From contig NZ_JAESIH010000027.1 in NCBI RefSeq assembly GCF_016756745.1, positions 1 to 44,423 on the forward strand: a stretch of DNA of 44,423 nucleotides, given 5' to 3'. The position numbers and the translations under genes were made by a program. Below are positions 1-44,423 of this stretch, one piece after another. The stretch comes from Aminivibrio sp. (GTDB lineage: Bacteria; Synergistota; Synergistia; Synergistales; Aminobacteriaceae). The notes beneath the pieces were generated by a model. The model was not told the origin of the DNA. It worked only from the letters and a program-made list of their open reading frames with translations, and did no database searches. Each line of letters opens with the position of its first letter. Positions within the stretch are counted from its first letter, which is position 1.

Positions 1-52
1 TCACCTTATGTCCGGCGACGCTCCCTCTGCCTGAAAAATTAGCGGATTTAGG
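1..52 (-). mobile_element. CCTAAATCC element, copy 4 (partial, runs off left edge)
   Basis: Read on the minus strand, this matches the left end of the element at 4557: CCTAAATCC, a T-rich spacer, then CAGGCAG, GGGAG and GCATAAGGTGA-like blocks. Its terminus is at 52 and the rest lies outside the window. It is inverted relative to the copies at 4557 and 4857, so the five-gene block between them sits between inverted copies. The 5 bases next to its visible end are AGAAA; the other flank cannot be seen, so a target duplication cannot be tested. Confidence 0.8.
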
Positions 53-172
53 AGAAACGGCAATTTTTTACTTTTTACGATATCGTCAAGTTTTTAATCT
101 CAAAAACCAGTATGCTGTCTGTCCCCAGATTTCTGATTTCAGAGATTATCCATGGACACAGTTTTATTCTGG

Positions 173-1297
173 CTACCCAACAACCTCCAACTCGTATTCC
201 GAATTGCCGAGGCCAAGCTTTTCAGCTTCCGCAATCTGCAGCCTGGCATCTTTTTTGTGGAGAAGGCTGAAGATATCCCACCCGTCCTTGGGAACAAGGT
301 CTGAAGCCCTTGAGTCAGGCAGGGGACTTACTTTGCTCAATATGTCCAGGGTCGCCGTATCGATGGCAACAGGGTCATCGGAGATCAATATTCCCTGATC
401 CTGGGCTACGGGCGGATCGGCAAGGGGCATGCAGTCACACTCAGGCTGCATCTCAAGAAGGAAATTTACGTACACAACCCTTCCCGGCTCAAATGTTTTC
501 AGAACCGCACTCGCCCCTTCTGCAACGGCTTTCATGAAGAGCTCATGCGATACCGGGACGTCGATGGCCTCCATCGGGCATACCCGTGCGCATCTCCCGC
601 AGCGCCAGCACTTGTCTTTGTCGACAGTGTAGACATTGTCCGGGAAGGTAATTGCTCCGATAGGGCATATATTCATGCAATTGAAACATAAGGTGCATTT
701 TGTCTCATCCCATTGCATGGTCTCCCCCATGAGAAAATGCATCTTTCCCCTTCCCTGGTGCCAGTCGCCGTCCCGCGGGGCTGCAGATATACCGCCCATG
801 GATATGTTTTTGATGGCCCCTCCCAGCACAGCCTGGATATGCCCTTTTACATGGGTCAGCACGACCATTGCTTTGGCATCGTGAATGGCAGAAGCGATGG
901 CCGTCTCACCTAAAATCTCTCCGGCATCCACCTTGATGGAATCGTTCCCGAAGATCCCGTCTGCCATGATCACGGGCGCGCCGAGTGTCAGGTGCGTATA
1001 TCCGGCATCTTTGGCAATCTCCAGATATTCATAGCCGGGAACCCTCACCGAATCAGTGACAAAGGGTTTGGCAGGTACCTTTTTTACTGCATCGACCACC
1101 TTCTTGACAAACTGGGGGCGGATGGTTTTGAAGGCACCATTATTGCCGAGGTGCATCTTCAATGGAACAAGCTCATCTTCAGGGATGTATTTTCCGAGAT
1201 CGAACCGCCCCAGGAAGTTTTCGAATTTACCCATCAGCCCCGAGTCATAGGTGAAAGACTTGGATTGTGCAGTTATCTGATAGACCTTCGATTTCAT
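173..1297 (-). CDS. DUF362 domain protein with two 4Fe-4S clusters
   Basis: A 374-residue protein. The N-terminal two thirds resembles DUF362, a domain of unknown function often fused to ferredoxin modules. Around residues 200-245 are two complete cysteine sets, CTLCFNCMNICP and CWRCGRCARVCP, each able to bind a 4Fe-4S cluster. No signal peptide is visible, so a cytoplasmic electron-transfer role is likely. A GGAGGAG ribosome site lies just upstream of the ATG. It is the last gene of a leftward operon with a nitroreductase, a dienelactone hydrolase-like protein, an Fe-S flavoprotein and an SDR, so it may pass electrons to or from these flavin and nicotinamide enzymes. Its substrate is unknown. 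Confidence 0.88.
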   Translation of the reverse strand: MKSKVYQITAQSKSFTYDSGLMGKFENFLGRFDLGKYIPEDELVPLKMHLGNNGAFKTIRPQFVKKVVDAVKKVPAKPFVTDSVRVPGYEYLEIAKDAGYTHLTLGAPVIMADGIFGNDSIKVDAGEILGETAIASAIHDAKAMVVLTHVKGHIQAVLGGAIKNISMGGISAAPRDGDWHQGRGKMHFLMGETMQWDETKCTLCFNCMNICPIGAITFPDNVYTVDKDKCWRCGRCARVCPMEAIDVPVSHELFMKAVAEGASAVLKTFEPGRVVYVNFLLEMQPECDCMPLADPPVAQDQGILISDDPVAIDTATLDILSKVSPLPDSRASDLVPKDGWDIFSLLHKKDARLQIAEAEKLGLGNSEYELEVVG

Positions 1298-1363
1298 ATA
1301 TACTCCTCCTCCCGATTATCCCTAAACAGCTATGATTCATATTTCCCAATAGATCTCTCCAAC

Positions 1364-2032
1364 CTACCCCTTGATCCTCACAACCTCATTAACTGCCCTG
1401 CGGGTAGCTCTGAATGCGTTTTGTGGACTGGTCGTATCAATCTTGCCGATTGCTATGCCGATGCACACAGACAGGTTCTCTGGAATACCAAGTTCCTGGC
1501 GGACCAAATCAGGATACGATGCGAACTGGACCGCCACCGCTGTACCCAGCCCGTATTCGCATGCTATAAGCATAATGCTTTGCGATACGGCACCCAGATC
1601 GAACAAGGACCAGGGTGTCAGGGAACGGTCCATGCAAAGGAAGATCACGGCAGGGGCATCGAAAAAAAGGAAGTTCCGAACCATGAGATCGCGCATAACA
1701 TTCCGGCCATTGCGGTCAAGTCCCAGGAACTCTGCGAGATCATGCATTAATTTCTCACTTCTTTCTTTCAGTGCCGGGGGCCAGTCCTTCGGAAGCGGCC
1801 TGGTGATATCAGGGTTTACGGGCACACCATTGGATAATCTCTCAGAATAGGCCTTCCGCAGTCTGTCAGTTGACTCGCCATTGGCCACGAATATCTCCCA
1901 GGGCTGGGTGTTGCCCCAGGAAGGAGCCCACCGCGCAGCCTCAACAATCGAAAGAATTGTCTCATTGTCTATTGGTTCAGAGGTAAAAGCACGGCAGGTA
2001 AAGCGCGATTTCATGGTATCTATTATGTTCAT
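1364..2032 (-). CDS. Nitroreductase family FMN oxidoreductase
   Basis: A 222-residue nitroreductase-fold flavoprotein. The N-terminus has the family signature of a short helix followed by SRFTCRAF, and AARWAPSWGNTQPW near residue 50 is the usual FMN and substrate region. Members reduce nitro groups, quinones or enones, or act on cofactors, using NAD(P)H, so the substrate cannot be named. A longer reading frame begins at 2095, but the ATG at 2032 is preceded by GGAGG at good spacing and begins just after the upstream hydrolase stops (14 nt gap). I therefore take 2032 as the start. It is fourth in the leftward redox operon. Confidence 0.9.
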   Translation of the reverse strand: MNIIDTMKSRFTCRAFTSEPIDNETILSIVEAARWAPSWGNTQPWEIFVANGESTDRLRKAYSERLSNGVPVNPDITRPLPKDWPPALKERSEKLMHDLAEFLGLDRNGRNVMRDLMVRNFLFFDAPAVIFLCMDRSLTPWSLFDLGAVSQSIMLIACEYGLGTAVAVQFASYPDLVRQELGIPENLSVCIGIAIGKIDTTSPQNAFRATRRAVNEVVRIKG

Positions 2033-2046
2033 ATTTTCCTCCGCTC

Positions 2047-2865
2047 TTATCGGATCTCGAAGAGCTCGGCGAAGAAGGACTTCATCGCCCCCCAAGATCT
2101 GCGGTCTGCCCGCTCGTTATACGCTACTCCCTTCGACGGGTCGTTGCCGGAAGCTGGATTGGTGAAGCTGTGGACTGCTCCGCCGTAAAAAATCATCTGC
2201 CAGTCGACGCCGCTGCCTCGCATCTCATCCTGGAATGCCAAAACGTGCTCCTGTGGGACGAGAGAATCGTCCGCTCCGTGGAGAACGAGCACTTTGCAAT
2301 TTATGTTTTTGGCGTCTTCAGGGTTTGGCGTGTCCAGATTTCCGTGGAAGCTCACAACACCGGCCAGTTCTGCACCGCTCCTGGCGAGCTCTAAGACCGT
2401 TCCGCCTCCGAAGCAGTAGCCTATGGCCGCCACCCTCTTGGGATCTACGAGCGGATGGCTCTTCAGAGCCTCCAATGCTGCGTTAGCGCGAGAACGCAGC
2501 ATTGCGGTATCGGAGCGGAATTTGGTAGCGAGGCTTGAAGCCTCTTCTGCAGTATGTGCCCTTACGCCTTTGCCGTATATATCAGCTGCCAGGGCCACGT
2601 ATCCCATCTCAGCGATCTCTTTGGCACGCCTTTTCTCGTACTCGCCAAGCCCCGTCCACTCGTGCACCACGAGCACCCCTGGGCGCTTTTCCTTTATTGT
2701 CTCGTCATATACGATATACCCTTCGCAGACCACATTCCCGTCACGGTATTCGAAGACTTCTGTTCTCATGGCTTTGTCACTCCCATCGGTTGTCGCATAA
2801 GCAACGCTTGAGGCGATAAGATATGCGGCCGACAACACTGCGAGAATCACAATCTTTTTCTTCAT
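2047..2865 (-). CDS. Dienelactone hydrolase family protein, exported
   Basis: A 272-residue alpha/beta hydrolase of the dienelactone hydrolase family. The catalytic triad is visible: Cys151 in GYCFGGG, Asp199 or Asp200 in LHGADDS, and His232 in GGAVHSF. Unlike the classic cytoplasmic enzymes, it starts with a signal peptide (MKKK, a hydrophobic stretch, then SSVAYA near residue 24), so it probably works in the periplasm. The natural substrate may be a lactone or ester. It lies 14 nt upstream of the nitroreductase gene and is third in the operon. The export signal separates it from the otherwise cytoplasmic redox proteins of the operon. Confidence 0.9.
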   Translation of the reverse strand: MKKKIVILAVLSAAYLIASSVAYATTDGSDKAMRTEVFEYRDGNVVCEGYIVYDETIKEKRPGVLVVHEWTGLGEYEKRRAKEIAEMGYVALAADIYGKGVRAHTAEEASSLATKFRSDTAMLRSRANAALEALKSHPLVDPKRVAAIGYCFGGGTVLELARSGAELAGVVSFHGNLDTPNPEDAKNINCKVLVLHGADDSLVPQEHVLAFQDEMRGSGVDWQMIFYGGAVHSFTNPASGNDPSKGVAYNERADRRSWGAMKSFFAELFEIR

Positions 2866-2916
2866 AACCCTTTCCCTCCCTTGATAAAATAATCATATTT
2901 TAAGATGATCGGGCTC

Positions 2917-3579
2917 TCAAATCCATCCCTTTTCTTTCCAATATTCATATTCGTCCTTCCATTCTTCTTTCCTGGAAGAGATTACGCCCTTGAAGAATTC
3001 CCGCTGCTTTTCTATCGTGGACAGCTGGTTGGGATATGCTATATTTTCCTTTACTGCTTTGGCGAGGTCGACCCCTAAGGTCTTTGCTTCCTCCTTCATT
3101 GCATTGAAGCGAGACATCGGGCCGGAGACGCCGCCCACATATTGGACGCCACAACTTACGAGATATTCCTTTAAGTAGTCCAAGACCATAGCATGAGGAC
3201 CGCCTCCGGAAGCGGCAAGAGCCGCTCCATATTTACCGGTTAACATTTGACAATGGATGAACGGACTTGAGCGGTCCAGGAGCGCCTTGAGTTGTGCCGT
3301 CACGTGGTTTATGTAGACAGGCGACGCAAAGATGATCGCCTCCGCCTCCCTCATAGAGCGCAGCACCGGCGCAATGTCGTCTTTCAGCGGGCAAAAGAGG
3401 AGTTTCCTGTGACAGGCGCTGCATCCCGTGCAGAATTCGATCCTTAGTCTCCCGAGGTGTATGTATTCTACGGAAACACCTGGCTCCGCGGTAGTGATCC
3501 CCGCAACTGTCTCTTTAGCGAGTCTAAATGTGTCGCTATTTTCACCCCTCGGGCTTCCCGATATGCACAATATCTTCAT
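2917..3579 (-). CDS. NADPH-dependent FMN reductase / iron-sulfur flavoprotein-like
   Basis: A 220-residue flavodoxin-like protein. The N-terminal CISGSPRGENSDT loop binds the FMN phosphate. Cys50, Cys53, Cys56 and Cys63 form a compact C-x2-C-x2-C-x6-C cluster resembling the 4Fe-4S site of archaeal and clostridial iron-sulfur flavoproteins (Isf), so it may carry both FMN and an Fe-S cluster. Such proteins shuttle one or two electrons between ferredoxin and other acceptors. It sits between the SDR and the exported hydrolase in the leftward operon. An alternative reading is a simple NAD(P)H:quinone reductase. The family is clear, but the partner is not. Confidence 0.88.
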   Translation of the reverse strand: MKILCISGSPRGENSDTFRLAKETVAGITTAEPGVSVEYIHLGRLRIEFCTGCSACHRKLLFCPLKDDIAPVLRSMREAEAIIFASPVYINHVTAQLKALLDRSSPFIHCQMLTGKYGAALAASGGGPHAMVLDYLKEYLVSCGVQYVGGVSGPMSRFNAMKEEAKTLGVDLAKAVKENIAYPNQLSTIEKQREFFKGVISSRKEEWKDEYEYWKEKGWI

Positions 3580-3682
3580 ATGCCTTCATCTCCCCATGGA
3601 TATGCTCGACCGGCTATGCGACAGGATCTATCCATTTAGATTCAGTCAAAAGTGTAGGCCTGCCCCCAGATCCCTTGCTCGT

Positions 3683-4465
3683 TTAATGCAGGCTCAAGCC
3701 CCCGGAGACGCTTATCGCTTGCCCCGTTACAAAGGCAGCGTCATCGGAGGCAAGCCAAGCCGCCGTTCCCACTAAATCCTCAGGGTATTCAAGCCTTTGG
3801 ATGGCAGAATTTTTTGCCAATTCCTCACTCATCTGCTTAAAGTCATGCTCCTGAACCGTTTCGCTTTGCGTCAACCCGGGACAGATTGCATTCACTGTAA
3901 TGTTGCCAAATTTCCCCGCTTCGAAGGCAAGCGCCCGTGTGAGGCCGACGACTGCTGCTTTGGAAGTGATGTATTGAAGACCGTTGCCACGTCCCATATA
4001 AACCGTGTCAGAGGCCATATTTATGATGCGGCCCCAATTTTGCGAACGCATGTCCGGGAAGACCTCACGTGAGCACATCCACATCCCTTTGACGTTTACA
4101 GCCATGACTCTGTCCCAATCGGCTTCGTCCAATTCATAAAACGGCCGCACAGCCCGCTCAAATCCTATATGGCGCAGCATGACGGCCGCATTGTTAACAA
4201 GGATGTCAACCTTGCCGAAGCGCTCACGCGCTTTACCCACCATCGCTTTTATCTGATTGGCGTCCGAAACATCGCACACAATCGGCAATACCTCGCGATC
4301 TTCCGTTGCAATCTCTTCGGCCGCTTGCTTTAAGACGTCCTCCGTAGTACCGCAGATTACAATATTGGCCTTTTCCTGATAAAGGCGCTTCGCCATAGCC
4401 TTGCCGATCCCGCGACCGCCCCCTGTGATAAGGGCTATACGACCTTTTAATCTTTCACAACTCAT
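3683..4465 (-). CDS. SDR family NAD(P)-dependent oxidoreductase
   Basis: A 260-residue classical short-chain dehydrogenase/reductase. It has the cofactor loop GGGRGIGKAM near the N-terminus, the NNAAVM motif, and the catalytic Ser and Tyr-x3-Lys (MASDT, then YITSK). The C-terminus ends GQAISVSGG, typical of FabG-like and alcohol or sugar dehydrogenases. The frame extends to 4552, but the ATG at 4465 has an AAGGAGG site 8 nt upstream, so the shorter form is chosen. It is the first gene of the five-gene leftward operon, whose promoter must lie in the roughly 90 bp before the mobile element at 4557. The substrate is unknown. Confidence 0.9.
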   Translation of the reverse strand: MSCERLKGRIALITGGGRGIGKAMAKRLYQEKANIVICGTTEDVLKQAAEEIATEDREVLPIVCDVSDANQIKAMVGKARERFGKVDILVNNAAVMLRHIGFERAVRPFYELDEADWDRVMAVNVKGMWMCSREVFPDMRSQNWGRIINMASDTVYMGRGNGLQYITSKAAVVGLTRALAFEAGKFGNITVNAICPGLTQSETVQEHDFKQMSEELAKNSAIQRLEYPEDLVGTAAWLASDDAAFVTGQAISVSGGLSLH

Positions 4466-4556
4466 TGTGATTTTCCTCCTTATTATCAGATTATCAACCA
4501 TACTCCACCTTAAGAACTTGCTTTTCGTTCTCTGCGGTAGAGTAAGAAACATTTAC

Positions 4557-4810
4557 CCTAAATCCGCTAATTTTTCAGGCAGAGGGAGTGTCGCCGGGCA
4601 TAAGGTGAATTCGCCTCCCCGGGGGCGAAGAGATACCCCCCTTGGGGCGGCCCCGGGGGCGAGGAACCGACATGGATGTCGGCTTCACAAGCAGGCAACC
4701 GGCAAACGAAGGGAGCCGCGGGACTCGCATGGGCAGCTGTCACGAACGACAATCTGCACCTCCCGCCCAAGCGCGCATGGGTGACGCTCCCCGCTGCCTG
4801 TGGATTTGGG
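4557..4810 (+). mobile_element. CCTAAATCC element, copy 1 (MITE-like, with TTTAC target duplication)
   Basis: A 254-bp non-coding element. It starts CCTAAATCC and ends GGATTTGGG. The two ends are imperfect inverted repeats of about 30 bp, sharing CAGGCAG, GGGAG and GTC blocks. The 5 bases on each side are identical: TTTAC at 4552-4556 and TTTAC at 4811-4815. That is the mark of a transposition event and fixes the boundaries. No transposase is encoded; short open frames inside are not conserved as proteins. Internal hairpins are visible, including CCGACA/TGTCGG at 4668-4683 and the GCAG...CTGC region at 4732-4757. Confidence 0.85.
4651..4796 (+). repeat. 146-bp near-perfect direct repeat, unit A
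   Basis: This segment recurs at 4920-5065 with a single difference that I can find (C at 4683, T at 4952). The offset is 269 bp. It covers the inner part of the CCTAAATCC element, from the CCCCGGGGGC block to the right-hand GCTCCCCGCTG. Confidence 0.9.
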
Positions 4811-4856
4811 TTTACTCGTGTGTGGAGACTATTTTATCACAATGTTAGGAGACAGT

Positions 4857-5080
4857 CCTAGATCCGCAGGTTTTTTCAGGCAGAGGAGGTGTCCGCCGGG
4901 CATAAGGTGAATTCTCCCTCCCCGGGGGCGAGGAACCGACATGGATGTCGGTTTCACAAGCAGGCAACCGGCAAACGAAGGGAGCCGCGGGACTCGCATG
5001 GGCAGCTGTCACGAACGACAATCTGCACCTCCCGCCCAAGCGCGCATGGGTGACGCTCCCCGCTGGGGTGTGGATTGAGG
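4857..5080 (+). mobile_element. CCTAAATCC element, copy 2 (degenerate ends)
   Basis: This 224-bp copy lies 46 bp after copy 1 in the same orientation. Its interior is almost identical to copy 1, but the left part is shorter (the AGAGATACCCC...GGGGCGG hairpin is missing) and the right end has lost the CAGGCAG block, ending TGGATTGAGG. The flanking bases (ACAGT and ATTTT) do not match, so there is no target duplication here. The identical core with different ends suggests gene conversion or recombination with copy 1. Confidence 0.78.
4920..5065 (+). repeat. 146-bp near-perfect direct repeat, unit B
   Basis: Second unit of the direct repeat described at 4651-4796, identical apart from one base. 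It is the core of element copy 2. Confidence 0.9.
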
Positions 5081-5173
5081 ATTTTTCCCGTCTTTTGACA
5101 TGAACAAGCCTCTCTATCACCGTAAGAGAGAATAAGCAAAAATAGAATCAGAAAAATTGTTCTATTCCGCTTA

Positions 5174-5202
5174 TTGACAGAAAAAAGACCGGAGAGTATA
5201 GT
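5174..5202 (+). promoter_or_regulatory. Consensus sigma-70 promoter of the first M24 gene
   Basis: A perfect TTGACA at 5174-5179, a 17-nt spacer and TATAGT at 5197-5202. Transcription should start near 5209, leaving a leader of about 45 nt before the ATG at 5254. The TGTCGACA palindrome covers the predicted start point. Confidence 0.8.
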
Positions 5203-5207
5203 TTTTT

Positions 5208-5215
5208 TGTCGACA
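5208..5215 (+). promoter_or_regulatory. TGTCGACA operator, site 1
   Basis: A perfect 8-bp palindrome that begins 6 nt after the -10 box, where a bound protein would block initiation. The same sequence occurs at 12281 (upstream of the GntR gene, same spacing) and 13067. The likely binder is the FadR-type GntR protein encoded at 12349; this is inferred from position only. Confidence 0.65.
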
Positions 5216-5253
5216 CGCGACATAAAAATTCATTCGGAAAGGACGGTAACACC

Positions 5254-6426
5254 ATGGCTGTTTTTTCGGCTCAGGAATACGGGGAACGCCTCCGGAAGAC
5301 CAAGGAGCGGATGCACGAACATGGCGTGGAAGTTCTTATCGTGTCCCACCCGGCGAACATGAACTATCTCACCGGTTTCGACGGGTGGTCTTTTTACGTC
5401 CACCAGGGGCTCATCGTCGCCCTTGACCACGACGAGCCTCTCTGGTTCGGCCGCGAGCAGGACAGCAACGCCGCCCGGCTCCTCACCTCCCTCCGTGAGG
5501 AGGACATCCTGGGCTACCCTGACAACTACGTCATGTCGAAGCTCCGCCACCCCATGGACTTCGTTTCGGGCATCCTGAAGGAACGGGGCTGGGACAGGCG
5601 TCACATCGGCGTGGAAATGGAAGGGTACTACTTCACGGCCGAGGGGTTCCGGGTCCTCGAGAGAAACCTCCCCGGCGCGGTAGTAAAAGACGGCACCCTG
5701 GTGGTGAACCTAGTGCGGAGGATCAAGTCGGAAGCGGAGATCGACCATATCCGCCATGCGGCCAGGATAGCGGAAAAGGTGATGAACACAGCCCTGGAGA
5801 CCATCGCCCCCGGGGTGAGGGAGAACGACGCCGCCGGAGAGATCTACAAGGCCCAGATCAGCGGAACACCGGAATTCGGCGGAGACTACACATCTCTCTG
5901 CCCCATCATGCCTTCCGCCGAACGGACATCTTCGGCCCATCTCACCTGGTGCACCGACCGAAGGTACGAAAAAGGGGACATCGTTCTCCTTGAGCTGGCG
6001 GGAGCACGTCACCACTATCACTGCCCCATTTCCCGCACCCTGTTCCTTGGCGAACCTCGCCCCGAACTGCAGAAAATAGCCGACGCCGTCATCGGGGGAC
6101 TGAACGAAACGGTGGCCTTCATCCGTCCCGGCGTCACCGCCGAAGAGGTGGAGGCGAAATGGAGAGAATCCATCGCCGGAACGGGAGTGAACAAGCCCTC
6201 GAGGGTGGGCTACTCCTTCGGTCTGAACTACCCGCCCGACTGGGGAGAGCAGACCCTGAGCCTGCGTCCTGCGGACACTACCATCCTCCAGCCCGGGATG
6301 TGCATCCACTTCATGCCGGGTATCTGGCTGAAGGAGTTCGGCTTCGAGTGCAGCGAGCCGCTCGTCGTCACCGAAAACGGATGCGAGCTCTTCCTGAACT
6401 TCGAGCGTAAGCTTTTTGTGAAATAA
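5254..6426 (+). CDS. M24-fold hydrolase, ectoine hydrolase (DoeA/EutD)-like, copy 1
   Basis: A 390-residue pita-bread-fold protein. It resembles the ectoine hydrolase family (DoeA of Halomonas, EutD of rhizobia), which opens the ectoine ring to N-acetyl-diaminobutyrate. Shared features include NYLTGFDGWSFYVHQ near residue 45, YPPDWGEQTLSLRP and PGMCIHFMPGIW. The usual M24 metal ligands are altered: Glu247 stands where the first Asp is expected and Pro258 where the second is, as in metal-free creatinase-type enzymes, so a true Xaa-Pro aminopeptidase is unlikely. It has its own promoter and operator and is followed after 8 nt by an M20 amidohydrolase. A paralogue lies at 17318. The exact substrate is inferred, not proven. 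Confidence 0.85.
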   Translation: MAVFSAQEYGERLRKTKERMHEHGVEVLIVSHPANMNYLTGFDGWSFYVHQGLIVALDHDEPLWFGREQDSNAARLLTSLREEDILGYPDNYVMSKLRHPMDFVSGILKERGWDRRHIGVEMEGYYFTAEGFRVLERNLPGAVVKDGTLVVNLVRRIKSEAEIDHIRHAARIAEKVMNTALETIAPGVRENDAAGEIYKAQISGTPEFGGDYTSLCPIMPSAERTSSAHLTWCTDRRYEKGDIVLLELAGARHHYHCPISRTLFLGEPRPELQKIADAVIGGLNETVAFIRPGVTAEEVEAKWRESIAGTGVNKPSRVGYSFGLNYPPDWGEQTLSLRPADTTILQPGMCIHFMPGIWLKEFGFECSEPLVVTENGCELFLNFERKLFVK

Positions 6427-6434
6427 AAGGGAGA

Positions 6435-7646
6435 ATGAATAATGAATCGTGGAAAAAACGAACGATGGATATAAAGGACGAAATCCGAAAATCCCATGAG
6501 GAGCTTCTCCGTCTGCGACGGGATTTTCACGCCCATCCGGAGCTGGGTTTTCGCGAATTCCGTACCTCCCGCATCGTCGAGGAACACCTCGGGGACTTGG
6601 GGCTCGAAGTACGCCGATGTGCCGGAACCGGAGTTGTCGGTGTGTTGCGGGGTAGTGGTCCGGGAAAGACAATCCTTCTACGGTGCGATATGGACGCTCT
6701 TCCCATAGAAGAAGCGACGGGTCTGCCGTTCCGTTCGCTCGAACCCGGTGTGATGCACGCATGCGGACACGACGGGCACACTGCCATGCTGATGGTTGCC
6801 GCACGTATTCTTGCTGGACATCGCGAAGAGTTTCCTGGAGCAATCGTCTTTCTCTTCCAGCCCAACGAGGAGGAGGCGGGAGCCGAGCGGATGATCGAGG
6901 ATGGGGCGTTGGAAAATCCCCGCCCGGATGCGGTCTGCGGAGCGCATTTGTGGTCTCTTCTGCCGACCGGAGTGATCGGAGTAAGTTCCGGCCCGCTTAT
7001 GGCGTCGAGCTACTACTTCAAATTGACGATTTGCGGCAAAGGAGGGCACGGAGGAGCTCCGCACGCTGCCGTTAACCCTATCGACGCGGCATCCCATGTG
7101 CTGGAGGCCATAAAGACGTTGCACACGCTGGAGTTTGATTCCCTACGTCCTACCGTGATCTCTGTGTGTACCCTCCACGCCGGTGTCAAGGCGATCGTCG
7201 TTCCGGAAACGTTGGAGATGGAAGGATCTATCCGTTGTCTTCACGACGGCGACGAAGAGGTTCGCCGGAGGTTTTCGGAGCTGGTCGAAGGCGTCTGCCG
7301 TCTCTACAGATGTACCTGCGACGTGGCGTTTCGCTGTGGCAACACCCTACTGAATAACAATGAAGAGATGTCCGAACTCGCGATGAACGTTGCGGAGAAG
7401 GTCGTGGGAAGTGGGAACGTGCGGACTCGCGATCTCAGCGTCATGCTTGGCGATGATTTTGCCGAATTTTCCAGTAGAATTCCCGGTGTTTTTTATTTTA
7501 TCGGCACTGGTAACGAAAGCAAGGGAACGAATATTGCTCATCATCATCCCCGGTTCGATATCGACGAGGATTCGCTTCCCCTTGGCGTGGAGATGCATGT
7601 GCGGTTGGCGCTGGAGTATCTGAATGAGGCGATCTGTAATTCGTAG
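6435..7646 (+). CDS. M20 family amidohydrolase (N-acyl amino acid deacylase-like), copy 1
   Basis: A 403-residue metallo-amidohydrolase of the M20/IAA-amino acid hydrolase group. The signatures are HACGHDGHTAM, LFQPNEEEAGA and the late DDFAEFS region with HHHPRFDIDE. These enzymes remove acyl groups from amino acids or dipeptides. Next to an ectoine-hydrolase-like gene, it could deacetylate N-acetyl-diaminobutyrate in place of DoeB. The start at 6435 sits very close to its GGGAG; an in-frame ATG at 6465 is an alternative. Its codon use is visibly less GC-rich than that of the M24 gene before it, while the AGCS gene after it looks similar, hinting at a different origin for this pair. Confidence 0.88.
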   Translation: MNNESWKKRTMDIKDEIRKSHEELLRLRRDFHAHPELGFREFRTSRIVEEHLGDLGLEVRRCAGTGVVGVLRGSGPGKTILLRCDMDALPIEEATGLPFRSLEPGVMHACGHDGHTAMLMVAARILAGHREEFPGAIVFLFQPNEEEAGAERMIEDGALENPRPDAVCGAHLWSLLPTGVIGVSSGPLMASSYYFKLTICGKGGHGGAPHAAVNPIDAASHVLEAIKTLHTLEFDSLRPTVISVCTLHAGVKAIVVPETLEMEGSIRCLHDGDEEVRRRFSELVEGVCRLYRCTCDVAFRCGNTLLNNNEEMSELAMNVAEKVVGSGNVRTRDLSVMLGDDFAEFSSRIPGVFYFIGTGNESKGTNIAHHHPRFDIDEDSLPLGVEMHVRLALEYLNEAICNS

Positions 7647-7801
7647 AAGCATTTCAGAGCGAACCGGGGGGCAAGAGGAAGGGTTCGCAGAGGAAAAAAG
7701 GAAGCAGTATTCGTTCGAGCATTCTGAGTAGCGGTTTTCGGCTTTTGAGGCGTCCTCGGTTTCACGTCCCGAAAAATCCGGCAAAGAAAGGGTGTGGCGT
7801 T

Positions 7802-9196
7802 ATGCAACATGTGCTCGATGCGATTATCAGTATTTCCGGGTGGCTTTGGGGTCCTCCCATTCTGATTCTGCTCGCTGTCGGCGGCGTCTTCATGACCTTT
7901 CGACTCGGTTTTTTTCAGTTCCGGTATTTTTTCTATATTCTGAGTGCTACTCTCGGGAAAATGTTCAGCAAAAAAAAATCAGATGAGGGAGAGGGGACTC
8001 TTTCCGCCTTTCAGGCATTAACTTCGGCTGTTGCCTGTACCGTCGGCGCTGGTAATATCGTCGGCGTGCCGGTCGCCATTGTGTTCGGCGGACCCGGCGC
8101 TATCTTCTGGATGTGGATGATCGCCCTGCTGGGAATGTCGTTAAAATACAGTGAAGTTATTCTTGCCATAAAATACCGCACGAAGAACGCTCTCGGCGAG
8201 TATGTAGGCGGTCCGGCTCACTATATGAGCAAGGGACTGAACATGAAATGGCTGGCTGGCATCTTCGCACTCAGTCTGATGCTGGAGGTCGCCATCAGTT
8301 CGATGACCCAGGCCAACGCTCTGGCCGGTTCGGCGCAAGCATCCATGAATATTCCGCCGCTTGTTTCGGGCATCGTCGTCATGCTCCTTTCGGGAATCGT
8401 TGTCATCGGCGGCGTGAAACGCCTCGGAAAGTTCACGGAAAAGTTGGTTCCGTTCATGGCCACGATCTATATTTTCGCTTCGCTGATAATAGTGGTTCTC
8501 AATTATGCCCGGATTCCCGACATGCTCGCGATGATCTTTGAATACGCCTTCGCGCCGATGTCCGCCATCGGGGGATTCGCCGGTTCCAGTATCGCTCTGG
8601 CTGTTCGCTGGGGTGTGGCCAGGGGGCTGTACTCCAACGAGGCCGGTCTGGGAACCGCTCCCATAGCGCATGCCGCCGCAGTGACCGATCACCCTGTTCG
8701 TCAGGGGTTGTGGGGTGTTGTTGAAATCTTTATAGATACCATCGTCATTTGTACCTGCACGGCTTTTGTTATTCTCTCCACCGGAGTGTGGCAGAGCGCG
8801 GACGCCACGTCTGTCGGAGGCGGTCTGACTACATTGGCCTTCACGGAGATGTTCGGCACCGCCGGCGGTATCCTGATCACGATTTGTCTTATTCTTTTCG
8901 TTTTTTCCACGCTTATCGTTTTGATCTGGTACGGCGAAAAGCAGGCTGAATTTTTGTTTGGAGAAAAGACAGCTCTTGTCTACCGCTGGATCTGTATTTT
9001 GCTTATACCTGTGGGCGCCATGGGAGCCGCCACCTTTTTGTGGCAGTTCCTTGATCTGACGCTTGCGCTCATTCTGTTTCCCAATATGCTCGCCATTCTG
9101 CTGCTCCACAAGGAGATTGTTGCGGCGACCAGGGAGTTCTTCCATACGCCCGGAATGTACTATCTCAAAGATAAAGAGAACGCAGGAGCAAAGTAA
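7802..9196 (+). CDS. AGCS family alanine/glycine:cation symporter
   Basis: A 464-residue integral membrane protein of the alanine or glycine:cation symporter (AGCS, AgcS/DagA) family. It has about ten hydrophobic segments and the family motifs VGAGNIVGVPVAI near residue 85 and RGLYSNEAGLGTAPIAHAAA near residue 280. It imports small neutral amino acids with Na+. The open frame extends back to 7745, but the ATG at 7802 follows an AAAGGG site and gives the usual N-terminus. It follows the M20 gene after 155 bp, possibly importing the substrate or an amino acid released by it. Base composition resembles the M20 gene before it. Confidence 0.92.
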   Translation: MQHVLDAIISISGWLWGPPILILLAVGGVFMTFRLGFFQFRYFFYILSATLGKMFSKKKSDEGEGTLSAFQALTSAVACTVGAGNIVGVPVAIVFGGPGAIFWMWMIALLGMSLKYSEVILAIKYRTKNALGEYVGGPAHYMSKGLNMKWLAGIFALSLMLEVAISSMTQANALAGSAQASMNIPPLVSGIVVMLLSGIVVIGGVKRLGKFTEKLVPFMATIYIFASLIIVVLNYARIPDMLAMIFEYAFAPMSAIGGFAGSSIALAVRWGVARGLYSNEAGLGTAPIAHAAAVTDHPVRQGLWGVVEIFIDTIVICTCTAFVILSTGVWQSADATSVGGGLTTLAFTEMFGTAGGILITICLILFVFSTLIVLIWYGEKQAEFLFGEKTALVYRWICILLIPVGAMGAATFLWQFLDLTLALILFPNMLAILLLHKEIVAATREFFHTPGMYYLKDKENAGAK

Positions 9197-9256
9197 CCGC
9201 TGCGACATCGTCCGGCGCCCGTCAGAAACAATTGTTCTAATCATAAGGAGGAGAAT

Positions 9257-10492
9257 ATGAAAAACGTCTGGGAAGAAGCGCTGTTCAATCTCGCCAAAGC
9301 CGCTGAAGCCATGGATCTCGAACCGGAGATTCTGGAGCGGCTCTCCACCCCCATGCGGTTCACCGAGTTCACCATTCCCGTCCGTATGGACGATGGATCG
9401 AAGAAGCTCTTCACGGCCTATCGTTCGCGCCACCAGGATGCCACCGGCCCGACCAAGGACGGCACGCGTGTTCACCCTCGGTTGACGCCCGAGGAGATAA
9501 AGGCCCTGTCGCTCTTTATGAGCGTCAAGCACGCGGTGGCAGGCATCCCGGCGGGGGGAGGAAAGGGCGGCATCAAGGCCGATCCTTCCGCCATGAGCGA
9601 AGGAGAGTACGAGCGCCTTATCCGCGGATTCATCAGAAGGCTCGAACCGAAAGGGGCGTTCGCCGACGTTCCCGGCGCGGATATCGGCACGGGTACGCAG
9701 GCTATGGCGTGGATGCTCGACGAGTACGAGCAGATCACAGGGAACCATTCCCTGGCGGCGATCAACGATAAACCCTTCGAACTGGGGGGCTCCCGCGGCG
9801 GCTATGAGGCTACGGGGTGGGGGGTGGCGCGCTGCGCTGCGGAGGCCGCCAAAGAACAAGGACTGGAGTCCGAGGGCCTTCGCGTCGCGATACAGGGTTT
9901 CGGCCAAGTGGGGTCCGTCGCGGCGTGCAAGCTTTTCGAGCTGGGGTACGCGATCGTCGCCGTCTCCGATATCGGCGGGGCGGTGAAGAACAGCGGGGGG
10001 CTGGATATCCCCGCGCTTGTCGCCCATACGGCCGAAACAGGCTCGGTTGCGGGATTCTCCGGAGGAGAGCCTGCGGATGCCGGCAGCATTCTCGAAACGG
10101 AGTGCGATATTCTCATTCCCGCGGCCGTGCAGGACGTCATCACCGAGGAGAACGCAGGGCGGATCTCCGCGAGTATAGTGGTCGAGGCGGCGAACGGCCC
10201 CACCACTCCGGGTGCGGATACGCTCCTCTCTTCGAGAGGCATCGTCGTCATCCCCGATGTGGTGGCGAACAGCGGCGGCGCCATAGTGTGCGACTTCGAG
10301 AGAACCCAGGGGCTGAGCAGCAACTGGTGGAGTCTTGAAGAGGTGGAGCAGCGTCTGAACAGCCGTATTCTGGCCGCATACCGTGAGGCCCGGGAGAAAG
10401 CGGTTGAAAAGGGCGTCTCCATGAGGCTCGGAGCCTGGATCAACGCTATCGGGAAAATACGTTCGGCCATGCTGCTTCGCGGCTGGTGCTGA
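9257..10492 (+). CDS. gdhA: Glutamate dehydrogenase (Glu/Leu/Phe/Val family)
   Basis: A 411-residue dehydrogenase that converts glutamate to 2-oxoglutarate and ammonia, central to amino-acid fermentation. The catalytic lysine region is IPAGGGKGGIKADP (Lys103), followed by FADVPGADIGTGTQAMAW and the nucleotide loop IQGFGQVGS. The length fits the hexameric NAD-type enzymes. The ATG has an optimal AAGGAGG site. It is followed closely by fhs (25 bp gap), and the two may be co-transcribed. A branched-chain or other amino acid dehydrogenase is possible from sequence alone, but glutamate is the likeliest substrate. Confidence 0.88.
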   Translation: MKNVWEEALFNLAKAAEAMDLEPEILERLSTPMRFTEFTIPVRMDDGSKKLFTAYRSRHQDATGPTKDGTRVHPRLTPEEIKALSLFMSVKHAVAGIPAGGGKGGIKADPSAMSEGEYERLIRGFIRRLEPKGAFADVPGADIGTGTQAMAWMLDEYEQITGNHSLAAINDKPFELGGSRGGYEATGWGVARCAAEAAKEQGLESEGLRVAIQGFGQVGSVAACKLFELGYAIVAVSDIGGAVKNSGGLDIPALVAHTAETGSVAGFSGGEPADAGSILETECDILIPAAVQDVITEENAGRISASIVVEAANGPTTPGADTLLSSRGIVVIPDVVANSGGAIVCDFERTQGLSSNWWSLEEVEQRLNSRILAAYREAREKAVEKGVSMRLGAWINAIGKIRSAMLLRGWC

Positions 10493-10517
10493 TGTTTTTT
10501 AGGAGGAATGAGAAGGA

Positions 10518-12191
10518 ATGCATGTGCCGAGCGACATAGAGATAGCGCAGGGAGCGAAACTGAGGTCGATAGCGGAGATAGCTGAGAAGCTTGGAATAGG
10601 AGAGGCGGAGCTTGAGCAGTATGGGAGATACAAAGCGAAGGTATCGCCGGAAGTATGGGAGCGAGTGAAGGGGAACCCTGACGGGAAGCTGATATTGGTG
10701 ACGGCGATAACGCCGACGCCCGCGGGCGAGGGGAAGACCACCACCACCGTGGGACTGGCCCAGGCACTGGCGAAGCGGGGGAAGAAGACGAGCCTCGCCA
10801 TCCGCGAACCGTCCTTGGGCCCCAGCTTCGGTATCAAGGGAGGGGCGGCCGGAGGCGGCTACAGCCAGGTCATCCCCATGGAGGACATCAACCTCCACTT
10901 CACGGGCGACCTTCATGCGATCACCACGGCGCACAACCTGATATCGGCGATGGTGGACAACCACATCCAGCAGGGCAACGAGCTGAATCTCGATCCGCGG
11001 AGAGTCGTCTGGAGACGGGTGATGGACCTCAACGAACGAGCGCTTCGGAGCGTCATCGTCGGTCTTGGAGGCAGGGCAAACGGCGTACCGCGCGAAAGCG
11101 GGTTCGACATCACCGTGGCATCGGAGATCATGGCCATATTGTGCCTGTCGACCGACCTCATGGACCTGAAGACGCGTATCGCAAAGATCGTCGTCGGCTA
11201 CACGTACGACGGCAAGGCCGTCACAGTGGGGGAGATCGGGGCGTCGGGATCGGCGGCGGTGCTGTTGAAGGACGCGGTGAAGCCGAACCTTGTGCAGACG
11301 CTCGAAGGAGTGCCCGCGTTCATCCACGGAGGGCCGTTCGCGAACATAGCGCACGGATGCAACTCCATCCAGGCCACGCGGCTGGGCTTGAAGCTCTCGG
11401 ACTACTTCGTCACCGAAGCCGGATTCGGAGCGGACCTCGGGGCAGAGAAGTTTCTGGACATCAAGTGCCGGCTGGGCGGGCTGAAGCCCTCGGCGGTCGT
11501 CATCGTCGCCACAGTGCGGGCGCTGAAGATGCACGGCGGGAAGAAGAAGAGCGAACTCGGCGAGAAAGACCTTGTCGCGCTGGAGAAGGGAATGTCGAAC
11601 CTCGAGAAGCACATCGAGAACATCGCGTCGTTCGGTCTTCCGGCAGTCGTCGCGATCAACCGTTTTCCCGCCGACAGCGAGGAAGAGCTCGCTCTCATAG
11701 AGAAGAAGTGCAACGCGCTCGGCGCGTCGGTGGCCCTGTCGGAAGTGTGGGAAAAGGGCGGCGAGGGCGGCCTCGAGCTCGCGGACAAGGTGATGGAAGC
11801 GTGCGGGAAGAAGTCTGAGTTCGTCTACCAGTACGAAGTCGGAATGAGCCCGAAGGAGAAGATAGAGCGCATCGCGAAGAATATCTACGGGGCGTCCGGA
11901 GTGACGTACACCGACCAGGCGGAGAAGGACCTAGCACAGATCCACGAGCTTGGGAAGGACGAGTTGCTGATATGCATGGCGAAGACGCAGTACTCGCTTT
12001 CGGACAACCCCGCGCTGCTGGGGCGACCGTCGGGATTCTCGGTGACGGTGCGCGAAGTGAGGCTGTCCGCGGGAGCGGGATTTCTTGTGCCGGTAACGGG
12101 ATCGATCATGACGATGCCGGGCCTGCCGAAGAAGCCTGCGGCGTTGTCGATAGACATCGACGAAAAAGGCCGCATCACCGGCCTCTTCTAG
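10518..12191 (+). CDS. fhs: Formate-tetrahydrofolate ligase
   Basis: A 557-residue enzyme that joins formate to tetrahydrofolate using ATP, giving 10-formyl-THF. The P-loop [16 protein letters not shown] is near residue 60, and [21 protein letters not shown] and [14 protein letters not shown] are nearly invariant in the family. The length equals the usual 555-560 residues. An AGGAGG site lies upstream. It follows the glutamate dehydrogenase gene and precedes the GntR gene, which has its own promoter. In amino-acid fermenters it serves one-carbon and glycine/serine metabolism. No other one-carbon genes are adjacent except panB, which uses methylene-THF. Confidence 0.97.
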
Positions 12192-12246
12192 GCACTGCGT
12201 AGAACCTGAAAGAGGCGCGCGGTCTGCGGTGAGGGGCTTATTTTCC

Positions 12247-12275
12247 TTGACATAGAAAAGGGGAAAAGGTATCAT
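12247..12275 (+). promoter_or_regulatory. Sigma-70 promoter of the GntR gene
   Basis: TTGACA at 12247-12252, a 17-nt spacer and TATCAT at 12270-12275. The architecture is the same as at 5174: the TGTCGACA operator starts 6 nt after the -10 box. This fits autoregulation. Confidence 0.75.
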
Positions 12276-12278
12276 TAG

Positions 12279-12290
12279 ATTGTCGACAAT
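12279..12290 (+). promoter_or_regulatory. TGTCGACA operator, site 2 (12-bp palindrome)
   Basis: ATTGTCGACAAT is a perfect 12-bp palindrome over the predicted transcription start of the GntR gene. It contains the same TGTCGACA core as sites 1 and 3. Confidence 0.7.
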
Positions 12291-12348
12291 AAAAACACAG
12301 AGAGAGTATAAAGAAAAATTCTCCCTCGAAAGAAACGGAGAGATCAAA

Positions 12349-13023
12349 ATGGACTACGTTGCTTTCGAAAAGGACACCCTGAGCGAACGGGTTGCCGACT
12401 ATATCAGGCGGCACATCCTCTACATGGATACATTCAGGGACGGAGACCACATCCTGGAGACGGACATCGCCGAAAAGCTCGACGTGAGCAGGGCCACCGT
12501 CAGGGAAGCCCTGAAAGACCTTGAGACTCAGGGCATCGTGGAGATCATCCCCCGCAAGGGGACGTACGTGGCGGCCTTCGACCACAAGGACATGATCGAG
12601 ATTCTCGAACTCCGCTGCATGTGCGAGGCCTACATCTTCGAGACGGTCGTGAACGGAAACATGCTCGACGCACGCGACTTCTCCATCCTTGAATCTATCA
12701 TCGACGAGATGGTGCAGGTGTCCCGCTCGACTGAGGAGAGCGAGCTCGCCAAGTCAACCGCCTTCACCACGAAGGACCTCGAATTTCACGGCTACATCTG
12801 GAAAAAGTCCGGCCGGCGCTGGTTCTGCAAGGTGCTCTCGGACAACTACTACCGGTTGCGGCTGGCCATGATGCAGGACATGATCCTCGAACGGGACATG
12901 GAGAAATCGGCCACGATGCACTACGATATTTTGAACGCGCTCCGGGAGAAGGACCTGGACGCGGCCAGAAACTACCTTCGCAGACACATTCTCTCGCTCT
13001 ACGGCAGTGAAACGGTGATCTGA
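12349..13023 (+). CDS. GntR family regulator, FadR/FCD type
   Basis: A 224-residue transcription factor. Residues 10-75 form the winged helix typical of GntR proteins (LSERVADYIRRHIL, DVSRATVREALKDLETQG, PRKGTYVA). The rest is an all-helical FCD ligand-binding domain, as in regulators of organic and amino-acid catabolism. The open frame reaches back to 12280, into its own operator, so the ATG at 12349 with GGAG upstream is the better start. It likely represses its own gene, the first M24 gene and the TRAP operon through the TGTCGACA sites. The ligand is probably a pathway intermediate. The binding assignment is an inference. Confidence 0.9.
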   Translation: MDYVAFEKDTLSERVADYIRRHILYMDTFRDGDHILETDIAEKLDVSRATVREALKDLETQGIVEIIPRKGTYVAAFDHKDMIEILELRCMCEAYIFETVVNGNMLDARDFSILESIIDEMVQVSRSTEESELAKSTAFTTKDLEFHGYIWKKSGRRWFCKVLSDNYYRLRLAMMQDMILERDMEKSATMHYDILNALREKDLDAARNYLRRHILSLYGSETVI

Positions 13024-13066
13024 ACTTTTTCTATTTCCGGAAAAGCGTATATCCGGCGGCATAAAG

Positions 13067-13074
13067 TGTCGACA
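13067..13074 (+). promoter_or_regulatory. TGTCGACA operator, site 3
   Basis: A third copy of the 8-bp palindrome, 41 bp before the ATG of the barrel-like protein and TRAP operon. No clear -35/-10 pair with the spacing of sites 1 and 2 was found here, although ATAAAG just upstream could be a weak -10. Confidence 0.6.
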
Positions 13075-13115
13075 AAAAAACAGCGACAAAAAAATCGAGA
13101 AGGAGGTTGAACGAT

Positions 13116-14072
13116 ATGTTCAAGGCAAAGCACCTGAAGGAGATACAGGCCTTCATGGAGAAAACGGGAATCCCCGGCAGGGATGGGTGGGATCTGCCCA
13201 CCTCGAAGAAGAGTTTCCCCGACGGGGCGAACTACCGCATCGAGATCGCCGGGGTTGAACGGTATTCCAACATGGTCGCCATGGTGGACGAGGCGAAGAA
13301 GCGCAAGATTCCCATTCACAGGGCCATCTGCACGGTGAGCGGCTCTACCTACTGCGACTTCGAAGAACTGAAGAACATGGCGAAGCTGGCCCATGACGAA
13401 CAGATCGAACTGATCATGGTGGTGGGCCACCGCAAGGCCTGGGACGTGGGCTCCAAGGAGATGGGGTACCCGGAAGGCGGGGTCCAGGGACCGAGGCACC
13501 GAGGGTCCGACAGCATGGCCTACTGGGTGGAGGACATGATGCGGAATGTGGAGGCGGGGATCCGGGGCTTTCTCGTCTACGACGAAGGGGCGCTGAAACT
13601 GGTCAACCGGATGAGGGCCGAAGGGTTCCTCCCGAAGGAGACCATCTTCAAGTGGTCCGTCTTCGGCGGCCAGTGCAGCCCCGCCGGGGCGAAGCTCCTG
13701 GAGGAGCTGGGGGCCGACACCATGAACCCCATATCCGACGTGTCCCTTCCCATCCTCTCCAGCATCCGCACGGCGGTGAACATGCCTCTGGACGTCTACA
13801 TGATCATCGTGGACTCCTTCGGCGGCATGTTCAGGGCCTACGAAGCCCCGGAGATCGTCCGGGTGGCCTCGCCGGTGTATTTCAAGATCGAGCCGGGAAC
13901 ATCGGAAAGCGACATCTACAAACCCTGGGTCACCGACGGGTGGCACGACGAGTTCATCCGGGCCAAGGTGAAGATAGCCTCCACCCTCCGGGAAATCATG
14001 GAGCGCCGCGCACCCGAGCTGAAGCTTTCCGCCCGGGGTCCCGCAGACCTTAGGCTTCCCGCAGTCGACTGA
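13116..14072 (+). CDS. Conserved TIM-barrel-like protein of unknown function (U32 peptidase-like)
   Basis: A 318-residue soluble protein that I do not recognise with a known reaction. Its alternating strand-helix pattern, with motifs IEIAGVE, RAICTVSGST, IRGFLVYDEGAL, FKWSVFGGQCSPAGAKLLEELGADT and YFKIEPG, suggests a TIM barrel distantly like U32 peptidases or (beta/alpha)8 lyases. Similar proteins accompany TRAP transporters in other anaerobes, as far as I recall. The frame can start with TTG at 13107, but AAGGAGG at 13100-13106 lies at ideal distance from the ATG at 13116. It is the first gene of the TRAP operon, just after operator site 3, so it probably acts on the imported compound. Confidence 0.75.
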   Translation: MFKAKHLKEIQAFMEKTGIPGRDGWDLPTSKKSFPDGANYRIEIAGVERYSNMVAMVDEAKKRKIPIHRAICTVSGSTYCDFEELKNMAKLAHDEQIELIMVVGHRKAWDVGSKEMGYPEGGVQGPRHRGSDSMAYWVEDMMRNVEAGIRGFLVYDEGALKLVNRMRAEGFLPKETIFKWSVFGGQCSPAGAKLLEELGADTMNPISDVSLPILSSIRTAVNMPLDVYMIIVDSFGGMFRAYEAPEIVRVASPVYFKIEPGTSESDIYKPWVTDGWHDEFIRAKVKIASTLREIMERRAPELKLSARGPADLRLPAVD

Positions 14073-14165
14073 TTTATCTTATTGAGAGCCCGGGACGCAC
14101 CGTTCCGAGGCTCTTACACTCCGGCCCCCGGGGCCTGTCCGTTCGCCGGGAGGGAGGTTCCGCTA

Positions 14166-14723
14166 TTGAGAAATCTTGAAAAGATAGACAGCGTTCTTAG
14201 CTGGATCGAGGAAAAGATCGTCGTGTACGGTATCCTGTTCATGGCGGTGATCCTCATCGCCAACGTGATTTCCAGGAACTTTTTCTATTCCAGCATCAAC
14301 GCCTCCGAGGAGATCAGCCAGTTTCTGGTGATCATGGTGACCTTCCTGGGTACGAGTTATGCCGCCAGGAAGGGTCTTCACATCCGCATGTCCATCCTGA
14401 ACGACTTTCTCAGAGGGAAGCCCAGGAAGCTGCTTGCCCTCTTTGTCTCGCTGGTTACAGCCTGCATCATGCTCTACCTCGCCTGGCTGTCCTTCCGCTA
14501 CGTCCGCCGGGTGGGGACGCTCCACAGGGTCAGCCCCATCCTCCAGATTCCCCTTTACTATGTCTGGTCGGTGGTCCCGGTAGGGTTCGCCCTCACAGGG
14601 GTCCAGTACTTTCTCACTTTTTTCCGCAACCTCGGGACCAGCGACGTCTGGGTTTCCTACTACGTGAAGGATGAACTGCTCGACCCGGGAGAGATAGCCG
14701 CGAAAAAGGAGGGAGAAAACTGA
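14166..14723 (+). CDS. dctQ: TRAP transporter small permease (DctQ)
   Basis: A 185-residue membrane protein with four hydrophobic helices, the size and layout of DctQ, the small membrane subunit of tripartite ATP-independent periplasmic transporters. Motifs include NVISRNFF after the first helix and a conserved Arg/Lys-rich loop after the second. The open frame starts upstream at a TTG (14082), but the TTG at 14166, preceded by GGGAGGGAGG at 8 nt, gives the normal N-terminus (LRNLEKID). It is 1 nt before the DctM gene and part of one operon. The transported compound is not revealed by this subunit. Confidence 0.9.
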   Translation: MRNLEKIDSVLSWIEEKIVVYGILFMAVILIANVISRNFFYSSINASEEISQFLVIMVTFLGTSYAARKGLHIRMSILNDFLRGKPRKLLALFVSLVTACIMLYLAWLSFRYVRRVGTLHRVSPILQIPLYYVWSVVPVGFALTGVQYFLTFFRNLGTSDVWVSYYVKDELLDPGEIAAKKEGEN

Positions 14724-14724
14724 C

Positions 14725-16005
14725 ATGCTGCTTCTGATGATCGGAATCATGTGCTTCTTCCTCATCCTGGGTTTTCCCATGATCGTCCCCCTGGCCCTCA
14801 CGCCGGTGATCGTGGCGACGGTGTACTTCCCCATGTTCGACCCCATGAACCTGGTGCAGCAGATGCTGGTGGGGATCCGTCCCCTGTCCCTCGTGGCGGT
14901 GCCTATGTTCATCTTCGCCGCCGACGTGATCTCCACCGGCCAGGTGGCCAAACGGCTCATCGACTTCGTCATGGCTTTCTTCGGCCACACCCGGGGCGGC
15001 CTTGCCGTGACCACCACGGCAGCATGCACCTTCTTCGGAGCGGTCTCCGGGTCCACCCAGGCTACGGTGGTGGCCATCGGCGGCACCATGCGCCCGTACC
15101 TTCTTCGGGACGGGTACGACGATTCCTTCTCCATCGCCCTCATCATCAACGCCGCCGGCATCGCCCTGCTCATCCCGCCGAGCATCTCCATGATCATCTA
15201 CGGCGTGGTCACCGGCAGCTCCGTGGGCGAGCTGTTCATCGCCGGGATAGGGCCCGGGCTGCTGGTTTTCATTCTCTTTTCCCTGTACTGTAGCTTCGCC
15301 GCCCGGAAAATGGACATCGTCCGCACGCCGAAGGTCCCCTTCGCCGACCGGATGAGGGCCCTCAAAAAGGCCATCATTCCCATCGGTTTTCCCCTCATCA
15401 TCCTCGGGGGCATCTACTCGGGGAAGTTCAGCCCCACCGAGGCGGCGGCAGTGGCCGTCCTCTACGCCGTGGCAGTGGAAGTTCTCGTATACCGCCACAT
15501 CAGCTGGAAGGACATGTACCGCATAGCCCTCTCCACGGGCGTCGTCACGGCTGTGGTCTTCATCCTCGTGGCGGCGGGAGCCGCTTTTTCCTGGCTCATC
15601 GGCTACGCCAGGATTCCCGAGATGATCCTGCCTCCCCTGCTGGGGGAAAGCCCGTCCATGGCCAGGCTCCTTCTGATCATCGCCGCGTCCTACTTCATCG
15701 GGTGCATGTTCGTGGATTCCATCGTGGTGATCATGATCCTCGCCCCCATTTTCCACCCCATCGCCATGAAGCTCGGCATCGACCCTATCCTCATCGGGGT
15801 CCTGGTGACCATGCAAGCGGCCATCGGGGCGGTCACTCCGCCCTTCGGGTGCAACATCTTCACCGCCATGGCCGTCTTCAGACGCCCCTACGCTGACGTG
15901 GTGCGGCGGATCGCGCCTTTCCTCGCCCTGTATATTCTCGCCACCCTCGTCGTCATCTTTTGCCCGTCCCTTTCCCTTTTCCTGAGGGACCTTGCTTTCA
16001 GGTAG
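14725..16005 (+). CDS. dctM: TRAP transporter large permease (DctM)
   Basis: A 426-residue protein with about twelve hydrophobic segments, the Na+-coupled large permease of the TRAP system. The family pattern is clear: GFPMIVPLALTP at the start, AACTFFGAVSGSTQATVVAIG near residue 110, LLIPPSISMIIYGVVTG near residue 150, and AAIGAVTPPFGCNIF near the end. It starts one base after the DctQ stop, with GGAGGGAG inside the end of dctQ, so translation is coupled. The substrate is set mainly by DctP. Given the genes around it, an ectoine-type or other small carboxylate or amino-acid compound is plausible. Confidence 0.95.
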   Translation: MLLLMIGIMCFFLILGFPMIVPLALTPVIVATVYFPMFDPMNLVQQMLVGIRPLSLVAVPMFIFAADVISTGQVAKRLIDFVMAFFGHTRGGLAVTTTAACTFFGAVSGSTQATVVAIGGTMRPYLLRDGYDDSFSIALIINAAGIALLIPPSISMIIYGVVTGSSVGELFIAGIGPGLLVFILFSLYCSFAARKMDIVRTPKVPFADRMRALKKAIIPIGFPLIILGGIYSGKFSPTEAAAVAVLYAVAVEVLVYRHISWKDMYRIALSTGVVTAVVFILVAAGAAFSWLIGYARIPEMILPPLLGESPSMARLLLIIAASYFIGCMFVDSIVVIMILAPIFHPIAMKLGIDPILIGVLVTMQAAIGAVTPPFGCNIFTAMAVFRRPYADVVRRIAPFLALYILATLVVIFCPSLSLFLRDLAFR

Positions 16006-16132
16006 CGTTTTCTGCGTACGTGGGGATGCACAGCCGAAAGGGGGGAATCCGCCGGAAAAACCAGGGGAAAACAGCAAGTACAGGCATCGGAAAACAAGGA
16101 GTGTTCCCAATCTGAAGGAGGTGCTGGAAGAA

Positions 16133-17170
16133 ATGAAAAGGTTTTTGAAAGCGGCGGCAGCTGTACTCGTGTGTTTCTTCGTCTTCGGGTCGGTTTCTCC
16201 GGCCGTGGCGGCAAAGCAGGAATGGAAATTCGCCATCGAGGAAATCACCGGGAGCGTGCAGGATGAGTTCGCCCAGTTTTTCAAGAAGAAGATCATGGAG
16301 CGGATTCCGGATACAGATATCGAAATTTATCCCGTGGGAGTCCTCGGCGACAGCGAAGACCTGACGGAACAGACCATGAACGGCGTCCTTCATTTCACCA
16401 TGGCGTCCCCAGGACACCTGGGAACCTTCATTCCCGTGGTCCGGGTCTTCTCCCTTCCCTTCATCTGGTCCGACAGGATGGAGGTAAACAAGGAGGTCAT
16501 GAAGAACAGCGTGGCCATCTACAGCCTCCTGGACAAGGAGTACGAAAAGAACAACCTGAAGCTCCTGGGTGTTTTCCCGGAGGGGTGGCAGGTGTGGACG
16601 GCCAACAAACCTCTGAGGACGCCCGACGACTTCAAAAATTTCAGGATGCGCATCATGGGCGACCCGCTCCTGGCCGAGATCTACAAGTCCTACGGCGCCA
16701 ATGCGGTCCAGGTACCCTATCCCGACCTCTACTCCGCCCTGCAGCTGAAGATGGTGGACGGCAACATCCAGCCCTACTTCGCCCACGAGGAGATGAAGTT
16801 CTACGAGCAGCAGGATTACTTCATCGACATCAGGGAGATGCCTTTCGTGGCTACCTTCGTGGTGAGCCTGAAGTGGTTCGAGACCCTTCCGGCGGAGCAG
16901 AAGAAGATCATCGAGGAGACGGCCCGGGAGACCATCGATTTCATCTTCGACATGCAGGAAAAGATGAATGATGAGCGGCTCCAGAAAATGCTGAAAATCA
17001 AGCCATCCCTCCAGGTTATCGTGCCCACTCCCGAGGAGCGGGAAGCCTTCAAGAAGCTCTCCCTCCCCGTGCGGGACACCTACGTGAAGATGGCGGAGCC
17101 CTACGGGAAGGACGTTCTCGAAACCCTGTTGAAAGAGCTCGAAGAAGCGGAAAAGAAAATAGCGAAATAA
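16133..17170 (+). CDS. dctP: TRAP transporter solute-binding protein (DctP)
   Basis: A 345-residue periplasmic binding protein of the DctP family. Residues 1-27 are a signal peptide (MKRFLK, a hydrophobic core, then SPAVAAK). Family features follow: GSVQDEFAQFFKK, the QTMNGVLHFTMASPGHLG region near 90, and FRMRIMGDPLLAEIYKSYGANAVQVPY near 175, which contains the conserved Arg that grips the substrate carboxylate. The frame extends back to 15992 into dctM, but AAGGAGG before the ATG at 16133 and the signal peptide decide the start. It delivers the substrate to DctQM. It is followed by a strong hairpin and the second M24 gene. Confidence 0.93.
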   Translation: MKRFLKAAAAVLVCFFVFGSVSPAVAAKQEWKFAIEEITGSVQDEFAQFFKKKIMERIPDTDIEIYPVGVLGDSEDLTEQTMNGVLHFTMASPGHLGTFIPVVRVFSLPFIWSDRMEVNKEVMKNSVAIYSLLDKEYEKNNLKLLGVFPEGWQVWTANKPLRTPDDFKNFRMRIMGDPLLAEIYKSYGANAVQVPYPDLYSALQLKMVDGNIQPYFAHEEMKFYEQQDYFIDIREMPFVATFVVSLKWFETLPAEQKKIIEETARETIDFIFDMQEKMNDERLQKMLKIKPSLQVIVPTPEEREAFKKLSLPVRDTYVKMAEPYGKDVLETLLKELEEAEKKIAK

Positions 17171-17179
17171 CCGGTTTTC

Positions 17180-17211
17180 CGCTGCGGGGAGAAGAATCTC
17201 TCCCCGCAGCG
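17180..17211 (+). terminator. 13-bp perfect hairpin between dctP and the second M24 gene
   Basis: CGCTGCGGGGAGA at 17180-17192 pairs perfectly with 17199-17211 across a 6-nt loop. There is no T-run after it, so it may be a weak terminator or a structure that stabilises the upstream message and lowers expression of the downstream genes. Confidence 0.6.
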
Positions 17212-17317
17212 AACGGAAAGAGCTGCGGCCGGCCCGAGGTTCAACGTCCTTTGGTGAAAAAACGGGCCGCTTTGCTTCTGTGCGGCTGGTGCTGATTTCA
17301 GTTCAGGAGGCGACATT

Positions 17318-18487
17318 ATGTACTTCGAAATCTCCGAGTTTCACGAACGGCTGAAAAAAACGAAGGAGAGCATGCTCCGGAATAAAATAGAAGTTCTCGT
17401 GGTGAGCGACCCGGCGAACATGAACTATCTCACCGGGTACGACGGCTGGTCATTCTACGTACACCAAGGGCTTGTGGTAGCCCTGGACCGGGACGAGCCT
17501 CTCTGGTGGGGCCGGGGTATGGACGCCAACGGGGCGAAGCTGACCACGTGGCTCAGCCCGGACAGCATCCGCCCCTACACCGACGATTACGTGCAGAACG
17601 TCTTCAAACACCCCATGAGCTTCGTGGCCGACATTATCCGGGAGCACGGCTGGGAGAGAAAGAACCTGGGTGTGGAGACGGACAACTACTGGTTCACCGG
17701 CAAGTGCCTCCGGACTCTCTCGGAGGAGCTCCCCTCCATGGAAATCATCGACGCCACCTCGCTGGTCAACTGGGTCCGGGTCATCAAGTCGCCGGCGGAG
17801 ATCAGGTACATGAAGCAGGCGGCGAAGGTGTGCGAACACGTCATGGAGACCGCCGTGGACTCCATCAAGGTCGGCGCCCGGGAAAGCTCCGCTGCCGCCA
17901 ACGTCTACCACGCCTGCATTACGGGAACAGAGGAGTTTACGGGCGACCATCCCGCCATCTTCCCCATCATGCCATCCAACGAACGGACCACCTGCGCCCA
18001 TCTCGGGTGGGACCCCGAACGGAGGTACGCCCCCGGGGACCTGGTTCTTCTCGAGCTCTGCGGGGTTCGGTTCAGGTACCACTGCCCCCTCTCCCGGACG
18101 GTCTACATCGGCACGCCGCCGGAAAAGCTCCGGAAGGTGGCCGACACGGTGCTGAAGGGCGTGGAGGAGACCCTGGCCTTCATCCGCCCGGGAGTCACCG
18201 CCGAGGAGGTGGAAGCCCGATGGCGGAAGGCCATTGAGGGATCCGGGGTGGTAAAGCCGTCCCGGCTGGGGTATTCCATCGGCGCAAATTACGTTCCCGA
18301 CTGGGGAGAGCACACCCTGAGCCTCCGCCCCGGGGACAAGACGGTGCTCAAGCCCGGGATGACCATTCACCTCATGCCGGGGATCTGGGAGGACGACTTC
18401 GGTTTCGAAAACAGCGAACCCTTCCTTGTCACCGAAACGGGATGCGAGCCCTTCTGCTCCTTCCCGAGAAAGATCCTCACCCGCTGA
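17318..18487 (+). CDS. M24-fold hydrolase, ectoine hydrolase (DoeA/EutD)-like, copy 2
   Basis: A 389-residue paralogue of the protein at 5254, alike from end to end (NYLTGYDGWSFYVHQ, HPMSFVADIIREHGWERK, YVPDWGEHTLSLRPGDK, HLMPGIW). It has the same altered metal-ligand region (LLELCGVRFRYHCPLSRT), with Glu and Pro in place of the two Asp ligands of M24 metallopeptidases. This fits a metal-free hydrolase such as ectoine hydrolase or creatinase rather than a peptidase. AGGAGG lies just upstream of the ATG. It follows dctP, with a hairpin between them, and precedes a second M20 gene. Whether the two M24 copies differ in substrate is unknown. Confidence 0.86.
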   Translation: MYFEISEFHERLKKTKESMLRNKIEVLVVSDPANMNYLTGYDGWSFYVHQGLVVALDRDEPLWWGRGMDANGAKLTTWLSPDSIRPYTDDYVQNVFKHPMSFVADIIREHGWERKNLGVETDNYWFTGKCLRTLSEELPSMEIIDATSLVNWVRVIKSPAEIRYMKQAAKVCEHVMETAVDSIKVGARESSAAANVYHACITGTEEFTGDHPAIFPIMPSNERTTCAHLGWDPERRYAPGDLVLLELCGVRFRYHCPLSRTVYIGTPPEKLRKVADTVLKGVEETLAFIRPGVTAEEVEARWRKAIEGSGVVKPSRLGYSIGANYVPDWGEHTLSLRPGDKTVLKPGMTIHLMPGIWEDDFGFENSEPFLVTETGCEPFCSFPRKILTR

Positions 18488-18496
18488 GGGATTCCC

Positions 18497-19681
18497 ATGG
18501 CGAATCTGAGCCCTGAAACCAGGGAGCTCACCGGGGAACTCCTCGCCCTGCGAAGGGAATTCCACGCCCGGCCGGAGCCCGGATTCGGAGAGCGGTGGAC
18601 GGCGGGAAGAATCGCCGCCTTCCTCCGGGACCTTGGTCTGGAGGTCCGGGAAGGAGTGGCCGAGACGGGCGTAACGGCCCTGATCAGGGGAACCGGCGGA
18701 GGAAAAACCCTTCTTCTTCGGGCCGACATGGACGCCCTGCCCCTGGAGGAACAGACCGGGCTGCCCTTCGCCTCCCGGAACAGGGGAATGATGCACGCCT
18801 GCGGCCACGACGCCCACATGGCGATCCTTCTGACGGCGGCGAAGATTCTCTGCTCCATGAAGGACCGCTTTTCCGGGACCATCCGGCTTGTTTTCCAGCC
18901 CAACGAGGAGATCGCCGGGGCACGGAGGATGATCGACGAGGGGCGGCTTCTCACCGATCCCCCGGTGGACGGCGCAATGGCTCTCCACGTCTGGAGCGGC
19001 ATCCCGTCGGGAAGGATCTCGGTCCAGGCAGGTCCAGTCATGGCTGCGATGGACGAGTTCCGGGCCGTCATCAGGGGTAAGGGGGGGCACACGGGAGCCC
19101 CCCACAAGGCAATCGATCCCGTCCTGGCCGCGGCGAACTTCATCTCCGCAGCCCAGATGATCCAGACGAGAGAGATCGACGTCTTTTCCCCTACCCTCGT
19201 CATGTTCGGGTCGGTCCACGCCGGGGGACAGGCATCCAATATCATTCCGGAAGAGGTCTCCCTGGCGGGAACGGTACGCTATCTCTATTCCGGGGGGCCC
19301 GACAGCCCGGAGCGCCCTCTTCAGCGGTTCGAGCGGGTACTTGCGGGAATATGCGCCGCGTCTGGGGTGGACTATTCCCTGGAGTGGATTCCAAGCAATC
19401 CCTGCCTGGTGAACGACCCGGGAATGGCAGCCCTGGTGAGGAACGTCGCTTCGGCTGTGGTGGGAGATGAAAACCTGGTCCCCTATACCTGCACCGCCGG
19501 GGAGGATTTCGCCGAGTTCGCCCGGGAGGTTCCCTCTGTTTTCTTCTTCGTGGGAACGGGGAACAGGGAGAAGGGGGCCGACTACCCCCAGCACCACCCG
19601 AAATTCGACATCGACGAAGAGGCCCTTCCAGCGGCTGTAGAGATCATGATTCGCTCCGCCCTCGCTTTCCTGGGGGCGTGA
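18497..19681 (+). CDS. M20 family amidohydrolase, copy 2
   Basis: A 394-residue M20/IAA-amino acid hydrolase-type deacylase. The zinc-binding and catalytic blocks are HACGHDAHMAILL near residue 103, FQPNEEIAGARRM, GKGGHTGAPHKAIDP in the lid domain, and EDFAEFAREVPS with QHHPKFDIDEEAL near the end. It starts 9 nt after the second M24 gene, repeating the pairing at 5254-7646. Its GC-rich codon use matches the genes around it, unlike copy 1. It likely cleaves the acyl-amide made by the M24 enzyme. Activity on other N-acyl amino acids cannot be excluded. Confidence 0.9.
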   Translation: MANLSPETRELTGELLALRREFHARPEPGFGERWTAGRIAAFLRDLGLEVREGVAETGVTALIRGTGGGKTLLLRADMDALPLEEQTGLPFASRNRGMMHACGHDAHMAILLTAAKILCSMKDRFSGTIRLVFQPNEEIAGARRMIDEGRLLTDPPVDGAMALHVWSGIPSGRISVQAGPVMAAMDEFRAVIRGKGGHTGAPHKAIDPVLAAANFISAAQMIQTREIDVFSPTLVMFGSVHAGGQASNIIPEEVSLAGTVRYLYSGGPDSPERPLQRFERVLAGICAASGVDYSLEWIPSNPCLVNDPGMAALVRNVASAVVGDENLVPYTCTAGEDFAEFAREVPSVFFFVGTGNREKGADYPQHHPKFDIDEEALPAAVEIMIRSALAFLGA

Positions 19682-19721
19682 GCGGGGGACTTCGGTTCTG
19701 CGAAAGGAGGAAATGAGCGCC

Positions 19722-20117
19722 ATGAAAAAACACCCCGTTCACCCTGCATCCTCACCCGTTCCTGCCGGGGCCTACACCCCGGGGCTGGTGGCCGGCGGCT
19801 TCGTCTTCGTGAGCGGCCAGACGGCTGAAAAGCCGGGAAGCAGTGAACTGGTCGAGGGTGACGTGAAGGTCCAGACCCGGCAGGTCATGGAGAACATCCG
19901 GGGCATCCTCGAGGCCGCCGGGTGCTCTCTGGACGACGTGGTGAAGGTGACGGTCCACCTCGCCGATGTGAGGGACTTCGACGGGTACAACGAAGTTTAC
20001 AGGGAATTCTTCACCGTTCCCTACCCGGTGAGGACCACCGTCCAGAGCGTCATCCCGGGCGGATCTCTCGTGGAGATCGACGTGATCGCCCTTCTCCCCG
20101 AAAGGTCGGACCGGTAA
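19722..20117 (+). CDS. RidA family (YjgF/YER057c/UK114) deaminase
   Basis: A 131-residue small protein of the RidA group, which hydrolyses reactive enamines and imines released by PLP dehydratases. Motifs are GAYTPGLVAGGFVFVSGQ near the N-terminus, VVKVTVHLADVRDFDGYNEVY in the middle, and PVRTTVQ with the conserved Arg, followed by VEIDVIALLP. A start at 19713 is also possible, but it is only 2 nt from AGGAGG, so the ATG at 19722 is preferred. Its stop overlaps the start of the EutB-like dehydratase (TAATG). This coupling makes sense, because the dehydratase would make the enamine that RidA removes. Confidence 0.92.
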   Translation: MKKHPVHPASSPVPAGAYTPGLVAGGFVFVSGQTAEKPGSSELVEGDVKVQTRQVMENIRGILEAAGCSLDDVVKVTVHLADVRDFDGYNEVYREFFTVPYPVRTTVQSVIPGGSLVEIDVIALLPERSDR

Positions 20118-21115
20118 TGGAAATTCCCGGGGAAGGCCATGACGGTCTGCCGGAAGCCCGGCACGTCTGGGAGGCCCGGAAGCGAATCGCTCCCTATATT
20201 CTCCGGACCCCCCTCGTCTTTTCACAGCACCTCTCGGAACTTCTCGGCGCGGAAATCTACCTGAAGCTGGAGAACCTCCAGGAGATAGGCGCCTTCAAGA
20301 TCCGCGGGGCTGCAAACAGGATACTGAGCCTCTCTGAAGATGAAAGAAAGCGGGGGGTGACCACCTACTCCACGGGAAACCATGCCCAGGCGGTTGCCTG
20401 CATGGCCCGCAGGCTGGGAATAAAAGCTTCCGTCTTCGTCTCCGACAGGGTTCCGGAGGCAAAGCTCGAAGCGATCCGCCGGTGGGGAGCGGACGTCCGC
20501 ATAGCCGGCACGAGCCAGGACGAAGCGGAAACATACTGCCGGGAACTGGCCGGGAGAGAAGGAATGGCTGTCGTGGCCCCCTTCGACGACCCCTTTATCA
20601 TCGCAGGACAGGGGACCATCGGCCTGGAAATTCTCGAGGATCTTCCCTGCGTGGATTCCGTGGTGGTCCCCACGTCGGGAGGCGGACTCATCTCCGGCAT
20701 CGCCCTCGCCGTGAAGGCAAACATTCCGGGGGCCAAGGTCACGGGAGTCTCCATGGAGAAGGGAGCGGTAATGTACGAGAGTCTCAAGGCCGGAAAACCC
20801 GTGGCCCTCGAGGAATCGGACACTCTGGCGGACAGTTTGCTCGGCGGGATCGGCCTCGAAAACCGCTATACCTTCCCCCTCGTGCGGCGCTTGGTGGACG
20901 GTATCGCTCTCGTACCTGAAAAAGAGATTGCCCGGGGTATGGCCTTTCTGCTCAGAAAGCATAAAATAGCTGTGGAGGGGGCGGCTGCTACAGGCCCGGG
21001 AGCCCTGCTCTCCGGAATCGTTCTTCCCGGCGCAAAAACAGCGGTGGTCATCACGGGCTGCAATGTCAGTACGGATGTGTTCCTGGAAACGGTGAACGCC
21101 GTCCGGGACTTCTAA
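20117..21115 (+). CDS. PLP-dependent threonine dehydratase-like protein, EutB (hydroxyectoine utilisation)-like
   Basis: A 332-residue fold-type II PLP enzyme. Lys61 in EIGAFKIRGAANR holds the cofactor, and TSGGGLISG is the phosphate loop. The stretch LEILEDLPCVDSVVV...SMEKGAVMYESL...TLADSLLGGIGLENRYTF closely recalls EutB, a dehydratase of the hydroxyectoine degradation operon, more than plain IlvA or TdcB. It lacks the C-terminal regulatory domain of biosynthetic threonine deaminase. The ATG overlaps the RidA stop; the longer frame from 19922 lies over ridA and is rejected. With two DoeA/EutD-like proteins nearby, a hydroxyectoine or similar beta-hydroxy amino compound is a reasonable substrate. 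EutA and EutC homologues are absent. Confidence 0.82.
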   Translation: MEIPGEGHDGLPEARHVWEARKRIAPYILRTPLVFSQHLSELLGAEIYLKLENLQEIGAFKIRGAANRILSLSEDERKRGVTTYSTGNHAQAVACMARRLGIKASVFVSDRVPEAKLEAIRRWGADVRIAGTSQDEAETYCRELAGREGMAVVAPFDDPFIIAGQGTIGLEILEDLPCVDSVVVPTSGGGLISGIALAVKANIPGAKVTGVSMEKGAVMYESLKAGKPVALEESDTLADSLLGGIGLENRYTFPLVRRLVDGIALVPEKEIARGMAFLLRKHKIAVEGAAATGPGALLSGIVLPGAKTAVVITGCNVSTDVFLETVNAVRDF

Positions 21116-21150
21116 ATTCACACCCCTCGACGGGGAAAGGAGAATGAGCG

Positions 21151-22005
21151 ATGGCAAAGAAGAAAGGGCGCCTCGATTTTGTGAACATGAAGAAGAATGG
21201 AGAACAGGTCACGTGGGTCACGGCCTACGACTTCCCCATGGCGAGCTTCGCCGAGGCGGCGGGGATGGACATGATCCTCGTGGGCGACTCTCTCGGCATG
21301 ATCACCCTGGGCTACTCGGGGACCATCCCCGTGACCATGGAGGACTGCATCAGCCACTGCAAGGCGGTGCGCCGGGGAGCGCCGAACACCTTCGTCATGG
21401 GCGACATGCCCTTCGGGTCCTACCAGGTTTCCGACCAGCAGGCGGTGGAGAACGCCGTACGATTCTTCAAGGAGGCGGACATGGACGCCATCAAGCTTGA
21501 GGGCGGCGTCCGGGTGGAGTCCCGTATCAAGGCCATGGCCGACGCGGGGATGCTGGTGTGCGGCCACATCGGCCTCACCCCCCAGAGCTCGGGTCCCCTT
21601 GGAGGATTCAAGGCCCAGGGGCTCGATCCCGCATCGGCCCGGTACGTCATCGAGGACGCCCTTGCGGTGGAGCGGGCAGGAGCCTATGCCCTGCTCGTGG
21701 AGGCCGTACCGCCTGAGCTCACCCAGTTCCTGGCGAAAAAGCTGACCATTCCCGTGTATTCCATCGGCGCCGGTGCCCCCTGCGACGGGCAGCTCCTGAT
21801 CTGCGGCGACATGATCGGCATGTTCCAGGCCTTCACGCCGAAATTCGTGAAGGTCTATGCCAACGTGGCGGAGATTATCACCAACGCTTTCAAGGAATAC
21901 GCGGAGGACGTGCGGACGGGCAAGTTCCCCGGAGACGAGCACTGCTACCACGTAAGGAAGGGCATGGAAGAGGAGTACGCCGCCATGCTGAAGGAATACG
22001 AATAG
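21151..22005 (+). CDS. panB: 3-methyl-2-oxobutanoate hydroxymethyltransferase
   Basis: A 284-residue ketopantoate hydroxymethyltransferase (PanB) that transfers a one-carbon unit from methylene-THF to 2-oxoisovalerate in pantothenate synthesis. Signatures are VTWVTAYDFPMA, ILVGDSLGMITLGY, GDMPFGSY, AIKLEGG and GHIGLTPQS. The length is slightly above the usual 260-275 residues because of an extended C-terminus. It stands in a catabolic run without panC or panD, which is unusual. It may be a local copy for CoA synthesis or a relative acting on another oxo-acid. A terminator follows it directly. Confidence 0.9.
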   Translation: MAKKKGRLDFVNMKKNGEQVTWVTAYDFPMASFAEAAGMDMILVGDSLGMITLGYSGTIPVTMEDCISHCKAVRRGAPNTFVMGDMPFGSYQVSDQQAVENAVRFFKEADMDAIKLEGGVRVESRIKAMADAGMLVCGHIGLTPQSSGPLGGFKAQGLDPASARYVIEDALAVERAGAYALLVEAVPPELTQFLAKKLTIPVYSIGAGAPCDGQLLICGDMIGMFQAFTPKFVKVYANVAEIITNAFKEYAEDVRTGKFPGDEHCYHVRKGMEEEYAAMLKEYE

Positions 22006-22019
22006 AGAGGACATTCCCG

Positions 22020-22050
22020 GCCCGTACCCTCCCGGGGTGCGGGCTTTTTT
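22020..22050 (+). terminator. Intrinsic terminator after panB
   Basis: A 9-bp stem (22020-22028 with 22036-22044, one G-T pair) is followed by six T at 22045-22050. It closes the transcription unit that includes the EutB-like gene and panB. Confidence 0.85.
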
Positions 22051-22093
22051 CTTCCACCAGCGGGAAAGAACCGCGAGAAAAGGAGAGGGTAGC

Positions 22094-23251
22094 ATGAAGT
22101 TCGCAGAACGGTATGCGGGACTGCAGCCATCCGGCATGCTGAAGATCTTCCAGGCCGCCGCGGCCGATCCCGACATGGTCAACCTGGGAGAGGGAGAGCC
22201 GGATTTCGACACGGAGCACGACATCATCGACGCCGCCGCGAAGGCGGCGAAGGAAGGGTACACCCACTACGGCCCCATAATGGGGTTCGAAGACGTCCGC
22301 CGGTCGGTGTGCGATTACTGGGAGAGGCGGTACGGCCTGAAATCCTCCCCCGACGAGGTGATGATCATGGCGGGAGGGGTCCAGTCGGTCCATCTGGCCC
22401 TCCAGGCCCTCCTCGACCCGGGCGACGAAGTGATCACGGCGGAGCCGTGCTTCGCCCCCTATTTCGAGCAGATTTACCAGCACCGGGGAACGGCCGTCCA
22501 CCTCCCGACAACGGAGGAAGACGGCTTCGTCCCCACGGCGGAGGCCATTGAACGGGCGATCACCCCGAAGTCGAAGGTACTCATGATCTGCTCCCCCAGC
22601 AACCCCACCGGAAGGGTCATGACCCGGCGGCAGATGGAGGCCATCGCCGCCGTGGCTGAACGGCACGATCTCACGGTGCTCTCCGACGAGATCTACGACT
22701 CCCTGGTCTACAAGGGCCGGCACGTGCCCTTCGCCACCATCCCCGGCATGAAGGAGAGAACCCTGACCATGGGGGGGCTCTCCAAGAGCCACTGCATGAC
22801 GGGCTGGCGCATCGGCTACGCCATCGGCCCGGCTCCCCTGATCCGGCTCATGGCCCTTATCGGAGCAAACCAGACCTACGGAGTCAACGTCCCCACCCAG
22901 ATGGCCTCGAAGTACGCCCTGGACAACCACGACCGCAAGCTTGAAGAACGGGCGAAAGTCTTCCGGGAGAGACTCACCTTCGTGGCGGATCGGCTCAACG
23001 CCATGCCCGGCGTCCGGTGCTCCGAACCCGAAGGAGCCTTTTACCTCTTCCCGGACATCCGGGGAACGGGCCTTTCCAGCGAGGAGTTCGCCTGGGGGCT
23101 CCTGGAGAAAGGAAAGGTGGCCACCCTTCCTGGATCGGCCTTCGGCGCTTGCGGCGAGGGTTACGTCCGCATCGCCTGCACCCGGTCCCTTGAGGTGCTT
23201 GCCGAAGGAATGGACCGCATGGAGACCTTTGTGAAGTCTCTGAAGGGATAG
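22094..23251 (+). CDS. Class I PLP aminotransferase (AspB-like)
   Basis: A 385-residue fold-type I aminotransferase. Asn170 (SPSNPTG), Asp198 and Tyr201 (SDEIYD) and the PLP lysine Lys231 (GGLSKSHCMTGWRIGY) are all present, and the C-terminal Arg region is VRIACTRS. This subgroup (aspartate/aromatic/alanine aminotransferase, AspB type) moves amino groups to 2-oxoglutarate, linking to the glutamate dehydrogenase nearby. The frame runs back to 22037 over the panB terminator, but the ATG at 22094 follows AGGAGAGGG. It may supply the transamination step of the cluster. The true donor is unknown. A hairpin and mobile element copy 3 follow. Confidence 0.9.
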   Translation: MKFAERYAGLQPSGMLKIFQAAAADPDMVNLGEGEPDFDTEHDIIDAAAKAAKEGYTHYGPIMGFEDVRRSVCDYWERRYGLKSSPDEVMIMAGGVQSVHLALQALLDPGDEVITAEPCFAPYFEQIYQHRGTAVHLPTTEEDGFVPTAEAIERAITPKSKVLMICSPSNPTGRVMTRRQMEAIAAVAERHDLTVLSDEIYDSLVYKGRHVPFATIPGMKERTLTMGGLSKSHCMTGWRIGYAIGPAPLIRLMALIGANQTYGVNVPTQMASKYALDNHDRKLEERAKVFRERLTFVADRLNAMPGVRCSEPEGAFYLFPDIRGTGLSSEEFAWGLLEKGKVATLPGSAFGACGEGYVRIACTRSLEVLAEGMDRMETFVKSLKG

Positions 23252-23271
23252 AAACGTTTCTTCGGGAAAGA

Positions 23272-23316
23272 ACAGGAGCGGCCCCTTCCCGGCATGGGAG
23301 AGCGGGCCGCTCCTGT
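23272..23316 (+). terminator. Hairpin after the aminotransferase gene
   Basis: ACAGGAGCGGCC at 23272-23283 pairs perfectly with 23305-23316 around a 21-nt loop. No long T-run follows (only GTTC...TATTTC), so it is a probable but not classic terminator. It lies just before mobile element copy 3. Confidence 0.6.
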
Positions 23317-23346
23317 GTTCATCGTATTTCAAGGCGGACCTATTCG

Positions 23347-23560
23347 CCTAAATCTGCAGCTTTTTCTGGCAGAGGGAGTGTCGCCGGGCATAAGGTGAAT
23401 TCGCCCCGCCAGGGGCGAAGAGATTATCCCCTGGGGAAGGGCGCCCGGGGGAGAGAAACCGACAAGGATGTCGGTTTCAGGTGCAGTTGTCAAGGACGAC
23501 AATCTGCACCCCCCGCCCAAGCGTTCCCCGGTGACGCTCCCCGCTGCCTGCGGATTTAGG
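23347..23560 (+). mobile_element. CCTAAATCC element, copy 3 (MITE-like, with ATTCG target duplication)
   Basis: A 214-bp copy with ends CCTAAATC and GGATTTAGG and the same inner blocks (CAGAGGGAG, GCATAAGGTGAATTCG, CCGACA/TGTCGG hairpin, GTGCAG...CTGCAC hairpin). The flanks are identical: ATTCG at 23342-23346 and ATTCG at 23561-23565, a 5-bp target duplication. The TTCGCCCC/GGGGCGAA stem and the GTGCAG stem differ in sequence from copy 1 but still pair. Its right end reaches into the 3' end of iadA and gives that gene its last codon bases and stop. Confidence 0.85.
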
Positions 23561-24731
23561 ATTCGAAGGTTCCCCGGACGGTGACTTCGCCCCCCTCCAT
23601 GAGGAGCCGCCCCTTCGCGGCCACGAACAGGGGCCTGAAGTTCTCGTCAAGGACCAGCACGTCCCCGTCGCACCCCGGGCGGACTCTTCCCTTCCGGGAC
23701 AGTTTCAGGTGGTCCGCCGGGTTCGATGTCACCAGGGAGATCACCGTCTCCCTGGGTATCTTCCCTTCCCGGAGCATCTCCGCCACCGATTCGAGGACCG
23801 ACTCCAGGGGACCGATCTTGAGCCCCGTCAGCTCCCCCTTCTCGTTGAAGGAGGGCATGGACCCGTTGCCGTCTGAGCTCAGGGTGATGTTCCCCGCTGG
23901 GACCCCCTGCTCCAGGAGGGCGGCCACCACCGCTGCCGTGGCGAGGCCGAACAGGGAATTTCTCCCCGGGGCGGCGGTGATGTCCAGGTACCCGCCTCGC
24001 GACCCGAAGGCTGCGGACTGTTCCACCAGGGCTTCGCACCTGGAAATGTGGGTGGGGGCGAACTGGGTTATGGGGATGTCCGTTCCCTCCATGGCCTCGA
24101 GAAGGGGCGTCAGCCCTGAGGCCTCGCTCCCCATATGGACGCAGAGACAGCCTGCCTTGCCGGAGAGGATGCCCCCCACCCGGACGTTGGAGGCGGCCCG
24201 CCGGATCTCCTGGACCGAGGGGTGGGAACTCCTGTGGTCAGACACCGCCAGCTTGAGGCCGATCACCTTGTCGATAAGGCAGAGGTCCCTCGCCACGGAG
24301 CCCGTGAGGGTCGGCGAGGGAAGGCCGTAGCTCCCCGTGAGAATCCACGTGGAGATGCCCTCCTCCTCGAGCCCCCTGGCCTTCATGAGAAGCTCCTCCA
24401 GGGCGCGGCAGGTGCCGTCGGTCCCCAGCATGCCCACGGCGGAAGTGACACCCGCCCGGACGAAGGAGGAAAGCTGGAGGGGCGGAGTCCTGTTCGCCGG
24501 GCCCCCTTCGCCCCCGGCACCGTTGAAGTGGACGTGCCTGTCGAGGATACCCGGCATGGTGAGGTTTCCCCCGGCGTCCACCGTCCGGAAATCGGCGGAG
24601 ATGCCTGAAAGAGCCACCGGGTCCGCCGTTCCGGCGGGATATACTGACAGAATACGGCCGGCGGCCAGAAGGATGTCGCACAGCCCCTTGTGTTCAGGGT
24701 CATATAGATCGGCGTTCCGAATCAAAAGCAT
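23556..24731 (-). CDS. iadA: Isoaspartyl dipeptidase
   Basis: A 391-residue amidohydrolase that splits beta-aspartyl dipeptides from damaged proteins. All the binuclear metal ligands expected from E. coli IadA are in place: His66 and His68 (HVH), Lys160 (the lysine that is carbamylated), His199, His228 and Asp287 (SSDGNG). Supporting motifs are GVTSAVGMLGTDGT and SDHRSSHPS. The reading frame ends inside mobile element copy 3: the stop TAA and the last bases of the Ser codon come from its terminus, so the original C-terminus may have been replaced or cut by a few residues. The nhaC gene lies upstream on the same strand, 134 bp away. Confidence 0.94.
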   Translation of the reverse strand: MLLIRNADLYDPEHKGLCDILLAAGRILSVYPAGTADPVALSGISADFRTVDAGGNLTMPGILDRHVHFNGAGGEGGPANRTPPLQLSSFVRAGVTSAVGMLGTDGTCRALEELLMKARGLEEEGISTWILTGSYGLPSPTLTGSVARDLCLIDKVIGLKLAVSDHRSSHPSVQEIRRAASNVRVGGILSGKAGCLCVHMGSEASGLTPLLEAMEGTDIPITQFAPTHISRCEALVEQSAAFGSRGGYLDITAAPGRNSLFGLATAAVVAALLEQGVPAGNITLSSDGNGSMPSFNEKGELTGLKIGPLESVLESVAEMLREGKIPRETVISLVTSNPADHLKLSRKGRVRPGCDGDVLVLDENFRPLFVAAKGRLLMEGGEVTVRGTFES

Positions 24732-24865
24732 GCAATGGGTTCTCCTTTCCTCCGTCCCGCCTTGGCGGGGGAAGACGGGCTTATTCTTCTCGGGTCAGTG
24801 TAGCGGAAGGCGCGGGGAAGGGCAATGGTCCCCGGGCAAACGGCGGACGCAGGGAGCCGGGCGGA

Positions 24866-26272
24866 TCAGGCGGCTTTCTTTTTGTCCGACGGCCAGATGG
24901 CGATGCCAAAAAAAGCGAACAGCCATGCCGTCGGCACGCCGGAGTAGCAGATCACGGCCCAGGGAAGATATTCCCAAGCGGAGACGCCGAGAACGGCTGA
25001 CATGTAGACCGCCGCGGCGGACCACGGAACGAGAGGCACCACCACGGTGCCGGAGTCCTCGAGGGTTCTCGAGAGTACCCTCCGGGAGATGTCCATCTCG
25101 TCGGCGAGGTCCTTGTACATGGTTCCCGGAAGTATTTCGCTCAGGTAGGAGTTGCCGGTGGCGACGGCCACAGTCACCCCCGTGAGGGAGGCGGAAAGGA
25201 CGAATTTTCCCCTGCTGCGGCCGATGAACTTCTTCTGGAGAAGGGTGCTGACCCGGCGGAAAGTCCCCGTGGCCTCGAGCTGCCCGGCGAAGACATAGGC
25301 GGCGCAGACCACCGCAGCGACCCCTGCCAGGAAAAGCAGCCCCCCTCTGCCGAGGAGCTCGTCCACAGCCTGGTTTCCTGTGACCGCCCGGGGTCCGGCG
25401 GCCATGGCGGCCAGAATCTCCCCGGGACCGTACCCCTGGAACAGGGCCAGGGGAAGGGCAAGGCCCACGGACGTCCACAGGGCCGCCAGGGTGGAAAACC
25501 GTTTCCATGCCATGAACAGAAGGACCAGGGGAGGAAGGAGCAGGACGGGACTGAGGAAAAAACGGCCCGACAGGGCCGAGGTCATTGCTGAGATTCCTGC
25601 CGTGTCCATGGCTCCCCCAGCGCCTGAGCCCGCGGCGGCGTAGACGGCCACGCTCAGGACAGCGCCTGGGAGGGTGGTCCGGAGGGTGGAACGAATATGG
25701 TCCATGACGTCCACTTCGGCCACGGCGGCGGCGAGGACCGTGGTGTCGGACACGGGGCTGAGCTTGTCGCCGAAGTAGGCCCCTCCCACGATGGCACCCG
25801 CTGCTGCTGCTTCCGGGATGCCGAGGCCGCCCGCAATGGCGGTGAGGGCTACCCCGAAGGTGCCCGCCGTGCCCCAGGACGTGCCCGTGAGCAAGGAAGC
25901 GAAGGAGCAAAGCAGAAAGGCCGCCGGCAGGAAGATGCGGGGCGTGAGGAGGTTCAGCCCGGTAAAGACCAGGTAGGGAATGGTGCCCGAAAGGGTCCAC
26001 GCAGCGATGAGGGGCCCCACGCTGAGGAGAATCCCCATCGCTCCCGAAGCCCGGGAAACCATGGGGAGCACGCCGTCGACGAAGAGAAGCCTCCACCCGA
26101 AGCCGTACTGCATGCGGAAGAGAGCCGTGGTGAATATACCGCAGAAGACCAACAGTACGGCAATGTGAATTCCGAACACCAGGGTCCCCCCGGCGAGGAT
26201 GGCCAGGATACCGCCGAGGACGGTGAGCGCCCCCGCAGCGGAAATATCCTCCTGCCGTTCTTCTTGCGCCAT
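24866..26272 (-). CDS. nhaC: NhaC family Na+/H+ antiporter
   Basis: A 468-residue membrane protein with about eleven to twelve hydrophobic helices. The NhaC hallmark GGAYFGDKLSPVSDTTVLAAA is near residue 185, followed by the conserved loop DVMDHIRSTLRTTLPG. A second conserved block, EDSGTVVVPLVPWSAAAVYM, is near residue 410. NhaC proteins exchange Na+ for H+, and some relatives exchange organic acids or amino acids (for example malate/lactate). It is transcribed toward iadA and probably shares a message with it. The start ATG is preceded by GGAGGGAGGG. Confidence 0.92.
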   Translation of the reverse strand: MAQEERQEDISAAGALTVLGGILAILAGGTLVFGIHIAVLLVFCGIFTTALFRMQYGFGWRLLFVDGVLPMVSRASGAMGILLSVGPLIAAWTLSGTIPYLVFTGLNLLTPRIFLPAAFLLCSFASLLTGTSWGTAGTFGVALTAIAGGLGIPEAAAAGAIVGGAYFGDKLSPVSDTTVLAAAVAEVDVMDHIRSTLRTTLPGAVLSVAVYAAAGSGAGGAMDTAGISAMTSALSGRFFLSPVLLLPPLVLLFMAWKRFSTLAALWTSVGLALPLALFQGYGPGEILAAMAAGPRAVTGNQAVDELLGRGGLLFLAGVAAVVCAAYVFAGQLEATGTFRRVSTLLQKKFIGRSRGKFVLSASLTGVTVAVATGNSYLSEILPGTMYKDLADEMDISRRVLSRTLEDSGTVVVPLVPWSAAAVYMSAVLGVSAWEYLPWAVICYSGVPTAWLFAFFGIAIWPSDKKKAA

Positions 26273-26386
26273 GGCCGTCCCTCCCTCCCGATTATATTAC
26301 GGAAGAACACTATACCAGAGAAGAACGGTGCCTGTGAGAGAAAAAAATGGTAGGATGTCACGGAGAAGAGCGAAGGAGGGTTCCCC

Positions 26387-27100
26387 GTGGCAGATTTTCC
26401 GGACAGTCTTCCGGCCTATGGGGTAGAATTCGGCAGGCGAAAGACCCTGCAGATTTCGGTCCACCCCGACGGCCGTGTGACGGTGAAGGCTCCCCTGTTC
26501 CTCGACCGGGCCGCCGTGGACAGGGCAGTCGAGGAACAGCGGGAGTGGATACGAAAAAAACTGGAGCATTTCCGCTCTATCCCAGCTCCCGCTCCCCGAC
26601 CTCCCCTGGGGCAGGGAAGCCCGGTCCCTTTCCTGGGACAGCTCTATCCCCTCGATATCAGGGAAGGGAAAAGGCAGGGCGCGGTCATCGAGGGCGGTGC
26701 CCTGCGGGTCACCCTGCGGAAGGGGGCGGAACCGGAGGCCCCCCTTCAGGAGCTTCTGAACCGGTGGTACTCCGCACGGGCCGCCGAGGAGTTTCCTCTC
26801 GCCATGAAGAGGTGTCTTCCCAGGTGCTCTTCTTTTTTGAAGGAGGAACCTCCCCTCCGGATCCGGATCATGCGATCCCGGTGGGGAAGCTGCACAGGAA
26901 AGGGCGTCGTCACTCTCAACACCCTGCTGGTGAAGGCTTCCCCCGCCTGCATCGACTACGTGCTGCTCCACGAACTCTGTCATACTGTCCATCCGAACCA
27001 CGGCAGGGGATTTTACTCCCTGCTTGAAAGCATCCTCCCCGGGTGGAAGGACCGCAGAAAGGAACTCCGGGAGCGGGCGAAGGACCTTCTTTTCTTCTGA
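26387..27100 (+). CDS. YgjP/DUF45-type M48-like metallopeptidase domain protein
   Basis: A 237-residue protein of the YgjP family (DUF45, WLM/SprT-like). The zinc site is seen as HELCHTVHPNHG near residue 203: HELCH is the HExxH motif and the later His is the third ligand. Before it lies the typical block MRSRWGSCTGKGVVTLN. The N-terminal half is the family beta-rich domain (QISVHPDGRVTVKAP). The start is GTG at 26387 with GAAGGAGG 8 nt upstream. These proteins are often near restriction or repair genes, but here it stands alone. Its substrate is unknown. Confidence 0.9.
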   Translation: MADFPDSLPAYGVEFGRRKTLQISVHPDGRVTVKAPLFLDRAAVDRAVEEQREWIRKKLEHFRSIPAPAPRPPLGQGSPVPFLGQLYPLDIREGKRQGAVIEGGALRVTLRKGAEPEAPLQELLNRWYSARAAEEFPLAMKRCLPRCSSFLKEEPPLRIRIMRSRWGSCTGKGVVTLNTLLVKASPACIDYVLLHELCHTVHPNHGRGFYSLLESILPGWKDRRKELRERAKDLLFF

Positions 27101-27281
27101 AAGATTCATCTTTTCCGCTCAAAACATCTGCGGCCCGATTGGAAAAGAAAACCCTTCTTAGCACAATTGTTCAGCGCCTCCGGATTAATAACCGCTGACC
27201 AGTTGAGTTCCGGGAACCTTTTTACCAGAGCAGGCAGGTTGCTGCTGAACCCCTGATGCTTTTTTTATTTTATTCTTTCTC

Positions 27282-27311
27282 TTGAAATACTGTTTCATCA
27301 AATGATAGAAT
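27282..27311 (+). promoter_or_regulatory. Possible sigma-70 promoter of the receptor pair
   Basis: TTGAAA at 27282-27287 and TAGAAT at 27306-27311 with an 18-nt spacer, about 80 bp before the binding-protein gene. The rest of the 293-bp gap 27101-27393 is AT-rich and holds no gene that I can support. Confidence 0.4.
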
Positions 27312-27393
27312 ACCGTGGTCAGTGTCGGTTCCTCACCATTTATCCTGAACCTTTTTCAAGGAGAGGAACACCATTCACCAAGGAGGCGGGGTA

Positions 27394-28524
27394 GTGATGA
27401 AGCGCTGGGTAGTTTTCTCCGCAGCCTTTTTGTGTATAAGTTCACTTATCCTCTGGCGCAGAGCGCCGGTATCTGTTCCCGTCGCCCTTCTCTTCGACGG
27501 GCAGGATACTGCCGGTGCGGTGGTTTCCCGGCAGGCCCTCCAGTCCGTGGTGCTGGCCATGGAGTATTTCAACTCCCGCTCATCCTCCAGGAAATTTCAC
27601 CTGGTCTTCCTTCGGGAGACCGACCCTTCCTCCGCCCTTCGGACGGCAGCCGAAATGAAGGTCTCGGCCGTGGTGGGAGGTATTTCTGTTCCCTCCCCGT
27701 CCATTCTCTCCCAGGCTTCGAACCGCTTCGGGACCGCCGTCATTTCCCTCGCCCCGGGCTCCTTTCTCGCCAAGGCGGACGATCTTGTCTTCCGGCCCAG
27801 GCCCGGGACCGGCGGGCGGATCCTCGGCGCGGAAGCGAAACAACGGGGTATGACGAGCTATTCCGTCATCGTAAGCGGCTTCGAGAGCGGCTATACCCAG
27901 GAGTTCATCCGCGACTTCGAAGCGGGGGCCGGGGGCCCTCCCAGAAGAACCATGGTATTCAGCGGCGATCTGAACAAGCAGATCGAAGATTTCGGACGGA
28001 TAGCCTCCGGCATGGACGCGATGCTCCTCGTCCTGCCCGACTGGCCGGCTTCCATCGCCCTCAGGGAACTCCGGCTCCGGACGCCCGGCCTGGCGGTCTA
28101 CGCTTCCAACAGAGCCGTATCTCACCGTACCCCCCTTCTCGCGGGTGATATAGGAGAAGGGCTGATCACCTCCGCCGTCCTTCCCCGGGAATGGTTCCTC
28201 GAGGGAAGAGGTTTCCCCGGTTTCGTGGCTGATACCTACGGGGAACACATCCCGGCCATTACCCTCTCCATAGGGTACGATGCCGTGGCCATGCTCGATG
28301 CCGCCCTGGACAGGGCGGGAACGACGGATCCCGGGGCCGTGGCCCGTGCCCTGGCCGAACTAGAGCGGGTCGAATCTTCCGCCGGACCGGCAGCTCTTGG
28401 CGCAGGAGGCGACCTGTCTCTGCCTCAGGGAATCTTCTCCCTGACGAAAAAGGGATGGATTCCCGTCTCCAGGTCGTCCTCCCCCCCGCCCTCCTCCGTC
28501 ACACCCGGGAAGGCCTCCCGATGA
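27394..28524 (+). CDS. Periplasmic binding protein, type I fold (LivJ/AmiC-like)
   Basis: A 376-residue exported or membrane-anchored protein. The hydrophobic stretch at residues 4-20 (VVFSAAFLCISSLILW) is a signal or anchor without a clear lipobox. The rest reads as a two-lobed receptor of the leucine-binding type: PVALLFDGQDTAG, VVLAMEYFNSR, VGGISVPSPSILSQAS, and a C-terminal lobe with GYDAVAMLDAALDRAG. No ABC transporter genes are near. Its stop overlaps the ATG of the HD-GYP gene (ATGA), so it is probably the ligand sensor for that membrane protein and not a transport component. GTG at 27394 or ATG at 27397 may be the start; AAGGAGG serves both. The ligand is unknown. Confidence 0.8.
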   Translation: MMKRWVVFSAAFLCISSLILWRRAPVSVPVALLFDGQDTAGAVVSRQALQSVVLAMEYFNSRSSSRKFHLVFLRETDPSSALRTAAEMKVSAVVGGISVPSPSILSQASNRFGTAVISLAPGSFLAKADDLVFRPRPGTGGRILGAEAKQRGMTSYSVIVSGFESGYTQEFIRDFEAGAGGPPRRTMVFSGDLNKQIEDFGRIASGMDAMLLVLPDWPASIALRELRLRTPGLAVYASNRAVSHRTPLLAGDIGEGLITSAVLPREWFLEGRGFPGFVADTYGEHIPAITLSIGYDAVAMLDAALDRAGTTDPGAVARALAELERVESSAGPAALGAGGDLSLPQGIFSLTKKGWIPVSRSSSPPPSSVTPGKASR

Positions 28525-30722
28525 AACGGAAGATCTTCTCCCTCGGCGGTTTTTTTACTGCCATTCTTCTGTTCTTTCTTGTCATCATCCTCCTCGAGGG
28601 AGGGCTCACCGCCTATTTCCGGATCAGTTCCCAGCTGAAGGAATTCTCAGAGCGGGGAGAGACTTTCACCCGGGTAGGCTCCCACTTTCTGAAGCAGCAG
28701 GTCCGCCGGGGAGAGGACTCCGTTCGTGAACTCGTCCGGGGGTGGTCGTCGTCCCCGGACAGGGAAAACGGTGTGCTCCTGGCCGCCGTTATGGACGGCA
28801 ACAGAATTGTTTCCGCCCTAAAGGGATGGCTTCCCGAAGGAATGATTCTCCCTCCTGAAATCATCGCTCCCGGCTGGAAGATGAACGATCTCCTCGACCA
28901 GTTTGGGAAGAATCTTCTCACCGGCACCATGACTGTGGACGGAAAAACAGTGTTCGCCGCCCTGGATCTCGATCTCAACGAGCTGAACGTGGCAGGGACG
29001 CCGGATATTCTGCCTGTCCTCTCTACTTCCACCGGATCCGTGGTCTGGACGGGTTCCGGGGAAGAACCGTCCGGCCTGGCCTGCCACATACGCGCCAGGG
29101 GCCTCGTGGCAAGGAAAGAAAGCGCTGATGGCGCATGGTCCATCCTCTCGTCCCACTACGGCGAGCGGGTGGTCCTCCGGCAGGACCCCTTTCTGTACGG
29201 GCTCCGGCTGAGTCTCGTCTATCCTCTGTCGAGCCTGGTCCGCAGCGCCATGTACGGAGCCGCCGTTTCCGGCTCCGCCACCGTGGCCGCCCTGCTGGCC
29301 ATTTTTCTCATCTGGTTCGTCTGGAGGCGGGGAATCTACAGCGCCATAAAGGACATCACATCCCTCGCCGAGGACATGAGCGCCAGGCTGGAGGATCTCG
29401 AGGGAGGAGACCCTATCAGGGCCGCCGAGGCCATGTACTCTCTCGCCAGGCGCTTCGCTAACCTGAAGGAAACCTTCGTCCTGGAGACGAACGCCTTCAC
29501 AGCCAATCTGCGGAACCTTTTCCAGGTCATCTCCCAGCAGCATGAGGAGCTCACCGCCTTCAACGAGGAGACGGAGGCCTTGAACCAGGAGCTTGAAAGC
29601 GCGAACAACCGGCTCGTCATGAGGGAGGCCCTGTGGGAAAGAACCCTGGAGTTCTCCCACACCTTCGCCCGGAGCGAAGATTCGCACCAGGCCATCTCCT
29701 CCACCCTCAACACCATACGGAGGGACGTGGGGGCCTTCGGCGTCCTGATTTCTGCGGTGGAAGGGGACCACTATCGGCTTACGGCGTCGAGCGGGTATAA
29801 CGGCGGACTCGCGCCCTTCACCATCCCGAAGAACGGCATCGCCGCCACGGAAAGTGTCCTCACCGGCGCGCCCCTGTGGGTGGAGGACACTTCCCGGTAT
29901 TCTTCCGCCCGTCCCGTGCACCCCTCGGTGAAGAGCGAGCTCCTCATCCCGCTCTTCCAGAGCGGCGAGGAGGAGGGCGTGCTCGAGATCGCCTTCGACC
30001 GGGTCTCGAAGAAGGACCCCTTCCTCATCGAAACCCTCGTCCCGGTGGCCTCCTACCTCGGGGGACTCGTCCACGGCGAGAAGATGCGCCGGGAGGTGGA
30101 GGCGTCCTACTCCTACCTCGCAGAAAAGCTCCAGTTTGTCACCGGCATCTACCATGACGAAACAGAGAGCCACATCGCCCGCATCGGTGAATACTGCCGC
30201 GTTCTCGCCGGAGAACTGGGCAAAAGCCATGCGGAACAGGAAAAAATGGCCCTCTTCGCGAGGCTGCACGACATCGGGAAACTCAAGGTCCCAAGGGAGA
30301 TCCTGTCCAAGCCGGACGTCCTCACCGCCGAGGAGTTCAAGGTCATCACCGGCCATCCGGCCTGGGGTGCGGACATTCTCGGTGACGCGGCATGGCTTGC
30401 CATGGCCAGAAGGATCTGTCTCACCCACCACGAGAAATGGGACGGAAGCGGATACCCCAGGGGGCTGAAGGGCAGGCAGATTCCATGGGAGGGACAGGTC
30501 ACCGCCTTGGCCGACGTATATGACGCCCTCCGGTCGTCCAGGGCCTACAAACCCCCCTTCTCCCACGAACAGGCGGCGGAGATCATCACCAGGGGCGACG
30601 GCAGAGTGGAACCAGCCCATTTCTCTCCTGAAGTCCTTCTGGCCTTTGTCCGTCGCTCGGAAACCTTCAGGGAGATTTTCGAAACCATGAAGGACAGGGA
30701 GTTTTTTTCCGACCGTTCCTGA
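28521..30722 (+). CDS. Membrane HD-GYP phosphodiesterase with GAF domain
   Basis: A 733-residue receptor. One helix at about residues 9-32 and another near 245-270 frame a periplasmic sensor domain of about 210 residues. A HAMP-like segment and coiled coil (AFNEETEALNQELESANNRL) follow, then a GAF domain near 390-530, then an HD-GYP domain with His583-Asp584 (HDIGK), His636-His637 and GSGYP at 642-646. HD-GYP proteins break down cyclic di-GMP. The frame could start at 28455, but the ATG at 28521 overlaps the previous stop. With the binding protein it forms a receptor pair, comparable in layout to LuxP/LuxQ. All catalytic residues seem intact. Confidence 0.88.
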   Translation: MKRKIFSLGGFFTAILLFFLVIILLEGGLTAYFRISSQLKEFSERGETFTRVGSHFLKQQVRRGEDSVRELVRGWSSSPDRENGVLLAAVMDGNRIVSALKGWLPEGMILPPEIIAPGWKMNDLLDQFGKNLLTGTMTVDGKTVFAALDLDLNELNVAGTPDILPVLSTSTGSVVWTGSGEEPSGLACHIRARGLVARKESADGAWSILSSHYGERVVLRQDPFLYGLRLSLVYPLSSLVRSAMYGAAVSGSATVAALLAIFLIWFVWRRGIYSAIKDITSLAEDMSARLEDLEGGDPIRAAEAMYSLARRFANLKETFVLETNAFTANLRNLFQVISQQHEELTAFNEETEALNQELESANNRLVMREALWERTLEFSHTFARSEDSHQAISSTLNTIRRDVGAFGVLISAVEGDHYRLTASSGYNGGLAPFTIPKNGIAATESVLTGAPLWVEDTSRYSSARPVHPSVKSELLIPLFQSGEEEGVLEIAFDRVSKKDPFLIETLVPVASYLGGLVHGEKMRREVEASYSYLAEKLQFVTGIYHDETESHIARIGEYCRVLAGELGKSHAEQEKMALFARLHDIGKLKVPREILSKPDVLTAEEFKVITGHPAWGADILGDAAWLAMARRICLTHHEKWDGSGYPRGLKGRQIPWEGQVTALADVYDALRSSRAYKPPFSHEQAAEIITRGDGRVEPAHFSPEVLLAFVRRSETFREIFETMKDREFFSDRS

Positions 30723-30844
30723 AGTTTTTGTGGATAACCTGTTCACACTGTCCACATTTACGGCCCGGACTTTTTCAAAACGAGCCCTATCCTGTATCAT
30801 GGAACGACAGGATTCCGGAAAGACCCCTGGAAGGAGGTTCGTCC

Positions 30845-31780
30845 ATGAAGGGAAAAACGCTCTTTGCCCTTGCGCTCGTCTGTATTCTTCTCCTGCCCGC
30901 GCCTTCCGCCGGCTCGCCGGTGACAACCGGCCCCGTTCCCCTGGTGTTTTCCAGGGGGGACAACCTGTTCCTCACCGACACGGAAGGAAACAACCCCGTT
31001 CTTATCAGAAAAGGGTACGACCCGGAGATTTCTCCTGACGGAACGGAAGTGGCCTTCACCGTCCAGACGGGAAAAGACGGGAGCGGCAGGCAGATCGGCT
31101 TGTACACCATTTCCACCGCAAAATCCAGAAACTACAGGTCAGTCATCCCCGGGGAGAACAGCTACGGTCCGAGGTGGTCCCCCGACGGAACCATGATCGT
31201 CTTCAACCACTGGGACCCGGAGCAGTCCGACTGGGTACTGGGCCTCCTCACCCTCGCCGACGGCTCGTTCCGGGTGCTCGCTCCCGAGCTGAAAGGGGTC
31301 TATTCCCCCTTCTGGTCCGCCGACGGCTCTTCGGTCTACTGCCATGACCTTGAGAATTTCTTCCGCGTCTCCGTGGAGACGGGACGAACGGCAGCCCTCC
31401 GCAGGTTTTCAGAGATTCTCGGCGAGGCAATGCCGACCAGCGCCATCCGCTTCTCCGTCTCCCCCGACGGATGGCGCTGGCTCTTCGACGGCGAAGTGAA
31501 GGACACGTCCGACTGGCTGAAAAGCGGCGACGGCCTTATCTCGGCCCTTTTCCTCCATACACCCTCAGACGGGACAACCCGCCGGATCACCGACGACCGC
31601 ATATGTGCCATCGGCCCGGCATGGCTGCCGGGAGGGGAGGACTTCCTGTTCTACGGGTACACGGAAAAGGAGATGAGCGGAGAAGGCTCTGGTTTCGCCG
31701 TCTTCCGGGGTTCCCTGACGGAAGGAAAGATTACCCTGCTGGTGCCCGATGGGGGAACCCCCTCGGCCCGGCTCCGGTAA
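30845..31780 (+). CDS. TolB-like beta-propeller protein, exported
   Basis: A 311-residue protein with a signal peptide (MKGKTLFALALVCILLLPAPSAG). The body has repeated propeller blades of the WD40-like/TolB type, visible as the recurring D-P-E-I-S-P-D-G and P-R-W-S-P-D-G patterns near residues 60, 112, 157 and 215. It likely sits in the periplasm and binds other proteins or the cell wall. It is shorter than true TolB (about 430 residues) and lacks the N-terminal alpha/beta domain, so it is not called tolB. AAGGAGG precedes the ATG. The frame extending to 30728 is discarded because it would mask the signal peptide. Confidence 0.8.
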   Translation: MKGKTLFALALVCILLLPAPSAGSPVTTGPVPLVFSRGDNLFLTDTEGNNPVLIRKGYDPEISPDGTEVAFTVQTGKDGSGRQIGLYTISTAKSRNYRSVIPGENSYGPRWSPDGTMIVFNHWDPEQSDWVLGLLTLADGSFRVLAPELKGVYSPFWSADGSSVYCHDLENFFRVSVETGRTAALRRFSEILGEAMPTSAIRFSVSPDGWRWLFDGEVKDTSDWLKSGDGLISALFLHTPSDGTTRRITDDRICAIGPAWLPGGEDFLFYGYTEKEMSGEGSGFAVFRGSLTEGKITLLVPDGGTPSARLR

Positions 31781-32006
31781 AGGAAAGAATCAGCCGGGGG
31801 AGCGCCGGGTTCAGCCCTCCGGACCGAAAAGGCAAGGAAGGCGGCAAAGACGCCCCATGCGGGATAGGGAACCAGCAGCAGTGAGGCATGCCGGGCGTAT
31901 CCTGCGAAAATGTTCCATGGCGACCGCGGCGAAACAGAGGCCAACCCAGCCCGCGAGGCCGGCGGCATCCTTCAGCCGGGTCAGCTTCCTTGCGAACAGA
32001 CCGGGA

Positions 32007-32537
32007 TCACGCCCCGGAACAGGGTATGCATACGGTGCGGCCGTCTGAAAGCTCCAGGAGCCTTGTCTCCATTGCTCTCTCGCCGCAGAGGGCGCATACT
32101 CCGGACTTTCTGATCACCGCTTTTTCGGGCATGGGTTCTTTCGGTTCCCCCACGGTGAACAGTGCCTCGTCGGGTTTCTCCAGAAGGCGCCTGGCCGACT
32201 CTTCCCTTGTGAGCTCCCGTTCAGGGGCGTTGAGGACGAGCCGGACCCCCCTGCCGTCGGAGCGTCTGAAAACGGTGAAGGCCTGCTTGCCGTAATCCCG
32301 GAAATGAAGGTTTCCCTTGCCGAAGGTACACCCGAGGATGAACTGCACCGCATCAACGCCGCAGGCATCGTTCTCCGCAATGGCCACCATCTCCTCGTCC
32401 CGGTCGCGGGACATACCGAGAAGCTTCAGGGCAAGTTTCGACGCCCTCCACCCGATAAGCACGCCGGGACAGAAATGGCCGTGAAAGTCCACCAGGGGTT
32501 TCAGTTCTTCTGGAAAGGAAAAATCATTCATATCCAT
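32007..32537 (-). CDS. FmdE domain protein with C-terminal zinc ribbon
   Basis: A 176-residue protein of the FmdE family, named after subunit E of formylmethanofuran dehydrogenase. The N-terminal block DFHGHFCPGVLIGWRAS has the typical His and Cys, and ENDACGVDAVQFILGCTFGKGNL is the second family block. Residues 147-175 hold a zinc-ribbon pair (CALCGERA...CIPC). No other formylmethanofuran or molybdopterin genes are nearby, so a real role in that complex is doubtful. Stand-alone FmdE proteins are common in anaerobes and have no settled function. AAGGAG lies before the ATG. Confidence 0.9.
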   Translation of the reverse strand: MDMNDFSFPEELKPLVDFHGHFCPGVLIGWRASKLALKLLGMSRDRDEEMVAIAENDACGVDAVQFILGCTFGKGNLHFRDYGKQAFTVFRRSDGRGVRLVLNAPERELTREESARRLLEKPDEALFTVGEPKEPMPEKAVIRKSGVCALCGERAMETRLLELSDGRTVCIPCSGA

Positions 32538-32775
32538 TCTTGGTCTCCTTGAACTCTTTCGGGCAAAATGCCACGATTTTTTAATTCCGTGGCATCATTG
32601 TATCATTTTTTCTCCGCGGCCACCCGTGATTTCTTGTTTTCACACTTTTCCCCCCCTTTTTTCTCCGGGGGAAAAAAATATAAAAATCAGTAATTTTACT
32701 GAGAAGAAGCCTTCGCCTGTCCGATACCATAACGTAATCATCGGTAATGTATCCTTATCGAGAGGGGGTGGTTTT

Positions 32776-33540
32776 GTGCTTTTTCCCCGGCGTTTCGCTT
32801 TCTTGTCCGTATTCTCAGTCTTTTTTTCCGTTCTTGCGGCTTTTCCCTTTTCTCCGGCCGCTTCGGCCAATTCCCTTCCATGGGTGGAACATTCAGTTCG
32901 CAGCGGCGAATCCGTTGCCTTCATCGCCGGGAGATACGGCGTCTCCCCCAAAACCGTCGAGCGGGCCAACGAACTGGCCGTCCGGGAGGATGGCGTCCTC
33001 CCGGGAGAGAAACTCCTCGTTCCCAGGAAGGATTCGGACCTCCTGGCCACACTGGCGGAGCACAGGGCCCGGCAGAGAGGTGAAACCATCGTTCCCCTGA
33101 TCCGCATCGAGGAACCCCTTCCTCCACCGGCTCCGCCGAAAAAAGCGGAATCGGCCCTTGCCGACGGAATCGAGCCCCTTATCAGGCCCCTTGGGGGGCG
33201 GGTTTCCTCGCCCTTCGGGAAGAGAAGAGGAAGGCTCCACGACGGTATCGACATCCCCGCCCGGCCGGGGACTCCCGTTGTGGCTATCCGGTCGGGAAGG
33301 GTCGTTTTTTCCGGTGTCATCCGCGGTTTCGGGAACACAGTCACCATCGATCACGGCAACGGGTTCGTCACCCGGTACAGCCACAACAGCGCGAACCTGG
33401 TGAAAAAGGGAACCTGGGTCCGGCGCGGACAGCCCGTCGCCAAGGTCGGTAAGACCGGGCGGACAACCTGCAATCATCTTCATTTCAGCGTTCTTGTGAA
33501 CGGCAAGCCTGTGAATCCCGAGAAATACCTGCCGAAGTAA
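32776..33540 (+). CDS. LysM and M23 peptidase (peptidoglycan endopeptidase-like)
   Basis: A 254-residue exported cell-wall protein. After a signal peptide (about residues 1-31, ending SPAASA) there is one LysM repeat (HSVRSGESVAFIAGRYGVSPKTVERANEL) that binds peptidoglycan. A short Pro-rich linker leads to an M23/LytM peptidase domain with GRLHDGIDIPA, where His and Asp bind zinc, and the later HLHF. It probably cuts cross-links or activates amidases during cell division. The long frame begins at 32626, but GTG at 32776, after GAGAGGGGG, gives a proper signal peptide. It ends next to a bidirectional terminator. Confidence 0.9.
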   Translation: MLFPRRFAFLSVFSVFFSVLAAFPFSPAASANSLPWVEHSVRSGESVAFIAGRYGVSPKTVERANELAVREDGVLPGEKLLVPRKDSDLLATLAEHRARQRGETIVPLIRIEEPLPPPAPPKKAESALADGIEPLIRPLGGRVSSPFGKRRGRLHDGIDIPARPGTPVVAIRSGRVVFSGVIRGFGNTVTIDHGNGFVTRYSHNSANLVKKGTWVRRGQPVAKVGKTGRTTCNHLHFSVLVNGKPVNPEKYLPK

Positions 33541-33578
33541 CTGAAGCGGCAGGCGTCTCCCCGCTTTTTTCCCTCATT

Positions 33579-33626
33579 CAACACCAGAAAGCCCCGGACC
33601 TGCCTGTCCGGGGCTTTCTGGTGTTG
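33579..33626. terminator. Bidirectional terminator, 20-bp perfect inverted repeat
   Basis: The 20 bases at 33579-33598 pair perfectly with 33607-33626 around an 8-nt loop. It lies between the convergent M23 gene (stop 33540) and the leftward secreted protein (stop 33632), so it can end both messages. The outer AACACCAGAAAG/CTTTCTGGTGTT parts supply A/T-rich flanks. Confidence 0.85.
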
Positions 33627-33631
33627 CAGTC

Positions 33632-34408
33632 TCAGGGAGTGAAGAAGTGATCTCTTTCCCCCACCACGGTGTAGACTCTTCCCCTCTTCCGGTCCCAGGC
33701 GTATACACCGTTCGACTGAGGCCTGCCGGCAGCGTCGAGAAAAACCATATTCTCCAAAAGGGCTCTTCCATAGGCCACCAAGCCGCGGACCGGGGCGGCA
33801 AAAGGCAGCCTTCCGACCTCCGTGCTCTCCGGCCATTTCCCGAAGGAGGGGAGAAGGTTCCGGGCAGTCATTTCTGACACCAGGACGCCGTATTCCGACG
33901 GTCCCGTGGTGATAAAGAAGTGCTTTGCCCGGGACGACTGGAGAAGCCCTTCAAAAATCGATGCAGCCAGGTACCCCGCCATGTCTTCCTCCATGCGGAG
34001 GAGATACAGGGCCGCCATAAAGACGGCATCGGCGGCGGCAAGGGGTTTCGGCGTCTCGGAAGGGTAGAAGAAACCGGCGGCCGAGTCCCATCGGGCAGGG
34101 TCCCCGTCCTTCACAAGGAGGGAGAGAAGGGAGAGGGCGTTTGCCGCCCCTTTCTCCGGCTCCGTCCCGGGGCGGAAAAGGGACCGCCAGAGTTCGTAGG
34201 GAGAAACTCTGTCAGCTCTGGATTCGAGAGCTGCCCGGTACTCCGCAGCGCCTGCTTTGGCTTCGGCCCGGGCACCGTACCGGAGGACAAGATCCTCAAA
34301 CCGTTTTTCCACCGTTTCCGCCGACGCGTTTCCCGCAAAGAGCAGGAAAACAGCGGTCATCGCAATCCACGAAAAGAAACGAATTCTCCTTTTCTTTTTC
34401 TTTTCCAT
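33632..34408 (-). CDS. Secreted protein of unknown function
   Basis: A 258-residue protein that I do not recognise. It begins with a lysine-rich start (MEKKKKRRIRFFSW) and a hydrophobic core, then ASAETVEK, a good type I signal cleavage site. The mature part is largely helical and rich in Ala and Leu, with an ending YAWDRKRGRVYTVVGERDHFF. No catalytic motif is apparent. GGAGGAGG upstream of the ATG at 34408 decides this start over the longer frame from 34432. It is convergent with the M23 peptidase and divergent from the histidine kinase. Confidence 0.7.
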   Translation of the reverse strand: MEKKKKRRIRFFSWIAMTAVFLLFAGNASAETVEKRFEDLVLRYGARAEAKAGAAEYRAALESRADRVSPYELWRSLFRPGTEPEKGAANALSLLSLLVKDGDPARWDSAAGFFYPSETPKPLAAADAVFMAALYLLRMEEDMAGYLAASIFEGLLQSSRAKHFFITTGPSEYGVLVSEMTARNLLPSFGKWPESTEVGRLPFAAPVRGLVAYGRALLENMVFLDAAGRPQSNGVYAWDRKRGRVYTVVGERDHFFTP

Positions 34409-34556
34409 CACTGCCGCCTCCTCCATATTCATCAGGTATGATCAGTCATTATACCCTCTTTCAGGAATGAATCCCATAGAGTGGGCTCCGTTTTCGTGCA
34501 GAAGAATGTATTTTCATGTAGAATTTCATTACCTCTCCACGGAAGGGGGAACCACG

Positions 34557-37500
34557 ATGGAAGAAAATCGTTCCCGGCAGTCCGACACAGTGCTTTCAAG
34601 CATTCTGGCCGTTCAGCCCCTGCTCGATTCCCTGGGCCGGGAGTTATCCCTTCTGGACAGGAACATGCGATACCTCTGGGTTTCTTCCTCCATGGCCGAA
34701 CGAGTGGGAATCCCGAGAGAGGACATTCCCGGCAGGACCTGCTATTCCCTCCACCACTCCTCAGCCGCCCCGTGCGGCGGCTGTCCCGTGTATGAAGCCC
34801 TCGTCACCGGGGAATCCAGGGAAAGGGTCATCATCTCCAACGGAACAGTTTTCCTCTCCAGCGGAATCCCGGTAAAAGACGAATCCGGCACGGTATGCGC
34901 TGTCTTCGAGTGTGAGCGGGACATCACCCTGGAAAAAGAAAAGGAGAAGAATTTCCTTGAGCTGAAAAACCGGTACATCGAACTGGTGGAAAACGCCCCC
35001 ATCGGCATGTTCCGGGTCACTTTCGACGGAAAATACCTCTCGGCAAACATCCACCACGCCCGGATTCTCGGCTACTCTTCCCCTTCCGTTCTCATGGAAG
35101 AAGTCAACAGAACCTCGGCGAAGATCCACTACGCCCGGCCGGAAGCCAGGAAAGCGGTGGTGGACCATCTTCTTGCCAACCCGAACCGGTGGCTGGAGCG
35201 GGAGACGGTTTTCCTCCGGAGGGACCGCTCACCCATCCATGTGCACCTCTACCACCGGAGCGTCTTTTCTCCCGACGGTGACCCTCTTTACATCGACGGC
35301 TTCCTGGAGGACATCACGGAACGGAAGACACTGGAGAAAAAAATCCGGTCCGAGCTGGAGCTGCGGCAGCAGATCTTCGACGCCGTTCCGGTCCATCTTT
35401 ATCTGAAGGACAGAGAGGGAAAGTATACCTTCGTGAACAGGGCTTTCACGGAGTTCCGGAACCTGAGGCACGAAGACGTCATCGGCAGGACGACCTTCGG
35501 CGTCCTGGAGGACCCTACCGCATCCGCTGCCCGGGCGGAGGACGAGGAAGTGCTCCGGACGGGCAGGCCCCTCCGTGACCATGAACGGCGGGTCAGGGGG
35601 AGCGCGGGGGAATTCTGGTACAGGATTACCAAGAGCCCCATCTTCGATGATAAAGGAAACATAGAGGGCATCGTGGGGTGCGGATTCGATATCACCACCC
35701 TCAAAGAGATTTCCCAGTCCCTCGCCGGGAGCGAGAAACGGTTCCGGTCCCTGGCCGAAGATATGCCGATTCTCATTTCCACCGGCCTTCCCGATGGAAC
35801 AATCCTCTACGCCAACGCCGCATACTGCCGGTGGTTCGGCAGGGAGCAGCAAGATATCCCAGGTTCTTCCTTCCTGGATTTCCTTCATACCGACGACAGG
35901 GCGGCTGTGGAGAAAACCCTTTCTTCCCTTACTCCGGAGCAATCGTCTTTTTCCATGGAGCTTCGGGTGTTCGCCCCCGACGGCTCCCTGCGGTGGCAGC
36001 GGTGGATCAACAGGGCTTTCTTCGACCCCTCGGGAAAGCTCCAGTTCATCCAGACCGTGGGGGAGGACATCACTGAGAGAAAAAACGCCGAAGAGGAAAT
36101 CAGGGCCGCCAGGGACGAGGCGGAAAGGGCGAGCGCCGCCAAATCGGAGTTCGTGGCCAGCATAAGCCACGAGATCCGGACACCCATGAACGGCGTTCTG
36201 GGCATGTCGGAACTCCTCCTGGAAACGCCTCTCAACTCATCCCAGCGCAGCCTCGCAGGGATGATCCACGAGAGCGCCCAGCAGCTCCTCGTCGTCCTCA
36301 ACGACCTTCTGGACTTCTCCAAGATCGAGTCGGGAACGTTCGGCCTCTCCATTCTTCCTTTCTCCATCCGCAGGACCCTGGAAGACACGGTCGTTCCCTT
36401 TCTGTCCCAGGCCGCGGATAAGGGATTGTCCCTCTCCATGGAAGCGGACCCTGCCCTTCCTGCTGTCCTGCTGGGAGATCCCATACGGATCCGTCAGATA
36501 CTCACGAATCTCCTGAGCAATGCCCTGAAATTCACGGAAAAGGGATCGGTCACCCTCTCGGTCAGGCTCCTCGGAATGGAGGACGGGGAGGCGAAAATAG
36601 CCTTCTCGGTCGTCGATACGGGCATCGGCATTCCGGAAGAATTTATGGGTGAAATTTTTACGCCCTTCAGGCAGGGGGAGACGTTCCGGAACAGAAAATA
36701 CGGCGGCACAGGGCTCGGCCTGTCCATCTCCAGGAAACTCGTGGAGATGATGGGGAGCGGCCTGTCGGTGGAAAGCACGCCGGGGAGGGGCTCCGCCTTC
36801 TCCTTCGTCCTGTCGCTGAAGGCCGGAAACTCCGCGGGGGAGAACGACACACCGGGAGAAAGAGCCTCCGTTCCGGCGTTAGGAAACGAAGGGGGTGAAA
36901 GAAAACCATCCGTTCTGGTGGTGGACGACAACAGGGTGAACAGGGAACTGGTGAGGCTGCTTCTGGAAAAGGGGGGCTACCTGCCGGAGACGGCCTCCGA
37001 CGGGCGAGAGGCCGTGGAACGGCTATCCAGGAAACGGTTCGACCTGGTGCTCATGGATATCCAGATGCCCGAGATGGACGGTTACGAATCCACCGCCTTC
37101 ATCCGGGACCCCGGGTCTCCGGTGCTGGACCACCAGGTTCCCATAGTGGCCCTGACCGCCCACGCCGTGAAAGGGTTCGCCGATGAATGTCTGAAAAAGG
37201 GAATGAACGACTATCTTCCCAAGCCCTTTTCATCGAACGAACTCCTGGGGCTGCTCTACAAGTGGATTTCTTCCGCAGGTACTCCGGCCGGGGATTACGG
37301 AGTTCCCCCCTTTGCCGGCAGGGACCAGAAAAAAGGGGAGGATCCCGTCTTCGATGCGGACAGTTTCTTCGCCAGACTTCTGGGGGACCGGGACGAGGGA
37401 AAGATGCTCCTGGAGTTGTTTCTCGAAGCGGTGCCGGAGGACCTGGAGGCCCTGGCCGACGCCATTGAACGGGAGGATTTGCGGGCCTGCGCGAAAATAG

Positions 37501-37679
37501 CCCATACCATCAAGGGAACCGCATCCAACGGGTGCGCCCCGGAACTCAGCCGAGCAGCGAAATCCATCCAGTCGGAGGCGGAAAACGGCCGTTCCGGAGA
37601 GCTTCCGGAGCTGTTTTCCAGGCTCCTGTTCCATTTCTCCCTCGTGGCGGAGGCCATGAAGAAAGAGCTGAACAGCTGA
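34557..37679 (+). CDS. Hybrid sensor histidine kinase (multi-PAS, HisKA, HATPase, REC, Hpt)
   Basis: A 1040-residue soluble signalling protein without an evident membrane segment. In order: four PAS-type domains (about residues 15-130, 140-260, 270-390 and 395-515), HisKA with His538 in SHEIRTP, an ATPase domain near 640-760 (NLLSNALKF, DTGIGIP, GGTGLGLSI), a receiver domain with phospho-acceptor Asp834 (LMDIQMPEMDG), and an Hpt domain with His983 (AHTIKGT). All relay residues are intact, so it can run a full His-Asp-His relay within one chain and then pass phosphate to an unknown regulator. The first PAS holds Cys pairs (CYSLHH, CGGCP) that might bind metal or haem. The ATG at 34557 follows GGAAGGGGGA. 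Confidence 0.92.
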   Translation: MEENRSRQSDTVLSSILAVQPLLDSLGRELSLLDRNMRYLWVSSSMAERVGIPREDIPGRTCYSLHHSSAAPCGGCPVYEALVTGESRERVIISNGTVFLSSGIPVKDESGTVCAVFECERDITLEKEKEKNFLELKNRYIELVENAPIGMFRVTFDGKYLSANIHHARILGYSSPSVLMEEVNRTSAKIHYARPEARKAVVDHLLANPNRWLERETVFLRRDRSPIHVHLYHRSVFSPDGDPLYIDGFLEDITERKTLEKKIRSELELRQQIFDAVPVHLYLKDREGKYTFVNRAFTEFRNLRHEDVIGRTTFGVLEDPTASAARAEDEEVLRTGRPLRDHERRVRGSAGEFWYRITKSPIFDDKGNIEGIVGCGFDITTLKEISQSLAGSEKRFRSLAEDMPILISTGLPDGTILYANAAYCRWFGREQQDIPGSSFLDFLHTDDRAAVEKTLSSLTPEQSSFSMELRVFAPDGSLRWQRWINRAFFDPSGKLQFIQTVGEDITERKNAEEEIRAARDEAERASAAKSEFVASISHEIRTPMNGVLGMSELLLETPLNSSQRSLAGMIHESAQQLLVVLNDLLDFSKIESGTFGLSILPFSIRRTLEDTVVPFLSQAADKGLSLSMEADPALPAVLLGDPIRIRQILTNLLSNALKFTEKGSVTLSVRLLGMEDGEAKIAFSVVDTGIGIPEEFMGEIFTPFRQGETFRNRKYGGTGLGLSISRKLVEMMGSGLSVESTPGRGSAFSFVLSLKAGNSAGENDTPGERASVPALGNEGGERKPSVLVVDDNRVNRELVRLLLEKGGYLPETASDGREAVERLSRKRFDLVLMDIQMPEMDGYESTAFIRDPGSPVLDHQVPIVALTAHAVKGFADECLKKGMNDYLPKPFSSNELLGLLYKWISSAGTPAGDYGVPPFAGRDQKKGEDPVFDADSFFARLLGDRDEGKMLLELFLEAVPEDLEALADAIEREDLRACAKIAHTIKGTASNGCAPELSRAAKSIQSEAENGRSGELPELFSRLLFHFSLVAEAMKKELNS

Positions 37680-37689
37680 AAAAACCTCC

Positions 37690-38175
37690 CTACTTGTCGG
37701 GAAACCGCATGCGGTAGAGGGTCATGAGGGAGGCAAACCTGCGGGCAAGGTTCTCCCGCTCCGGGGAAAACTTATTCTTCACTTCCTCGAACGCCCTGTC
37801 CACATCCTCTTTTTTCGGCTTCACCAGAGCCGGTTCCCCCCGTTTTCCGGCCCTGGGAGAGGGAGAGGTTTTGCCCACCACCACCTTCACGGCGGTTACC
37901 TTCACCCCGGTGATCTTCGATGCCTCACGGGCCACGGAGGCTCCCCTCATGGAGAGAGCCTTCGCAGAAGAAGGGCTGTCCGCTTTCACGAGCAGTACCC
38001 CTTTTTCAATGTCGTCGGGCCAGGTCTTTTTCGCCAGCATGGGGCCCACCGCAGTGGCCCATGTGTCCCTCAGGCCCGGAAGGGCGAGTTTTTCCTCCGC
38101 TCCCTTGGGCATGACCAGGTCCAGGAGGGCGGCCACAGGTCCCGGAACACCTTTACTGCGCCTGATATTCCTCAT
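37690..38175 (-). CDS. dciA: DciA (DUF721) family, predicted replicative helicase loader
   Basis: A 161-residue protein whose first 100 residues match DUF721, now known as DciA, which brings the DnaB helicase to the origin in bacteria lacking DnaC or DnaI. Features are LPGLRDTWATAVGPMLAKKTWP and the strand-rich segment GVLLVKADSPSSAKALSMRG. The C-terminal tail is basic and probably disordered. Its start overlaps the 3' end of mnmG by 23 bp, so it is the last gene of the dnaA-dnaN-recF-mnmG-dciA run. The position close to oriC supports the loader role. Confidence 0.85.
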   Translation of the reverse strand: MRNIRRSKGVPGPVAALLDLVMPKGAEEKLALPGLRDTWATAVGPMLAKKTWPDDIEKGVLLVKADSPSSAKALSMRGASVAREASKITGVKVTAVKVVVGKTSPSPRAGKRGEPALVKPKKEDVDRAFEEVKNKFSPERENLARRFASLMTLYRMRFPDK

Positions 38176-40060
38176 CGTCCGCTTCCCTCCGCGACAGCGA
38201 ATTGAGGTACACCGACAGAAGATGAATGTCCGTGGGCGTCACCCCGGAAATGCGACCAGCCTGCCCCAGGGTGAGGGGACGGATTGCCTCCAGCTTCTGC
38301 CTGCTTTCGGCGAGGAGGCCGGAAATGGAGGAATAGTCGATATCACCGGGAAGGCGGACCTCTTCCATCCTCGACAGCCGTGCCACCTGCCGGTGTTGCC
38401 GGTCGATGTACCCCTCGTATTTTACCTCCACCTCGAGGGCCTGGACTTCTTCTCCCCGGAGAGGCTCCGGCGAAGGAGAAAACTTCTCCACCAGGGAATA
38501 GGGTACCCTTGGCCGGCGCAGCAGGTCTGCCGCCGTCACCGTCTCCGAAAGGGGAGCCGAGCCCAGGGCCGCTAGGGCGGCGTTCAATCCCTCCGAAGGC
38601 GAAATCCTCGCTTTTTCGAGCCTTTCCGCTTCAGTATCGATCCGCTTCCACTTTAAAAGCAGCAGGTTCCATCGTTCATCGCCGATGAGGCCTATCTTCC
38701 TCCCTATGGGGGAAAGCCGGCGGTCGGCGTTGTCATGGCGCAGCAGCAGCCTGTGTTCGCACCGGCTGGTGAGCATCCGGTAAGGTTCCTTCGTTCCCTT
38801 GGTGACCAGGTCATCCACCAGCACCCCGAGATAGGCATCGGAACGGGAAAGAACCGTCGGCTCCTCTCCCCTGGCCTTCAGGGCGGCGTTGATGCCCGCC
38901 AGGAGTCCCTGGGCGGCGGCCTCCTCGTACCCCGACGTGCCGTTGATCTGCCCGGCGCAGAAGAGCCCTTCCACCCTTTTCGTCTCCAGAAAGGGGTGGA
39001 GCTGGGTGGGGATAACGTAATCGTACTCTATGGCATACCCGGGACGGGTGATGTGGGCATTGCCGCACCCCGGAAGGGAATGGACCATGGCAACCTGTAC
39101 GTCATAGGGAAGGCTCGTGGAAAAATTCTGCACATAGACCTCCCTGTTTCCCCGGGAGACGGGTTCAAGAAAAATAAGATGGCTTTCCTTCTCGGGAAAC
39201 TTGATGACCTTATCCTCGATGGAAGGGCAGTACCGCGGTCCCGCCCCCTCCATCCAGCCCATGTAAAGGGGAGAACGGTGGAGGTTTTCCCTGATGATGT
39301 CGTGGGTCCGGGGATTGCTCCTCGTGAGGTGGCAGAAATACCCCTCGTGGATTTTTCCCTCCCCCCAGAGGGAAAAAGCGAGAGGTTCCGGGGCGCTTCC
39401 CTGGGCGGTAAGGGACAAAAGGTCCAAGGAATCGACATGAAGCCTCGGGGTGGTGTCGGTGCGCATCCTTCCCGTTTCCAGGCCGGCTTCCCGGAGAGAC
39501 CCGGTGAGTTCCTCCGCCGGAACCTGCCCGAGAGGACCCGAAGGAAAACTGTCCATGCCAATGTAAACCTTGCCTCCAAGATAGGTCCCAGTGGCGAGCA
39601 CTACTGTTTTCCCCTCGTAGACAAGACCGTATTTCGTCCTGACACCCCTGATCCTGCCCTTTTCCGTCCAGAGGTCGGTCACCACGTCCTGGTGAACGTC
39701 CAGGTTCTTTTGGGTCTCCACGGCGAGGGTGTAATGGGCGGCATAATCCCGGAGGTCGCACTGGGCACGGAGCGCCCGGACGGCGGGTCCCTTGGACGTG
39801 TTCAGCCAGCGGACCAGCATGGCGGACCTGTCGGCCGCCTCAGCCTGCTCTCCTCCGAGGGCGCTTCCTTCCCTGACGAGGTGCCCCTTCGCCGGTCCCC
39901 CGATGGAAGGGTTGCAGGGCATAAGGGCCGTGTTGTCCAGGTAGAGGTTGAGCTGGAGTACCGCCGCTCCCATCCGCGCCGCGGCGAGGGCCGCCTCGCA
40001 CCCGGCGTGTCCTCCTCCCACCACGATGACGTCATATTTTTTTTCACAGACTATTGCCAT
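38153..40060 (-). CDS. mnmG: tRNA uridine-5-carboxymethylaminomethyl modification enzyme
   Basis: A 635-residue FAD protein (MnmG, formerly GidA) that, with MnmE, modifies the wobble uridine of several tRNAs. The FAD loop VVGGGHAGCEAALAAARMG is at the N-terminus, the CNPSIGGPAKGHLVREGSALGG block follows, then GLFCAGQINGTSGYEEAAAQG near residue 375. The C-terminal helical domain that binds MnmE is present, giving the full usual length. It follows recF in a leftward run. An AAGGAAGAGAAGG region lies upstream of the ATG. A position near the origin is common for this gene. Confidence 0.97.
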   Translation of the reverse strand: MAIVCEKKYDVIVVGGGHAGCEAALAAARMGAAVLQLNLYLDNTALMPCNPSIGGPAKGHLVREGSALGGEQAEAADRSAMLVRWLNTSKGPAVRALRAQCDLRDYAAHYTLAVETQKNLDVHQDVVTDLWTEKGRIRGVRTKYGLVYEGKTVVLATGTYLGGKVYIGMDSFPSGPLGQVPAEELTGSLREAGLETGRMRTDTTPRLHVDSLDLLSLTAQGSAPEPLAFSLWGEGKIHEGYFCHLTRSNPRTHDIIRENLHRSPLYMGWMEGAGPRYCPSIEDKVIKFPEKESHLIFLEPVSRGNREVYVQNFSTSLPYDVQVAMVHSLPGCGNAHITRPGYAIEYDYVIPTQLHPFLETKRVEGLFCAGQINGTSGYEEAAAQGLLAGINAALKARGEEPTVLSRSDAYLGVLVDDLVTKGTKEPYRMLTSRCEHRLLLRHDNADRRLSPIGRKIGLIGDERWNLLLLKWKRIDTEAERLEKARISPSEGLNAALAALGSAPLSETVTAADLLRRPRVPYSLVEKFSPSPEPLRGEEVQALEVEVKYEGYIDRQHRQVARLSRMEEVRLPGDIDYSSISGLLAESRQKLEAIRPLTLGQAGRISGVTPTDIHLLSVYLNSLSRREADDEEYQAQ

Positions 40061-40096
40061 TGCCTTCTCTTCCTTTCAGAACCCGATCACCTGTTC

Positions 40097-41152
40097 TCAG
40101 CGGCAGGGAAGCACCGCTCCATCCTCCACTTTCCACATTCTGCCGGGCCACTCGTTTCCCGGCATCTCCGCCGCCGCCGCCACAACCTGCCACCCAGTTC
40201 CCGCCAGGGAGGCCACGGTTATTTTCCGTCCTTCCCGGTCGAGCTCGGAGGCTATTTCATCGAGAAGTATCAGGGGCTTCCGCCTCAACCGTGCCTCCAC
40301 AGCTTTACCCGCAGCAAGCATAATAGCAACGGAGGCCCTTCGCATCTGGCCTCTGCTGAAAAAAACCGCCGCTTCCCGTCCGCCCGTCCGGACCAGGAGG
40401 TTATCCCGATGAGGGCCTACCAGGGAAAGGCAGCTTTTCTTTTCCCTCTCGCTCCAGGATTCGAGAGAATTCCACCAGTCATCGAGGGGATCTTCCGTTC
40501 CCGAACCCCCTCCCCGGATATGGGCAAGCTCCAGAGGAGCTGGGGAAAGGTCCGGAAAATGGGCCAGCCCGAGGGAAAGAAGTCCTACAGCCTCTTCCCT
40601 GCACGACCAAATCCACGCCGCCAGGGGAGCCATGGCCCTGGATACGGGCTCCGTTCTTTTGCCCGCCCTGAGGAGAACGGTTCTGTGGCGGACCACCCTC
40701 CGAAAATCGCTGATCCTCCTGGCGTACTGAGGAAAAAGAAGAGCACATATCCTATCCAGAAAATTGCGACGAATAGAGGGAGATCCGTCCAACAGGGCCA
40801 TATCCCCGGGGAGAAAGGCGAGGGCGGGAACCCTCGCCCGGACCTCGGGAAAGGAAACCCTCTTTCCGTCGCACTTCACCACGGTGGAACCGCCGACAGC
40901 CATGGCGAGAAACAGGTCTTCCTCGCCGCAGAAGGAACCGGTGATATACGCCCTGTCGCCTTCCCCCCGCCAGGAGGGAAGGTCTTTTCTTTCGCCGAAA
41001 GGACCCCATCCCGTCAGAAGATGGAGTCCTTCAAGACAATTGGTCTTCCCTGCCCCGTTTTTTCCGGTGACCAGGTTCAGTCCCGGTTCCCAGGAAATCC
41101 TGACAGGAGAAAGATTGCGGAAGTTTCTTACAAGATACTCGGAGCACCACAT
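40097..41152 (-). CDS. recF: DNA replication and repair protein RecF
   Basis: A 351-residue SMC-like ATPase that loads RecA at gaps. The Walker A loop is GKNGAGKTN (Lys36). The signature segment FSRGQMRRASVAIMLAAGKAV and the Walker B region PLILLDEIASELD are near the end. The signature differs somewhat from the usual LSQGQQ pattern, and the Walker B has Glu where many RecF have Asp, both still consistent with function. It starts 3 nt after the dnaN stop and is certainly in the same operon. Usually gyrB follows; here mnmG does. Confidence 0.95.
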   Translation of the reverse strand: MWCSEYLVRNFRNLSPVRISWEPGLNLVTGKNGAGKTNCLEGLHLLTGWGPFGERKDLPSWRGEGDRAYITGSFCGEEDLFLAMAVGGSTVVKCDGKRVSFPEVRARVPALAFLPGDMALLDGSPSIRRNFLDRICALLFPQYARRISDFRRVVRHRTVLLRAGKRTEPVSRAMAPLAAWIWSCREEAVGLLSLGLAHFPDLSPAPLELAHIRGGGSGTEDPLDDWWNSLESWSEREKKSCLSLVGPHRDNLLVRTGGREAAVFFSRGQMRRASVAIMLAAGKAVEARLRRKPLILLDEIASELDREGRKITVASLAGTGWQVVAAAAEMPGNEWPGRMWKVEDGAVLPCR

Positions 41153-41155
41153 GTC

Positions 41156-42340
41156 CTATTCTGTGGAAACATCCTCCTCTTCCCCGTTGTTTTCCTCGAA
41201 GGAGAGGTCGCTTTCCGTAAGCTTGATGGGCATGACCATGTACAGGAAGTCCTTCTGGTCGGGCCGGAGCATGGTCATCTGTCCATCGGAGCCGTTGAAG
41301 CTGATGAAAGCCCGGTCGCCGTAGAGGGCCTTCAACCCGTCGAGAAGAAATCCCACGTTGAAAGCCACCGTCAGGGGTTCCCCTTCGATCTTTCCGTCGA
41401 GGATTTCCTCCACCGCTCCTGTTTCGGGCGCTTTTCCCATGAGGACGAGGTCTCCCCGGGGAGAAAGACGGAAGAGAACCATTCGGCTGAATTCCCTGAC
41501 GATAATATCAACCCGCTCGAGGGCCGCCACGAGGGCGTCCCGATTCACGTCAATGCTTGTGGTGCTTTGGGGGTTCAGGATCTTTTCGTAGTTCGGGAAT
41601 GCAGCCTCCACCCTCCGGACGGAGAATTCAAGGTTGCCCATCTGAAAGAAAACCAAGGTGGTATCGGCGAGAATCCGTATGGGGGTTTCTCCCTCAATGG
41701 AGGAAAGTAACCGCTGCAGTTCCTTCAGTCCGGTAATGGGCAGAAGAAAATCGCCGTCCTCTCCCTTCTCCGCCGGGTAACATTTTGAAAGGGAAAGCCT
41801 GCGTCCGTCGGTGGAGATGACTCTGAGCTCCCCGTCCTTCATCTGGAAGAATGCCGTACCGAGGTACTTGGGGAATTCTTCTCCCACGGTGCTTGCCACG
41901 GTCCCCTCGGAGATGGTCCGGAGCAGTTCAGAAGCGCTTATGGTACAGAAAAAGGGGGCGCTTTCCGATGCGGGAAGGGTGGGAAATTCTCTGGAAGGGT
42001 AGGTGGTGAACTTATACTTGTTTCTTCCGGCGATGATCAGTCCCTTCCCGTCGGTGACGGAAACGGTGAAAATGTTCGTGGGCGCTTTTTTAAAGAGCTC
42101 CCCCACCACCTTGACCGGCAGGACCGCTTCTCCTTCTTCTTCCACCAGGATTCCTCTGGAGATGCACTTGACGGATGTTTTCAGGTCGGTAGCCTCGAGA
42201 CGAACGGTGTTTTCATCGTCCATGCCGGAGGCTCTCAGGAGTATGCCCGTGAGGGAGTTTATGGTGCTTTTGGAACTGGTGTTTCTTTCGGCAATCTGCC
42301 AGTTTTTCATGAACTCTCCCTTGTTGATCTGAAGTCTCAC
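41156..42340 (-). CDS. dnaN: DNA polymerase III beta subunit (sliding clamp)
   Basis: A 394-residue processivity clamp with the three repeated domains expected for the bacterial ring. The N-terminus MRLQINKGEFMKNWQIAERN is typical, and the protein ends with the usual VMPIKL strand followed by an acidic tail of about 18 residues (DLSFEENNGEEEDVSTE), which is longer than normal. The frame can extend to 42364, but GTG at 42340 preceded by GGGAGGGAA gives the family start. The DnaA-box region lies directly upstream. Confidence 0.96.
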   Translation of the reverse strand: MRLQINKGEFMKNWQIAERNTSSKSTINSLTGILLRASGMDDENTVRLEATDLKTSVKCISRGILVEEEGEAVLPVKVVGELFKKAPTNIFTVSVTDGKGLIIAGRNKYKFTTYPSREFPTLPASESAPFFCTISASELLRTISEGTVASTVGEEFPKYLGTAFFQMKDGELRVISTDGRRLSLSKCYPAEKGEDGDFLLPITGLKELQRLLSSIEGETPIRILADTTLVFFQMGNLEFSVRRVEAAFPNYEKILNPQSTTSIDVNRDALVAALERVDIIVREFSRMVLFRLSPRGDLVLMGKAPETGAVEEILDGKIEGEPLTVAFNVGFLLDGLKALYGDRAFISFNGSDGQMTMLRPDQKDFLYMVMPIKLTESDLSFEENNGEEEDVSTE

Positions 42341-42384
42341 AATGTTTCCCTCCCCGAAGTGCATCTTTTATTGTTTTTTGGTTT

Positions 42385-42409
42385 TAGTAACAGTAATGAT
42401 AATAGGTAG
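42385..42409 (-). promoter_or_regulatory. DnaA-trio-like unwinding element
   Basis: Read on the minus strand, a DnaA box (42419-42427) is followed by a 9-nt spacer, then CTACCTATTATCATTACTGT and further ACTA-type triplets, then an AT-rich tract (42361-42384). This order matches the basal unwinding system described for Bacillus subtilis oriC. Confidence 0.55.
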
Positions 42410-42418
42410 TGCGAATAC

Positions 42419-42593
42419 TGTGGATAACTTGACGGGCGGGCGGGGTGACGGGGTTTCCCCTTGTGGACAAGTTTTTTTCCAGGCAGCAAAGTTATTCACA
42501 CTATCCACAGGCAAAATAAATAAGCCATCATTTCTGTCCGGTTATCCACAAACAGAAGGGTTCATTCACAGCTTCCCCTCGATAGTATCCACA
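42419..42593. promoter_or_regulatory. oriC left part: DnaA-box cluster between dnaA and dnaN
   Basis: Boxes matching TTATNCACA in either strand: 42419-42427 (TGTGGATAA), 42492-42500 (TTATTCACA) and 42542-42550 (TTATCCACA). Near matches are at 42462-42470 (TGTGGACAA), 42501-42509 (CTATCCACA) and 42585-42593 (GTATCCACA, inside the end of dnaA). The cluster fills the dnaA-dnaN gap. Confidence 0.85.
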
Positions 42594-43891
42594 ATCTGGC
42601 GGATCCTCGGCTGTTCTTTCACCATCTGGCTGATCTTCCGGTGCGCATGGAGTACAGTGGTGTGGTCCTTCTTCCTGAAGGAAAGACCGATCTGCTGAAG
42701 GCTCACCTCGGTCAGCTTACGGCACAGGAACATTGCGATCTGCCGGGCGAGGGCAAGGTCGGATGTTCTTTTGGCGCTCAGAAGATCGTCCACGCTCATG
42801 CTGAAAAAATCGGCCACAGCATGCTGGATGGCATCCACGCTCACGGGCCCGCGAATATCCTTTCGGATCACGTCCTTGAGCCATTCTCCGGTGTTTTCCT
42901 CGGTGATGGGCTCGCTGGAAAGCTCGGCGCAGGCCACTACCCTGTTGAGGGCGCCCTCGAGTTCCCGGATGTTGCTCGGAATGTTGACGGCAAGAAAATT
43001 GATCACGTCGTCAGGAATGTCATACCGCCTGAGCTGGGCTTTTTTCTGCAGGATGGCGATCCTGGTTTCGAGGTCCGGGGACTGGATGTCCGTTACAAGT
43101 CCCCACTCAAAACGGCTCACAAGCCGGTCCTCGATGCTCTGGATATCCTTCGGCGGCCGGTCGGAGCAGATGACGATCTGTTTTTTGGATGTGTGGAGCT
43201 GGTTGAAGGTGTGGAAAAACTCCTCCTGGCTGCTCCCTTTGTTTCCCAGGAACTGGATATCGTCGATGAGGAGAATGTCCACGCTTCTGTACTTGGACTT
43301 GAACTCCTGGGTCTTGTTGTTTTTGATGGACTGGATGAATTCGTTTATGAACTTCTCCGAGCTCACGTAGGTCACCTTGTGGTTCGGGTTCCTGTCGAGG
43401 ACGTAATGGCCGATGGCGTGCATGAGATGGGTCTTCCCCAGACCGACGCCTCCCCAGATGAAAAGGGGGTTGTAGGCCTCTCCCGGGGTCTCCGCCACCG
43501 CAAGGCTCGCGGCGTGGGCGAGCCTGTTGGACTTTCCCACCACGAAGGAGTTGAAAAGATAGCCCGGATTGAGTCCTCCACGGGATTCGGCGGCACCGCC
43601 CGAGGCCGCCTTCTGGGCCCGTTTCTGCTCGTCCTTTTTCGTTTCCGACCCCACCCGGAGCTCGATGTCGTTGCTTTTTCCCGTCTCCCTGCAGATGCGC
43701 ACAAGATCCTTCAGAAACCGGGAGGAAATCTGCTCCTTCACAAAAACGTTGGGGACGTCGAGAACGAGGGATCCATCCACCAGGTCGGTGGGGATACAGG
43801 TTTTTAACCACAGGTCAGCGGTTCCCGCGGGAAGGGAGTGGGACGCTTCCGCCAGGATTTCTTCCCACAGCCGGTTGAGATCTTTTTCCAC
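42566..43891 (-). CDS. dnaA: Chromosomal replication initiator DnaA
   Basis: A 441-residue initiator. Domain I is at residues 1-80 (LWEEILAEASHSLPAGTADLWLKT), followed by a short variable linker. The AAA+ domain begins at NPGYLFNSFVVGKSN and has Walker A GGVGLGKTHLMHAIGH and Walker B ILLIDDIQFLGNK. The C-terminal domain has the DnaA-box-binding signature DHTTVLHAHRKI. The start is GTG with AGGTGA upstream. It heads the leftward run dnaA-dnaN-recF-mnmG-dciA. DnaA boxes in front of it suggest the usual autoregulation. Confidence 0.97.
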   Translation of the reverse strand: MEKDLNRLWEEILAEASHSLPAGTADLWLKTCIPTDLVDGSLVLDVPNVFVKEQISSRFLKDLVRICRETGKSNDIELRVGSETKKDEQKRAQKAASGGAAESRGGLNPGYLFNSFVVGKSNRLAHAASLAVAETPGEAYNPLFIWGGVGLGKTHLMHAIGHYVLDRNPNHKVTYVSSEKFINEFIQSIKNNKTQEFKSKYRSVDILLIDDIQFLGNKGSSQEEFFHTFNQLHTSKKQIVICSDRPPKDIQSIEDRLVSRFEWGLVTDIQSPDLETRIAILQKKAQLRRYDIPDDVINFLAVNIPSNIRELEGALNRVVACAELSSEPITEENTGEWLKDVIRKDIRGPVSVDAIQHAVADFFSMSVDDLLSAKRTSDLALARQIAMFLCRKLTEVSLQQIGLSFRKKDHTTVLHAHRKISQMVKEQPRIRQIVDTIEGKL

Positions 43892-43923
43892 AATGCTTCA
43901 CCTCATACTGAGAATGGCACCAT

Positions 43924-43951
43924 ATTATCACAAGGAGCGGAATGTGGATAA
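43924..43951 (-). promoter_or_regulatory. Possible dnaA promoter overlapping a DnaA box
   Basis: On the minus strand, TTATCC (43951-43946) and GATAAT (43929-43924) are 16 nt apart, about 30-60 bp before the dnaA start. The -35-like part is also a perfect DnaA box, which would let DnaA repress its own gene. Confidence 0.4.
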
Positions 43952-44260
43952 CTCCGGAAGAAGGCATCTGCGCGAAATAGGGCGTTTTTTCTTTTCCGTT
44001 CTGTGGATAAAAAGAGGGTGGAAGACATGTTGTCCACAATACTTGTCCACATATACACAATCCGGGTTTATTTTTGTGGATAGGTAAAAATACGGATGCT
44101 GTGGACTTTAACAAAGTTGTTACAAAATTCTCCGTCAGTCACACAAATTTTGATCCACTTACGGGAACGGGTCTGGCGGGTTATCCACAACTTGCCCACA
44201 GTTGTGCACAAGTTTATTTTTCCCCCATTCCGACAAGCTGCAAAAACAGCCTGTGGACAA
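43943..44260. promoter_or_regulatory. oriC right part: DnaA-box cluster upstream of dnaA
   Basis: The 446-bp gap 43892-44337 has no supported gene. It contains three perfect boxes (43943-43951, 44002-44010, 44181-44189) and several near matches: 44030-44038 and 44043-44051 (TTGTCCACA), 44075-44083 (TGTGGATAG), 44192-44200 (TTGCCCACA) and 44252-44260 (TGTGGACAA). With the cluster at 42419-42593 this makes a bipartite origin around dnaA. Confidence 0.85.
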
Positions 44261-44337
44261 CTTTCGCTCAATGATGGAAAATAAACTCCGTCTTCGGATG
44301 AGAAACTCACCTTGGTTATTTCGGAGGAGAAAGAGAC

Positions 44338-44423
44338 ATGAGTTCTTCCCTTCTTCACGTAATAAGTCATACTGACCTGGACGGCATCGCCGCAGCAGCG
44401 GTTGCGTGGCACCGGTGGCGGGG
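44338..44423 (+). CDS. DHH family phosphoesterase, N-terminal fragment (runs off right edge)
   Basis: Only the first 28 codons are inside the window. The start ATG is preceded by GGAGGAGAAAG. The sequence reads MSSSLLHVISHTDLDGIAAA, and HTDLDGIAAA is the metal-binding first motif of the DHH/RecJ-like phosphoesterases (nanoRNase, c-di-AMP phosphodiesterase and relatives). Which subgroup it belongs to cannot be told from this piece. It is divergent from dnaA across the origin. Confidence 0.7.
   Translation, partial: MSSSLLHVISHTDLDGIAAAAVAWHRWR

Follow-up and report, generated by a model that had tools for sequence, protein, structure and literature searches.

The window analysed here is the whole of contig C27, a stretch of 44,423 nucleotides from Aminivibrio sp., and it carries copies of a short repeat that belongs to a MITE family. 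The first-pass annotation had claimed four copies, two of them with exact 5-bp direct flanks; sequence inspection confirmed all four at their positions, as well as the flanks TTTAC (around 4557-4810) and ATTCG (around 23347-23560). The features, with the evidence for each in parentheses, are as follows.

1 to 52, minus strand: MITE left-end fragment, truncated at the contig start and with its outer end at 52 (sequence; exact end-pattern match C27:27-52, minus strand)
4552 to 4556, unstranded: target duplication TTTAC, left copy (sequence)
4557 to 4810, plus strand: complete MITE copy of 254 bp, about 256-bp class, without a transposase ORF (sequence, genome search, fold)
4811 to 4815, unstranded: target duplication TTTAC, right copy (sequence)
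4857 to 5080, plus strand: second MITE copy, decayed and lacking a 5-bp duplication (sequence, genome search, flank comparison)
23342 to 23346, unstranded: target duplication ATTCG, left copy (sequence)
23347 to 23560, plus strand: MITE copy of 214 bp, about 212-bp class (sequence, genome search, empty site in G002, fold)
23561 to 23565, unstranded: target duplication ATTCG, right copy (sequence; empty-site comparison)

The copy at 4557-4810 begins with CCTAAATCCGC and ends with GGATTTGGG, and the copy at 23347-23560 runs from CCTAAATCTGC to GGATTTAGG. The copy at 4857-5080 has decayed ends (CCTAGATCC...GGATTGAGG), and its flanks match at two of five bases. Over 157 bp it shares 97% identity with the adjacent copy at 4557-4810, whereas no other copy in the genome exceeds 87% identity to that one, so it looks like a product of local conversion or duplication; its target duplication may have been lost or may never have been present. 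The copy at 23347-23560 also touches a gene, as the TAA stop (23558-23556, minus strand) of an amidohydrolase-like gene at 23556-24731 comes from the end of the MITE. This CCTAA end replaces the gene stop that is present at the empty site in G002 (window 23556-23558).

The source genome of the window (G000; 2.94 Mb in 100 contigs) contains many relatives of these copies. The 254-, 214- and 166-bp forms used as DNA queries each returned dozens of genomic matches, and the end pattern CCTAAATCCGCN{0,20}GGCAG matched 157 times, compared with no match for the reversed-pattern control. The motif CCYAAATCYGC has 292 exact matches against 14 in its reversed control, from which about 280 ends, and thus about 140 elements, can be counted in the genome; the repeats are estimated to make up about 1% of it. 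Size classes of about 165, 212, 256 and 280 bp can be distinguished, with mean pairwise identities, for copies with duplications, of 0.956 (165-bp class), 0.88 (212-bp class) and 0.93 (256-bp class). The whole family spans about 50-290 bp, which is too short to encode a transposase, and terminal inverted repeats at fixed boundaries occur across its copies. The genome-wide search proposed in the first-pass annotation yielded many further copies; their boundaries are fixed, and about half of them carry an exact 5-bp duplication. This speaks against the drifting boundaries and general lack of duplications that it had named as contrary evidence.

Among the fetched loci, an exact 5-bp flanking duplication is found in 53 of 101 distinct inward-facing end pairs. 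In a near-identical set, 51 of 102 pairs show exact 5-bp flank identity, whereas 10,000 permutations gave 0.73 such pairs on average and never more than 6. Matches of any other length are rare and form no peak, with nine cases at 4 bp, three at 6 bp and none at 7 bp. The composite site C64:30798, whose flank repeat is longer, was left aside. About half of the end-to-end pairs are without an exact duplication, some of them through decay or wrong pairing. The duplicated 5 bp are of varied sequence, so the duplication is not of the TA type. Insertion sites are relatively AT-rich (about 52% AT, compared with 41% in their surroundings). The longest open frame across them is scarcely different from that at random positions (median 176 against 187 codons, p = 0.10), although 24% of the insertion sites fall in no frame of 100 codons, against 3% of random positions; in a G+C-rich genome this comparison is a weak test.

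Empty orthologous sites were found in relatives. When the copy at 23347-23560 is removed together with one ATTCG, the 160 joined flank bases align without a gap to the sister species G002. The site C64:36217, with CCGGG flanks, is empty in G001, where the junction is gap-free and the two flanking matches overlap by 5 bp; in G002 the site C64:34412 is also empty, though less cleanly and with a lower identity. A copy carried by G001 (C6:17329, CTTTC flanks) is missing from the corresponding place in G000 and G002, where the flank alignments contain gaps. For the 4557/4857 pair no empty site was obtained, as the G001 alignment starts only to the right of 5114. The possibility raised at the outset, that relatives never lack the element, is contradicted by the empty sites in G002 and G001.

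The MITE is present in four of the five genomes of the genus that were searched, with only a weak partial match in the fifth, G003. A sequence search of 56 further genomes from the order did not find it, and the transposase described below occurs in 17 of 61 genomes of the order, in several families and often as fragments. Among the genomes searched, the MITE was thus found only within the genus, whereas the transposase extends to further families of the same order. One copy in G001 (C1:179372-179817) contains an internal segment of about 48 bp that is apparently repeated in tandem several times, forming a minisatellite inside the MITE. Separately, contig C9 of the source genome (4.4 kb; L077) shares 99.6% identity with G002 C2 (L133) along 3 kb, compared with about 80-93% in syntenic regions elsewhere, which possibly reflects binning contamination or recent transfer.

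A partner element was sought by screening the source genome for PF13701, the transposase family of IS1380 elements, of which the CC-type ends and duplications of 4-5 bp are reminiscent. The search gave one match, an intact IS of 1,912 bp in contig C76 (L073:223-2134) with ends CCTAAATCCAC...GCGGATTTGGG, a single intact 533-aa transposase ORF (331-1932) and CGGTC on both flanks. Its transposase scores 67.8 bits against Pfam PF13701 (cut-off 34.7) and 174 bits (E = 3.6e-51) against the NCBIfam IS1380 model NF033539, just below the 180-bit cut-off, which homologues in three related genomes exceed. Further IS copies, of a second lineage, are interrupted at contig ends and are 92% identical at the left end; these broken ends pair by their 5-bp flanks, GACTT joining C22 with C7 and GGGAA joining C41 with C6. 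The IS in the relative G004 has an ATTTG duplication, and copies in G021 and G028 have no matching 5-bp flanks. IS1380-family elements captured elsewhere have 4- or 5-bp duplications (PMC4133298, Table 1), and duplications within the 4-5 bp of the family are seen in the source genome at CGGTC, GACTT and GGGAA. An insertion sequence with CCTAAATCC ends, which the first-pass annotation had recommended looking for, thus exists in the same genome, with 5-bp duplications and an IS1380 identity.

Both IS ends, CCTAAATCCGCACC on the left and CCTAAATCCGCAGGTT on the right, are conserved between genera. Over 16 bp the left end of the MITE is identical to the right end CCTAAATCCGCAGGTT of the IS, and over 14 bp a common variant of the MITE right end is identical to the IS left end CCTAAATCCGCACC. 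Beyond these 12-16 terminal bases the two elements share nothing and their cores are unrelated, which rules out the MITE as a simple internal deletion of the C76 IS. Another genome of the genus contains an IS1380 copy of about 800 bp that has undergone an internal deletion (L243; G003 C366); it retains both ends and is intermediate between an IS and a non-autonomous element.

The repeats are very probably MITEs moved in trans by the IS1380 transposase of the same genome. It is from the matching ends and the equal duplication length within one genome that we infer its action on the MITE. In this mechanism, the transposase, encoded elsewhere in the genome, would recognise the 12-16 bp MITE ends CCTAAATCCGCAgg / CCTAAATCCGCAcc and join them, staggered by 5 bp, to new target sites that are comparatively rich in AT; repair by the host would then produce the 5-bp target duplication. 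The original proposal of a MITE-like element without its own transposase, moved by transposition, is supported by the copies, the duplications, the empty sites and the IS partner; all of the checks suggested along with it had favourable outcomes.

Other origins can be considered for the same repeats. The MITEs might have been spread by a different transposase with the same ends, lost or unsampled, the IS1380 element being a bystander relative. This would fit the unrelated cores and the many old, diverged copies, as well as the MITEs in G001 and G002, which accompany a related IS lineage of about 92% protein identity, so that the driver may have changed over time. However, IS and MITE agree in both termini and in duplication length within the same genome, and young 165-bp copies (identity 0.956) exist alongside multi-copy IS ends at contig breaks, which makes a separate driver unlikely.

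Still less probable are two explanations of another kind. The first takes them as structural repeats (REP/BIME-like, attC-like or regulatory RNA) that recombination or a RAYT-type enzyme, rather than a DDE transposase, has copied; this would account for the AT-rich positions and for strong hairpin folding with z between -5 and -11. Each of the three forms tested has a terminal stem and internal hairpins (z from -5.2 to -10.7), with values of -5.2 for the copy at 4557-4810 and -9.9 for that at 23347-23560. Precise termini, 5-bp direct duplications and empty sites are nevertheless the signature of DDE transposition, and the repeats match no Rfam family (an Rfam scan of 4300-5300 gave no match), so that this explanation deserves almost no weight. 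The Tn3-derived miniature elements called TIMEs are similar in size (262 bp) and likewise produce a 5- or 6-bp duplication (PMC4133298), but here an IS1380 element of the same genome has identical ends, and the common end is 12-16 bp long compared with the 38-bp Tn3-type repeat. This 12-16 bp match, on the sequence evidence, points away from a Tn3 origin, which appears very improbable.

A much shorter form of 48-57 bp, CCTAAATCCGCAGGCACCGGTGACRCTCCC...GCGGATTTAGG, was found at about ten loci (L288-L297; C22, C33, C43, C47, C49, C61, C90, C15) and not found in G001-G003. Four of these loci have exact 5-bp duplications (CTTAC, GGGAC, GTCCC, ACCTC) and one has a 4-bp duplication. Near-identical copies of 49-50 bp occupy unrelated flanks, which suggests that the short form itself transposed rather than that the same deletion recurred in situ.

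Some elements are inserted back to back. In the source genome, six back-to-back pairs of ends are exactly 5 bp apart, compared with one pair each at 4, 6 and 7 bp, and contig C22 adds a seventh pair at 5 bp. With 150 insertions and 300 ends, 0.015 such pairs are expected, or 0.15 if one tenth of the genome is available, so that seven pairs are roughly 45-450 times chance. In three cases the IS lies next to a MITE (C76, C41 and C22), with the order GGGAA-MITE-GGGAA-IS-GGGAA in C41; other loci with 5-bp back-to-back insertion are L052, L058, L070 and L084, and G001 C16 (L149, L230). End-adjacent insertion could arise either from attraction of the transposase to existing ends or from a tandem intermediate. 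A tentative proposal, which stands a little below an even chance of being right, is that the IS1380 transposase needs no more than about 16 bp per end, propagates a 48-57 bp lineage and prefers insertion 5 bp from an existing end, so that tandem clusters of IS and MITE build up with a single 5-bp target in common.

Several known systems resemble this one in part. ERIC, Correia (CREE) and RUP typically have TA-type duplications and other transposase families; part of this background appears in the introduction of PMC4133298. These and other bacterial MITEs are likewise short, palindromic, high in copy number and thought to be moved in trans, whereas the present family duplicates 5 bp rather than a TA-type site. 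With the IS1380 insertion sequences (ISEcp1, ISPme1, ISPsp9) it shares the partner transposase family (PF13701/NF033539), short terminal repeats and a 4-5 bp duplication, but the MITE has no ORF and only its 12-16 terminal bases in common with the IS. TIMEs (PMC4133298) are also non-autonomous elements of about 260 bp with a 5-bp duplication and a stable folded RNA; they differ in their 38-bp Tn3-type ends and usually single copy, compared with IS1380 ends and about 140 copies here. In IS1380 TMos (transposable modules, PMC9330008), the transposase similarly works on ends outside its own pair, yet TMos carry adjacent host DNA, while the MITEs are free-standing and multi-copy.

This is a real MITE family, ordinary in kind, for which the evidence is unusually complete, and it is probably undescribed so far. 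The examined papers that mention both IS1380 and MITEs describe no IS1380-powered MITE, and such elements are hardly documented. The repeats coincide with assembly breaks and are able to reshape gene ends. Moreover, a single genome combines the IS1380 partner with about 140 probable substrates, empty sites and a minimal form of about 50 bp. Natural variation among these elements could show which ends the transposases of a clinically important family, the relatives of ISEcp1, require and which targets they choose.
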